A stretch of DNA of 42,727 bases from Methanomassiliicoccaceae archaeon (GTDB taxonomy: Archaea; Thermoplasmatota; Thermoplasmata; Methanomassiliicoccales; Methanomethylophilaceae), in the NCBI GenBank assembly GCA_016284295.1, contig JAEEOP010000013.1:1-42727 (forward strand). The letters run 5' to 3'. Shown one piece after another: positions 1 through 42,727 of the stretch. Every line of letters starts with the position of its first letter. The stretch's first letter is position 1. A model generated the notes under the pieces. The model searched no databases. It was not told the DNA's origin and saw only the letters and a list, made by a program, of their open reading frames with translations. Position numbers and translations under genes: made by a program.

Positions 1-2
1 AT

Positions 3-308
3 GCCATCAACGTGATGGCGACCGACAGCTACGCCCTGGTCCTGATGCTGCTATTCGCATTGGGATTGACGATGACCCAGATGTTCCTTTACAGCTTCTC
101 GATAGCTAGAATCGGAGCGGGGAAGGTGTCCATCCTGGTGTATTCCGAGACCATATGCGCCACGATGATCGGGCTGCTCTGGTACGGGGAGATGCTGACC
201 TTCGAGATCGTGGCCGGCATAGTCCTGACCATGGTCGGTCTCGTGATAATCTATCTGGACAAGCAGAATGATGCCGTGGCCGGTCCCGAAGGACCGGACA
301 GCGGCTGA
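3..308 (+). CDS. DMT/EamA-family membrane transporter, C-terminal part
   Basis: The reading frame is open to the left edge, so this is the 3' end of a gene that starts outside the window. The visible ~100 residues form three hydrophobic helices (about residues 9-30, 41-59 and 65-84) ending in a short hydrophilic tail. A pattern such as ARIGAGKVSILVYSE followed by two helices is typical of the last part of EamA/DMT (drug/metabolite) transporters. The substrate cannot be told. The in-frame GTG near position 12 is probably internal. It converges on gatE with one base between the stop codons. Confidence 0.72.
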   Translation, partial: AINVMATDSYALVLMLLFALGLTMTQMFLYSFSIARIGAGKVSILVYSETICATMIGLLWYGEMLTFEIVAGIVLTMVGLVIIYLDKQNDAVAGPEGPDSG

Positions 309-309
309 T

Positions 310-2181
310 TCAACCTAGAAGTTTCTTGATGGCTTCGGTGAGGAGCTCGTTGGCCTGCTTGCCGTCGATCTTCCCTCTGAGGGCGCCCATGACGGGACCC
401 ATGAGTCCTCCGATGGCGGCCATTCCCTTCTCCCTGACGAAGTCCGCACGCTCGTTGACGATGCCCTCAATGATCTTCCTGGCCTCGTCCGAGTCCACTG
501 CCTCCAGACCGAGCTTCTTGATGGCCTGCTCCGCACCGGTGCCGTTGGCCATCTCCCTAAGGAGCTTGGGCAGGGCCTCCTTGGCGAAGCGGTTCTGCTT
601 CAGCATGGAGAACGCCTCCATCAGAGCGTCATCGGTCAGCGCGGTGGTGTCGATGCCGTCGTGCTGCATCTCGCTGTAGATGTTCAGGAACACCGTGGCA
701 GCAACAGGTGCGAGATCAGGGTACTTAGTAGCGATCCTCTCGAAGGATTCGTCGTAAGACTCCCTGACCAGCTGCCTGGCCTGCTGGGCGTTCACTCCGT
801 AATCCTTCTGGAGGCGCTCCTGGATCTGCTCTGGGAACTCAGGCATGTTGGCCCTTATGCGGCCCATCCTGTCATCCGTGATCGTTATCGGCGGGACATC
901 CGTCTCGGGATACATCCTGGCGGCTCCGGGCAGGGGCCTGGAGTACTTCGTCGTTCCGTCCGGGAGCGGGTCCCTGGTCTCCTCGGGGACGCCTACCAGG
1001 CCCTGGTTGGCCCTGGCGACCGCGACCTCGAGTGCCTCGGTGGCCCTCTTCTCCTTCGCGGCACAGATGACGAACGCATCGAACTCGCCGGTCATTCCGA
1101 GGAAGTTCCTCAGGTCGTCGACGTACTTCTGCTCGATACCGTAGTTGGGCAGCTCGTCGGAATGGAATATCCCCTTCACGCCTTTGGTCCTGGCGTAGCC
1201 TGCCATCTCGGACCCGAGCCTGAGCGTCTTGTTGTCGCCGTTCATGACCCCGGCGAAGCCCGGGAGCCTGACCGCGATGACCTTGCCCCTGTCGTCCAAT
1301 GCGCCCTTGATGACCTTGGATTCGCATGTCCTGAATATGTCGGTGACGTCGACGGGTTCGAACGCCACGGGCTTGGTTCCCCTCTGTGCCAGTATGTCCC
1401 TTACACGGATGAGCATCTTCTGCCTGGCGACCTCGTTCCTGACGTAGTCCGGGATCAGCTTGAGGTCCCCGACACCCTTGAGCTCGATACGGGCCCCTCC
1501 GGGGATGGAGATGTTCAGGTCCTGACGGATGGTACCGAGACCCCTCTTGACCCTCCTTGTGGCCCTGAGGAGCGTTCCCAGCCTGAAGGCCACCTCCATG
1601 ACCTCCTCCGGCGTCCTCATGTCGGGCCCTGTGGCGACCTCGATGAGGGGTATCCCCAGACGGTCGGTCCTCCAGAGGACCTCGCTGGTGTTCGCCTCGA
1701 CCTTACGGCTGGCGTCCTCCTCCAGACAGACGGAGAGGATCGAGATCTTCCTGTCCCCCACATCCACGGAACCGTCGGTGGCGATCAGTGCCGTCCTCTG
1801 GAATCCGGATGTGTCCGAACCGTCGACGACGATCTTCCTCATGTAGTGGATCTCGTCTATGATGTTGGCCCCGAGCATCTCGGAGAACGTGAGCGCGATG
1901 TCCATCGCGTCCGGGTTGCACTCGTGGGGAGGCTCCTCGTCCAGCTCCACCAGGCATGACGATCCCTGGCAGCACTGGTACCTGTATCCCAGGTGCTTCT
2001 GGAACTGCATGAGGGCCGCCCTGTCGATCTCGCCCATCTCGGATGTGGTGGGCCTCTGCCTCCTGTAGATCGCACCGGTCCCCTCCTCGTGCAGCACGCT
2101 GTCGCATGAGCAGAACAGCTTCTTGGTATCAAGCTGCTGGTGGATCTCGATACCGCACATCATCTCGTAATCCTCAGACAT
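310..2181 (-). CDS. gatE: Glutamyl-tRNA(Gln) amidotransferase subunit E
   Basis: GatE, 623 aa, is the kinase and tRNA-binding subunit of the archaeal GatDE transamidosome. It phosphorylates Glu on misacylated Glu-tRNA(Gln), which is then amidated with ammonia delivered by GatD. The N-terminus (CGIEIHQQLDTKKLFC) is the GatB/GatE cradle signature. An AspRS-like insertion at about residues 245-410 separates GatE from GatB. The C-terminal ~150 residues are the helical YqeY-like tail that contacts tRNA. The ATG start lies 8 bp inside the end of gatD, so the two subunits are translated from one message. Its presence implies that the organism lacks GlnRS, as archaea generally do. Confidence 0.97.
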   Translation of the reverse strand: MSEDYEMMCGIEIHQQLDTKKLFCSCDSVLHEEGTGAIYRRQRPTTSEMGEIDRAALMQFQKHLGYRYQCCQGSSCLVELDEEPPHECNPDAMDIALTFSEMLGANIIDEIHYMRKIVVDGSDTSGFQRTALIATDGSVDVGDRKISILSVCLEEDASRKVEANTSEVLWRTDRLGIPLIEVATGPDMRTPEEVMEVAFRLGTLLRATRRVKRGLGTIRQDLNISIPGGARIELKGVGDLKLIPDYVRNEVARQKMLIRVRDILAQRGTKPVAFEPVDVTDIFRTCESKVIKGALDDRGKVIAVRLPGFAGVMNGDNKTLRLGSEMAGYARTKGVKGIFHSDELPNYGIEQKYVDDLRNFLGMTGEFDAFVICAAKEKRATEALEVAVARANQGLVGVPEETRDPLPDGTTKYSRPLPGAARMYPETDVPPITITDDRMGRIRANMPEFPEQIQERLQKDYGVNAQQARQLVRESYDESFERIATKYPDLAPVAATVFLNIYSEMQHDGIDTTALTDDALMEAFSMLKQNRFAKEALPKLLREMANGTGAEQAIKKLGLEAVDSDEARKIIEGIVNERADFVREKGMAAIGGLMGPVMGALRGKIDGKQANELLTEAIKKLLG

Positions 2182-3469
2182 CGATGGTCCTCCTGTCAGA
2201 CATCTCGCCTGCTAGCGGCGTCCTCATCAGCTCCTTGACCTCCTCGACGGAGGATGTGTTGGCCAGCGCCCACATCAGCTTGACGTAGGCGGTCTCCGGG
2301 AGCATGTCCCAAACCGTGATCACACCTGCGGACAGCATATCCCTTCCGGTGTTGTAGACGTTCAGGTTGGTCCTACCGTTAAGGCACTGCGATGTTATCA
2401 CGACTACGATCCCCTTGTCGCATGCCTTCTTCAGCAGCGGGACCATGTTGGAATTGACATGCCCCAGACCGGAACCCGCTATGACGACCCCTTTGGACCT
2501 CATGATGATGTCCTCGAACAGCGCGGGGTCCATGCCCGGGTAGTACTGGAGCAGGATGCACGACTTCTCCATCGCCGTCCTGGCGACGGCCTTCTCCGAG
2601 GTCACCTCGTGACCTTCGATGTGCATCTCGATCTTCCCGTCCTTGTCTAGATGTGCGACGGGCAGCACGTTGATGGAATGGAACGCATCACGCCTGGACG
2701 TGTGCATCTTCCTCACTCTGGAACCTATGTGCACCGCGAAGGAATCGTCGCCGGAGGTGTCGTGCATTATGACGTACACACCGGACTTCTTCCCCTTGAC
2801 GCAGAACCTGGCACAGGCCATGAGGTTGCTGGACGCATCCGATGACGGACGGTCCGATGACCTCTGGGCGCCGACCAAAACGACAGGCTTGGGGACGTCC
2901 CCGAGCATGAACGACAATGCAGCCGCGGTGTATCCCATGGTATCCGTACCGTGGGGGATGATTATGCCGTCCGCACCGTCGTTAATCTGCTTCGCTACCT
3001 CCTCGGCCAGTCTCTGCCAGTGGTCCACATCCATGTTTTCCGAGAATATCGAGAAGAGGACGGTGGCGTCCACGTTGGCTATCTCCCTGATCTCGGGGAC
3101 GGCGTTGACCATGTCCGATGTGGACAGAGCGGGGTGCACCGCACCGGTCCTGTAGTCCACGTAGGATGCGATGGTACCGCCGGTACCGATGAGCACGAGC
3201 TTGGGGAGCCCCTTCTGGAATTCCACGGGGGTCTCCTTCCTGACCCTCTCCACCGGCTTCTCGAGCACCTCTATGGTGGTCTCGGGGGTCACCCTGATAC
3301 CTACATTATAACCGCTCTTGACCTTGATGATCAGGACATCGGGTGCGCTGAACTCGTGGTGGGGCATCAAAGTGCCCACGGAGTTCCTGCCATCCTTCGT
3401 CACCGATAACCTGGAACCCTCGACCGCGCCGAGGTCCTCCAGCCTCTTTGAAAGTGATTCGGAATACAT
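2174..3469 (-). CDS. gatD: Glutamyl-tRNA(Gln) amidotransferase subunit D
   Basis: GatD, 431 aa, is the glutaminase (L-asparaginase fold) subunit that releases ammonia for GatE. Residues 1-75 form the small N-terminal domain typical of GatD. The asparaginase domain follows, with the first catalytic-Thr motif GTGGTIAS at 95-102 (Thr99) and the second motif HGTDT at 173-177. The start is the first ATG and is followed by the expected N-terminus. A TATA-like element about 36 bp upstream implies a very short leader. The gene heads a two-gene operon with gatE and diverges from hypB. Confidence 0.97.
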   Translation of the reverse strand: MYSESLSKRLEDLGAVEGSRLSVTKDGRNSVGTLMPHHEFSAPDVLIIKVKSGYNVGIRVTPETTIEVLEKPVERVRKETPVEFQKGLPKLVLIGTGGTIASYVDYRTGAVHPALSTSDMVNAVPEIREIANVDATVLFSIFSENMDVDHWQRLAEEVAKQINDGADGIIIPHGTDTMGYTAAALSFMLGDVPKPVVLVGAQRSSDRPSSDASSNLMACARFCVKGKKSGVYVIMHDTSGDDSFAVHIGSRVRKMHTSRRDAFHSINVLPVAHLDKDGKIEMHIEGHEVTSEKAVARTAMEKSCILLQYYPGMDPALFEDIIMRSKGVVIAGSGLGHVNSNMVPLLKKACDKGIVVVITSQCLNGRTNLNVYNTGRDMLSAGVITVWDMLPETAYVKLMWALANTSSVEEVKELMRTPLAGEMSDRRTIDV

Positions 3470-3498
3470 GCTGTTCGGCGCACGATAGGCCTGGTCGT

Positions 3499-3511
3499 GT
3501 TTATATTATTC
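3499..3511 (-). promoter_or_regulatory. Predicted TATA box of gatDE
   Basis: On the minus strand this reads AATAATATAAACA, centred about 36 bp before the gatD ATG. Archaeal transcription starts about 25 bp downstream of the TATA centre, which would leave a leader of about 10 nt. It is separate from the hypB TATA box on the other strand. Confidence 0.6.
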
Positions 3512-3540
3512 GTGCCCGCACGCGTTACCGATACGATAGG

Positions 3541-3548
3541 TTATAATC
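3541..3548 (+). promoter_or_regulatory. Predicted TATA box of hypB (leaderless)
   Basis: The sequence TTATAATC is centred about 26 bp before the hypB ATG, so transcription should begin at or within a few bases of the start codon. No Shine-Dalgarno-like sequence precedes the ATG, consistent with a leaderless mRNA. Position is seen; start-site placement is inferred from the usual archaeal spacing. Confidence 0.55.
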
Positions 3549-3569
3549 GACCATACCCATGGTCGGCGC

Positions 3570-4220
3570 ATGCACATAGTCCAGCCTGGAATGGAGATTG
3601 ACGTGCTCAAGGAGAACAGCAAGGTGGCCAACGAGAACTACCGTCTCCTCAAGGAGCACAAGATAAGATCCGTCGACTTCATGGGTTCCATCGGAGCCGG
3701 GAAGACGGCCCTCATCATAAAACTGGCAGAGAAGCTCAGGGCCAAGGGCGTCCGCGTCTGTGCCATAGCGGGGGACGTCACGGGTGTCGACGACTACTCC
3801 AGATTCGAAAAGTCCGGGCTGAAGGCGTTCAACTGCAACACGGGGCACGAGTGCCACCTGGATGCGAACCTCGTCAGGAAGTCGCTCAGGGAGATCGATT
3901 TGGACCAGTACGATGTGGTCCTGATCGAGAACGTCGGGAACCTGGTGTGCCCTGCGGACTTCCCGCTGGGAACGGACTACAGGGTTGTGGTCATCTCCAC
4001 GACCGAAGGCGACGACATGGTCAGGAAGCATCACGACATCTTCCTCCACTCGGACATCGCGATCCTGAACAAGATGGACATCTGCGACGCCGTCGGAGTG
4101 GACCCTGAGGTCATAGCCGACGACTACAGGAAGCTCACCGGTGGTCTGAAGGAGATCTACAAGTGCAGCGTCAAGAAGGACGAAGGCCTGGATGAGATCA
4201 TCAAGGCGCTCAATCTGTGA
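3570..4220 (+). CDS. hypB: Hydrogenase nickel-incorporation GTPase HypB
   Basis: HypB, 216 aa, is the SIMIBI-class GTPase that with HypA loads nickel into [NiFe]-hydrogenase large subunits. The P-loop is GSIGAGKT (39-46). A Cys-His metal-binding pair sits in TGHECHLDA (Cys95, His96), and a further Cys lies in NVGNLVCPADF near 127. The bacterial N-terminal CxxCGC or His-rich nickel store is absent, as in most archaeal HypB. It is followed 9 bp later by purD. No hypA or hydrogenase structural genes are in the window. Confidence 0.95.
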   Translation: MHIVQPGMEIDVLKENSKVANENYRLLKEHKIRSVDFMGSIGAGKTALIIKLAEKLRAKGVRVCAIAGDVTGVDDYSRFEKSGLKAFNCNTGHECHLDANLVRKSLREIDLDQYDVVLIENVGNLVCPADFPLGTDYRVVVISTTEGDDMVRKHHDIFLHSDIAILNKMDICDAVGVDPEVIADDYRKLTGGLKEIYKCSVKKDEGLDEIIKALNL

Positions 4221-4229
4221 GGGATAGAC

Positions 4230-5546
4230 ATGAAGGTATTGGCAGTAGGAGGAGGCGGAAGAGAGCATGCGGCGGTCGAGGCGCTGTACAGATCGGGAGC
4301 GGAGATCTACTCGGTCATGAAGAACGCCAACCCCGGAATCATAGCGAGGTCCAAGGATCACCTCCTGTGCAGCGAGAAGGACCTGGACAAGGTGTGCGCA
4401 TTCGCCAAGGAGAAGGGTGTCGAGATCGCCTACATCGGTCCGGAGGCCCCTCTCGAGGTAGGTATCGTGGATGCCCTCGAGGCCATCGGAGTGAAGTGCG
4501 CAGCGCCCACCAAGGCGGCCGCCAGGATCGAGACGTCCAAGACATTCATGAGGGAACTGGTCGACAAGTACAAGATCAAGGGCAATCTGGGATTCGCAAG
4601 CTTCGACAACGCGAAGGATGCAGAGGAGTACCTGAAGAAGATCGACCACGAGATCGTCGTCAAGCCCGTCGGGCTCACAGGCGGAAAGGGAGTCAAGGTC
4701 CAGGGAGAGCACCTCAAGAGCTTCGAGGAGACCATGGACTACATCAACGAGATCTTCGATGCGAACATCGGCGGAGCCGGTGTCATCCTCGAGGAGAAGG
4801 CCGTAGGAGAGGAGTTCACCCAGATGGCCTTCGTGGACGGGAAGAAGGTTGTCCCCATGCCCCTGGTCCAGGACCACAAGAGGGCCTACGAAGGCGATGT
4901 GGGACCGAACACCGGAGGAATGGGCTCCTACACCGATTCAAACCACCTGCTGCCGTTCATCACAGCGGACGAGAGGAAGGAGGCCATCTCCATCATCCAG
5001 TCTGTCATCGATGCGATGGCGAAGGAGGGATGCCCCTACCACGGACCCATCTACGGGCAGTTCATGCTCACCGTGAACGGACCCAAGATCATCGAGTTCA
5101 ACGCCAGGTTCGGAGACCCCGAGGCGATGAACGTACTCACCGCATTGGAATCCAGCTTCCAGGACATCTGCTACCAGATGGCGACAGGGACCCTGAAGGA
5201 TGATGTCAGGTTCTTCGACAAGGCCACCGTCTGCAAGTACATCGTGCCCAAAGGATACGGCGTGAAGTCCGAATCCGGACACGAGATCACGGTGGACGAG
5301 GAGAGCATCAGGAAGTGCAACGCCGTCGTCTACTACGCCAACGTCGACCAGAAGGACGGAAAGCTTGTCACAGGGACATCCAGGTCCGTCGGTGTCGTCG
5401 GCATCGGCAAGGACATCGAGGAGGCCGAGAGGAACTGCGAGAAGGCGGTCGGATTCGTGAAATGCGACGCGATCTTCCTCCGCCACGACATCGGCACCCG
5501 CGCCCTCGTCCAGAAGAGGGTGGACCACATGAGGGAACTCCGCTAG
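4230..5546 (+). CDS. purD: Phosphoribosylamine-glycine ligase
   Basis: GAR synthetase, 438 aa, joins phosphoribosylamine and glycine with ATP in de novo purine synthesis. The N-terminus KVLAVGGGGREHA is the family signature. The ATP-grasp core includes KPVGLTGGKGVKV (about 150-163), and the metal-binding end has EFNARFGDPEAMNVL. A GAGGG-type ribosome binding site lies between the hypB stop and the ATG. The stop codon is TAG (5544-5546), the only TAG terminator recognised among intact genes here. If TAG were read through, an in-frame TGA stops translation two codons later. Confidence 0.96.
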   Translation: MKVLAVGGGGREHAAVEALYRSGAEIYSVMKNANPGIIARSKDHLLCSEKDLDKVCAFAKEKGVEIAYIGPEAPLEVGIVDALEAIGVKCAAPTKAAARIETSKTFMRELVDKYKIKGNLGFASFDNAKDAEEYLKKIDHEIVVKPVGLTGGKGVKVQGEHLKSFEETMDYINEIFDANIGGAGVILEEKAVGEEFTQMAFVDGKKVVPMPLVQDHKRAYEGDVGPNTGGMGSYTDSNHLLPFITADERKEAISIIQSVIDAMAKEGCPYHGPIYGQFMLTVNGPKIIEFNARFGDPEAMNVLTALESSFQDICYQMATGTLKDDVRFFDKATVCKYIVPKGYGVKSESGHEITVDEESIRKCNAVVYYANVDQKDGKLVTGTSRSVGVVGIGKDIEEAERNCEKAVGFVKCDAIFLRHDIGTRALVQKRVDHMRELR

Positions 5547-5548
5547 GC

Positions 5549-6328
5549 ATGAACAGAGTCCTGGTCAAGATAGCGTATCTGGGGGACGGCTTCAACGGCT
5601 CCCAGATACAGCCCTCCGGGAGAACCGTGGAATCGGTCGTCCTGGAGAAACTCTTGATAGTGATGAGATGCTCCGCCGAGGAGCTGGACCTGAAGTTCTC
5701 CAGCCGCACCGACAAGGGTGTCAACGCCCTCGGGAACGCCATACTGTTCAATTCTATCTTCTCCGACAACGCGGTGATGCTGAAGGCCCTCAACGCCATA
5801 GGCGGGGACATATTCTTCAGGTCCGCATGCACAGTGCCGGATGACTTCAACGTCCGCTACGCGTCCTGCCGCATCTACCGCTACGTCCTTCCTTCGAAAG
5901 GCATGGACATGGACCTTGCAAGGCAGTGCGCCGACATCTTCCTGGGGGAGCATGACTTCGCCAGGTTCTGCCGTCCCGACAACAAGCCCACCGTGGCCAA
6001 CGTGGAGCGCATCGACATGGACGAGAGGGACGGGCTCCTGATCCTGGAGTTCGAGGCCCGCTACTTCCTTTGGAACATGATTCGCAGAATCGTCGCCGCC
6101 ATCCACTCGGTGTCCATCGGGACTCACACCCTCGATGATGTGCACAGGGCACTGGATGACCTGCAGGAGGTCAACTTCGGAGTCGCCAGGCCCGATGCGC
6201 TGACGCTGATGGATGTGGTCTACGACTGGCTGGAATTCACGCCCGCCGACGGTTCTCAGTTCTCGTCCAGGAAGGATGAGGAATCCTTCTCCCAGGGGCT
6301 CCGCAGAACGTTCTTCGATTCCCTCTGA
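5549..6328 (+). CDS. truA: tRNA pseudouridine synthase A
   Basis: TruA, 259 aa, makes pseudouridine in the anticodon arm (positions 38-40) of tRNAs. The catalytic Asp lies in SSRTDKGVNA (Asp55), followed by the RIYRYVLPS strand and the C-terminal FLWNMIRRIV motif. The open frame extends upstream through purD, but the ATG at 5549 gives the canonical N-terminus (MNRVLVKIAYLGDGFNGSQ), so the upstream part is a shadow. The start lies 2 bp after the purD TAG, implying coupled translation. Confidence 0.95.
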   Translation: MNRVLVKIAYLGDGFNGSQIQPSGRTVESVVLEKLLIVMRCSAEELDLKFSSRTDKGVNALGNAILFNSIFSDNAVMLKALNAIGGDIFFRSACTVPDDFNVRYASCRIYRYVLPSKGMDMDLARQCADIFLGEHDFARFCRPDNKPTVANVERIDMDERDGLLILEFEARYFLWNMIRRIVAAIHSVSIGTHTLDDVHRALDDLQEVNFGVARPDALTLMDVVYDWLEFTPADGSQFSSRKDEESFSQGLRRTFFDSL

Positions 6329-6370
6329 ACCATCTTGCATCAGAGAGTTCCATCTAATTTTAGGAATAAC

Positions 6371-6380
6371 TAAATTTATC
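6371..6380 (+). promoter_or_regulatory. Predicted TATA region of the methyltransferase gene
   Basis: The AT-rich element TAAATTTATC lies in the 99-bp gap between truA and the methyltransferase. Its centre is about 52 bp before the ATG, predicting a leader of about 25 nt. A locally AT-rich patch continues to the start codon. Confidence 0.45.
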
Positions 6381-6427
6381 TATGCCCAATTGTTTAACAC
6401 AGTTAATAACAGAATAGAGATGGAAAA

Positions 6428-7051
6428 ATGAGCATATCTCAGAAATTCTACTGCAACGCGAAGAGGCCGACAGGCTTCATGGGAAAGATGATGGTCAAAG
6501 GCATGAACGGAGGGGCCCACGAAAGGCTCGCCAAGTGGGGCCATTCCCATTTCAAGGTAGAAGGCGACGTCCTCGACATCGGATGCGGCGGGGGAGGGAA
6601 CATCGAAAGGATGCTCCTGATGTCCGGCGTGAAGACCGTTACCGGAGCAGATTATTCCGAGGTCAGCGTCGCCGAATCCACCAAACTGAACAAGGTCTCC
6701 ATAGACCATGGGCACTGCCGCATAGTCAGGGCCGATGTCAGGGAGCTGCCTTTCGAAGATTCCTCATTCGACACCGTGACCGCCTTCGAGACGGTCTACT
6801 TCTGGCCCGAGATAGGGGAGTCCTTCAAGGAGGTGCTCAGGGTCATGAGGCCCGGAGGGGTGTTCGCCATCACCAACGAGTCCACAGGCAAGGACGAGGC
6901 GTCCGTGAAGTATTCCAAGATCATCGACGGGATGAACCTCTACACGCCCGAGGACCTGAAAGGACTGCTGGAAGGCGCCGGATTCTCCGAGGTCAGGACG
7001 TACGCGGATGACAAGAAGCCCTGGATCTGCGTCACCGGCAGGAAACCATAA
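6428..7051 (+). CDS. Class I SAM-dependent methyltransferase
   Basis: A 207-aa Rossmann-fold methyltransferase. Motif I is VLDIGCGGGGN (48-58), with an acidic residue at the end of strand 2 (VTGADYSEVS), a DVRELPFEDSSFDTV post-motif, and a RVMRPGGVFAI strand-5 region typical of the Methyltransf_11 group. The ~45 residues before motif I form a short cap and show no transmembrane segment. The substrate cannot be assigned; a small-molecule target is likely. The gene has its own AT-rich promoter and converges on the surface-protein pair at 7.2-13.5 kb. Confidence 0.85.
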   Translation: MSISQKFYCNAKRPTGFMGKMMVKGMNGGAHERLAKWGHSHFKVEGDVLDIGCGGGGNIERMLLMSGVKTVTGADYSEVSVAESTKLNKVSIDHGHCRIVRADVRELPFEDSSFDTVTAFETVYFWPEIGESFKEVLRVMRPGGVFAITNESTGKDEASVKYSKIIDGMNLYTPEDLKGLLEGAGFSEVRTYADDKKPWICVTGRKP

Positions 7052-7130
7052 ACCGAACAGGACTCACGTCCCTTCCATACATAGCTTTCTGAATCGGAAG
7101 GGACACTGACGGATATCGTAGAAGGATGAC

Positions 7131-7174
7131 GGTGTGCAGAGCACACCGGAAAGGGGGAGGGGATTCCCTCCCTT
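7131..7174. terminator. Two adjacent hairpins between convergent genes
   Basis: The 137-bp gap between the methyltransferase and the surface protein gene holds two perfect short hairpins. GGTGTGC-AGA-GCACACC lies at 7131-7147. GGGAGGG-GATT-CCCTCCC lies at 7155-7172, followed by a T-rich stretch (to about 7189). They probably act as a bidirectional transcription stop or mRNA 3'-end stabiliser. Confidence 0.5.
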
Positions 7175-7188
7175 GATCTTTAGGTTTT

Positions 7189-7980
7189 TCAGCGCCTGGA
7201 CTTGGGCTTACCGAAGTTCTTGATCGGCTTGCGGTAGATCCAGATGGCCATGATGATCAGGACGATCAGGATGATGAACGCGATCGCGATGACCATCGAG
7301 TAATCGTTGTCGTTGGCGTAGAAGGTGTGCACCTCGCCGAGACCCTTGATTACATCTGCTGCTCCGACGGCCTCCACATAGTAGGTGTGGGTGGAACCGT
7401 ATGCGGGGTCAGCGATCCAGTCGTAGGAGATGGAACCGGTTCCGTCCCTGGACAGGGTGACAGTGGTGTAGCTGTCCTCCATCTTCTCGCCGTCGACGTA
7501 GAAGTAGACTCCGAACTCCTCGAGGTTGAGGGTGATGTCGTCCGCCTTCAGGTTGACGGTCAGCTTGATGGGGTTGACTGCCTTGAAGTCGTATCTGGCG
7601 CTTTCCTTCTTGACGTCGTCGTCGCCCTTCTTGAGCTCGAAGTCGACCACAAGGGTGTAGTTGCCTGCGGTTTTGGGAGCGGTCACGGTCAGCGTCCTCT
7701 CGACGCCGCTGGTCATGGATCCGGTGGACGGGGACACAGCGTTGGACTGCGTCTCGCCCGCCTTGTTGACGACCTTCGCGGAGTAGGAGATGGTCCTGCC
7801 TTCGTCCTGCTCGGAAAGCGTGTATTTCACTTTGAAGTCCTCGGATGTGGAGACCTTGAAGTAGTCGACCCCCTCGTGGGAGATCTCTGCGCCGGCCGCA
7901 TCCAGGGAGGCACCCATCGGCGCAAAGCAGACGACTGCCGCGGCCAACAGGGCCAGGATTCCTAGGGTTACTTTATTCAT
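7189..7980 (-). CDS. Secreted, C-terminally anchored surface protein coupled to the STT3-like gene
   Basis: A 263-aa protein with no family I recognise. From the ATG at 7980 it has a signal peptide (about residues 1-30, hydrophobic core LGILALLAAAVVCF) and a ~200-residue beta-rich ectodomain with Ig-like patterns (TLTVTAPKTAGNYTLVV). A transmembrane helix near 228-250 follows, then a basic cytoplasmic tail ending KSRR. The start codon overlaps the STT3-like gene's stop (ATGA), so the two are translationally coupled. Both end with an external domain, one membrane anchor and a basic RR tail, suggesting they sit side by side in the membrane. A longer start upstream is open but would lose the N-terminal signal peptide. 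Confidence 0.7.
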   Translation of the reverse strand: MNKVTLGILALLAAAVVCFAPMGASLDAAGAEISHEGVDYFKVSTSEDFKVKYTLSEQDEGRTISYSAKVVNKAGETQSNAVSPSTGSMTSGVERTLTVTAPKTAGNYTLVVDFELKKGDDDVKKESARYDFKAVNPIKLTVNLKADDITLNLEEFGVYFYVDGEKMEDSYTTVTLSRDGTGSISYDWIADPAYGSTHTYYVEAVGAADVIKGLGEVHTFYANDNDYSMVIAIAFIILIVLIIMAIWIYRKPIKNFGKPKSRR

Positions 7981-10900
7981 CTGCGTGAGAACACCCCCCT
8001 CTTGGATCCCATCCAAACAATGAGGATGAGGAGCAGGATACTGACACCGAAGATGAACCAGACTCCTAGCGGGATGCCGGACTTCTGGTCAACGGCGGTG
8101 TCTCCGGACACGGTCATCGAGGTTACCTCGACGTTCATATCCGAAGGAGTGACGGACTTTCCGCTAACGATGGTGTTTCCGTTTCCATCGGTCGCGGTGA
8201 CACTGATGCCTGCGGGCATGGACAGCGCACCGTCGGTCTTCATGACCTTGGCGTACACGACGTAGGAGGTCTTCGCAGGGATGATGAATGTGGATCCATT
8301 GTCCTTGATGAGGGCTCCGTTCTCGTTCATGAGCTTGACGGTGTATCCGCCTGTGATATTCACATTGATCGTGGCCTGGTTGGTCGCACCGTCGTTGATG
8401 AACGTCAGCGCGTACAGGTACTCGGATCCGGAGATCATGTCCTTGTTGTTGCACTCGGATGCGACCTTCATGGTGATGGGGGTCGTTCCGGGCACGTTTG
8501 TTCCGTCGATGATGTGGACGGTCTGAGATGTGGTTCCGTTGTAGTCGGAGACGATGAGGGTCATTCCGCTGGAAGCGATTCCGGTTCCCTCGGGCTGGTA
8601 GTTACCCTCGACGTCGACGGTCTCGGTGATGCCGGGGGCGACCTTGACCTGCACGGACTTCTTGAGGACCCATGCGGTTCCTGCGGTGACGGCGTACGTC
8701 TTCTCCGTGTCGGTGTTGTTGGTGATCGCCAGCTGGACCTTTCCGGTTCCGTTGTTGAAGTTGGCGGACAGGATGCGGGCCTCGAGGTCGTCATCGGTTC
8801 CGTCGACCGCACTGTCGTCGCTGACAACAGCGATGTTCACGATGCTTCCGGCCTTGAGACCGGTGGCGTCTGCGGATCCGGTGAATCCGTAGGTCTCTCC
8901 GTCGACAGTCTTGGTGAGGGTGACGGAGAACGTCGCTGCGGTCACATCCTCGGGGATATTGACCTTGAATGCTCCGCTGGAGACATCCGCGTTGACGATT
9001 GTGTCACCGTACTCCACACGGAGCTTGCCGTCTGCGACGACTCCGGTGTAACCGGTGATCTCCATGAGCTTGGCGGATGTGGTCATGTTGAGCGTGGGGA
9101 TCTCGGGGGATCCGAACTCCCTGTAGACCGTCGCGTACTTGACGCATCCGGTGCTGCCGTTGCTGCTCTCGACGGTGTACTCGCAATCGTACTCGAAGTA
9201 GTACGTCTCTCCGTCCTGGTAGTAGGACTTGTCACCCTTGACGGTGATCGTGTCGAGCTCGGCCTTGGTGATCTTGACACCGAAGACCTCGGTAGCATTG
9301 AGTCCGGAGAAGCTGGTCTGTCCGGGGTACAGGTAGACTGTTCCGCTGAAGTAGTATCCGGTGGATCCCTCGACCTTCGCGGTGTACTGTCCGGGAGCGA
9401 CGGAGACGGTCTGTCCCTTCGTTCCGGTGATCTTGTCTCCTCCTCCGTAGGGAGTGAGGGTGATGTCGTAGGGGAGCACGACGGATGCGGTTACCATGTT
9501 GGCTGCGGGGATCGTGACCGTCTTGGTGACGTTGGATGTTCCGTTGTCGATGGTCGCCTTCAGCGAGTCGTACTTGAATGCGGCGTTGTCGATCGCTCCG
9601 CCGTTGATCTTGACCTCGGCCGATGTGGCATCCCTGGGGATGACGAACTCAGTCTTTCCGGTGGCGTTGCTCATGCCGTAGACGTTGTAGACCCCGTTTC
9701 CGCTGTTGAACGAGAGTGTCTCGGGTGCGAAGGGGATGCTGACGTTGGACTTGCTGGTCTTGCTCGCATAGTTGTATGTGATCGTGACCTTCTTTCCGTC
9801 GACGAGGGACTTGCTGATGTCGCTCTTGTCGCCGGTGACGTTCACTTTATCGACGAGCACCTTGTTGCTGCTGTTGTAAGCATGCATGGTGTAGGTGCCT
9901 GCCATGAGGTAGACGGTGAACTTTCCGTCGGATGCGGCGGTGGTCCTGACATATCCTCCGTCGTCGTTGATGAAGTCGATGGTGGCTGCGGTGCCAACCG
10001 TTCCGGAGACCTTGTAGGCGTTTCCGGAGTTGATCTCGACGGTGCTGCCGGACTTGTAGGTCCCCATGTACACGGACCTTCCGTCGAATCCGTAGAAGGT
10101 GTAGAGGGATTCGGTTGCACCGATGGATATGGGGAGCCACTCCTGGGTTCCACCGTATGCGACGGTGCTGAAGGGTCCTCCGTAGACGGAGAACGTCACA
10201 GGCACATCGGGGATGCTGACCTGAGTAGCTTCGTATGCGGTGATGCTGACCGTCCTGTTGCTGGTGACGTTGAGGGACGTCGTGTTGAGCGCCCTGTATC
10301 CGCCGTAGACATCGACGGTGTATGTTCCGCTGGGGACGTAGACGACGGCCTTTCCGTCGGTGATCTCTGCCTCGTAGACGCTACCGTTGGACGAGTTGGT
10401 GGCCATGACGTAGCCGCTGGTCACGGACTGTCCGAAGTAGTCCACGACGGTCGCTGTGATCGTGTAGGACTTGGGCGAGACGGTGAGTCCGACGTTCTCT
10501 CCTGCGTACAGGCTGACGGTACCGGATGCGACTGCCGTTCCGGAATCGTCACGGAGCTCGTAGCTGTAGGATCCGGGTGTGATGAGGACGGACTTGCCCT
10601 GTGCATCCTTGGCGTCTGCGGACCTGACCTTGGCGAGGTCGGACTCGATGAAGATCTTGTTGCCGTTGTTCTCAAGGACGTACAAGTATCCATCCATGTC
10701 GATGCTGTTGCCGAGGACGATTACTCCCTCGAACTTGGCGGAGTCGATGACGACCTTGCTGCCGGTGATCTGTGTCTCCAGCTTGACGGAGCCGTTCTTG
10801 AAGACGACCATGTACTCAGAGTCGCTGGGGTAGATGGCGGAGTAGTTTCCGTTCGCATCGGTCTTCGTCTCGGAGTAGACGGTGTTGGTACCGTACTGAC

Positions 10901-13451
10901 TGTTGTAGGATAGGACCTGGACCGTGATTCCCTGGAGAGGCTCTCCGGCCTCGTTGACGACCTGGTTGGATGCGAGTCCGTTGTCGTATCCGACATACTT
11001 GAGCATGATCATGGAGGACAGGTAGTTGATGAGTCCTCCCTCGGTGAGCTGGAGCTCCCTTGCCTTCTCGTAGGACATGTACTCCCATCCGGAGTCCACG
11101 GTGGTGGCGTTGGATGCGGGGTTGTACCTGACATACCAGCTGGAGACCTCGTATCCTGCGAGTCCGTATCCAGGCATAGCCTTGACGGAACCGTCGCTGG
11201 TGGTGAGGGCGTAGAGGTACGAGAACGAGGAGGTGTATCCTGCCTCTGCGGGCGAGGGTCCGATGAGCGCCTTCCACAGGAAGGTGTCGTAGAGGGCGTC
11301 CGTCGCGTACGCGGGATAGTAGTTGGAATAATATGTGATGTATGAGTAGTAATCGGTGGCCGCTCCGTAGCTGTCGGTGTTGTGTCCGGCGAAGTATGCT
11401 ATGGTGGCCAGGGATGTTCCGTCGCCGTAGATCAGGGGGACCATGGATCCGTCCACAAGGTAGTATCCGATGTCCTGGTCGGCCTTGTCGCACACGGACT
11501 CGTATGTGTCCATGATGGCAGAGGTTCCCATTGCGGATGTGATGGCCTCGACGGATGCGAGGTACATCGCATTCTCGTCGGAGACGTTGGTTCCGATGCT
11601 TCCGTATGTGTCGGGGTCTGCGAGGACCACGGTCTTAGCGGTCGCAGGGTCCTTGATGAAGCTGTTGACGGTTCCGAAGACGTTCGCGTATCCGGTGAAG
11701 CTGGCGCTGAAGTCGGTGTTGGGGTTGGCCGCCATGACACGCACGATCTGCGCTGCGGTGGCACCTGCGCTTCCTTCCGCCAGATAGATCTGGGCGGCTG
11801 CGGACGCACCGTCTCCGTACATGTCGTTGACGGTGTTGAATCCGAGTGCCTGGATATCGGTCGCATTGTCGATCCAGGAGACGACTGCCTTGCTCTTGTC
11901 GCCGGTCTCGGTAAGGTCGTCGTAGATCTGGGTGACCGGGTATGCGTCGCCGGTCTCGATTGTGTATGTGGTGTTTCCGTATGCGAAGTATCCGTATGTC
12001 TCGTTGGAGGAGATACCGGCGTCGACCGCGTAGACGAATCCGGGGACGGCGACGAGGAACACCGCGACGAGGAGTGTGATGAAGGGCACGGGCTTGATGA
12101 TCTTCCTGAAGATTCCGGGGAATCCGGCTCCCTTCATGTTGGCGAAGTATGCCTTGAGGTCGACCTTCCTGAGGACTCCGACGATGACCGCCGCGGATGC
12201 GAAGGCGTAGATGGGTCCGATGACGACTGCCGCTCCGACAGAGGACCAGGAGAAGATCCAGAGGACCAAGAGCCACATGGTGATGAACAGCTGCGTGTGG
12301 GAGCGGTCCTTCCTGGCGTACTTGTAGAACTCGTAGAGTCCAAGCGCGAAAGGCATCCACATGAGGAGCCATCCGTAGTAGGAGGACATCTTGGAGATGG
12401 AGATTCCGACGTTCGCGAGCTCATCCATGATGGGGTTGAAGAACGTGGAGTTTCCGAAGATGAGTGCTGTGCAGAGCTGGGGTGCGACGAAGTATAGCAC
12501 GACTGCGATGACAGCGAACGCGATGATGAGTCCGGGCACGACGAAGATCCAGGGCTTGCTCTGGAGGGCCTTGAAGATGAATCCGAAGACTATCGCGATG
12601 ACAGTGATGAGAACAGGTCCGGAGAAAACCGCATCCCAGAGGTTTGCAGGAATGTAATAGATTGCCGCGATCGCGACTCCGATCAGCATGACCAGGGAGT
12701 ACGAGTAGAGCGTGACGCTGAAGTCCTTGGAGTTGAAACGGTCGATCAGCATCTGGATGACCATCGTGATGATGATCATGACCAGGAGTGCGCGGAATCC
12801 GTTCCAGGTCAGCGCGATGAGCGCGAGCAGAAGTCCTGCGACAATGACCTCCTTCTTTGCGAGAACGCCCTCGCCGACCTTCTTGGCCAGCTTGATGAGT
12901 GCGAAGAAGAAGAAAGCCACCAGGAATGCAGCAAAGCCGTATTCTGTTCCGTTGGAGAGGACGGTTGCGCTGATGGGCAACGCCATGAAGCCGTAGATGA
13001 ATGCGGCGAGGAGTCCGACCTTGTAGTCCCTGAGCTCCTTTCCGATGAGGAAGACAGGAATAACGGTCAAGGCTCCGAAGATGGGTGCCAACACAGCCAG
13101 GGCGGTGGATGCGGAAGTCACCGATCCGAGACCAGCCGCGATGAAATCATAGAGCGGCGGGTTAACATTGAGTCCCCCGACAGGGTAATTGAGAGCCATA
13201 TCGCTTCCGAGGACATAGCTTCCGTTGAGTATGCTTTCGACTACGTGCAGATGATATTGTGCTGCCGAACCCCCAGACAACGCGAAACCGCTGTCTGCGG
13301 AAACGCCGTAAGCGAACACGGTCCTCAACAAAATCGCAAGAACCGCGATCAAGCAAACGACAAGAGCACAGTGGTTCTGCAACCACCCTTTACCGCTTTC
13401 GCGGCCTACCCCTTCAGAAGGGGCGGTTGACTCTTTTCCGAATTTGCGCAT
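7977..13451 (-). CDS. STT3/AglB-like oligosaccharyltransferase homologue with giant ectodomain
   Basis: Predicted 1824 aa. Residues ~25-475 hold about a dozen membrane helices arranged as in STT3/AglB, the enzyme that transfers lipid-linked glycans to Asn-X-Ser/Thr. An extracellular region with the AglB-type motif block follows (SWIDNA, 525-530). Then come ~900 residues of beta-sandwich repeats, including carboxypeptidase-regulatory-like units (such as EAGEPLQGITVQVLS). The C-terminal anchor and basic tail read GVWFIFGVSILLLILIVWMGSKRG. Key motifs deviate: DPYYH-type is AAQYH (63-67) and WWDYG is WIDNA (526-530), so catalytic competence is uncertain. A conserved acidic residue (IMDEL, 341-345) remains. 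The ATG at 13451 has GGAG 9 nt upstream. An in-frame ATG at 13496, about 26 bp from the TATA box, is an alternative leaderless start. The open frame further upstream runs into pyrF and is not real. Confidence 0.8.
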   Translation of the reverse strand: MRKFGKESTAPSEGVGRESGKGWLQNHCALVVCLIAVLAILLRTVFAYGVSADSGFALSGGSAAQYHLHVVESILNGSYVLGSDMALNYPVGGLNVNPPLYDFIAAGLGSVTSASTALAVLAPIFGALTVIPVFLIGKELRDYKVGLLAAFIYGFMALPISATVLSNGTEYGFAAFLVAFFFFALIKLAKKVGEGVLAKKEVIVAGLLLALIALTWNGFRALLVMIIITMVIQMLIDRFNSKDFSVTLYSYSLVMLIGVAIAAIYYIPANLWDAVFSGPVLITVIAIVFGFIFKALQSKPWIFVVPGLIIAFAVIAVVLYFVAPQLCTALIFGNSTFFNPIMDELANVGISISKMSSYYGWLLMWMPFALGLYEFYKYARKDRSHTQLFITMWLLVLWIFSWSSVGAAVVIGPIYAFASAAVIVGVLRKVDLKAYFANMKGAGFPGIFRKIIKPVPFITLLVAVFLVAVPGFVYAVDAGISSNETYGYFAYGNTTYTIETGDAYPVTQIYDDLTETGDKSKAVVSWIDNATDIQALGFNTVNDMYGDGASAAAQIYLAEGSAGATAAQIVRVMAANPNTDFSASFTGYANVFGTVNSFIKDPATAKTVVLADPDTYGSIGTNVSDENAMYLASVEAITSAMGTSAIMDTYESVCDKADQDIGYYLVDGSMVPLIYGDGTSLATIAYFAGHNTDSYGAATDYYSYITYYSNYYPAYATDALYDTFLWKALIGPSPAEAGYTSSFSYLYALTTSDGSVKAMPGYGLAGYEVSSWYVRYNPASNATTVDSGWEYMSYEKARELQLTEGGLINYLSSMIMLKYVGYDNGLASNQVVNEAGEPLQGITVQVLSYNSQYGTNTVYSETKTDANGNYSAIYPSDSEYMVVFKNGSVKLETQITGSKVVIDSAKFEGVIVLGNSIDMDGYLYVLENNGNKIFIESDLAKVRSADAKDAQGKSVLITPGSYSYELRDDSGTAVASGTVSLYAGENVGLTVSPKSYTITATVVDYFGQSVTSGYVMATNSSNGSVYEAEITDGKAVVYVPSGTYTVDVYGGYRALNTTSLNVTSNRTVSITAYEATQVSIPDVPVTFSVYGGPFSTVAYGGTQEWLPISIGATESLYTFYGFDGRSVYMGTYKSGSTVEINSGNAYKVSGTVGTAATIDFINDDGGYVRTTAASDGKFTVYLMAGTYTMHAYNSSNKVLVDKVNVTGDKSDISKSLVDGKKVTITYNYASKTSKSNVSIPFAPETLSFNSGNGVYNVYGMSNATGKTEFVIPRDATSAEVKINGGAIDNAAFKYDSLKATIDNGTSNVTKTVTIPAANMVTASVVLPYDITLTPYGGGDKITGTKGQTVSVAPGQYTAKVEGSTGYYFSGTVYLYPGQTSFSGLNATEVFGVKITKAELDTITVKGDKSYYQDGETYYFEYDCEYTVESSNGSTGCVKYATVYREFGSPEIPTLNMTTSAKLMEITGYTGVVADGKLRVEYGDTIVNADVSSGAFKVNIPEDVTAATFSVTLTKTVDGETYGFTGSADATGLKAGSIVNIAVVSDDSAVDGTDDDLEARILSANFNNGTGKVQLAITNNTDTEKTYAVTAGTAWVLKKSVQVKVAPGITETVDVEGNYQPEGTGIASSGMTLIVSDYNGTTSQTVHIIDGTNVPGTTPITMKVASECNNKDMISGSEYLYALTFINDGATNQATINVNITGGYTVKLMNENGALIKDNGSTFIIPAKTSYVVYAKVMKTDGALSMPAGISVTATDGNGNTIVSGKSVTPSDMNVEVTSMTVSGDTAVDQKSGIPLGVWFIFGVSILLLILIVWMGSKRGVFSRR

Positions 13452-13516
13452 TCTATAAGTCTCCGTCTTATGAATGGCGTTGATACTCGGTCGCATATTA
13501 AAACGTTTATGCGGGT

Positions 13517-13530
13517 AATTTATAATAATA
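13517..13530 (-). promoter_or_regulatory. Predicted TATA box of the STT3-like operon
   Basis: The minus strand reads TATTATTATAAATT between pyrF's end and the STT3-like gene. Its TATAAATT core centre lies about 26 bp before the ATG at 13496 and about 70 bp before the preferred ATG at 13451. Transcription is thus expected to begin near 13495. Confidence 0.55.
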
Positions 13531-13548
13531 ATAAGAAAGCGACGGACA

Positions 13549-14193
13549 TCAGAGGACGGTCCTGATGTCGTCGGCGAACGATTGGGCCGCTGACCGGGGG
13601 TCAGCGGAGCCATATATGGCGCGTCCGACGATGGCGTAGGTCGCTCCTGCCCTTATGGCATCGAACGCCTTTCCGCCCTGCACTCCTACTCCGGGGGACA
13701 GGATCTTGAGGTCGCCGATGATCCTGCGGATGTCCGCGATCCTCTCGGGACGGGTGGCGGGGGCGATGAATCCCTTGACGCCGCACTCCACGCCCAACCT
13801 GGCCATCTCCTCGGCGTGCTTGGCAGTGAACATCTTACCTCCAGGGTGGCTCATCTCTGTGACGGCATAGATCTCCGCATCGCCTGCGGCCTCCACGGCC
13901 GCTTTCAGGGAATCGTCGCCGGTGAACGCGTGGACGATGACGGCCGATGCCCCTCTGGACACGGCGTTCTCGACGATGAGCCTGGCGGTGTTGGGGATGT
14001 CCGCGACCTTGAAGTCGCAGATGACGTCGGTCATCTCGGACAGCTTCGTGATCATCTGGGGGCCTTCGGACAGGACCAGGGGCCAGTTTATCTTTATGGC
14101 GTCCACTATGTCGCCCACGGATTCGGCCACTGCAAGTGCCTTCTTTCCGTCAGTCTCGTCAAGGGCCAGTACCAGTCTGCTGTCCATCTTCAT
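13549..14193 (-). CDS. pyrF: Orotidine 5'-phosphate decarboxylase
   Basis: OMP decarboxylase, 214 aa, makes UMP in pyrimidine synthesis. The N-terminal strand RLVLALDETD and KIN (Lys34) precede the catalytic DxKxxD array in DFKVADI (Asp60, Lys62, Asp65). The phosphate-gripping LSPGVGVQGG and IVGRAIYGS loops follow. It is a typical short archaeal TIM barrel. The start (MKMDS) is 28 bp from a TATA box shared with the divergent radical SAM gene, predicting a leaderless message. Confidence 0.97.
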   Translation of the reverse strand: MKMDSRLVLALDETDGKKALAVAESVGDIVDAIKINWPLVLSEGPQMITKLSEMTDVICDFKVADIPNTARLIVENAVSRGASAVIVHAFTGDDSLKAAVEAAGDAEIYAVTEMSHPGGKMFTAKHAEEMARLGVECGVKGFIAPATRPERIADIRRIIGDLKILSPGVGVQGGKAFDAIRAGATYAIVGRAIYGSADPRSAAQSFADDIRTVL

Positions 14194-14216
14194 GCTAGGC
14201 CTATCCCCGACAGGGA

Positions 14217-14225
14217 TTATAAACC
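14217..14225. promoter_or_regulatory. Shared, nearly symmetric TATA box for pyrF and the radical SAM gene
   Basis: The element ATTATAAAC (plus) reads GTTTATAAT on the minus strand. Its centre (about 14221) is ~28 bp from the pyrF ATG and ~26 bp from the radical SAM ATG. The whole intergenic gap is only 53 bp, so there is no room for two independent promoters. Both genes should be leaderless. Confidence 0.6.
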
Positions 14226-14246
14226 ATCGTCCCGTATGCCCCAGGC

Positions 14247-15296
14247 ATGCTCAGGAAGATGGAGTGCGATTCCGCCTGCAACGGCCATGTGGCCGTAGGG
14301 TGCGAGCACTGTATGAACGGGTCCAAGATGGTCCTGCTGGTCACTGGACAATGCAAATGGAACTGCTTCTACTGCCCCGTCTCCCTGGAGAAGAAGGGGC
14401 TCGACGTCATATATGCCAACGAGGCGAAAGTGACCACCGATGAGGAGATCATCGCCGAGGCGGAATCCATCGATGCCACCGGCACCGGGATCACCGGAGG
14501 AGACCCCCTCCTGGTAATGGACCGCACGGTCCACATGATCGAGCTCCTGAAGGGAAGGTTCGGGAAGGAGCACCACATCCACCTGTACACCGCCACCCTG
14601 GACCCCGAGAAGGTCGCCAGGCTGGAGGCAGCAGGGTTGGATGAGATACGCTTCCACCCGCCAGTCTCAATGTGGACACGCATGTCCGAAACGAAACTGA
14701 AGGAGATAGTCAATTCCACGGAGATGGACGTCGGCATAGAGGTCCCTTCTATCCCCGGCATGGAGGATGAGCTGTCCGAGCTCGTCCAGTACGCTGATTC
14801 CGTCGGAATCGACTTCATCAACCTCAACGAGCTGGAGTTCTCGGAGAGCAACTGGGGCATGATGGCGGAGCATAATTTCGAGGTCAAGGACGACATTTCA
14901 TCCGCCGTGCTCGGCGCCCATGAGACCGCGATAGCGGTCATGAAGAGGAACCGCAAGGCCAACATCCACCTCTGCTCGTCAGCATTCAAGGACGGGGTCC
15001 AACTCAGGAAGAGGTTGATCCGCCGTGCGGAGCACATCTGCACGGACTATCAGGCGATCACCGACGACGGCACCCTCGTGAGGGGATACGTGTACTCCGA
15101 CGATCTCGATGCGGTGGTCGAAAAGCTCCGCGAACTAGATGTTCCAGATGAACTATTTTCGGTGCTCGAGAACAAGGTCGAGGTGGCCCCCTGGGTGCTC
15201 GAGGACATAGCCGACGACCTCGGTTACAAGTGCTACATATCCGAGCAGTACCCCACGGCGGACGGTCTCGAAGTGGAGCGCACGCCTCTGAATTGA
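14247..15296 (+). CDS. Radical SAM protein, uncharacterised archaeal family
   Basis: A 349-aa radical SAM protein of the archaeal group related to pyruvate formate-lyase activases (COG2108-like from memory). The cluster-binding motif is CKWNCFYC (Cys36, Cys40, Cys43), followed by a GGDPLL glycine motif. The N-terminus carries four more cysteines, CDSAC (7, 11) and CEHC (19, 22), which may bind a second cluster or zinc. The remainder is a partial TIM barrel (EVPSIPGMEDEL, DFINLNELEFSE). The reaction is unknown. The ATG at 14247 is set by its 26-bp distance from the TATA box; the out-of-frame ATG at 14236 is not used. Confidence 0.85.
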   Translation: MLRKMECDSACNGHVAVGCEHCMNGSKMVLLVTGQCKWNCFYCPVSLEKKGLDVIYANEAKVTTDEEIIAEAESIDATGTGITGGDPLLVMDRTVHMIELLKGRFGKEHHIHLYTATLDPEKVARLEAAGLDEIRFHPPVSMWTRMSETKLKEIVNSTEMDVGIEVPSIPGMEDELSELVQYADSVGIDFINLNELEFSESNWGMMAEHNFEVKDDISSAVLGAHETAIAVMKRNRKANIHLCSSAFKDGVQLRKRLIRRAEHICTDYQAITDDGTLVRGYVYSDDLDAVVEKLRELDVPDELFSVLENKVEVAPWVLEDIADDLGYKCYISEQYPTADGLEVERTPLN

Positions 15297-15339
15297 ACCA
15301 AGAATTAAGTGGTTTGAAGGTAAGAGGTTTGTTGAATTC

Positions 15340-15372
15340 CCGTCGGGCGATCGGCAGATCGTAGGGGGACGG
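15340..15372. terminator. Hairpin between convergent radical SAM and nusA genes
   Basis: In the 76-bp gap, outer arms CCGTC/GACGG and inner arms CGATC/GATCG (loop GGCA) form an interrupted hairpin that ends exactly at the nusA stop codon. A transcription-stop role is inferred from position. Confidence 0.35.
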
Positions 15373-15801
15373 TCAGTCTACGCTAAGGCTCTGGATCTCG
15401 TGATGCCTGTTCACGATGTCCCTGGCTATGCGCAGATTCTTTCCGGCCTTGCCAATCGCACGGCCCTTGAGTTTGGGATCCACGGTGACTGTTGCGTGAG
15501 TTATGTTTCCGCGCTGCTCGATAACGACCTTCTGAGGACCGTATATGTGGAACACATTCATGACGAACTGCTCCGGATCATCGGAATACTCCACGACCTG
15601 GATGTTCTTGCCGGTCTTATCCTTCAGCTTGATCACATGCTCTCCTTTCTTTCCGACAGCGATGTTACCCTGTCCTTTCTCAACGACGAACACGAGTTTG
15701 TCCTCGGTGTCCATGCAGTCGATGGCGTTGGCCTTGGTGATCTGCTCGAAAAGAGCGATGTACCTGAGCGTATCCTCGGTAAGTACGATATCAGCGGACA
15801 T
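15373..15801 (-). CDS. nusA: Archaeal NusA-like KH-domain transcription factor
   Basis: A 142-aa protein with two KH RNA-binding domains and no S1 or N-terminal RNAP-binding domain, the usual archaeal NusA layout. KH motifs are visible as NIAVGKKGEHVIKL and GRAIGKAGKNLRIA. It is thought to work in transcription elongation or termination. It lies 4 bp after rpl30e at the end of the rpo cluster. In many archaea rps12, rps7 and elongation-factor genes follow; here the cluster ends and a plus-strand gene begins. Confidence 0.93.
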   Translation of the reverse strand: MSADIVLTEDTLRYIALFEQITKANAIDCMDTEDKLVFVVEKGQGNIAVGKKGEHVIKLKDKTGKNIQVVEYSDDPEQFVMNVFHIYGPQKVVIEQRGNITHATVTVDPKLKGRAIGKAGKNLRIARDIVNRHHEIQSLSVD

Positions 15802-15805
15802 GGTC

Positions 15806-16084
15806 TCACAGCGTTAAGATGTTGGAGCTACCTTTGTCGATAATAGCAAGGGCAGAGACTGAGAATGGTTTTCCGCAAAGAGCACCGAGCTCCATGTTGT
15901 TACCTTCGTAGATGCGGACCTTTACGTTCGCATCCTTCAGCTCCTGGCAAGGGCAGTTCCTCGCGAGGATGATCATCTGCGCCTCTCCGGCCTTTACTGC
16001 TTTCATTGTCTGATCGAGTCCGAACTGCACCTTTCCGGTGGTGATAGCGGACTTCAAAGCTCTGCTTATGTCTACTTCGCTCAT
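15806..16084 (-). CDS. rpl30e: 50S ribosomal protein L30e
   Basis: A 92-aa member of the L7Ae/L30e fold that binds kink-turn-like RNA in the large subunit. Typical segments are [18 protein letters not shown] at the start and [10 protein letters not shown] in the middle, and Cys residues occupy the usual places. Its ATG overlaps the rpoA'' stop in an ATGA junction. The placement between RNAP A'' and NusA is the conserved archaeal order. Confidence 0.94.
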
Positions 16085-17523
16085 TCTTTATCCCCCTTCT
16101 TTTTGGGTGTGTAAATAAGGTTTACTGCACCGGTACCAAGCGTGACCGGCTGTCCAACTATGATGTTCTCGGTAACTCCCTCAAGGTGGTCGACCTCTCC
16201 TACCATAGCTGCGTGCAGAAGGTGCGCGGCAGTGATCTCGAAAGCCGCCCTGGCAAGTACCGAGGACTTCTTTCCAGACACTCCGTGCCTTCCGATGGCC
16301 TTCACATAACCGTCGTTGGTCATGAGATCGGCCACGAGCATGATGTGACGTATATCGACATCAAGACCCGCTTCTCCCAGAGTTCCCATTGCCTCGTGGA
16401 TGATGGAGTTCCTGGCGGCCTCGATTCCGAGGACGTCGGCCACTTCCAATATGCTGTTTGTCATCACATTGGGTGCATCCACTCCGGTCACTGTAAGGAC
16501 CTCTTTGAGGTTGCTTCCTTCGGTGACGATCTTCCAGTATCCCTCCGTCTTGGACAGGACGGCCCTGGTAATCCCGTCGATACCTTTGATCTTGGCGGTC
16601 TTGACGGAATCGTACATCACCTGGAGCTTCTTGTACGAAGGCTCGTCCGACTGGATGACGATGTCGTATCCCGACAGCTTCACCAGACCGCGGACGGCCT
16701 TGACCTTGTTCAATCTCTCCACCAGTTCCTCGACCTCGATGTGCCTCTCCTCCATCTTGCGGACGTCGGGTCTGACGATCAGCATCATGTTGGTGATATC
16801 GGTGTCGATGGTGGCGACATCCAGGATGGATGTCATCTCTATGTTCGATGCGACGAGACGTGCGACGTTCTCGTCCTGGGCTGCGATGCCCTCGAGCGGG
16901 ATGTCCATCGAAGGAGTGCTGGGGATGCGCCTGGCATCCACGATCTCGATCAGACGGGGAAGTCCCTGGGTAACGTTGATGTTCGCGACTCCTGCGTAGT
17001 GGAAGGTACGCATGTTCATCTGGGTACCAGGCTCTCCGATGGAGTGCGCAGCCATGACTCCGGCAGACTCGTTCTGGTCCATCTTGTGCCTCTCGTACAT
17101 GGCGCTGGCCCTTCTCAGGAGCTCCCTGCACTTGTCTTCGGAGACGTCATGCCCCTCGATGCGTGCGGCGATGTCCACGATGACCTTCATGGGCAGCTCG
17201 ATCTTCTCCTCCTCGAGGTATCCCTTGAGCCTGAGCTCGGTGTCGTTGTAGACGTAGAAGTCCGTGACCTCCTCCATCTTGACGGGCTCGGGCTCCTCTA
17301 CGACCTTCTTCTTCGATCTGCTGGATGTGGAGGAGCTCCTGACTGCTCCCAGCTTCTGGATGACGTCCTTGGCCTCATCCTCGCTGATTCCGAGCTTGAC
17401 GATCTCCTCCTCTCCGGCGGTCCTGATGGCGTCCAGCGATGTGTACTGGGTGAGCAGCAGCGCAACGGTCTCCTCGTTGATGCCCCTCTTGATCAGGGCG
17501 TTCATTGTATCTTTCTTAGCCAT
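16081..17523 (-). CDS. rpoA2: DNA-directed RNA polymerase subunit A'' with N-terminal HhH extension
   Basis: The C-terminal third of the largest RNAP subunit, 480 aa. The standard A'' region starts near residue 85-90 and includes [20 protein letters not shown] (bridge-helix/trigger-loop neighbourhood). A'' proteins are usually ~390 aa; the extra ~85 residues here look like a helix-hairpin-helix domain (1-60, [18 protein letters not shown]...[18 protein letters not shown]). A Ser/Lys/Glu-rich linker (61-85) joins it to the core. The ATG at 17523 is preferred over GTG 17529 because GGAGGTGA (17530-17537) sits 6 nt upstream. It starts 2 bp after rpoA'. Confidence 0.96.
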
Positions 17524-17525
17524 TA

Positions 17526-20336
17526 TCACTCACCTCCGCCGTCGTAATCGGTCTCGAAGTCGTCCATGTCCTCTCCTTCTCCCTCTTCCTCGATGTATTC
17601 CATCTCGTCCTTCTCGAGGGATCCGTAGTCTCCTCCGACGTCCTTCTCGTTGTCGTGGACGAACTCCTCCGACTCCTCTCCGAAGACCTCGAAGAACAGG
17701 TCGTCCAGATCGATGGCCTTACCCCTGACCGTCTTAGCGGGGTCGACACCGTCCTCTCCGTACCTGAACTGGATGACGGTTCCCACGGTGTTCCTGACCG
17801 TTCCGTCGGATGTCAGCTTGAGGTCCTCCAGAGCGGAGACGAGCCTCCTCTGCATGTATCCGGACCTGGAGGTACGGACCGCGGTATCGACCAGTCCCTC
17901 TCTTCCTCCCATCGCGTGGAAGAAGAACTCGGTGGGTGTCAATCCTGACTTGTACGAGTTGGAGCAGAATCCTTTGGCGTACGCGCCCAGGTCTCCCTTC
18001 TCGAAGTGGGAGAGCGTCCTGTCCCAGTATCCTCTGGACAGCCTCTCTCCACGCACGGCCTGCTGACCCACACAACCCGCCATCTGCGACAGGTTGAGCA
18101 TGGATCCACGGGCTCCGGCCTTGGCCATGATGACCGCAGGGTTGTCCATTCCCAGGTACTTCCCTGCGATCTTTCCTGCCTCGTCACGGGCCTGTCCGAG
18201 GACCTGCATGACGCTGACCTCGAGGGTCTCCCTGAGGGAACGTCCGGGCATCTGCTGCAGTGTTCCGGCACGGTACGAGTCGACCAGCGCGGTCACCTTG
18301 TCGATGCATTCCTGGGTGTTGTTGTTGATCTGCAGGGATGCCTCCTTGGGGATGTCCTCGTCGCTGATACCCGTGCTGAATCCGTGGTTCATGAGGGCAC
18401 CGAGGGCGAGCCTGGTGACCTGGTTGATGAACTGGGCGGCCCTTGCGGAGCCATAGTCGCGGGCGATACGGTCGAGGATCTTTCCCTTGCTGTTTCCGAT
18501 GGCTTTGACATCGATGGTACCGCAGACGAGCTTTCCGTCGCGGATCTTGACGTATGCGTCGTACTCGCACTGGTCCTTCTTGCAGACGCCGCAGTTCTGG
18601 CAGATGTTCGCCTTGAAGCTGGTGTTGAAGTCCTTGGGGAGGACGGTGGAGAACAGCTGCTTGCCGGTCCAGTACCTCTCTTTGGTCTCCTCGTCGATGA
18701 AGGGCTCGGGCATCTCGATGTCGCTGAGCTTGAACATGATGTTCGCTGCTTCCTCCGCGTCGAAGCGGGGGTTGTTGTGCGTCAGGAAGTAAGCTCCCGT
18801 GATGTGGTCGTGGATGGCCCCGATGATGGGTCCTCCGTACCTGGGCGAGAGGATGTTCTCCTGCACCTGCATGATGATGCGTGCCTCTGCACGGGCCTCG
18901 TCGGACTGGAGGACGTGAAGGTTCATCTCGTCCCCGTCGAAGTCGGCGTTGTAGGGCGGACATACGCACAGGTTGAACCTGAAGGTCTTCCCTTCCATGA
19001 CCTTGACGCGGTGCGCCATCATGGACATCCTGTGCAGCGAGGGCTGCCTGTTGAACAGGACGACATCTCCGTCGACGAGCTGTCTCTCGACGGTGTATCC
19101 GATGTCGAGGTTCTCCGCGACCTCCGCGGCGTTCCTCTCGGTGACCCTGATCTTCCTTCCGTCGGAACGGATGACGTAGTTCGCTCCGGGGACGTAGGGG
19201 AAGTCCAGCACGTCGGCCATGGGGCCGCGCCTGACGATCTCCCTGACCTTCTCGATGTTGTACTGGTTCACGCGGAGCGGGACCGTGAGCTCCCTGGCGG
19301 CGAATGTGGGGACACCCACATCGTTGATGGAGAGCAGCGGGTCGGGCGAGATGACCGTACGGGCCGAGAAGTTGACACGCTTTCCGGAAAGGTTGGATCT
19401 GAAACGTCCCTCCTTTCCCTTGAGCCTCTGCTCCAGGGTCTTCAGGGGACGTCCGGACCTGTGCCTCGCGGGCGGGATTCCGGATGTCTGGTTGTCAAAG
19501 TATGTGGTGACATGGTACTGGAGCAGCTCCCACAGATCCTCGACGATCAGCTGGGGCGCTCCCTGGTCACGGTTCTCTCTGAGCCTCTGGTTGATCCTGA
19601 GAACGTCGACCAGCTTGTGGGTCAGGTCATCCTCGGACTTGTCTCCTGCCTCCAGTGTGATGGAGGGCCTGACGGACACGGGAGGCACGGCGAGGACGGT
19701 GAGGACCATCCACTCGGGCCTGCATGTCTCGGGATCGATTCCGAGCGCCCTGAGATCCTCGTCGGGGATCCTCTCGAGCCTCTCGCGGACCTCCTTGGGG
19801 GTCAGCTTGTGGTTGTCCTCGACCTCCCTGAACGTGGTGGGCTTGTCGAGCTTGATCTTGATCTGGGCCTCGTTACAGTAAGGGCAGACGGCCTTTCCGG
19901 ACGCGTCCTTGGCGGTGTCCTTCGTGAAGAGCTTCTTCTCGATGGTTCCTCCTCCGAGCTCCTCCATCTTCTCCATGCTCTCCATGCGGTCCTTGATCTG
20001 GTCCTCGGAGAGCATCAGCCTTCCGCACTTGCAGCACGTGGACTCGAGGAGCATCTTGATGTCCTTGATGAATCCGACATGGATGACGGGGAGGGCGAGC
20101 TCGATGTGTCCGAAGTGTCCGGGACACTCGTCGACCTTGCATCCGCAGGTCTTACAGCGGATTCCGGGCTCGATGACTCCCATGTGGGGGTCCATGAGTC
20201 CTCCGGGATAGGGATAGCCCTCGTCGTTGTAGGTGTCGGGGGTGATGACCTTGATCGCAGACATCTTCCTGATCTCCTCGGGGGAGAGGCAGGAGAACTT
20301 GATCGATCCGATTCTCTTGGTGATTCCGTATGTCAT
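17526..20336 (-). CDS. rpoA1: DNA-directed RNA polymerase subunit A'
   Basis: The N-terminal two thirds of the largest RNAP subunit, 936 aa, carrying the catalytic magnesium triad in NADFDGDEM (463-471; Asp465, 467, 469). An N-terminal zinc site uses [17 protein letters not shown] (Cys61, 64, 71, His74). A second Cys cluster, [12 protein letters not shown], lies further on. The last ~50 residues (about 887-936) form a strongly acidic tail ([18 protein letters not shown]) longer than usual for A'. The start overlaps the rpoB stop by ATGA. Confidence 0.98.
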
Positions 20337-23300
20337 TTCAAATCCTCCAGCTGAAGCCTCATGGCCACACCAAGGGACAGCAACTCATCCATAAGCAGTT
20401 TGAAAGCGTATGATGTCTGCACCTGGTAGATGTTCGTGTTGTTCTTACATACAGGACAGTACAGGGATCCGTGCCTGTCCATGATGGCGATGTGTCCGCA
20501 GGACGGGTTGCCGCAGATCCACTGCTGGGTTCCGTCGGACTCGTCCAGGAGACGGTCCTTGATGACCATGGACACTCCGTGACCGATCAGACAGTCACGC
20601 TCCATCTCTCCGAACCTGAGACCTCCCTGCCTGGAACGTCCCTCGGTAGGCTGCCTGGTCAGGATCTGCACGGGTCCCCTGGACCTGACGTGCATCTTTC
20701 CGCTGACCATGTGGTGCAGCTTCTCGTAGAAGATGACTCCCGTGTACACATCGGCCTGGATCATCTTTCCGGTCCTTCCGTCGTACATGATCTCCTTACC
20801 GGTGTTCTTGAAACCGTTCCTGACGAGACCGTCGCGGATGGCCTCCTCGTTCTCTCCGGAGAAGGCGGTACCGTCGATGAAACGTCCCTCCATGGCTCCG
20901 ACCTTACCCGCGATCATCTCGAGCACGTGCCCGATGGTCATACGAGAAGGGATTCCGTGGGGGTTGACGACGAGGTCGGGCGTGACTCCGTCGGCCGTGA
21001 AGGGCATGTCACACTGGTCGACGAGCCTTCCGACGACTCCCTTCTGTCCGAACCTGGAACAGAACTTGTCTCCGAGCTCGGGCACCCTCTGGTCCCTGAC
21101 CTTGACACGGACGAGCTTGCGTCCGTCCAGGTCCTCTGTGATCATGACGGAGTCGACATAACCGCTCTCTCCGTGCCTGACGGTGACGGATGTCTCCCTC
21201 CTCTTCTGGGGTGTGAGGAAGTCGGTGTCCTCCTCATTAAATCTGGGAGGCGATGTCTTTCCGACGAGGACGTCGGAGCTTCCGACCCTGGATCCGGGAA
21301 GGATCAGACCATCATCTCCGAGCATGGAGTACTTGTCCTCCTCGCGTGCTCCGGTGACATCGGGCTGGGGGATCTCGAACGCGTCCTCGGTTCCTCCGGG
21401 GTAGCGGTGCTCCTCTGCGGAGTAGGACCTGAGGAAGGTGGACCTTCCGAGTCCCCTCTGGACGGAGCTCTTGTTCATGACGAGCGCATCCTCGATGTTG
21501 TATCCATGGTAGGAGAGGACGGCGATGCAGAAGTTCTGTCCTGCGGGCCTGTGCTCGTAATGCATGAAGTTCATGGTCTGGGTCTGGACCATGGGCCTCT
21601 GAGGGTAGTGCATCAGGTGGCCCCTTGTGTCGGGCCTCATCCTGTAGTTGGAGCATGAGATTCCCAGAGCCTGCTTACCCATTGCCGCACCCATTGTGAT
21701 ACGGGGTGCGGAGTTGTGCTCCGGATAGGGAACGATACCGCATCCGACTCCGATGATGATCATCGGGTCGACCTCCATATGGGTGTACTTGGGGTCGAGC
21801 TTGGTGGGGACGGTGAACTCCTCGCCGCACCACCTGCACTTGAGGACGGAGTCGCCCTCCTTGCCGGGGTTCATCCAGTCGGCGTCGGTGGGCGAGAGCG
21901 CGTGGTTGCAGCAGGGGCACCTGGAGGGGACGTCGTAGGGGTCGACGAGGACCAGCGTATCCTCCTCTTCCTCTGCATCGATCCACTCGATGATTCCCTC
22001 GCGGAACAGGTCGTTCCACTTGATCTTGTCCTCGCGGATTCCCTCGATGTGCTTCCTTGTGAGCGCGAGCCTTCCGTTCTTGACGATGAGCAGGGGCCTT
22101 CTGAGACGGCCCTCGTCGCAGTTGATGATGACCTCGTTGGTGTCCTGGTCGAAGCGGACGTTGATCTCTCCGGAGACCAGGCCGCATCTCCTGCGCTCCC
22201 TGATCTCGCTCACCAGTTTCTTTGCGTCGCTGTGCACTCCGACGAGGTCCCCGTTAACGAAGATACGGGTCTCGTCCACGGACTTGACGGTCTTGACTCC
22301 GAGCTCCCTGAGCATCCACTTGATGTCCATGTCGGGGATTCCCTCGGAGACCTCGATGATGAGGGCGGTGTTCTTCACCAGACCGCAGTTCTGTCCTTCG
22401 GGCGTCTCGGAAGGGCACAGTCTTCCCCACTGCGTGGGGTGCAGGTCACGGGCCTCGAAGTGGGGCTGGCTCCTGGTAAGGGACGATGTCACCCTCCTGA
22501 GGTGCGACATGGCGGACAGGTTGGATGTCCTGTCGAGCAGCTGCGACACTCCTGCGCGTCCTCCGACCCAGTTACCTGTGGCAAGAGCGTGGATCAGCTT
22601 GTGGGTCAGGAGCTCTGTCCTGATGGAGGAGCGGATGGTGTTGATGTCGAACTTGTCGTTCTTCTTCCTTCCCCAGCTCCTCTCCAGCTGGTACTTGAGG
22701 TCCTTCATGAGGCTGCTGAAGCTGGTCCTGAAGAGATCCTCCATGAGGTCTCCGGAGAGCTTGAGCCTCTTGTTAGCGTAATGGTCCTTGTCGTCCTCGT
22801 TCCTCTTCTCGAGAGAAAGCTCGAGGACTGAACGTGCGACACGGCCGAGGAAGATGGCCTTCTTGTTCCTGTCGGCCTTGGTGTCCCCGAGGTGGGGCAG
22901 GAGGGAGCGGTCCAGGATGGACTCGACCTTCTTAGTCCTGTACTCCTTCGCCTGACCGGCGGCGAAGTTCCTCTCGAGGAACAGGATCGCGTCCTCTTCG
23001 GAGTGGAATCCGTTGGGCGCGTATGTCTTCTTGTCGAAGGACGCTTCGATGTTGGCGTAGACCGTGTTCGCCATGAGCTCGTCGGACACGATGGTGTCGT
23101 AAATCTCCTGATCGGACTCCATGCCCAGCGCCTTCATGAGGGCGACGAGGGGTATGGAACCGGATACCGCGGGGACCGATACCGAGAGCATTCCGTCCTT
23201 CTTCTTCTCCACAAGTGTCAGAGCGCGGTAACCGTCCTTCTGTGAGAAGACCTTGGCAACTTCGACTGCCGCGCCGTATTTCTCGTTGTATTCGACCATG

Positions 23301-23953
23301 ACCCTGTTGGGTGCCAGGTCTTCCAGTGTGATCAGGACCCTCTCGGTTCCGCCCACGATGAAGTATCCTCCGGGCTCCCTGGGGTCCTCCTTCTCCTTGA
23401 TCAGCTCGGCCTCGTACTCCTCATCGGTGAGCTTGTGGTCGAGGTGGAACTCGAGGTTATCCCTGTGAAGACTGCATCCCTGGGACTTCACCATGATGGG
23501 CAGGTCTCCGACCCAGAGCCATCCGGAGTTCTCTCCGCTCTCAGGCTCCTGGCCGTCCTCGAGGATCTCGAAGAAAACCTCCACGCGGGAGGCGTAGTTG
23601 AACTTTCTGAGCCTGGCCTCCATGGGGGTGGTCCAGTGCTCGCAACCGTTGGCCTCTTTCACGTAGGGCTCCCCGACGCGGATGGTAGGCTTCGCGTTGA
23701 CGTCGATGTGTCCGTCCTCGTCCCTCCTCCTTCCGATGCGGATCTCATAGTTCCTTCCGCCTGTCTTCTCCGGGTCCAGCTTGATGATTCCGCGCACCGC
23801 GTCATCGGTGGGGACCCTGATGTCGTCGACAATCCTCTGCATCCTGCTGTTGGGGTTGTCCTCGGATGCAAGGAAGTCGTTGAATGACGAGAGGTGGTGG
23901 TTGACGATGTTGTGCTCGTTGAAGTAAAGCTGCACTAGGTCCCTCATCTTCAT
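20333..23953 (-). CDS. rpoB: DNA-directed RNA polymerase subunit B (unsplit) with inserted zinc ribbon
   Basis: The second-largest RNAP subunit as one 1206-aa chain; many methanogens split it into B' and B''. Core motifs include YNIEDALVMNKSS, the FGQKGVVG clamp region, and a C-terminal zinc site (CGNPSCGH...LYCPVC). After the acidic EEEEDTLVLVDPYD segment an extra cysteine cluster appears: CPCC at 679-682 and CRWC at 706-709. The chain then resumes with YTHMEVDPMIIIGVG. This insertion (~45 aa) looks like a zinc ribbon. The ATG overlaps the rpoH stop. Confidence 0.98.
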   Translation of the reverse strand: MKMRDLVQLYFNEHNIVNHHLSSFNDFLASEDNPNSRMQRIVDDIRVPTDDAVRGIIKLDPEKTGGRNYEIRIGRRRDEDGHIDVNAKPTIRVGEPYVKEANGCEHWTTPMEARLRKFNYASRVEVFFEILEDGQEPESGENSGWLWVGDLPIMVKSQGCSLHRDNLEFHLDHKLTDEEYEAELIKEKEDPREPGGYFIVGGTERVLITLEDLAPNRVMVEYNEKYGAAVEVAKVFSQKDGYRALTLVEKKKDGMLSVSVPAVSGSIPLVALMKALGMESDQEIYDTIVSDELMANTVYANIEASFDKKTYAPNGFHSEEDAILFLERNFAAGQAKEYRTKKVESILDRSLLPHLGDTKADRNKKAIFLGRVARSVLELSLEKRNEDDKDHYANKRLKLSGDLMEDLFRTSFSSLMKDLKYQLERSWGRKKNDKFDINTIRSSIRTELLTHKLIHALATGNWVGGRAGVSQLLDRTSNLSAMSHLRRVTSSLTRSQPHFEARDLHPTQWGRLCPSETPEGQNCGLVKNTALIIEVSEGIPDMDIKWMLRELGVKTVKSVDETRIFVNGDLVGVHSDAKKLVSEIRERRRCGLVSGEINVRFDQDTNEVIINCDEGRLRRPLLIVKNGRLALTRKHIEGIREDKIKWNDLFREGIIEWIDAEEEEDTLVLVDPYDVPSRCPCCNHALSPTDADWMNPGKEGDSVLKCRWCGEEFTVPTKLDPKYTHMEVDPMIIIGVGCGIVPYPEHNSAPRITMGAAMGKQALGISCSNYRMRPDTRGHLMHYPQRPMVQTQTMNFMHYEHRPAGQNFCIAVLSYHGYNIEDALVMNKSSVQRGLGRSTFLRSYSAEEHRYPGGTEDAFEIPQPDVTGAREEDKYSMLGDDGLILPGSRVGSSDVLVGKTSPPRFNEEDTDFLTPQKRRETSVTVRHGESGYVDSVMITEDLDGRKLVRVKVRDQRVPELGDKFCSRFGQKGVVGRLVDQCDMPFTADGVTPDLVVNPHGIPSRMTIGHVLEMIAGKVGAMEGRFIDGTAFSGENEEAIRDGLVRNGFKNTGKEIMYDGRTGKMIQADVYTGVIFYEKLHHMVSGKMHVRSRGPVQILTRQPTEGRSRQGGLRFGEMERDCLIGHGVSMVIKDRLLDESDGTQQWICGNPSCGHIAIMDRHGSLYCPVCKNNTNIYQVQTSYAFKLLMDELLSLGVAMRLQLEDLK

Positions 23954-24216
23954 CCCCTCGTAACGAGCCTATACGCCACGAATTCCTGGGCGGTCCTGCT
24001 CTTTCTTACAATTTTGATGACACGACCCTCATCGATGGGACCGTGGATGCTCTCCAGGACTTTGACTCCCGGGTCACTTTTCCTGATCTTAGGGAGCTGC
24101 TCCAATTTGATTCCCTTCCTATCGAGAACCGCCTGAGCCTCTTCCTCGGTCAAGAGATGGTGCTCAGGCACCAAACAGTGCTTGAGTACATTGAACGAGA
24201 TGCTTTCTGTTGCCAA
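23950..24216 (-). CDS. rpoH: DNA-directed RNA polymerase subunit H (Rpb5 C-terminal domain)
   Basis: An 88-aa subunit equivalent to the C-terminal domain of eukaryotic Rpb5, at the polymerase jaw. Diagnostic patterns are FNVLKHCLVPEHHLLTEEEA, KIRKSDPGVK and KIVRKSRTAQEFVAYRLV. The start is TTG: no in-frame ATG exists near the conserved N-terminus, and AGGTGA sits 4 nt upstream. It is the first gene of the rpoH-rpoB-rpoA1-rpoA2-rpl30e-nusA cluster, about 110 bp downstream of a tRNA-Lys gene on the same strand. Confidence 0.95.
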   Translation of the reverse strand: MATESISFNVLKHCLVPEHHLLTEEEAQAVLDRKGIKLEQLPKIRKSDPGVKVLESIHGPIDEGRVIKIVRKSRTAQEFVAYRLVTRG

Positions 24217-24220
24217 GTTT

Positions 24221-24226
24221 TCACCT
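24221..24226 (-). promoter_or_regulatory. Ribosome binding site deciding the rpoH TTG start
   Basis: AGGTGA on the minus strand, 4 nt from the TTG. It fixes this rare start codon, since no in-frame ATG or GTG is available at the family's N-terminus. Confidence 0.7.
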
Positions 24227-24328
24227 ACTTTTTTCCAGACCGGTCATCTGGGGAAGACGTTTGATTTTGAGAAAAAGTGTGTGCCTTTCCTCATACTTGA
24301 TCTGCCGTCGATCTCTCATGAAGTCCAT

Positions 24329-24405
24329 TGGCGGGCCTGAAGGGATTCGAACCCTTGGCAGCCTGATTAAAAGTCAGGTGCTCCACCTAGCTGAGCTACA
24401 GGCCC
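24329..24405 (-). tRNA. tRNA-Lys (anticodon UUU)
   Basis: A full cloverleaf: acceptor GGGCCTG/CAGGCCC, D-arm TAGCTCAGCTAGGTGGAGC, anticodon stem CCTGA/TCAGG with loop CTTTTAA (anticodon TTT), and T-arm AAGGGTTCGAATCCCTT. Discriminator is G and the CCA end is encoded. Apart from the anticodon arm it is identical to the tRNA-Lys(CUU) at 38881. Confidence 0.96.
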
Positions 24406-24442
24406 TTATGGATAGCGTTCAAGCTTGTAATTTCGGTGCAAC

Positions 24443-24459
24443 ATATAGTATTATAAAAG
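24443..24459 (-). promoter_or_regulatory. Predicted TATA box of tRNA-Lys(UUU)
   Basis: The minus strand reads CTTTTATAATACTATAT. The inferred transcription start falls about 25 nt before the mature tRNA 5' end. This promoter may also feed rpoH downstream, since no stronger AT-rich box is visible between the tRNA and rpoH. Confidence 0.5.
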
Positions 24460-24552
24460 GGTTGCTTCCTCGTTAAGGACAGTAACGGGGATACAATGCG
24501 TTCTTCCATATAAGAACCCCTGTTCCGTAAGCGTTTTTTGGAGAGCGGGGCC

Positions 24553-24567
24553 GGAGGCCGGGCCTCC
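24553..24567. terminator. GC-rich palindrome downstream of the ABC exporter operon
   Basis: GGAGGCC-G-GGCCTCC is a perfect 7-bp inverted repeat in the gap between the exporter genes and tRNA-Lys(UUU). It can fold as a 6-bp stem. A TTTTTT run precedes it on the plus strand only, so it is not a classic U-tract terminator for the minus-strand operon. Confidence 0.3.
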
Positions 24568-24610
24568 CTTCCCGGGATCGGTCCGTACTCCGGGACATCG
24601 GCATCCGCAT

Positions 24611-26425
24611 TCAGTCTATGTCGGTCTCCTCGAACTGGCTGTCGTACAGGTCCTGGTAGAACCCGCCCTTAGCCAGCAGTTCGTCATGGGTGCCCTGCTC
24701 GATGATGCTTCCGTCCTTCATGACGATGATCAGGTCGGAGTTCTTGATGGTCGAGAGCCTGTGGGCGATCACGAAGGACGTCCTGTTCTCTGCGAGCCTG
24801 TCCATCGCGGCCTGGATTATCGCCTCGGTCCTGGTGTCGACCGAACTCGTGGCCTCGTCCAGGATCAGCATGGGCGAATCGTCGATCATCGCACGGGCGA
24901 TGGTGAGCTGCTGCCTCTGGCCCACCGACAGGGAGTCGCTGTCCGTGAGGACGGTGTCGTAACCCTGCGGGAGGGTGGTTATGAAGTGGTGTATCCCCGC
25001 TGCGCGGCAGGCCTCCTCGACCATCTCGTCGGTGATGCCTTCTCTGCAATACACGATGTTCTCGCGTATCGTTCCCTCGAAGAGCCAGGTGTCCTGCAGC
25101 ACCATGCAGAACTGGTCATGTACGACCTCTCTGGGAAGGTCCTTCGTGGACACCCCGTCAATGAGGATGTCGCCGCTGTCCACCTCGTAGAACCTCATGA
25201 GGAGGTTGACCATGGTGGTCTTACCGGCCCCGGTGGGACCGACGATTGCGACCTTCTGCCCGGGCTTGATGTCTGCGGAGAATCCATGGATGATCTCCTT
25301 GTCCGGGACGTATCCGAAGTGGACATCCTTGAACTCCACATGCCCCTCGGACCTGACGACCTTCCTCTCCTTGCCGGACTCGTCCTCGAACTCCTCCTCG
25401 TCGAGGAAAGCAAATACCCTCTCCGCTGCTGCGGCCACCGACTGCATGGTGGAGAGGCCCTGGGACATCTGCTGGAGAGGCTGGGTGAACAGCCTGATGT
25501 AGAGCATGAACGCCACGATGGTACCGATGCTGATCGCATCCTCTATCACCAATGTGGCGCCGACTATGCACACCATAACGTATCCGAAGTTGCCGATGAA
25601 CGCCATCAGAGGCATCATCAGCCCTGCGAGGAACTGCGACATGAATCCGCTCCTCTGGAGGTCGTCGTTGATCCTGTCGAACTGCTCCTTGGCCTTCCTG
25701 TTACCGTTATAGGATGACACTATGGCGTGGTTGTTGTAGATCTCCGCTACATGCCCGTTCATCGCACCGAGGTTGTTCTGCTGGGCGGTGAAGTACCTCT
25801 GCGACCTGGACATGATGATTATCATCAGCACGAATCCGAACAGGGTGGACAGCACCGCGGTGGCCATCATGGTGAAGTCCGTCACGGCCATCATGACGAT
25901 CGATCCGATGAACTGCGTTACCGCCGGAATCATGGTGCTGATGGCACGGTTCGAGTCCTGCCCGAGCGTGTCCGCATCGTTGGTGACGCGACTCATCAGG
26001 TCTCCGGACTTGGAGCTGTCGAAGTACCTCAGCTTGACACGGTCGATCTTCCTCGATATGTCGTCACGGAGGTTGCCTGCAGTCCTCTGGGTGACGGTGG
26101 CGAGAATGTATCCCTGCACCAGGGAGATGACCGCGCTGGCGGCGTAGATGATCAAGAGCCAGATGGCGATCTCCGCGACCGCCTCCATGTCTATGCTCGA
26201 GCCCGGCATCAGGCCGTCCTTGATCAGGTCGGTCATGTCCCTGAGCATGTTGGGGCCCAGGAGGATCAGCAATGTCCCTATGATGGACATCACGACCGCC
26301 GTGACGAACAACGGCCTGTAGCGGCCCATGTAGCGGAACAGCTTGCCCCAGGCGTCCTTGAAATCGTTGGGCTTCTCCTGAGGTGCGAACCTGTCGCGCT
26401 GCCTTCTCGACTGCCTCTCGCTCAT
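24611..26425 (-). CDS. ABC exporter half-transporter, catalytically canonical Walker B
   Basis: A 604-aa fused membrane/ATPase half-transporter. Six membrane helices (about residues 40-330) are followed by an ATPase domain. It has Walker A VGPTGAGKTT, signature LSVGQRQQ, Walker B LILDEATSSVD with the catalytic Glu, and H-loop FVIAHRLS. The signature LSVGQ departs from LSGGQ. With the partner gene's altered Walker B this is the pattern of heterodimeric exporters with one degenerate ATP site. The ATG at 26425 overlaps the partner's stop (ATGA); the longer upstream frame is a shadow. The substrate is unknown; control by the MarR genes suggests drugs or toxic compounds. Confidence 0.92.
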   Translation of the reverse strand: MSERQSRRQRDRFAPQEKPNDFKDAWGKLFRYMGRYRPLFVTAVVMSIIGTLLILLGPNMLRDMTDLIKDGLMPGSSIDMEAVAEIAIWLLIIYAASAVISLVQGYILATVTQRTAGNLRDDISRKIDRVKLRYFDSSKSGDLMSRVTNDADTLGQDSNRAISTMIPAVTQFIGSIVMMAVTDFTMMATAVLSTLFGFVLMIIIMSRSQRYFTAQQNNLGAMNGHVAEIYNNHAIVSSYNGNRKAKEQFDRINDDLQRSGFMSQFLAGLMMPLMAFIGNFGYVMVCIVGATLVIEDAISIGTIVAFMLYIRLFTQPLQQMSQGLSTMQSVAAAAERVFAFLDEEEFEDESGKERKVVRSEGHVEFKDVHFGYVPDKEIIHGFSADIKPGQKVAIVGPTGAGKTTMVNLLMRFYEVDSGDILIDGVSTKDLPREVVHDQFCMVLQDTWLFEGTIRENIVYCREGITDEMVEEACRAAGIHHFITTLPQGYDTVLTDSDSLSVGQRQQLTIARAMIDDSPMLILDEATSSVDTRTEAIIQAAMDRLAENRTSFVIAHRLSTIKNSDLIIVMKDGSIIEQGTHDELLAKGGFYQDLYDSQFEETDID

Positions 26426-28173
26426 CTCATCAACTCCTCCTCTGAGAGCTGGGATGCTGCGATCTGGTGGTACACCTCGCAGTTCTTCAATAGCTCGTGA
26501 TGGGTGCCCATTCCGACCATCCTGCCCTCGTCGAGCACGATGATCCTGTCGGCATCCATGATCGTACCGATCCTCTGGGCCACGATTATGGTGGTGACCC
26601 CCGCCGTCTCCTTCCTCAGTTCGGATCTGAGGAGACGGTCTGTCCTGTAATCCAATGCGGAGAACGAATCGTCGAAGATGTAGATCTCCGGACGCTTGCA
26701 CACCGCACGTGCAATGGAAATGCGCTGCTTCTGGCCGCCCGAGAGGTTCGTTCCGCCTTCGGCGACCTTTCCCTGATACTGCCCCTCGGTCCTCTCGACG
26801 AAGTCCCTGGCCTGTGCTATCTCCACGGCCTTCCTGACATCGTCCTCGGTGCGCTCCTCCTCGGTGCCGCCGTAGTTGACGTTGGATTCTATAGTGCCTG
26901 TGAACAGGGATGCCTTCTGGGGGACGTAGCCTATCTTACCGCGGAGGCTCTCGAGATTGTACTCCCTGATGTCGACGCCGTCGATCAGGATCTGGCCGTC
27001 GGTGACATCGTAGAAGCGCGGGATCAGGTTCACCAATGTACTCTTCCCGCTTCCGGTGGACCCTATGATCGCCAGCGTCTCGCCCTTGGAGAGCTCGAAC
27101 GATATATCCGTGAGCGAATCATTGGCCGATTCGGGATATCTGAAGGACACGTTGCGGAATACTATCTCCCCTTCTCTTCCGTCGGGCGAATCCTCCACGG
27201 AACCGTCCTTCACGACGGGATCGGCGTTGATGACCTCTTCGATACGCTTGGCGGCGACCATGGCACGGGGAAGGATCATGAACACGATGATCAGCATCAT
27301 GAACGCCCCTATCACCTGCATGGCGTAGGACGAGAATACGATCATGTCCGAGAACTCCGTGATCCTCTCCATCGGGGATTCCGTGGCGTTGATGATGACC
27401 GCTCCCAGCCAGTAGATGACCATGGACAGCACGCTCATTATGGTGGTCATCGCCGGGAAGAGGAAAGCGAAGGCACGGGTGATCTCCAGATGGGTGTTCG
27501 TCAGCTTCTCGTTGGCCTTCTCGAACCTCCTCTCCTGGAATCCCTCAGCGTTGTATGCGTGCACCACGCGTATCCCTGACAGACCCTCCTTGGTGATGCG
27601 GTTCACGTCGTCGTTCAGCCATTGGATCCTCTTGAAGCGCGGGAACACATACCATATGATGAGCGCTATGCAGCTCACCATGGCGACTATCGCAACGACC
27701 GTGGCGGATGTCCACTCCACATTCTTCGTGGAGATCTTCATGATCGCCCACACCGCCATGATCGGTGCTCTTATCATCACCATGAGTCCGATGGTGAACG
27801 CCATCTGGACCTGGTTGACGTCGTTGGTGGAACGTGTTATGAGACTGTAGATAGAGAATCTGTTCAGCTCGGTGGCTGAATACCTCTGGACGTTATCGAA
27901 CTGGCGCTCACGGAGGGTCTTACCGAGATACGTTCCGATGTATGCGGCGATGAATCCGACGATCACTGCCATGACGAGGCTGCCGAATGCGCATGCGAGC
28001 ATCCATTTGCCCTCCTCCATGACATCCTGAGAGGTGCCTCCGGTGGTCATGATGGTGGTTATCTTGTTCATGTACCCCGGGATCTCCAGCTCGAGATAGA
28101 CCTGGAGGAACACGAATACCACAGTCGCGGCGAGCAGGGCCCAGTCGACCTTCCTCAGATACTTCAGTATCAT
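26422..28173 (-). CDS. ABC exporter half-transporter with degenerate Walker B
   Basis: A 583-aa half-transporter: N-terminal membrane domain (six helices, about 15-320) and an ATPase domain. It has Walker A IGSTGSGKST, signature LSGGQKQR and Walker B IYIFDDSFSALD. In Walker B the catalytic Glu is Asp, as in the degenerate-site subunit of heterodimeric exporters such as TM287/288. The ATG at 28173 overlaps the upstream MarR gene's stop and precedes the next half-transporter by ATGA overlap, so regulator and both halves form one coupled unit. The upstream open extension overlaps the regulator and is rejected. Confidence 0.92.
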   Translation of the reverse strand: MILKYLRKVDWALLAATVVFVFLQVYLELEIPGYMNKITTIMTTGGTSQDVMEEGKWMLACAFGSLVMAVIVGFIAAYIGTYLGKTLRERQFDNVQRYSATELNRFSIYSLITRSTNDVNQVQMAFTIGLMVMIRAPIMAVWAIMKISTKNVEWTSATVVAIVAMVSCIALIIWYVFPRFKRIQWLNDDVNRITKEGLSGIRVVHAYNAEGFQERRFEKANEKLTNTHLEITRAFAFLFPAMTTIMSVLSMVIYWLGAVIINATESPMERITEFSDMIVFSSYAMQVIGAFMMLIIVFMILPRAMVAAKRIEEVINADPVVKDGSVEDSPDGREGEIVFRNVSFRYPESANDSLTDISFELSKGETLAIIGSTGSGKSTLVNLIPRFYDVTDGQILIDGVDIREYNLESLRGKIGYVPQKASLFTGTIESNVNYGGTEEERTEDDVRKAVEIAQARDFVERTEGQYQGKVAEGGTNLSGGQKQRISIARAVCKRPEIYIFDDSFSALDYRTDRLLRSELRKETAGVTTIIVAQRIGTIMDADRIIVLDEGRMVGMGTHHELLKNCEVYHQIAASQLSEEELMR

Positions 28174-28592
28174 TCCGCATCCTCCCTTATCACTTTCGAG
28201 ACCTTTGAGATTATCACCTTGAGGACATCCCTCTCCTCGGGGGTGAGGTCCCTGAACATGGATGACCATGCATCCTCGATGATGCGCTTGGCCTTCCTGG
28301 CCGCTTCCTTCCCTTCTGGGGTGAGGGCGAGGCTGTATGCGTGGCCGTGCCCCCTGTTCTCGACCAGACCATCGTCTATCAGCTTCAGAACGGTGCGGGT
28401 GGCATGGGCCTTGTCCACCGACAGCATATCAGAGAGGTCCCTCATGGACGCCCCCTCGTTGTGGTATATGGCGCCCAGGAACTGCGCCCCGGCCACCGTC
28501 AGACCGATCTCCTCCAGCGGCCCTATCGTCCTCTTGTCCATGTAGGTCTTCATAAGCCTCGGACCGCAGCAATTCTCCAGAGTATCTTCCAT
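28170..28592 (-). CDS. MarR-family transcriptional regulator of the ABC exporter
   Basis: A 140-aa MarR-type winged-helix protein. The DNA-binding region is MRDLSDMLSVDKAHATRTVLKLIDDGLVENR, followed by a wing with HAYSLALTPEGKE. N- and C-terminal helices form the dimer. The ATG at 28592 is chosen; an in-frame TTG 21 bp upstream lies inside a palindromic operator. It is a paralogue of the MarR gene just upstream and is coupled to the exporter by ATGA overlap. Likely an autorepressor of the exporter operon. Confidence 0.88.
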   Translation of the reverse strand: MEDTLENCCGPRLMKTYMDKRTIGPLEEIGLTVAGAQFLGAIYHNEGASMRDLSDMLSVDKAHATRTVLKLIDDGLVENRGHGHAYSLALTPEGKEAARKAKRIIEDAWSSMFRDLTPEERDVLKVIISKVSKVIREDAE

Positions 28593-28597
28593 CGGAA

Positions 28598-28617
28598 GAA
28601 GTTGAGTCGTCAACTTC
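28598..28617. promoter_or_regulatory. Palindromic operator at the MarR-exporter promoter
   Basis: GAAGTTGA-4 nt-TCAACTTC is a perfect 8-bp inverted repeat located 5 bp before the MarR ATG. It abuts the predicted TATA box, so it covers the expected transcription start. This is the expected size and place of a MarR dimer site for autorepression. Confidence 0.7.
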
Positions 28618-28627
28618 TATAAAAAGA
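28617..28627 (-). promoter_or_regulatory. Predicted TATA box of the MarR-exporter operon
   Basis: The minus strand reads GTCTTTTTATAG next to the palindrome. Its centre is about 30 bp before the ATG, predicting a short leader inside the operator. Confidence 0.5.
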
Positions 28628-28661
28628 CTGGCAGGGACGGTTCGTCTTCGGGAAAACATCG

Positions 28662-29072
28662 TCATGATCTGCGGAGGACCGCGGAGACCTTCTCGGACAC
28701 CGACTGGAGGACTGCCATCTCCTCGGGGGTGAGGTCCTTCAGCAGCTCGTCCATCGCGTCGGAGTTGATGCGCACGGCCTTGTGTGTGACATCCTTGCCC
28801 TTATCGGTCAGCCTGAGGCTGTACTGATGGCCCTCGGCCGTGTTCTTCACCAGCCCCGACTCGATGAGCTTGGTAGCCATGCGGGTGGTGTGGGCCTTGT
28901 CGACCAGAAGACGCTCGGAGAGCTCCTTGAGGGATATCCCCTCGTGATGCAGTATCTCTATCAGAAAGATGGAGCTGGAGGGCGTGATGCCTATCCTCTC
29001 CAGTTCCGGCGCGGTGACCCTGTCCAGATACGCCTTCACCAGCCTGGGGCTAAGCACATGGCCGTGGGACAT
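28662..29072 (-). CDS. Second MarR-family regulator (tandem paralogue)
   Basis: A 136-aa winged-helix regulator that aligns along its length with the next MarR protein. Shared blocks are LSERLLVDKAHTTR against LSDMLSVDKAHATR, and DLTPEEMAVLQSVSEKVS against DLTPEERDVLKVIISKVS, so the pair arose by tandem duplication. It starts 16 bp after trmI and has a GGAGG ribosome binding site, so it probably shares the prs-proS-trmI transcript. A 69-bp gap with its own promoter separates it from the exporter unit. The ligand is unknown. Confidence 0.86.
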   Translation of the reverse strand: MSHGHVLSPRLVKAYLDRVTAPELERIGITPSSSIFLIEILHHEGISLKELSERLLVDKAHTTRMATKLIESGLVKNTAEGHQYSLRLTDKGKDVTHKAVRINSDAMDELLKDLTPEEMAVLQSVSEKVSAVLRRS

Positions 29073-29088
29073 CCTCGCATCCTCCGCT

Positions 29089-29856
29089 TCAGGCGGTCTT
29101 CCTCGCGAAAATCAGGTATCCGGTGTGGCCCAGCATCTCGAATGACGGTCTGACCCCTCCCGGATGCACCTCTAGGCCGCGCTGCATGTTCTCCAGCGCA
29201 TGCACATCGACGTATCCGTGCTCGCGCAGCGCGTTGACGATGGATTCAGCCTGGTTCATGTTGGGGACGTAGGCGCACAGCCTTCCTCCCGAGCGGAGAT
29301 GACCTTCAAGGTTGCCCAGGGCCAGCCAGGGGTCGGGCATGTCCATGGTGAGAGCATCGGCCTTCCAGTCGACGTCCACATCCATGTCCCTCGCATCCCC
29401 TATCTGGTAGGACCAGTACTTGTGCAGCCCTACCCTGGAGACGTTCTTTCCCGCACGGACGGCATTCTCCTCCCTGAACTCCAATGTGAGGACCTGCCCC
29501 GTGGGCGCGACCGCATGCAGGAGAGCGGTGGTGAGTCCTCCGGAGCCTGCTCCGACCTCTATCACCTTGTCCCCGGCCTTGATGTCGCAGTGCATCAGGA
29601 TGGTGGCCGCATCCTTGGCGGATATGATCTGGGCGCCCCTGTCGAGGGACTCCATGAGCTCCAGAACCCCGGGCCTGAAGATCCTGTAGTCGCGGCCGAC
29701 TATCGTGACCTTCTCGCCCTCCTCGAGGTCCCTGAACTTCGATCCGTCGACGGCCCCGAGGGACTGGACCTTCATCATCCCGAAGGACAGCTTCATCCAG
29801 CTCCTCTTGCCGCCGGCATCCTCCAGATAGACCAGCTCACCCTCCTGGAACGACAT
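29089..29856 (-). CDS. trmI: tRNA (adenine-N1) methyltransferase TrmI
   Basis: A 255-aa enzyme that methylates adenine N1 in the T-loop (A57/A58 in archaea). An N-terminal small beta domain (1-75) precedes a Rossmann domain with SAM motif VIEVGAGSGGLT (98-109). The substrate-side motif is DMPDPW, and the C-terminal strand region is RPSFEMLGHTGYLIFARK. It is spaced 4 bp from proS in a prs-proS-trmI run. Confidence 0.93.
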   Translation of the reverse strand: MSFQEGELVYLEDAGGKRSWMKLSFGMMKVQSLGAVDGSKFRDLEEGEKVTIVGRDYRIFRPGVLELMESLDRGAQIISAKDAATILMHCDIKAGDKVIEVGAGSGGLTTALLHAVAPTGQVLTLEFREENAVRAGKNVSRVGLHKYWSYQIGDARDMDVDVDWKADALTMDMPDPWLALGNLEGHLRSGGRLCAYVPNMNQAESIVNALREHGYVDVHALENMQRGLEVHPGGVRPSFEMLGHTGYLIFARKTA

Positions 29857-29860
29857 GGTA

Positions 29861-31264
29861 TCACATCGTGTGAGCCGCGTATGCGGGGGTGTCGGTGTCC
29901 TTTCCGCACATTATGCACTTGCCCTTGAACTCCTCTTTGAAGTAGGGCCTTCCGAGGATCTTGAATCCTGTGGTGTCCTCGAACTTGTGACCGCACTCGT
30001 CGCATCCGCACCATCCGAACCTGAGGATCTTGTCCTCGGGGATGTTCTCCATGGAATCGATGTCCTGCGTGCGCTGCTTCTGGATCTCGTTGGCCTTCGC
30101 GAACATGCAGTCGGAGATGTCGTCGAGGAGCATCTGGATGCCGGGCACTAGGTTGGCCAATGCGATAGTTCCCTTCTCGCCGCTGTCCCTCCTGAAGAAC
30201 GACACGACCTGGTTCTCGATGTCGCGTCCTCCGAGCTCGAGCCTGAGGGGCACGCCCTTCATCTCCCACTCGTAGTACTTCGCGCCGGGACGGTCGTCGC
30301 GGTCGTCGAACTTGACCCTGAACCCTGCCTTCTCGAGGACGGACTCCATCTCTTTAGCAGCTGCCATGACGGCCTTCTGGTTGTCCTTCTTGAAGATGGG
30401 GATGAGCACGATCTGGAAGGGTGCGATACCTGGGGGCATGATGAGCCCCTGGTCGTCCCCGTGCACTCCGATGAGCGCCCCGACCAGCCTCTCGGACATG
30501 CCGTAGGTGGTCTGGTGGACGTACTTGTGCTCCCCGTTCTTGTCCTCGTAGGTGATCTCGTAGGGCTCGGAGAAGTTGGTCTTGTAATGGTGGATGGATC
30601 CCATCTGGAGGGTCCTTCCGTTGGGCATGGAGGTGTCGATACCGACGGTATAGTACGCTCCGGGGAACTTGTCCCAATCGGTACGGACCAGCAGCGTGTA
30701 GGGCAGGCAGATCTTCTTTGCGATCCTGGCGAGGATCTCGATGTCCTCGTCGACCTGCTTCTGCGCATCGTCGTAGTCGGTGTGGCAGGTGTGCGACTCG
30801 AAGAAGTGGATCTCGCGCACCCTTATGAACGGCCTGGTCTGCTTGGTCTCGTAGCGGAACGTGTTGACAATCTGGTAGGTCTTGAGAGGGAGGTCCTGAT
30901 GGGACCTGATCCACAGGGCGAACATGGGGTACATGGCAGTCTCGGATGTGGGCCTGACGACAAGCCTCTCGTCGAGCTCGTCCAGTCCGGCGTGGGTCAC
31001 CCAGTAGACCTCGCTGTCGAATCCCTTGATGTGCTCCTTCTCCTTCGCGAACTGACTCTCCGGGATCAGCAGGGGGAAGCACACCTCGTCGTGGTCGGTG
31101 GCGTCGAACTCCTCGCGTATGTAGGAGTCGATCTGCCTCATGATCCTCCATCCGTAGGGGGTCCAGACGTTCATCCCCTTGATGGGGTACCTCTTATCGG
31201 AAAGGCCTGCCTTCTCGACGATGTCCAAGTACCATTCCGCGAAATTGTCCTCTTTGTTGCTCAT
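29861..31264 (-). CDS. proS: Prolyl-tRNA synthetase (archaeal/eukaryotic type)
   Basis: A 467-aa class II synthetase. Visible landmarks are the proline-pocket segment VVRPTSETAMYPMF, class II motif 2 FRYETKQTRPFIRVREIHFFE, the anticodon-binding domain, and the C-terminal domain with zinc-type cysteine pairs (CGCDEC and CIMC). That zinc domain and the lack of the bacterial editing insertion mark the archaeal/eukaryotic type. The protein ends AYAAHTM; the C-terminal Tyr common in this family is displaced by a few residues. The ATG is 3 bp after prs. Confidence 0.97.
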   Translation of the reverse strand: MSNKEDNFAEWYLDIVEKAGLSDKRYPIKGMNVWTPYGWRIMRQIDSYIREEFDATDHDEVCFPLLIPESQFAKEKEHIKGFDSEVYWVTHAGLDELDERLVVRPTSETAMYPMFALWIRSHQDLPLKTYQIVNTFRYETKQTRPFIRVREIHFFESHTCHTDYDDAQKQVDEDIEILARIAKKICLPYTLLVRTDWDKFPGAYYTVGIDTSMPNGRTLQMGSIHHYKTNFSEPYEITYEDKNGEHKYVHQTTYGMSERLVGALIGVHGDDQGLIMPPGIAPFQIVLIPIFKKDNQKAVMAAAKEMESVLEKAGFRVKFDDRDDRPGAKYYEWEMKGVPLRLELGGRDIENQVVSFFRRDSGEKGTIALANLVPGIQMLLDDISDCMFAKANEIQKQRTQDIDSMENIPEDKILRFGWCGCDECGHKFEDTTGFKILGRPYFKEEFKGKCIMCGKDTDTPAYAAHTM

Positions 31265-31267
31265 GAA

Positions 31268-32128
31268 TCATCCCTTCCTGATTGCGTCCGCGACGAGCGC
31301 GGCGACGGATATGTCCGACTGGGAGCTCTCCAGGGTGTTGCAGCAGAGGACCTTGTCCAGTGCGCTGTGGGTGAGCTTGTCGATGGCGTTATTGACGAAC
31401 ACCCCGTGGGTGCATGCGACGGATACGCTCTTGGCGCCGGCGTCCCTGAGGGCCTGAGCGGCGGTCATGATCGTTCCTCCAGTGGAGATCATGTCGTCGA
31501 CGATCAGGATGTTCTTGTCCCTGCAGTCCATGTGGGCGGGGGCGATCTTGACCTCGGTACCGGACAGACGGGTCTTGTTCAGGTGGTCGTAGGGCTTGCC
31601 CATCCTGTCACCCACGTCCTTGGCACGGTTGGCGGCACCGATGTCGGGCGAGAGGACCAGGTCGATTCCCTTGTCCTTAAAGAAGTCGGCGATGACGGGT
31701 GCGGCCTTCAGGTCGGTGTGCTTGCACTTGAAGGCGTCGAGGACGGCCTCCTTGTGGATGTCGATCGTGATGACATGGTCGCATGCCAGCGAATCGAGGA
31801 GTTTGCACATGAGTATGGCCGATGCGGGCTCGCCGGGATTGAACAGCCTGTCCTGCCTGGCGTATCCGAAGTACGGGATCACCAGCGTGACCTTCTTCGC
31901 CTTGAGTCCGGCAACGATGTCCTGGAGGAGGAACATCTCGACGAGCTTGTCGTCGGGGTATGTGTTCTGGACGATGATCACATCGTCGTTGAAATCCTCG
32001 CTGTCGACCCTGGTGTAGACCTCCCCGTCGGGGAACTTCTTCGTACCTGCCTGAATGTACCTGCATCCGAGCTCATCGGCGATCTGCTTCGCCAGAACCT
32101 CGGATGTGGACCCGCCAATAACTATCAT
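31268..32128 (-). CDS. prs: Ribose-phosphate pyrophosphokinase
   Basis: PRPP synthetase, 286 aa, makes PRPP for nucleotide (purD, pyrF pathways in this window) and other synthesis. The ATP region FGYARQD, the DIHKE segment and the PRPP-binding loop ILIVDDMISTGGT are all present. It is shorter than bacterial forms (~315 aa), as in other archaea. The ATG is 4 bp or so from the predicted transcription start, so the operon message prs-proS-trmI may be almost leaderless. Confidence 0.96.
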   Translation of the reverse strand: MIVIGGSTSEVLAKQIADELGCRYIQAGTKKFPDGEVYTRVDSEDFNDDVIIVQNTYPDDKLVEMFLLQDIVAGLKAKKVTLVIPYFGYARQDRLFNPGEPASAILMCKLLDSLACDHVITIDIHKEAVLDAFKCKHTDLKAAPVIADFFKDKGIDLVLSPDIGAANRAKDVGDRMGKPYDHLNKTRLSGTEVKIAPAHMDCRDKNILIVDDMISTGGTIMTAAQALRDAGAKSVSVACTHGVFVNNAIDKLTHSALDKVLCCNTLESSQSDISVAALVADAIRKG

Positions 32129-32150
32129 GGAGAGAGGTTATCCCCTTCCC

Positions 32151-32163
32151 CTTAATAATATAG
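32151..32163. promoter_or_regulatory. Shared AT-rich promoter between prs and the DUF357 gene
   Basis: The plus strand reads TTAATAATATAGA. It is the only AT-rich box in the 85-bp divergent gap. On the minus strand it lies ~29 bp before the prs ATG; on the plus strand ~57 bp before the DUF357 ATG. Confidence 0.5.
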
Positions 32164-32213
32164 ATGCGTGCGCGGGGAATCCGCTTTTATTCCACCAAGG
32201 GATGTGCATAGAC

Positions 32214-32822
32214 ATGGCGAAGAAGAACGTCACGGTCACGGACGTCTGCATGAGGGACTGCCTCGGAAGATTCGACAAGGTACGCCCGGATCTGGAGATC
32301 TCGGTGGCCGAGGGCGCCATGCTGAGGCCGCTTGCGGAGAGCGGCCTGGAGATGGTCGACTGCTACCGCACGGATGCGGGCAACTTCTGCAGGGACGGGG
32401 ACTACGTCACGGCCTTCGCCGCCATCAACTACGCCCATGCCTGGATCGGATGCTTCCGCGACCTCGGACTGTTCAGGATGACGGATTACAGGGAGCTCTT
32501 CCTGGAGCTAGATTCCTCCGATTCGGATGTATCCGCGGTGATAACCGACGAGAGGATGGCCAAGTACCTGGACATCACGACGCGTGCCAGGAAGAAAGTC
32601 GTGATCGCGCCTCCGGTGAGATCGTTCGACAGGAAGCTGGCACTGGACTTCCTGGAGAGGTCCGACTCGTTCTTCAGGACCGCCGTGGGATACCGCAACG
32701 ACGGCGATTATCTCAGAGCCTTCGCGGCCGTGAACTACTCACATGCGTGGCTAGACGGCGCCGCGAGGATGGGCCTCTTCGATGTCGACGGGGACGATGT
32801 CCTCTTCACCCTGTACGAGTGA
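32214..32822 (+). CDS. DUF357-like protein with two tandem repeats
   Basis: A 202-aa archaeal protein of the DUF357 type, function unknown. The signature helical hairpin occurs twice: GDYVTAFAAINYAHAWIGCF near 61-80 and GDYLRAFAAVNYSHAWLDGA near 164-183. Members are usually single-copy and about half this size, so this is an internal duplication. ATG 32214 is preferred because AAGGG sits 10 nt upstream; ATG 32202 would be too close. It converges on pantoate kinase with a 17-bp overlap. Confidence 0.8.
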   Translation: MAKKNVTVTDVCMRDCLGRFDKVRPDLEISVAEGAMLRPLAESGLEMVDCYRTDAGNFCRDGDYVTAFAAINYAHAWIGCFRDLGLFRMTDYRELFLELDSSDSDVSAVITDERMAKYLDITTRARKKVVIAPPVRSFDRKLALDFLERSDSFFRTAVGYRNDGDYLRAFAAVNYSHAWLDGAARMGLFDVDGDDVLFTLYE

Positions 32823-33663
32823 CGGTCGCCGGACCGCTGTACGGCGCTGATTGGAAGATCCTTCTGCCGGGGAACAGCCTCTCGGCCTCCTCGAATGGGA
32901 TGTCGGAGTACACGCTGTTGCCGAGCATGCACATTCCGGCATGATATCCTTCTTCGTGTATGGTCTCCAACGCATCCATTATGGCATCCGACTCCAGACC
33001 TGTCGATGCCGAGAACCTGTTGGCCGATCTGTAGAAACCTTCGATCGTGCGGTCAGCCGCGAACATCTCCAGGCATTCGTCGGCCGATGCTGATATCCTC
33101 TCCACGGCGGACGGGTCGCTTAAGACCGAACCGGTAACGAGCGGGCCTCCGAGAACTATCAGGGACAGGCATGGCATGCTAATACCGGCATCCTCCGTGA
33201 CACCGCCGAACCTCGGCGGACCGGGCACCGTCCTGACCGGCACGGCATATCCCGAATCTATCGCCAGGAGATCCCCCAGACCTCCCCCGTATCCGCATTC
33301 GGCCGTGTGTGTGGGCATGACGGGGTCGCCTCCGAACATCTCCGATAGGCACAGGCAGACGGCGAACGTCCCCGATGCGCTGGTGCCGAAGCCCTGCTCC
33401 ATCGGGAGGTCGTGGAAGATCTCGATCTCCAGGCCCCCTTCGGGATGCATCATCTCGACGGCCGCCCTGGTGACGGCCGCATCGGATTCCTTGCCGTCTA
33501 TCCTGATGGACACCTCGTTCCCCGGTACCGTCTCCACGGATGCTTTGCTGCCCATGTTCAGTCTGATCCCTGTTCCTCTGGACCCGGTCGTTCCGGGATC
33601 GGGACCCCTGTAGGGCCTGAATATACTGGAGATGTGCCCGGGGACGAAGGCCTCGGCCCTCAT
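32806..33663 (-). CDS. Pantoate kinase (archaeal GHMP family)
   Basis: A 285-aa GHMP-superfamily kinase that phosphorylates pantoate in the archaeal route to coenzyme A. The N-terminal FVPGHISSIFRPY and the GHMP phosphate loop GFGTSASGTFAVCL (near 91-104) are diagnostic, and GYGGGLGDL is a further family match. Its gene follows coaBC with an ATGA overlap, which fits the pathway assignment. Phosphopantothenate synthetase, the partner enzyme, is not in the window. Confidence 0.9.
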   Translation of the reverse strand: MRAEAFVPGHISSIFRPYRGPDPGTTGSRGTGIRLNMGSKASVETVPGNEVSIRIDGKESDAAVTRAAVEMMHPEGGLEIEIFHDLPMEQGFGTSASGTFAVCLCLSEMFGGDPVMPTHTAECGYGGGLGDLLAIDSGYAVPVRTVPGPPRFGGVTEDAGISMPCLSLIVLGGPLVTGSVLSDPSAVERISASADECLEMFAADRTIEGFYRSANRFSASTGLESDAIMDALETIHEEGYHAGMCMLGNSVYSDIPFEEAERLFPGRRIFQSAPYSGPATVTRTG

Positions 33664-34853
33664 AGTCCTCCGAAGCAGAGGTCCAGTATGGTCTCGGACG
33701 TCTCGGTCTTGGTTCCCGACAGCACGTCAGTCCTGCCCTTGCGGACGAGTATGACCTTGGACTCGCACTTTCCTGCGGAGCTCGTGTCGTTCGCAACGAC
33801 GGCGAACAGGCCGTACTCCTCCATGCGCTCCTCCGCCGCATCGACGAGATCCTCGTCGCTCAGACCGGACTCCGCCTTGAATCCTATGACCGTGCGGCAT
33901 CTGTCCGTTATCAAAGGCAGCACCTTCGTCACCGGGATCAGGCCCAGGTCGAACCCTATCTCACTGGGGATCTTCCCTCCCTCGGGCTCCTCCGGCTTGA
34001 AATCTGAGAGCGCCGCAGGCACTATGACTATGTCGTGGTCGATGTCGTCGAGCATGCCGATCAGCTCGGAAACGCTGGAGAACCTCCTGACGTCCATGTA
34101 GCCCGGAAGCTGGACGCTGCATGCACCCATCCAGAGCTCCACGTCCGCCCCCTTCCTGAAGGCCGCCTCCGCGAGCTTCACTGCCATCAGTCCGGATGAG
34201 CGGTTCGTTATCACCCTCATGGAGTCTATGGCCTCCTCGCTGCGCCCTCCGATGATGAGGACCTTCTTCCCTCTGAGATAATCGTCCCCGACGATCCTCT
34301 CGACCGTCTCGATGACCTCCTCCTTGGATGCCACCTTCGCCCTCACGCCGTCGACGCGGGGGCCTATGAACGTCACTCCCCAGGACTTGAGCCTCTCGAT
34401 GTTCTCGATCACGGCCGGGTTGTCGTACATCCCCTGGTGCATCGCAGGTGCTATAGCCACCGGTATCCCCTCTCCGAGGGCCACCGTGGCCATGGATGTG
34501 ACCGGCGTGTCGTCTATGCCGTTCGCGATCTTGGATACCGTGTTCGCCGTTGCGGGGTATATCAGCAGCAGATCCGCCGAATCCCTGTCGCCCATCAGCG
34601 TGATGTGCTCCGTGAGCCCTGTGAGCTCGGTGATCGGCTGATTGCCGGATGCGAAATAGAGCGAATCCGGAGTGACGAGCTTCTGGGCCTCCTTCGTCAT
34701 CACCGGTATGACCTCTGCTCCGCGCCTCACCAGACCTCTGATGAGACTGAAACATTCGACCGCCGCTATGCTCCCCGTGATACCGAGCACGATGACCTTC
34801 CCCATGAGGGAGTCGCCGTTCTCGCAGTATATCTCGTCTGCTGGATGTGTCAT
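33660..34853 (-). CDS. coaBC: Bifunctional phosphopantothenoylcysteine decarboxylase/synthetase
   Basis: CoaBC, 397 aa, makes phosphopantothenoylcysteine and decarboxylates it to 4'-phosphopantetheine. The N-terminal flavin-binding CoaC half has VLGITGSIAAVE and LLIYPATANTVSKIANGI, with catalytic-loop APAMHQGMYDNP. The C-terminal CoaB half starts at about 190 with LIIGGRSEEAIDSMRVITNRSSG. The MTHPADEIY prefix resembles other archaeal CoaBC. The ATG overlaps the tmk stop, and the stop overlaps pantoate kinase. Confidence 0.95.
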   Translation of the reverse strand: MTHPADEIYCENGDSLMGKVIVLGITGSIAAVECFSLIRGLVRRGAEVIPVMTKEAQKLVTPDSLYFASGNQPITELTGLTEHITLMGDRDSADLLLIYPATANTVSKIANGIDDTPVTSMATVALGEGIPVAIAPAMHQGMYDNPAVIENIERLKSWGVTFIGPRVDGVRAKVASKEEVIETVERIVGDDYLRGKKVLIIGGRSEEAIDSMRVITNRSSGLMAVKLAEAAFRKGADVELWMGACSVQLPGYMDVRRFSSVSELIGMLDDIDHDIVIVPAALSDFKPEEPEGGKIPSEIGFDLGLIPVTKVLPLITDRCRTVIGFKAESGLSDEDLVDAAEERMEEYGLFAVVANDTSSAGKCESKVILVRKGRTDVLSGTKTETSETILDLCFGGL

Positions 34854-35449
34854 CTGATCACCCTGTCCAATATCGACATAGCTTCACTAAAAACCTCTTG
34901 CTCGGAACGGGATGAGTCAATGATGTTAAAACCGAATTCCTTTGCAAGGAAGAGGTAGTTGGAGCGCACCTGGTTCTGGAAATCCAGCCTCTCGAACTTG
35001 CTGATCTCCTCCCCCCTGGTCCCGACACGGCCCATGCCGATGGCCGGGTCGATGTCCAGCAGGATCGTGGCGTCCGGGATGCCTATGAACCGCCTGTTGA
35101 TGTCGATGAGCCAGCCTCTGTCCGAGGAGTCTCCGTCCAGCTTCGCAGACTGGTAGGCCACGGTGGATGCGAAGTACCTGTCGCAGAGCACCACCTTGCC
35201 CTCGGAGACCATCTTCTCTATCTTCTCCGTGTGGTTGTTGCGGTCCGCGACGAACAGCAGCGCCTCGGTCCTCTGGGAGATGCTCCCGGCCTCTCCGCTG
35301 CGTATGAATGCGCCTATGCCCTCGTGCGTGGGCTCCGCTGTCACTACAATGTCGATGCCTCTGGACTCCAATGCTTTGGAGATGTTTCTACACAAGGTGG
35401 ACTTGCCTGCTCCGTCCGCTCCTTCGATCACGATGAATGCTCCGCTCAT
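34850..35449 (-). CDS. tmk: Thymidylate kinase
   Basis: dTMP kinase, 199 aa. The P-loop is EGADGAGKSTLC, followed by the DR motif VLCDRYFAST and the LID region. ATG 35449 gives the usual N-terminus (MSGAFIVIEG). An in-frame ATG at 35470 directly follows the Toprim gene's stop and would add seven residues, so it remains possible. The gene lies in the DUF167-Toprim-tmk-coaBC-pantoate kinase chain. Confidence 0.94.
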   Translation of the reverse strand: MSGAFIVIEGADGAGKSTLCRNISKALESRGIDIVVTAEPTHEGIGAFIRSGEAGSISQRTEALLFVADRNNHTEKIEKMVSEGKVVLCDRYFASTVAYQSAKLDGDSSDRGWLIDINRRFIGIPDATILLDIDPAIGMGRVGTRGEEISKFERLDFQNQVRSNYLFLAKEFGFNIIDSSRSEQEVFSEAMSILDRVIR

Positions 35450-35470
35450 TCGAACGTGAATGACGTCCAT

Positions 35471-35875
35471 TTAAGATATAACCGTCGGATGGTTGCGGAG
35501 CCTGGCGAGCACGGTGTCCATAGATTCCACGTCCTTGCAGTACATACGTGCGAGGAACGCCATGTCCGAACGGACCCTGTCGTCGTATCCGACGCCGAGG
35601 GATGACAGGTTCTCCCTGAGCGAACGGGCCAGGCTGCCTCCCCTGCGGTCCCAATCGGTGAGTATCACCGCCTTCCGGCCGGACCTCCATGCGTATTCGG
35701 CGGCCCTGACGGGTCCGCCCTCGACCTGGATGGTGAAGAAATCGCCGTCGATATCCATGTTCCTGAGGGCGGCGACATCCTTCGCGCCCTCCACCAGGAT
35801 CACGTGGTCCTGCGCAAGGGCCCTGAGCCTATCCAGGACCTCCTCCAGGCATTCAAGGCGCTAGACATCGTCCAT
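35471..35875 (-). CDS. Toprim-domain protein with an in-frame UAG near its start
   Basis: A small Toprim protein of the archaeal DnaG/RNase M5-like group. VEGAKD supplies the catalytic Glu and ILTDWDRRGG the DxD; a helical tail follows. A GTG at 35803 overlapping the DUF167 stop would give 110 aa. However, the frame reads back through a helix typical of this family (LECLEEVLDRLRALAQDH) to ATG 35875. One TAG (35861-35863) interrupts it, at the fifth codon. Either UAG is decoded (pyrrolysine in related archaea), or a start after it is used, or a frameshift exists. The coordinates given assume readthrough. The substrate is unknown. Confidence 0.65.
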
Positions 35876-36171
35876 CGCAGGGACCTCTCCAAGGCTTCGA
35901 TTATCGACTTGGGGTCGCCGGATATGGTCACGATCTTCTGATGGCTGGTCATCCCCGCGGTCACCTTGGACTTGCAGCCGGTGACCTCGCGGAAATAGGA
36001 CTCGACCTCCTTGTTGGCCCTGCCGTCGAGCGGAGGGGACCTAACCCTTAGGATGACCCTCTTCCTCCACTCATCGAATCCATCCAGGCCGGACCTGTTG
36101 GACCTGGGGGACACCAGGACATCCAGCTCCAGCCTGTCGCCCTTGTCCCTCGATACGTCCACGACCTTCAT
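35800..36171 (-). CDS. DUF167 (YggU-like) family protein
   Basis: A 123-aa protein with the DUF167 alpha/beta fold pattern: LDVLVSPRSNRSGLDGF, then LRVRSPPLDGRANKEVESYF (the most conserved block), then VTAGMTSHQKIVTISGD. Its function is unknown across the family. The last ~25 residues (after EALERSLRW) extend beyond the usual end and overlap the Toprim reading frame, so the true C-terminus may differ. It starts divergently from Gins51 with a 51-bp gap. Confidence 0.8.
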   Translation of the reverse strand: MKVVDVSRDKGDRLELDVLVSPRSNRSGLDGFDEWRKRVILRVRSPPLDGRANKEVESYFREVTGCKSKVTAGMTSHQKIVTISGDPKSIIEALERSLRWTMSSALNAWRRSWIGSGPLRRTT

Positions 36172-36187
36172 GGAACCCGTATCGGGG

Positions 36188-36200
36188 AATACTTAATTAC
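36188..36200. promoter_or_regulatory. Shared AT-rich promoter between DUF167 and Gins51 genes
   Basis: The plus strand reads ATACTTAATTAC, the only AT-rich box in the 51-bp divergent gap. It is about 23 bp from the DUF167 ATG and 29 bp from the Gins51 ATG, so both messages should have almost no leader. Gins51 still has GGAG 5 nt before its ATG. Confidence 0.4.
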
Positions 36201-36222
36201 ATCTCTCGGTTATGGAGAAACG

Positions 36223-37029
36223 ATGTGCCCTGTCCTGCAGCCGATGACCTTCGAGGAGCTTTCCCAAATACACCGGGAGGAGATGAAAGTCAAGGCTCTG
36301 ACCAGCTGCAGACCCGACCTCTACAGGGCCATGGCGGACCTTCTGAACAGGCTCAGGAACGAATACACCAAGCAGATCTCCATAGATCCCGACTCGGTCA
36401 TGAGCGAGGGCGCCAACCTCCACAGGAAGAATGCGGAGACCATAGCAAAGGTGATCATAAGCCTCAGGGCGAAGAAGATCGCCACGAAGGCCGTGCTTTC
36501 CGCCGACGGGGCGAACGAGGACCTAGGGTCGCTGACGCCCGAGGAGAGGGACTATTATTTCCAGCTGGTGGATGTCGCGAGGAGGCAGCTGTCCCTCGTG
36601 GACCGCTACAGGGGCAAGACCGTGGTGGACACCCACATAGACGACATCCCCCGCGTCCAGGACCCTGCGCCAGTGAAAGAACCTCTGCCGGACATCCCTG
36701 TGGACGAACCCATGCCCGCCGATGACGAGCCCTTCCCAATGGATGAGCCCGAGATGTTCGATGACATGGTCGTGGAGGAATCGTTCGACGACGTCCCCGA
36801 ACCGGAGAGCGCCTCGCCCCAGGCGGTGGAACCCGAACCGGTGCAGACAGAGACTGAGGTCAAAAGCGACGACACTGTAGTGATACGCGTACTGGAGGAC
36901 CTCCCGCCGTTCGTGGGTCCGGACAGGGACTACGACCTGCACAAAGAGGATGTGGTCACGCTTCCGAGGTCCATGGCGGAGCTTCTCGTCAGGACGGAGA
37001 AGGCGGTCCCGATCGTTCCCTCACTTTGA
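36223..37029 (+). CDS. GINS complex subunit (archaeal Gins51 type)
   Basis: A 268-aa GINS subunit of the CMG-like replicative helicase, acting with MCM and GAN/Cdc45-like protein. The helical A domain is N-terminal (1-125). A Pro/Glu/Asp-rich linker (about 130-205) follows, and then the small B domain with VVIRVLEDLPPFVGPDRDY and VVTLPRSMAELLVRTEKA (215-260). This A-then-B order is the Gins51 type. The linker is long and very acidic. ATG 36223 has GGAG 5 nt upstream; ATG 36244 lacks one. The 3' end overlaps the convergent hydrolase gene by 41 bp. Confidence 0.88.
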   Translation: MCPVLQPMTFEELSQIHREEMKVKALTSCRPDLYRAMADLLNRLRNEYTKQISIDPDSVMSEGANLHRKNAETIAKVIISLRAKKIATKAVLSADGANEDLGSLTPEERDYYFQLVDVARRQLSLVDRYRGKTVVDTHIDDIPRVQDPAPVKEPLPDIPVDEPMPADDEPFPMDEPEMFDDMVVEESFDDVPEPESASPQAVEPEPVQTETEVKSDDTVVIRVLEDLPPFVGPDRDYDLHKEDVVTLPRSMAELLVRTEKAVPIVPSL

Positions 37030-37777
37030 TTATGCGGCTGTCACCCGGGAATTCCAACGAATCCACCTGGAAGCGCTTTATGCCCGTGATATCGGACACC
37101 GCCTGCCTCGCTATGTCCGGGGTGTTGTTGGTCTTGCTCAGATGGGCCAGGAAGATCTTGCGATGGTCGTTCTCCCCCATGGTACGCTTTATCGCCAGGC
37201 CGGTGTCGATGTTGTTCATGTGGCCGCGCTCGCTGCCGATGAGGGACTTCAGAGAATACGGATAGGGGCCGTTGACCAGCATGTCCAGGTCGTAGTTTGC
37301 CTCGACCACCGCCACATCGGACACCGCCAATGCATGCTCGATCTGGAATGAGAACTTCCCGGTGTCGGTGGCGACGAGGACCTTCTTGTCGTCCACCTCC
37401 GTGAAGTAGCAGTTGGGCTCCACGGCGTTGTGCGAGGTGGGCAGCGGAGTGACATGAAACTGGCCAATGTTGAGGTCCTGGTTGGACTTGTACACCCAAT
37501 GCTGGACGTTGCCCAAATCCGATGCGTTGAACGTGGCCATGTTGGCCACCACGGGGACATCCAGCTTCCTGGCCGTCGCACCCGCGCCGGATACGTGGTC
37601 GGTGTGCTCATGGGTGACCAGGATCGCCTTCAGGGATTCCTTGTCGATACCGTGGCGGTCCATCAGGGAAAGTATGCGCTTGCAGCTGATCCCCGCGTCG
37701 ATCATTATGGCTTCGCCGTCGGATTCTATGACGGTACAGTTCCCATCGCTGCCGCTGGCGAGTACGTGTACCTCCAT
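36989..37777 (-). CDS. Metallo-beta-lactamase-fold hydrolase (YycJ-like)
   Basis: A 262-aa MBL-fold protein. The metal-binding motif is HEHTDH (56-61), with further ligands expected at TSHNAVEP and VATDTGKF. The start MEVHVLASGSDGNCTVIE is typical of the YycJ/WalJ group, many of which are nucleases or uncharacterised hydrolases. Substrate not assigned. The ATG is 3 bp after the CBS-pair gene on the same strand. The 3' end overlaps the Gins51 gene by 41 bp on opposite strands. Confidence 0.88.
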   Translation of the reverse strand: MEVHVLASGSDGNCTVIESDGEAIMIDAGISCKRILSLMDRHGIDKESLKAILVTHEHTDHVSGAGATARKLDVPVVANMATFNASDLGNVQHWVYKSNQDLNIGQFHVTPLPTSHNAVEPNCYFTEVDDKKVLVATDTGKFSFQIEHALAVSDVAVVEANYDLDMLVNGPYPYSLKSLIGSERGHMNNIDTGLAIKRTMGENDHRKIFLAHLSKTNNTPDIARQAVSDITGIKRFQVDSLEFPGDSRIIKVRERSGPPSPS

Positions 37778-37780
37778 ACT

Positions 37781-38266
37781 TCAGACCTTTTTCTTGTAGA
37801 GCGAGAAGATGATGTCTCCCCTAGAGATGATACCGACGAGCACTCCCTTCTCGAGGACGGGGATGCGGTTGATGCCCATCTTGATCATGGTCCTGAGGAC
37901 CTCCATGATGGGGGCGTCGGGGGAGGTGGTCATGACAGAGCGCACCATCAGAGTGGACATCTCGATGTTGGAGATCTCCTCTGAGGCCTGCTTGAGCTTG
38001 TCGTCGGGCTCGTCCAGGGCATCCATGGAGTATTCGAGGAGGCTTCCGTCTATGTTCTCCTTATCCATCTTGCTCTGGTACCTCATGATGACGGTCAGGA
38101 TATCGTTCTCGCTCACGAAACCGAGGAGATGATTCCTGTTATCAACAACTGGCGCTCCGGAAACGTTCTCGAGAGCGAGCTTGGTCGCGGCCTTCTTGAC
38201 CGTATCGGTAGGACGGAATGTCAGGACCTCCGTCGTCATCAGATCCCTAACTTTGAGCTTTGTCAT
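37781..38266 (-). CDS. CBS-domain pair protein
   Basis: A 161-aa stand-alone pair of CBS domains (about 8-62 and 104-158), a fold that senses adenine nucleotides or SAM. Motifs include VRDLMTTEVLTFRPTDTV, GAPVVDNRNHLLGFVSENDIL and VRSVMTTSPDA...GIISRGDII. The ~40-residue spacer between repeats is acidic and helical. The target is unknown. ATG 38266 lies ~29 bp from a good TATA box. It is followed by the MBL-fold hydrolase gene, so the two may be co-transcribed. Confidence 0.9.
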   Translation of the reverse strand: MTKLKVRDLMTTEVLTFRPTDTVKKAATKLALENVSGAPVVDNRNHLLGFVSENDILTVIMRYQSKMDKENIDGSLLEYSMDALDEPDDKLKQASEEISNIEMSTLMVRSVMTTSPDAPIMEVLRTMIKMGINRIPVLEKGVLVGIISRGDIIFSLYKKKV

Positions 38267-38289
38267 CACCCCAGTTATCCAGTGGGGAT

Positions 38290-38300
38290 GATATAAATGA
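38290..38300 (-). promoter_or_regulatory. Predicted TATA box of the CBS-MBL operon
   Basis: The minus strand reads TCATTTATATC, centred about 29 bp before the CBS ATG, predicting a leader of about 3 nt. Confidence 0.55.
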
Positions 38301-38380
38301 TTCCTCGGAGCGTCTGAAAGGGCTGAAAATGGGTTGAGAAGGACGGGGATCCGCCGTTCCCGTCCCGCTGCCTTGGCGTC

Positions 38381-38695
38381 TCAGTGCTTCTTTTGGATCT
38401 TGCCGTCCTTCTTCTGCCTGACCACGTTGGTGCCCTGGTTCTGGGCGACCTGCTTGGCATACTTCTCGGCCTCGGCCTTGGTGTCGAAGCGCTTGAGTGC
38501 CTTCTGGGCGTTGGCCTTCTTCACCTGCCATCCGCCGTCGGGATGAGGGGATACGAAGTAGGCGCCGTTGGTCTTCTTCAATGGATCCTCGGAGGCCTCC
38601 TCCGCCTTTGGCTTGGATTCCTTCTTGGGAACCTCCGTCTCGGGTGCGGGCTCGTCTGCCTTCTTCTCCTTCTTCTTGAACAATCCGAATGCCAT
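38381..38695 (-). CDS. DUF2188-like small basic protein
   Basis: A 104-aa protein. Residues 1-48 are a charged Lys/Glu/Pro-rich segment (GLFKKKEKKADEPAPE) and 52-104 match the DUF2188 pattern: AYFVSPHPDGGWQVKKANAQ, then DTKAEAEKYAKQVAQNQG. DUF2188 proteins are small and of unknown role. The ATG at 38695 is assumed; an in-frame ATG at 38707 would add four residues. It points away from tRNA-Lys(CUU). Confidence 0.72.
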   Translation of the reverse strand: MAFGLFKKKEKKADEPAPETEVPKKESKPKAEEASEDPLKKTNGAYFVSPHPDGGWQVKKANAQKALKRFDTKAEAEKYAKQVAQNQGTNVVRQKKDGKIQKKH

Positions 38696-38841
38696 GTTGG
38701 ACGACATAGCATATGTCATGAAATATCTTTCAGATGCGTTTATGGATGATGCTGCCGATGGGACGGCGTATCGATAACATGTGATGCATGGCCTGGAGAA
38801 TGCCATCGGACCCGGCCATGGTCAGAAAAGTGAAGGTAAGG

Positions 38842-38851
38842 TTTATGTATA
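38842..38851 (+). promoter_or_regulatory. Predicted TATA box of tRNA-Lys(CUU)
   Basis: TTTATGTATA, about 35 bp before the mature tRNA 5' end, predicts a pre-tRNA leader of about 10 nt. Confidence 0.5.
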
Positions 38852-38880
38852 AGAAGTCTCTAACGGGAATTCACTCAAGT

Positions 38881-38957
38881 GGGCCTGTAGCTCAGCTAGG
38901 TGGAGCACTCGACTCTTAATCGAGGTGCCAAGGGTTCGAATCCCTTCAGGCCCGCCA
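38881..38957 (+). tRNA. tRNA-Lys (anticodon CUU)
   Basis: The cloverleaf matches tRNA-Lys(UUU) at 24329 except in the anticodon arm: stem CTCGA/TCGAG, loop CTCTTAA, anticodon CTT. The CCA end is encoded. An integrase remnant lies about 115 bp beyond its 3' end, oriented toward it, which suggests the tRNA 3' end served as an attachment site. Confidence 0.96.
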
Positions 38958-39026
38958 CTTGTCTACCCAGATCTTCTCAAAAAATACTATTGTTTTGGAG
39001 TTTTGAGTACCTCGACGCCCCATATC

Positions 39027-39078
39027 GAGTGAGATTGCACCCGAACCTATCGAAGATTCGGGTGCGATTATCTCACTC
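39027..39078. repeat. Long inverted repeat between tRNA-Lys(CUU) and the integrase
   Basis: The left arm (39027-39045) and right arm (39057-39078) pair as two 9-bp blocks, GAGTGAGAT/ATCTCACTC and GCACCCGAA/TTCGGGTGC, with a 3-nt bulge and an 11-nt loop. The extended integrase frame ends with TGA inside the right arm, so a terminator role is possible. A recombination-site role is the alternative. Confidence 0.65.
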
Positions 39079-39549
39079 AGATGCCTCCTGTGCATCCCAA
39101 TATCTCTGCATATCGCGGGCAGCTTCATGCTCGTCCTTGTCGCAATAATCCTTCTAAGTGGTCGCCATCGTCGAATGCCCCATAACGAGAGAAACATCGT
39201 GCATGCTCTGACCCTCATTAATGGCCCTCTGACCGAATGTGCGTCTGCACTTCCTGAGTGTGTCCTTGTGCGGGATGCGCGGAGCGCCTCCCGCCTCGAA
39301 GACGCCTCTGAACGACGGCAGAAGCTTCACCAGGTCCTCGTACGACACGTCCAGGTACTCCTTCAGCACCAATAGTCCGAACTTCCATCTGTCACCGAAG
39401 ATCCTGTTGCTGAACCTGGAGAAGTATTTAGGCATCTCCAGATGCTCCAGCACCGCCATGGCCGTAACCACCATCCCGGCCAGGAAGTCCCCCTCGTGCA
39501 CATTCAAATCCGTCAAATACCAGCTGATCGTTTCAATTTCCGTCGGCAC
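39073..39549 (-). pseudogene. Tyrosine recombinase (integrase) remnant with in-frame UAG
   Basis: The C-terminal part of a phage/SSV-type tyrosine recombinase. RRTFGQRAINEG (catalytic Arg block) and LVMGHSTMATT are followed by an in-frame TAG (39154-39156). The frame then continues KDYCDKDEHEAARDMQRYW to a TGA at 39073. The catalytic Tyr is expected in KDYC, after the TAG, so termination there would remove it. This makes UAG decoding (pyrrolysine) or pseudogenisation the two readings. The N-terminal arm and first catalytic Arg region are missing. The open frame upstream of the GTG at 39549 is low-complexity and basic. Adjacent to tRNA-Lys(CUU). Confidence 0.68.
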
Positions 39550-39890
39550 GGTCCATCCTCTGTTTGGACCGGGTCGTCCCCTGTCTCGGTTGTTTGGTAG
39601 ACGTGCGAGAGAGGTGTTCCTTCTCCGGCCCCTTTCGATGTGAACCCGAATGCTTTTTATATTTTAATACTTGATATATATGAACGGCAGAGCCGTTCAT
39701 TATAATCAAGTATTAACTTTGAATGAAAAAGTCCCGGGACAAAGAATGCTGCATTGAATCGAAAAAGATCAAAAACGGTTTCAATCGAGGGTTTCCTCAA
39801 AGCTGGACACGGCTAACAACTAAATAGCCCAGAGTAGTCCAAATCCTCAGGAACCGATTATCAGGAAACATTTTCTTCAGGGGTAATCAG
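39550..39890. other. AT-rich gap without a gene
   Basis: These 341 bp are noticeably richer in A and T than the surroundings and hold no convincing coding frame on either strand. They contain the 51-bp palindrome described separately and the presumed promoter of the S41-like gene. A weak AGGGG lies about 9 nt before that gene's ATG. Confidence 0.6.
39665..39715. repeat. 51-bp near-perfect palindrome
   Basis: Two 24-nt arms around a 3-nt centre (AGA). The outer 11 bp (TAATACTTGAT/ATCAAGTATTA) and inner 9 bp (ATGAACGGC/GCCGTTCAT region) pair perfectly, separated by a 4-bp AT mismatch block. It has no U-tract in either direction. It could be an element end, an operator, or a cruciform-type recombination or replication site. 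Confidence 0.75.
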
Positions 39891-41771
39891 ATGAACACGA
39901 AAGGAATGACACTTCTCGCTGTGTTCGTGCTAGCATTATTCGGAGCCGTTATCATAGTGTCGGATGGCTATGATGCGGATAATGAGGGTCCGGTGATCGT
40001 GGACGTCGACCTGTATAAATTGGCGGCCGAGACTCCGGAGAAGGTCAAATTGAGATACTACGGCGATATGCCCACCGTCCCATACATAGGCATCTGTCAA
40101 CTCTACAACATCTACCAGGACAAAGAAATGACCGTTACTGGCAGCGACGGGGTATATACAGTTGAGAATGAGAATGGTTCGGCCGTCATAGACCTCAACA
40201 AAGGGACCGTCTACAGCGAAGATTACAGAGAATTCAGCGAACTGTCTCTTGACGAATGGGTTGATGACCCACCCATTGTAAATACGGTTGCACATACGAC
40301 CGAAGGTTCTAAAGCAGTGACCCTCAGGTACGCCGATTACAACATCAAGGCATATTACGACGACGGCGAGGTGTATTTCCCACTCGCGGCTGCAGCGAAC
40401 ATCTTCATGAGCACTTACGGCTTCATGATGATGTACGTTCCGGGCACTCCGGAGAGCTCGCCTTCGGTGCACATGATCAACAACACACTCCTCTACGGTG
40501 AGATAAAGATCTACACTCTCGCCTATTTGAACAGTTTGATCGCTCTGGCGAAATACGATCGCTCCGCGGATATGGCCAAATTCGCTTACGACGACCTCTG
40601 CTTCTACATGGATAACTTTTACGGCAAGGTCAGCTCGTCGGTGCTCGGCGAACAAATGAGGACGACGACCCTTGACACAATCCTCAGAACGAGCAACGAT
40701 AGCAATCTGAAGCAGATCAGGGAATGGCTACTGTCCACTGACTTTGCCCAATACATCGCAGGGCTGATAGGTATCGGGGCGTACTTCCACGATAACGGGC
40801 ACACGGTCATCGAAATCATGACCCCGCTGTTCATGGACGAGGAGATGTTCCCAGAACTGGCCAAGGATATAGCTGCCGAGCTCGAGAAGGTGAAGCTGCC
40901 AGAGAGTCCAGACCTGCATCAGAAGCAGGAGGATCTTAAGAAAGTCAGGGAAGCCGCATGGCCGACCGCGGTATTCCTGGGCGGCGAGGATACCTATTAC
41001 GAGAAGGGGGACACAGCAGTCTTCTCATTCAACACTTTTGATGCGGATTTCAATGCATGGGCGGATTTCGTGCCCGGGAGCACGGAATATCCGGAAGATT
41101 CGATTGGCCATTTCATGAAAGCCCTGAACAAAGCGAAGTCGAATCCAGACATCAAGAACTTCGTGATTGATGTGAGTAGCAACAATGGCGGAACGGTCCT
41201 CGCCGTGATATTTATAAAATGCATGATAACAGGCAACCTCACGGATATTATCGAATTGGATGTACAGACTAGTTGCAAGACATTCTGGACCTACCACGCC
41301 GATACTAACCTCGATGGGAAGCTCGATGACGACGATCTCAAGAAGCAGTATGATTTCAATTTCGCTATGCTGACTAGCAGTGCCTCGTTCTCCAGTGCGA
41401 ATATGCTTTCGGTGTATTCGAAGGAGGACGGGATAATGACCATCGGAGAGAGATCCGGCGGAGGGATTTGCTACCTAATGCTCGGAAGCACTGCCGATGG
41501 ATTCTTCGGCTCGTACTCATCGTTTGAAACCACGGGTACTAAGAGTGGCAAAGACATGGAAGCGGGGGCGGAACCTGACAAGGTGCTCATCAATTCCTCG
41601 ACCACGGACTACGCGGCCCTCTACGACATAGACGCCATCAGCAAAGCCATGAACGATTTCTATACAAAGAAGGAAGGCAACAGCACACCTATCTACATCG
41701 CTATCGCGATAGTGGTCCTGCTGGCCATAGTCGCCGTCGCATTCTATGTGAAGAAGAAGGGCACGGCTTGA
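39891..41771 (+). CDS. Membrane-anchored S41-protease-like surface protein
   Basis: A 626-aa predicted surface protein. It has an N-terminal signal/TM segment (about 5-25), a long ectodomain, and a C-terminal helix (about 600-618, PIYIAIAIVVLLAIVAVAFY) with a short KKK tail. The region from ~370 to ~560 resembles S41 tail-specific peptidases: NFVIDVSSNNGGT, then TSSASFSSANML with the candidate nucleophile Ser499, then TIGERSGGG. No PDZ domain is evident. The Lys expected ~25 residues after the Ser is Gly here, so it is not a classical Ser-Lys C-terminal protease. Codon usage is more AT-rich than neighbouring genes, consistent with acquisition beside the integrase. Confidence 0.7.
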   Translation: MNTKGMTLLAVFVLALFGAVIIVSDGYDADNEGPVIVDVDLYKLAAETPEKVKLRYYGDMPTVPYIGICQLYNIYQDKEMTVTGSDGVYTVENENGSAVIDLNKGTVYSEDYREFSELSLDEWVDDPPIVNTVAHTTEGSKAVTLRYADYNIKAYYDDGEVYFPLAAAANIFMSTYGFMMMYVPGTPESSPSVHMINNTLLYGEIKIYTLAYLNSLIALAKYDRSADMAKFAYDDLCFYMDNFYGKVSSSVLGEQMRTTTLDTILRTSNDSNLKQIREWLLSTDFAQYIAGLIGIGAYFHDNGHTVIEIMTPLFMDEEMFPELAKDIAAELEKVKLPESPDLHQKQEDLKKVREAAWPTAVFLGGEDTYYEKGDTAVFSFNTFDADFNAWADFVPGSTEYPEDSIGHFMKALNKAKSNPDIKNFVIDVSSNNGGTVLAVIFIKCMITGNLTDIIELDVQTSCKTFWTYHADTNLDGKLDDDDLKKQYDFNFAMLTSSASFSSANMLSVYSKEDGIMTIGERSGGGICYLMLGSTADGFFGSYSSFETTGTKSGKDMEAGAEPDKVLINSSTTDYAALYDIDAISKAMNDFYTKKEGNSTPIYIAIAIVVLLAIVAVAFYVKKKGTA

Positions 41772-41774
41772 AAT

Positions 41775-41792
41775 CCCAGGGGACCCTCTGGG
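41775..41792. terminator. Hairpin after the S41-like gene
   Basis: CCCAGGG pairs with CTCTGGG (one G-U pair) four bases after the stop codon. No U-tract follows. Confidence 0.35.
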
Positions 41793-41811
41793 GCCCCCGT
41801 TCGGGACAAGG

Positions 41812-42243
41812 ATGCATTTCAGTGAATTCGGAACAAGAGGGTTCTTCGAACATTGCGATGAGTTTGTATCTGCCTTGCCTGATGGTTACAATACCAACAT
41901 AGGTGAGAACGGTGGCAAACTCTCCGGAGGCGAGAGGCAGAGGATATCGATCGCCCGTGCGATACTGAAGAATGCCCCTATCATCATAATGGATGAGGCA
42001 ACAGCCTCCTTGGACACGGAATCAGAGAGCAGAGTGCAGGAGGCACTCTCCAGGCTGATAGCCGACAAGACCGTGGTGATTATCGCGCACCGTATGAGGA
42101 CCGTCGAGGATGCCGACAAGATCGTTGTCCTGTCCGGCGGAAAGGTGGCGGAGATGGGAGCGCCATCGGAACTCAAGGAGGAGGGAGGTATCTTCTCAAG
42201 AATGGTGGACCTGCAGACCAATTCCGGTACTTGGAGCCTCTAA
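41812..42243 (+). pseudogene. Truncated ABC-exporter ATPase domain
   Basis: Only the C-terminal half of an ABC ATPase remains (143 aa at most). It has signature LSGGERQRISIARAIL, Walker B IIIMDEATASLD, D-loop and H-loop IIAHRMRTV. Walker A, the Q-loop and the whole membrane domain are missing. Recognisable homology begins at about HCDEFVSALPDGY (near 41850); the preceding ~12 codons are unrelated. It is best read as a remnant left by a deletion or by insertion of the neighbouring segment. A short expressed product is possible but could not bind ATP alone. Confidence 0.82.
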
Positions 42244-42251
42244 ACCATTTA

Positions 42252-42284
42252 GGCGGGCGGCGCTCTGAAAGGGCGCTGCTCGCC
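42252..42284. terminator. Strong GC-rich hairpin with GNRA-type loop
   Basis: As RNA, 42252-42265 pairs with 42271-42284 along 14 bp (with G-U wobbles at three places) around a GAAA tetraloop. It lies 8 bp after the ABC remnant's stop codon and before the aminotransferase promoter, so it fits a 3'-end structure. Confidence 0.6.
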
Positions 42285-42305
42285 AATTCGTCCTTCCTCG
42301 AAACT

Positions 42306-42315
42306 ATTATTATAA
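42306..42315 (+). promoter_or_regulatory. Predicted TATA box of the aminotransferase gene
   Basis: TTATTATAAC, centred about 42 bp before the ATG, predicts a leader of roughly 15 nt. Confidence 0.5.
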
Positions 42316-42347
42316 CACTTTTTGATGCTGGGGTCAAGAAGTGTGTT
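42314..42347. promoter_or_regulatory. Imperfect inverted repeat over the aminotransferase start site
   Basis: AACACTTTTTGA (42314-42325) mirrors TCAAGAAGTGTGTT (42334-42347) with one mismatch and a two-base insertion. It spans from the TATA box to 5 bp before the ATG, the usual place for a repressor operator in archaea. Confidence 0.4.
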
Positions 42348-42352
42348 AAGCA

Positions 42353-42727
42353 ATGGTTTCCCAGAGGTTGCAAACGGTCCCCGCGTCAGGGACGATAGCG
42401 ATATCGAATCTCGTCAGCCAGATGAAGGCAGATGGTATCGACATAGTGTCCTTCTCCATGGGAGAACCCGATTTCACAACACCTTCCAACATCATCGATG
42501 CAGCATGCGACTCTCTGCATGCAGGTTTCACGCATTACACACCTTCTACCGGAATCCCCGAGCTCAGGAAGGCCATCGCGGATTATACGAAGAAGAACGA
42601 CAATGTTCCGTGCGAGGCGAAGAATGTCCTCGTCACCCCTACCAAGCAGGCCATCTTCATGACCTGTCTGGCCTATATCGATCCCGGCGATGAGGTGATC
42701 CTTCCGGATCCGTCTTGGGTCTCTTAC
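42353..42727 (+). CDS. Aspartate-type aminotransferase, N-terminal part
   Basis: The first 125 codons of a fold-type I PLP aminotransferase (class I/II); the gene runs off the right edge. The substrate-arm IVSFSMGEPDFTTP and the HYTPSTGIPELRKAIADY and DEVILPDPSWVSY segments are typical of aspartate/aromatic aminotransferases. In NVLVTPTKQAIF, the usual GxxxA cofactor-binding turn (often TxGAxQA) is altered at the Gly (TPTKQA). The catalytic Lys lies outside the window, so substrate class is not certain. Confidence 0.9.
   Translation, partial: MVSQRLQTVPASGTIAISNLVSQMKADGIDIVSFSMGEPDFTTPSNIIDAACDSLHAGFTHYTPSTGIPELRKAIADYTKKNDNVPCEAKNVLVTPTKQAIFMTCLAYIDPGDEVILPDPSWVSY

Follow-up and report, generated by a model that had tools for sequence, protein, structure and literature searches.

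Pseudoenzymes keep the fold of an enzyme without its catalytic residues and remain under selection, and the archaellum and the S-layer are well-known carriers of N-glycans. Archaeal N-glycosylation is called seemingly universal (PMC8674786), and the residues of the oligosaccharyltransferase (OST) are assigned roles, with the catalytic Asp of EL1 corresponding to D56 of PglB and D47 of AglB and the Glu of EL5 to E319 and E360, respectively (PMC7226087). The 2014 genome paper on three Methanomassiliicoccales, including 'Ca. M. alvus', inferred N-glycan synthesis, potentially associated with the cell wall (PMC4153887). Methanomethylophilus alvi is described as having no archaellum and no visible S-layer, with fibrils of up to 300 nm (PMC10673518). 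A limited look in one open library found no report of an STT3-family pseudoenzyme that is a lineage's only copy.

The stretch of DNA analysed here (the window, 42,727 nucleotides) contains a stop-free reading frame at 7977-13451 on the minus strand, which encodes 1,824 amino acids. We propose, with a probability of about 0.7, that its product is a conserved pseudo-OST, the sole STT3/AglB orthologue, kept as an anchored surface scaffold in a lineage that has probably lost STT3-type N-glycosylation. The features of the locus are as follows.

7977..13451, minus strand: coding sequence of the putative pseudo-STT3/AglB protein, 1,824 amino acids plus stop (translation; start backed by the alignment of relatives)
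12012..13451, minus strand: STT3/GT-C transmembrane domain, residues 1-480 (TIGR04154 at 30-475; AlphaFold model and Foldseek match to AglB)
13251..13268, minus strand: EL1 motif, residues 62-67, canonical S-D-S-Y-Y-H changed to SAAQYH, catalytic Asp gone (alignment)
12939..12953, minus strand: EL2 motif, residues 167-171, canonical N-A-D-H-D changed to NGTEY, both metal ligands gone (alignment)
12369..12440, minus strand: EL5 region, residues 338-361, canonical TISEAQ (TIXE-type Glu) replaced (alignment)
12228..12242, minus strand: A-x-R-F site, residues 404-408 (PglB R375 equivalent), replaced, without Arg (alignment)
10962..12011, minus strand: soluble core domain, site of WWDYG in OSTs, residues 481-830 (model, Foldseek)
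11862..11876, minus strand: WWDYG changed to WIDNA, residues 526-530 (translation, alignment)
8088..10961, minus strand: predicted ectodomain of beta-sandwich repeats, residues 831-1788, CarboxypepD_reg-like (below the Pfam cut-off; model, hhalign)
7998..8069, minus strand: C-terminal transmembrane anchor, residues 1795-1818 (helix in the model of residues 816-1824)
13549..14193, minus strand: pyrF, conserved upstream neighbour (profile matches; synteny)
7189..7980, minus strand: downstream partner, 263 amino acids; by inspection, it has a signal peptide, an extracellular domain and an anchor at its C terminus (reading-frame list)

The start at 13451 was preferred because residue 1 was Met in all 24 relatives aligned from residue 1. 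An alternative ATG further upstream would begin the protein at 13613 and add 54 residues; in L007, L003 and L009, which are closely related, the upstream region showed weak likeness to this extension (E = 2e-7 to 2e-3), and the longer start may therefore still apply. The translation confirmed the AAQYH (63-67) and WIDNA (526-530) motifs reported in the initial annotation.

Descent from STT3/AglB, as first proposed, was borne out by a profile match and by the predicted fold, which was closest to A. fulgidus AglB. TIGR04154 (archaeosortase A-associated/archaeal STT3) matched residues 30-475 (E = 2.4e-20, 72.5 bits), far under its 450-bit cut-off, which was reached by none of 102 genomes of family f1 (Methanomethylophilaceae, by named records), those with canonical OSTs included. 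PF02516 (STT3) gave 11.4 bits (E = 0.23), under its 24.5-bit cut-off, which was passed by many of the orthologues sharing the motif losses (the losing clade, described below; e.g., G023, 50 bits). A single-sequence phmmer search matched human STT3A (E = 7e-5). The AlphaFold model of residues 1-835 (pLDDT 86) had A. fulgidus AglB as its top Foldseek match (E = 4e-16, TM 0.56-0.58), and a profile that included canonical relatives again gave AglB as the best among solved structures. The predicted model and the fold and profile searches place a GT-C transmembrane fold and a soluble core domain in the window's protein.

Altered catalytic motifs had already been recognised, and the alignment extended the losses to the EL2 ligands, the EL5 Glu and the donor-site Arg. 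Motifs were counted over 57 losing-clade rows, all from f1 and corresponding to about 54 genomes (same-genome pairs L030/L082, L042/L043 and L070/L211); loci duplicating genomes already included and short N-terminal pieces were left out beforehand, and rows gapped at a position were omitted from that count. The two EL2 D-x-D/E/H metal ligands were retained in no row (0/55 and 0/55), and neither were the donor-site Arg (0/56) and the second Trp of WWDYG (0/55). The EL1 Asp was present in 6 of 54 rows, and either Asp or Glu in 10 of 54. The Gly of WWDYG was found in 3/55 rows and its Asp still in 32/55; the EL5 Glu occurred in one of the 23 rows with a letter, 34 rows being gapped there. The DK/MI motif (Ser/Thr pocket) had no assignable position in the one alignment region inspected, canonical rows included. 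The EL1 Asp, the EL2 ligands, the donor-site Arg, the second Trp and Gly of WWDYG and the EL5 Glu were all kept, wherever a letter exists, in 18 of 19 rows from other families and in six f1 rows from genera g24 and g25. The motif losses exceed chance, those of the EL2 ligands, the Arg and the second Trp being common to every readable row of the clade.

In a tree built without the motif columns, the losing rows formed one clade (SH-aLRT 100) on a stem of 1.35 changes per site. Uniform loss across the family was rejected, since g24 and g25 retain the OST motifs. Losing-clade proteins were mostly 1,800-2,000 amino acids long, and those of genus g23 measured 2,360-2,555; this genus has lost the metal ligands but still has the EL1 Asp and a WLDYG-like motif. 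The sole other-family row without the full residue set (1/19; L047, genome G040) lies on a separate branch, and its change is therefore independent.

A further canonical aglB, which the initial annotation had advised looking for, was not found in the window's genome by PF02516 and TIGR04154 searches, nor was a credible second STT3 found in the 102 f1 genomes or in a set of 36 f1 genomes, where the extra matches were only weak and below cut-off (E = 0.08-0.6; PF02516 in G021, lone matches in G024 and G025). TIGR04154 matched in 91 of the 102, with a stop-free main match in all of them, and the only second match (G091) was a 17-bit fragment with stops. The 11 genomes without a match were mostly incomplete, and in one of them (G031) the gene was present by protein search. 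At all 16 other-family loci fetched (L044-L059), pyrF adjoins the canonical OST, as in the window; because of this shared position, the protein is an orthologue and not the paralogue that had been considered. By their coordinates, the start codon of the downstream partner and the stop codon of the pseudo-OST overlap in the sequence ATGA. Wherever an f1 locus extends far enough, a homologue of the partner is found at this position, as it is in 8 of the 16 other-family loci; a Pfam search with the 263-residue protein gave no match.

The predicted model showed beta-sandwich domains over residues about 831-1790, followed by one helix at about 1795-1818. The layout initially described, a beta-repeat ectodomain with a terminal anchor, agreed with this model, but the ectodomain is about 960 residues long and not about 900. 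The notion that the ectodomain had been fused on did not hold, as the ectodomain has a homologue in the canonical OSTs of the order, of about 2,150 amino acids (hhalign probability 100, E = 4e-56), which also share an anchor tail of the [KR]GV[FL]xRR type. The giant ectodomain is thus ancestral to the order. In a fold search, the ectodomain gave only generic beta-sandwich proteins among the matches listed (TM ≤ 0.19).

The abundant sequons had also suggested that the protein is itself a glycan carrier. The window's protein does hold 29 N-x-S/T sites and an NxT to reversed TxN ratio of 17:8, but the 33 losing-clade orthologues gave 245:265, without NxT excess; the idea is weak, and these sequons are no proof of the protein's own glycosylation. 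In the extracellular part of the OST itself, NxT exceeded TxN in 13 of 13 other-family proteins versus 15 of 33 from the losing clade. Sampled surface proteins gave NxT:TxN of 93:57 in other families versus 102:103 in the losing clade (Fisher p = 0.024), a contrast that shrank as sampled regions were added, and two other-family genomes ran the opposite way (G057, 9:17; G046, 0:2). Cytosolic control proteins had ratios near 1. Three g24 proteins with canonical OST motifs, one of them partial, showed no excess (14:12), and the sequon change may therefore predate the catalytic loss. The sequon evidence for loss of N-glycosylation is modest and partly contrary. As to pathway companions, cis-prenyltransferase was present in 57 of 60 genomes, and lipid-carrier loss was rejected as a marker of pathway loss. 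Flippase-like PF01943 genes (51/60, absent from the window's genome) were patchy and hence dropped as uninformative, and PF00953 (GPT-type initiating transferase), found in 0/60, is uninformative because the canonical families lack it too. Other GT-C-like proteins exist as well.

Orthology, the loss of essential residues and a frame kept by selection mark the window's protein as a putative STT3-family pseudoenzyme; from sequence, we infer both its catalytic inactivity and its new role. As the sequences show, the metal ligands and the donor-site Arg were lost once, in the ancestor of most of f1, together with most of the acids that activate the acceptor and a large share of the motif that binds the sequon; the protein, with its predicted OST fold and long ectodomain, has since been subject to purifying selection. 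Such a protein would be unable to transfer lipid-linked oligosaccharide to Asn, and the losing clade would thus lack STT3-type N-glycosylation. The protein may have been retained for a structural role, as a surface stalk anchored in the membrane, probably working with the co-encoded small anchored downstream protein. The missing archaellum and S-layer of M. alvi speak for the pseudo-OST reading; the EL1 acids and WWDYG Asp that persist in some rows, the newly or more conserved acids at 170, 502 and 626, the orthologues that pass PF02516, the cis-prenyltransferase, the flippase-like genes and the other GT-C-like proteins count against it. A wider joint reading is tentative, at somewhat under even odds: a whole gut-archaeal lineage would have given up STT3-type N-glycosylation, its sole OST, stripped of the active site, serving either to form a stalk anchored at the surface or to escort secreted proteins without catalysis, with genus g23 surviving today as a step-wise intermediate and one independent second case persisting.

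The frames are open, and purifying selection acts on the transmembrane domain, with dN/dS of 0.10-0.32 in ten losing-clade pairs, some with a member in common (L044/L048 was left out, dS being saturated; the ratios of L005/L006 and L016/L018 are weak because these pairs are nearly identical). A gene that no longer has a function and is decaying towards loss would fit the raised ectodomain dN/dS of some pairs (up to 0.67) and the long stem branch, but is very improbable given a transmembrane ratio of at most 0.32, a main match free of stops in 91 f1 genomes and a conserved neighbour gene. Purifying selection would also suit a divergent yet active OST with a rebuilt metal site (e.g., E170) and a relaxed acceptor motif, as would the sole STT3 found in the window's genome and the predicted retention of the GT-C fold. 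E170, E626 and D502 appear as new or much more conserved acids in the losing clade (acidic in 46/55, 49/54 and 48/51 rows versus 0/24, 0/23 and 7/23 canonical rows, respectively); an acid supplied from elsewhere, which the initial annotation had named as grounds for abandoning its view, was examined through this conservation alone. However, E170 is not universal, no readable row retains either EL2 ligand, the donor-site Arg or the second Trp, the EL1 Asp is lost in 48 of 54 and the clade has no NxT excess, which makes an active OST unlikely.

Conversion into another GT-C glycosyltransferase, for instance a metal-free one with a dolichyl-phosphate sugar as donor, would agree with the GT-C fold, with the retained cis-prenyltransferase and with further Foldseek matches to the C-mannosyltransferase DPY19 and to ArnT, neither of which needs a metal. 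Yet the window's protein has Ala in place of the EL1 acid, which GT-C enzymes commonly use for catalysis, and 44 of 54 rows have neither Asp nor Glu there; we consider such a conversion distinctly improbable. If, as in the preferred pseudo-OST reading, the only OST is inactive, this archaeal family, widespread and mainly of gut origin, would be a natural N-glycosylation knockout in which the need for archaeal N-glycans becomes testable. It would also counsel caution against assigning N-glycosylation to these species by homology alone, and would show the value of an OST scaffold without catalysis.

With AglB, STT3 and PglB (A. fulgidus AglB, PDB 3WAJ and 7E9S), the window's protein shares the fold, the profile match and, within the order, the orthologous locus, whereas it lacks their catalytic Asp/Glu, metal ligands, donor-site Arg and WWDYG. 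The canonical OSTs of other Methanomassiliicoccales families and of g24 and g25 are its orthologues, and those of the other families resemble it in ectodomain, anchor tail and pyrF neighbour; unlike it, they keep DxYYH/DAVYY, DHD, T-I-x-E-A, RF and WWDYG. The G040 OST (family f6) is likewise altered (ADYF, TISLTN, no Arg, WNGYG), but differs in keeping the EL1 Asp and the first EL2 Asp and in its separate tree branch. With pseudoenzymes in general, the window's protein has in common an enzyme fold whose catalytic residues are gone and on which selection is kept.

The pseudo-STT3/AglB protein was read from a single frame of the window:

7977-13451, minus strand: pseudo-STT3/AglB open reading frame, 1,824 aa (ORF translation)

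The archaeal STT3 model TIGR04154 matched residues 30-475 of this protein (E value 2.4e-20), its 72.5 bits falling far short of the 450-bit cut-off. The single sequence retrieved human STT3A in PDB (E 7e-5), and a profile of 51 relatives retrieved A. fulgidus AglB (E 6e-38); the profile takes in 16 sequences from other families of the order Methanomassiliicoccales, 15 of them with intact motifs. In the structural comparison proposed by the initial annotation, residues 1-835, modelled with AlphaFold (pLDDT 86.1, pTM 0.81), had AglB as their top fold match, at 15% identity. The remainder was modelled as beta-sandwich domains with one membrane helix at the end (pLDDT 86.2, pTM 0.63). The protein descends from the STT3/AglB family and has a like predicted fold.

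The roles of PglB D56, E319, R147, D154, D156 and R375 and of their AglB equivalents were taken from excerpts of a review (PMC7226087). Alignment with canonical relatives placed A63 at the EL1 Asp, T169 and Y171 at the EL2 ligand positions, G406 at the donor-site Arg and WIDNA at the sequon-binding WWDYG motif, and the EL5 Glu was absent; the altered EL1 and WWDYG motifs noticed initially were therefore confirmed. Among the readable rows of the losing clade (57 sequences of the window's family, f1, with degraded catalytic motifs), the EL1 Asp was kept in 6/54, the two EL2 metal ligands in 0/55 and 0/55, and the Arg (position 406) in 0/56. WWDYG partly persists (first Trp 49/55, Asp 32/55, Tyr 38/55), with its second Trp in 0/55 and its Gly in 3/55. 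The EL5 Glu column held one Glu among 23 lettered rows, the alignment being looser there because 34 rows were gapped. R162 (PglB R147 equivalent) was absent in the losing clade (0/55) and also in six canonical f1 sequences, so its loss is non-diagnostic. Since STT3/AglB descent and the predicted fold accompany missing catalytic residues, we class the protein from its sequence as a putative pseudoenzyme of this family, not an oligosaccharyltransferase (OST), and consider that OST activity has been lost with a probability of roughly 85%.

TIGR04154 matched 91 of the 102 f1 genomes, none above the cut-off, and the suggested search for a second, canonical aglB returned no credible second STT3 copy in any of the 102 (PF02516 was detected in four archaeal control genomes as positive control). 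The main matches fell into two groups, of 52-145 or 204-254 bits, the latter comprising five genomes of genus g24 and one of g25, whose six sequences have canonical motifs except R162. Genus g23 is an apparent evolutionary intermediate, retaining WLD(Y/F)G and, in both rows readable there, the EL1 Asp; the EL2 metal ligands and Arg are missing (loci L212, L213 and L214), and its open frames span 2,360-2,555 aa in four genomes. The single g20 genome gave no TIGR04154 match. Sources among 25 loci included gut samples of roe deer, water deer, sheep, water buffalo and horse, Candidatus Methanoplasma species whose names derive from termites, UBA genomes, and several samples of unstated source. Their taxonomic labels (records and NCBI lineage) include Methanomethylophilaceae, Methanomassiliicoccaceae and plain Thermoplasmata; from the named records, we infer that f1 is Methanomethylophilaceae.

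In a quick tree of 48 sequences, built without motif columns or bootstrap and with odd composition in six rows, the 30 losing sequences formed one clade (SH-aLRT 100, stem 1.35), with canonical g24/g25 as its sister. An OST of family f6 (genome G040, locus L047, 1308-7655) has decayed motifs, keeping the EL1 Asp and first EL2 Asp, and a long branch; it grouped within f6, and its decay is independent of the losing clade. In each of L044-L059, the 16 loci from other families, the gene adjoins pyrF, as it does in the f1 loci long enough to show it, except in genome G031 (L031, L081), where pyrF was not found beside it. A downstream anchored protein was present in the f1 loci reaching its position and in 8/16 other-family loci, two of the 16 ending before it. 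This shared synteny supports orthology of the pseudo-OST with canonical OSTs. The ectodomain had been described as fused on, which was not borne out: hhalign related an ectodomain alignment of 32 losing-clade sequences to one of 13 other-family sequences along the greater part of both (E 4e-56, 969 columns). The ectodomain is therefore a feature of the order's OSTs and is not peculiar to the pseudo-enzyme.

Sequon use was measured as NxT against reversed, composition-matched TxN. Within the last 1,350 (f1) or 1,650 (other families) residues of the protein itself, NxT:TxN was 245:265 in 33 losing-clade proteins and 215:110 in 13 other-family proteins, with NxT in excess in 15/33 (one tie) and 13/13, respectively. 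Surface proteins picked out by hydropathy, after simple gene calling on a sample of 20-kb regions, gave 102:103 in the losing clade (41 proteins, nine genomes, about half from G013) and 93:57 in canonical genomes (41 proteins, seven genomes, one contributing none), with ratios bootstrapped by protein of 0.82-1.15 and 1.10-2.32. Cytosolic counts were 372:411 and 271:292. The contrast became smaller with more data (99:101 versus 72:33 in an earlier sample of fewer regions), NxS had no clear pattern, and contrary cases were three g24 proteins with canonical motifs (14:12) and two canonical-family genomes, G057 (9:17) and G046 (0:2). These data lend modest support to loss of OST activity.

Ten losing-clade pairs gave dN/dS of 0.10-0.32 (TM domain), 0.00-0.39 (core) and 0.11-0.67 (ectodomain), and three usable canonical pairs 0.08-0.16, 0.08-0.19 and 0.13-0.35; some pairs have a member in common and two are nearly identical. 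The one-time catalytic TM domain was the best-kept part in most pairs, which argues that it has some function. Of 797 columns, 85 were at least 90% conserved in the losing clade versus 220 in canonical sequences, 35 being shared. W402 and W726 were among the newly fixed residues, as were W772 and N809, which stand where canonical sequences have a near-invariant Arg and Asp; the acids E170, D502 and E626 were new or strengthened.

Elsewhere in the window, we observed:

16081-17529, minus strand: RNA polymerase A''-like subunit, 482 aa
24611-28269, minus strand: two overlapping tandem MsbA-like ABC half-transporters

In the polymerase subunit, 200 profile positions stretch across about 345 residues, which suggests a large insertion. 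None of the 60 genomes of the order (G000-G059) yielded PF00953 (GPT-type sugar-phosphate transferase) in a search that also misses the controls Haloferax and Methanosarcina; the order may hence start lipid-linked glycans by another route.

Judged from its anatomy, a non-catalytic surface scaffold is the leading, if tentative, candidate for the role of the protein. According to a published description (PMC10673518), Methanomethylophilus alvi has one membrane and bears fibrils of up to 300 nm, which its authors credit to other adhesin-like proteins; a part for this ectodomain in any fibril is speculation. The Methanomethylophilus sp. UBA78 record (L080) groups in the losing clade, of which M. 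alvi is a candidate member. The same description has M. alvi devoid of archaellum, cell wall and S-layer; well-known archaeal clients of N-glycosylation are thus missing in that species, which fits the loss of the enzyme.
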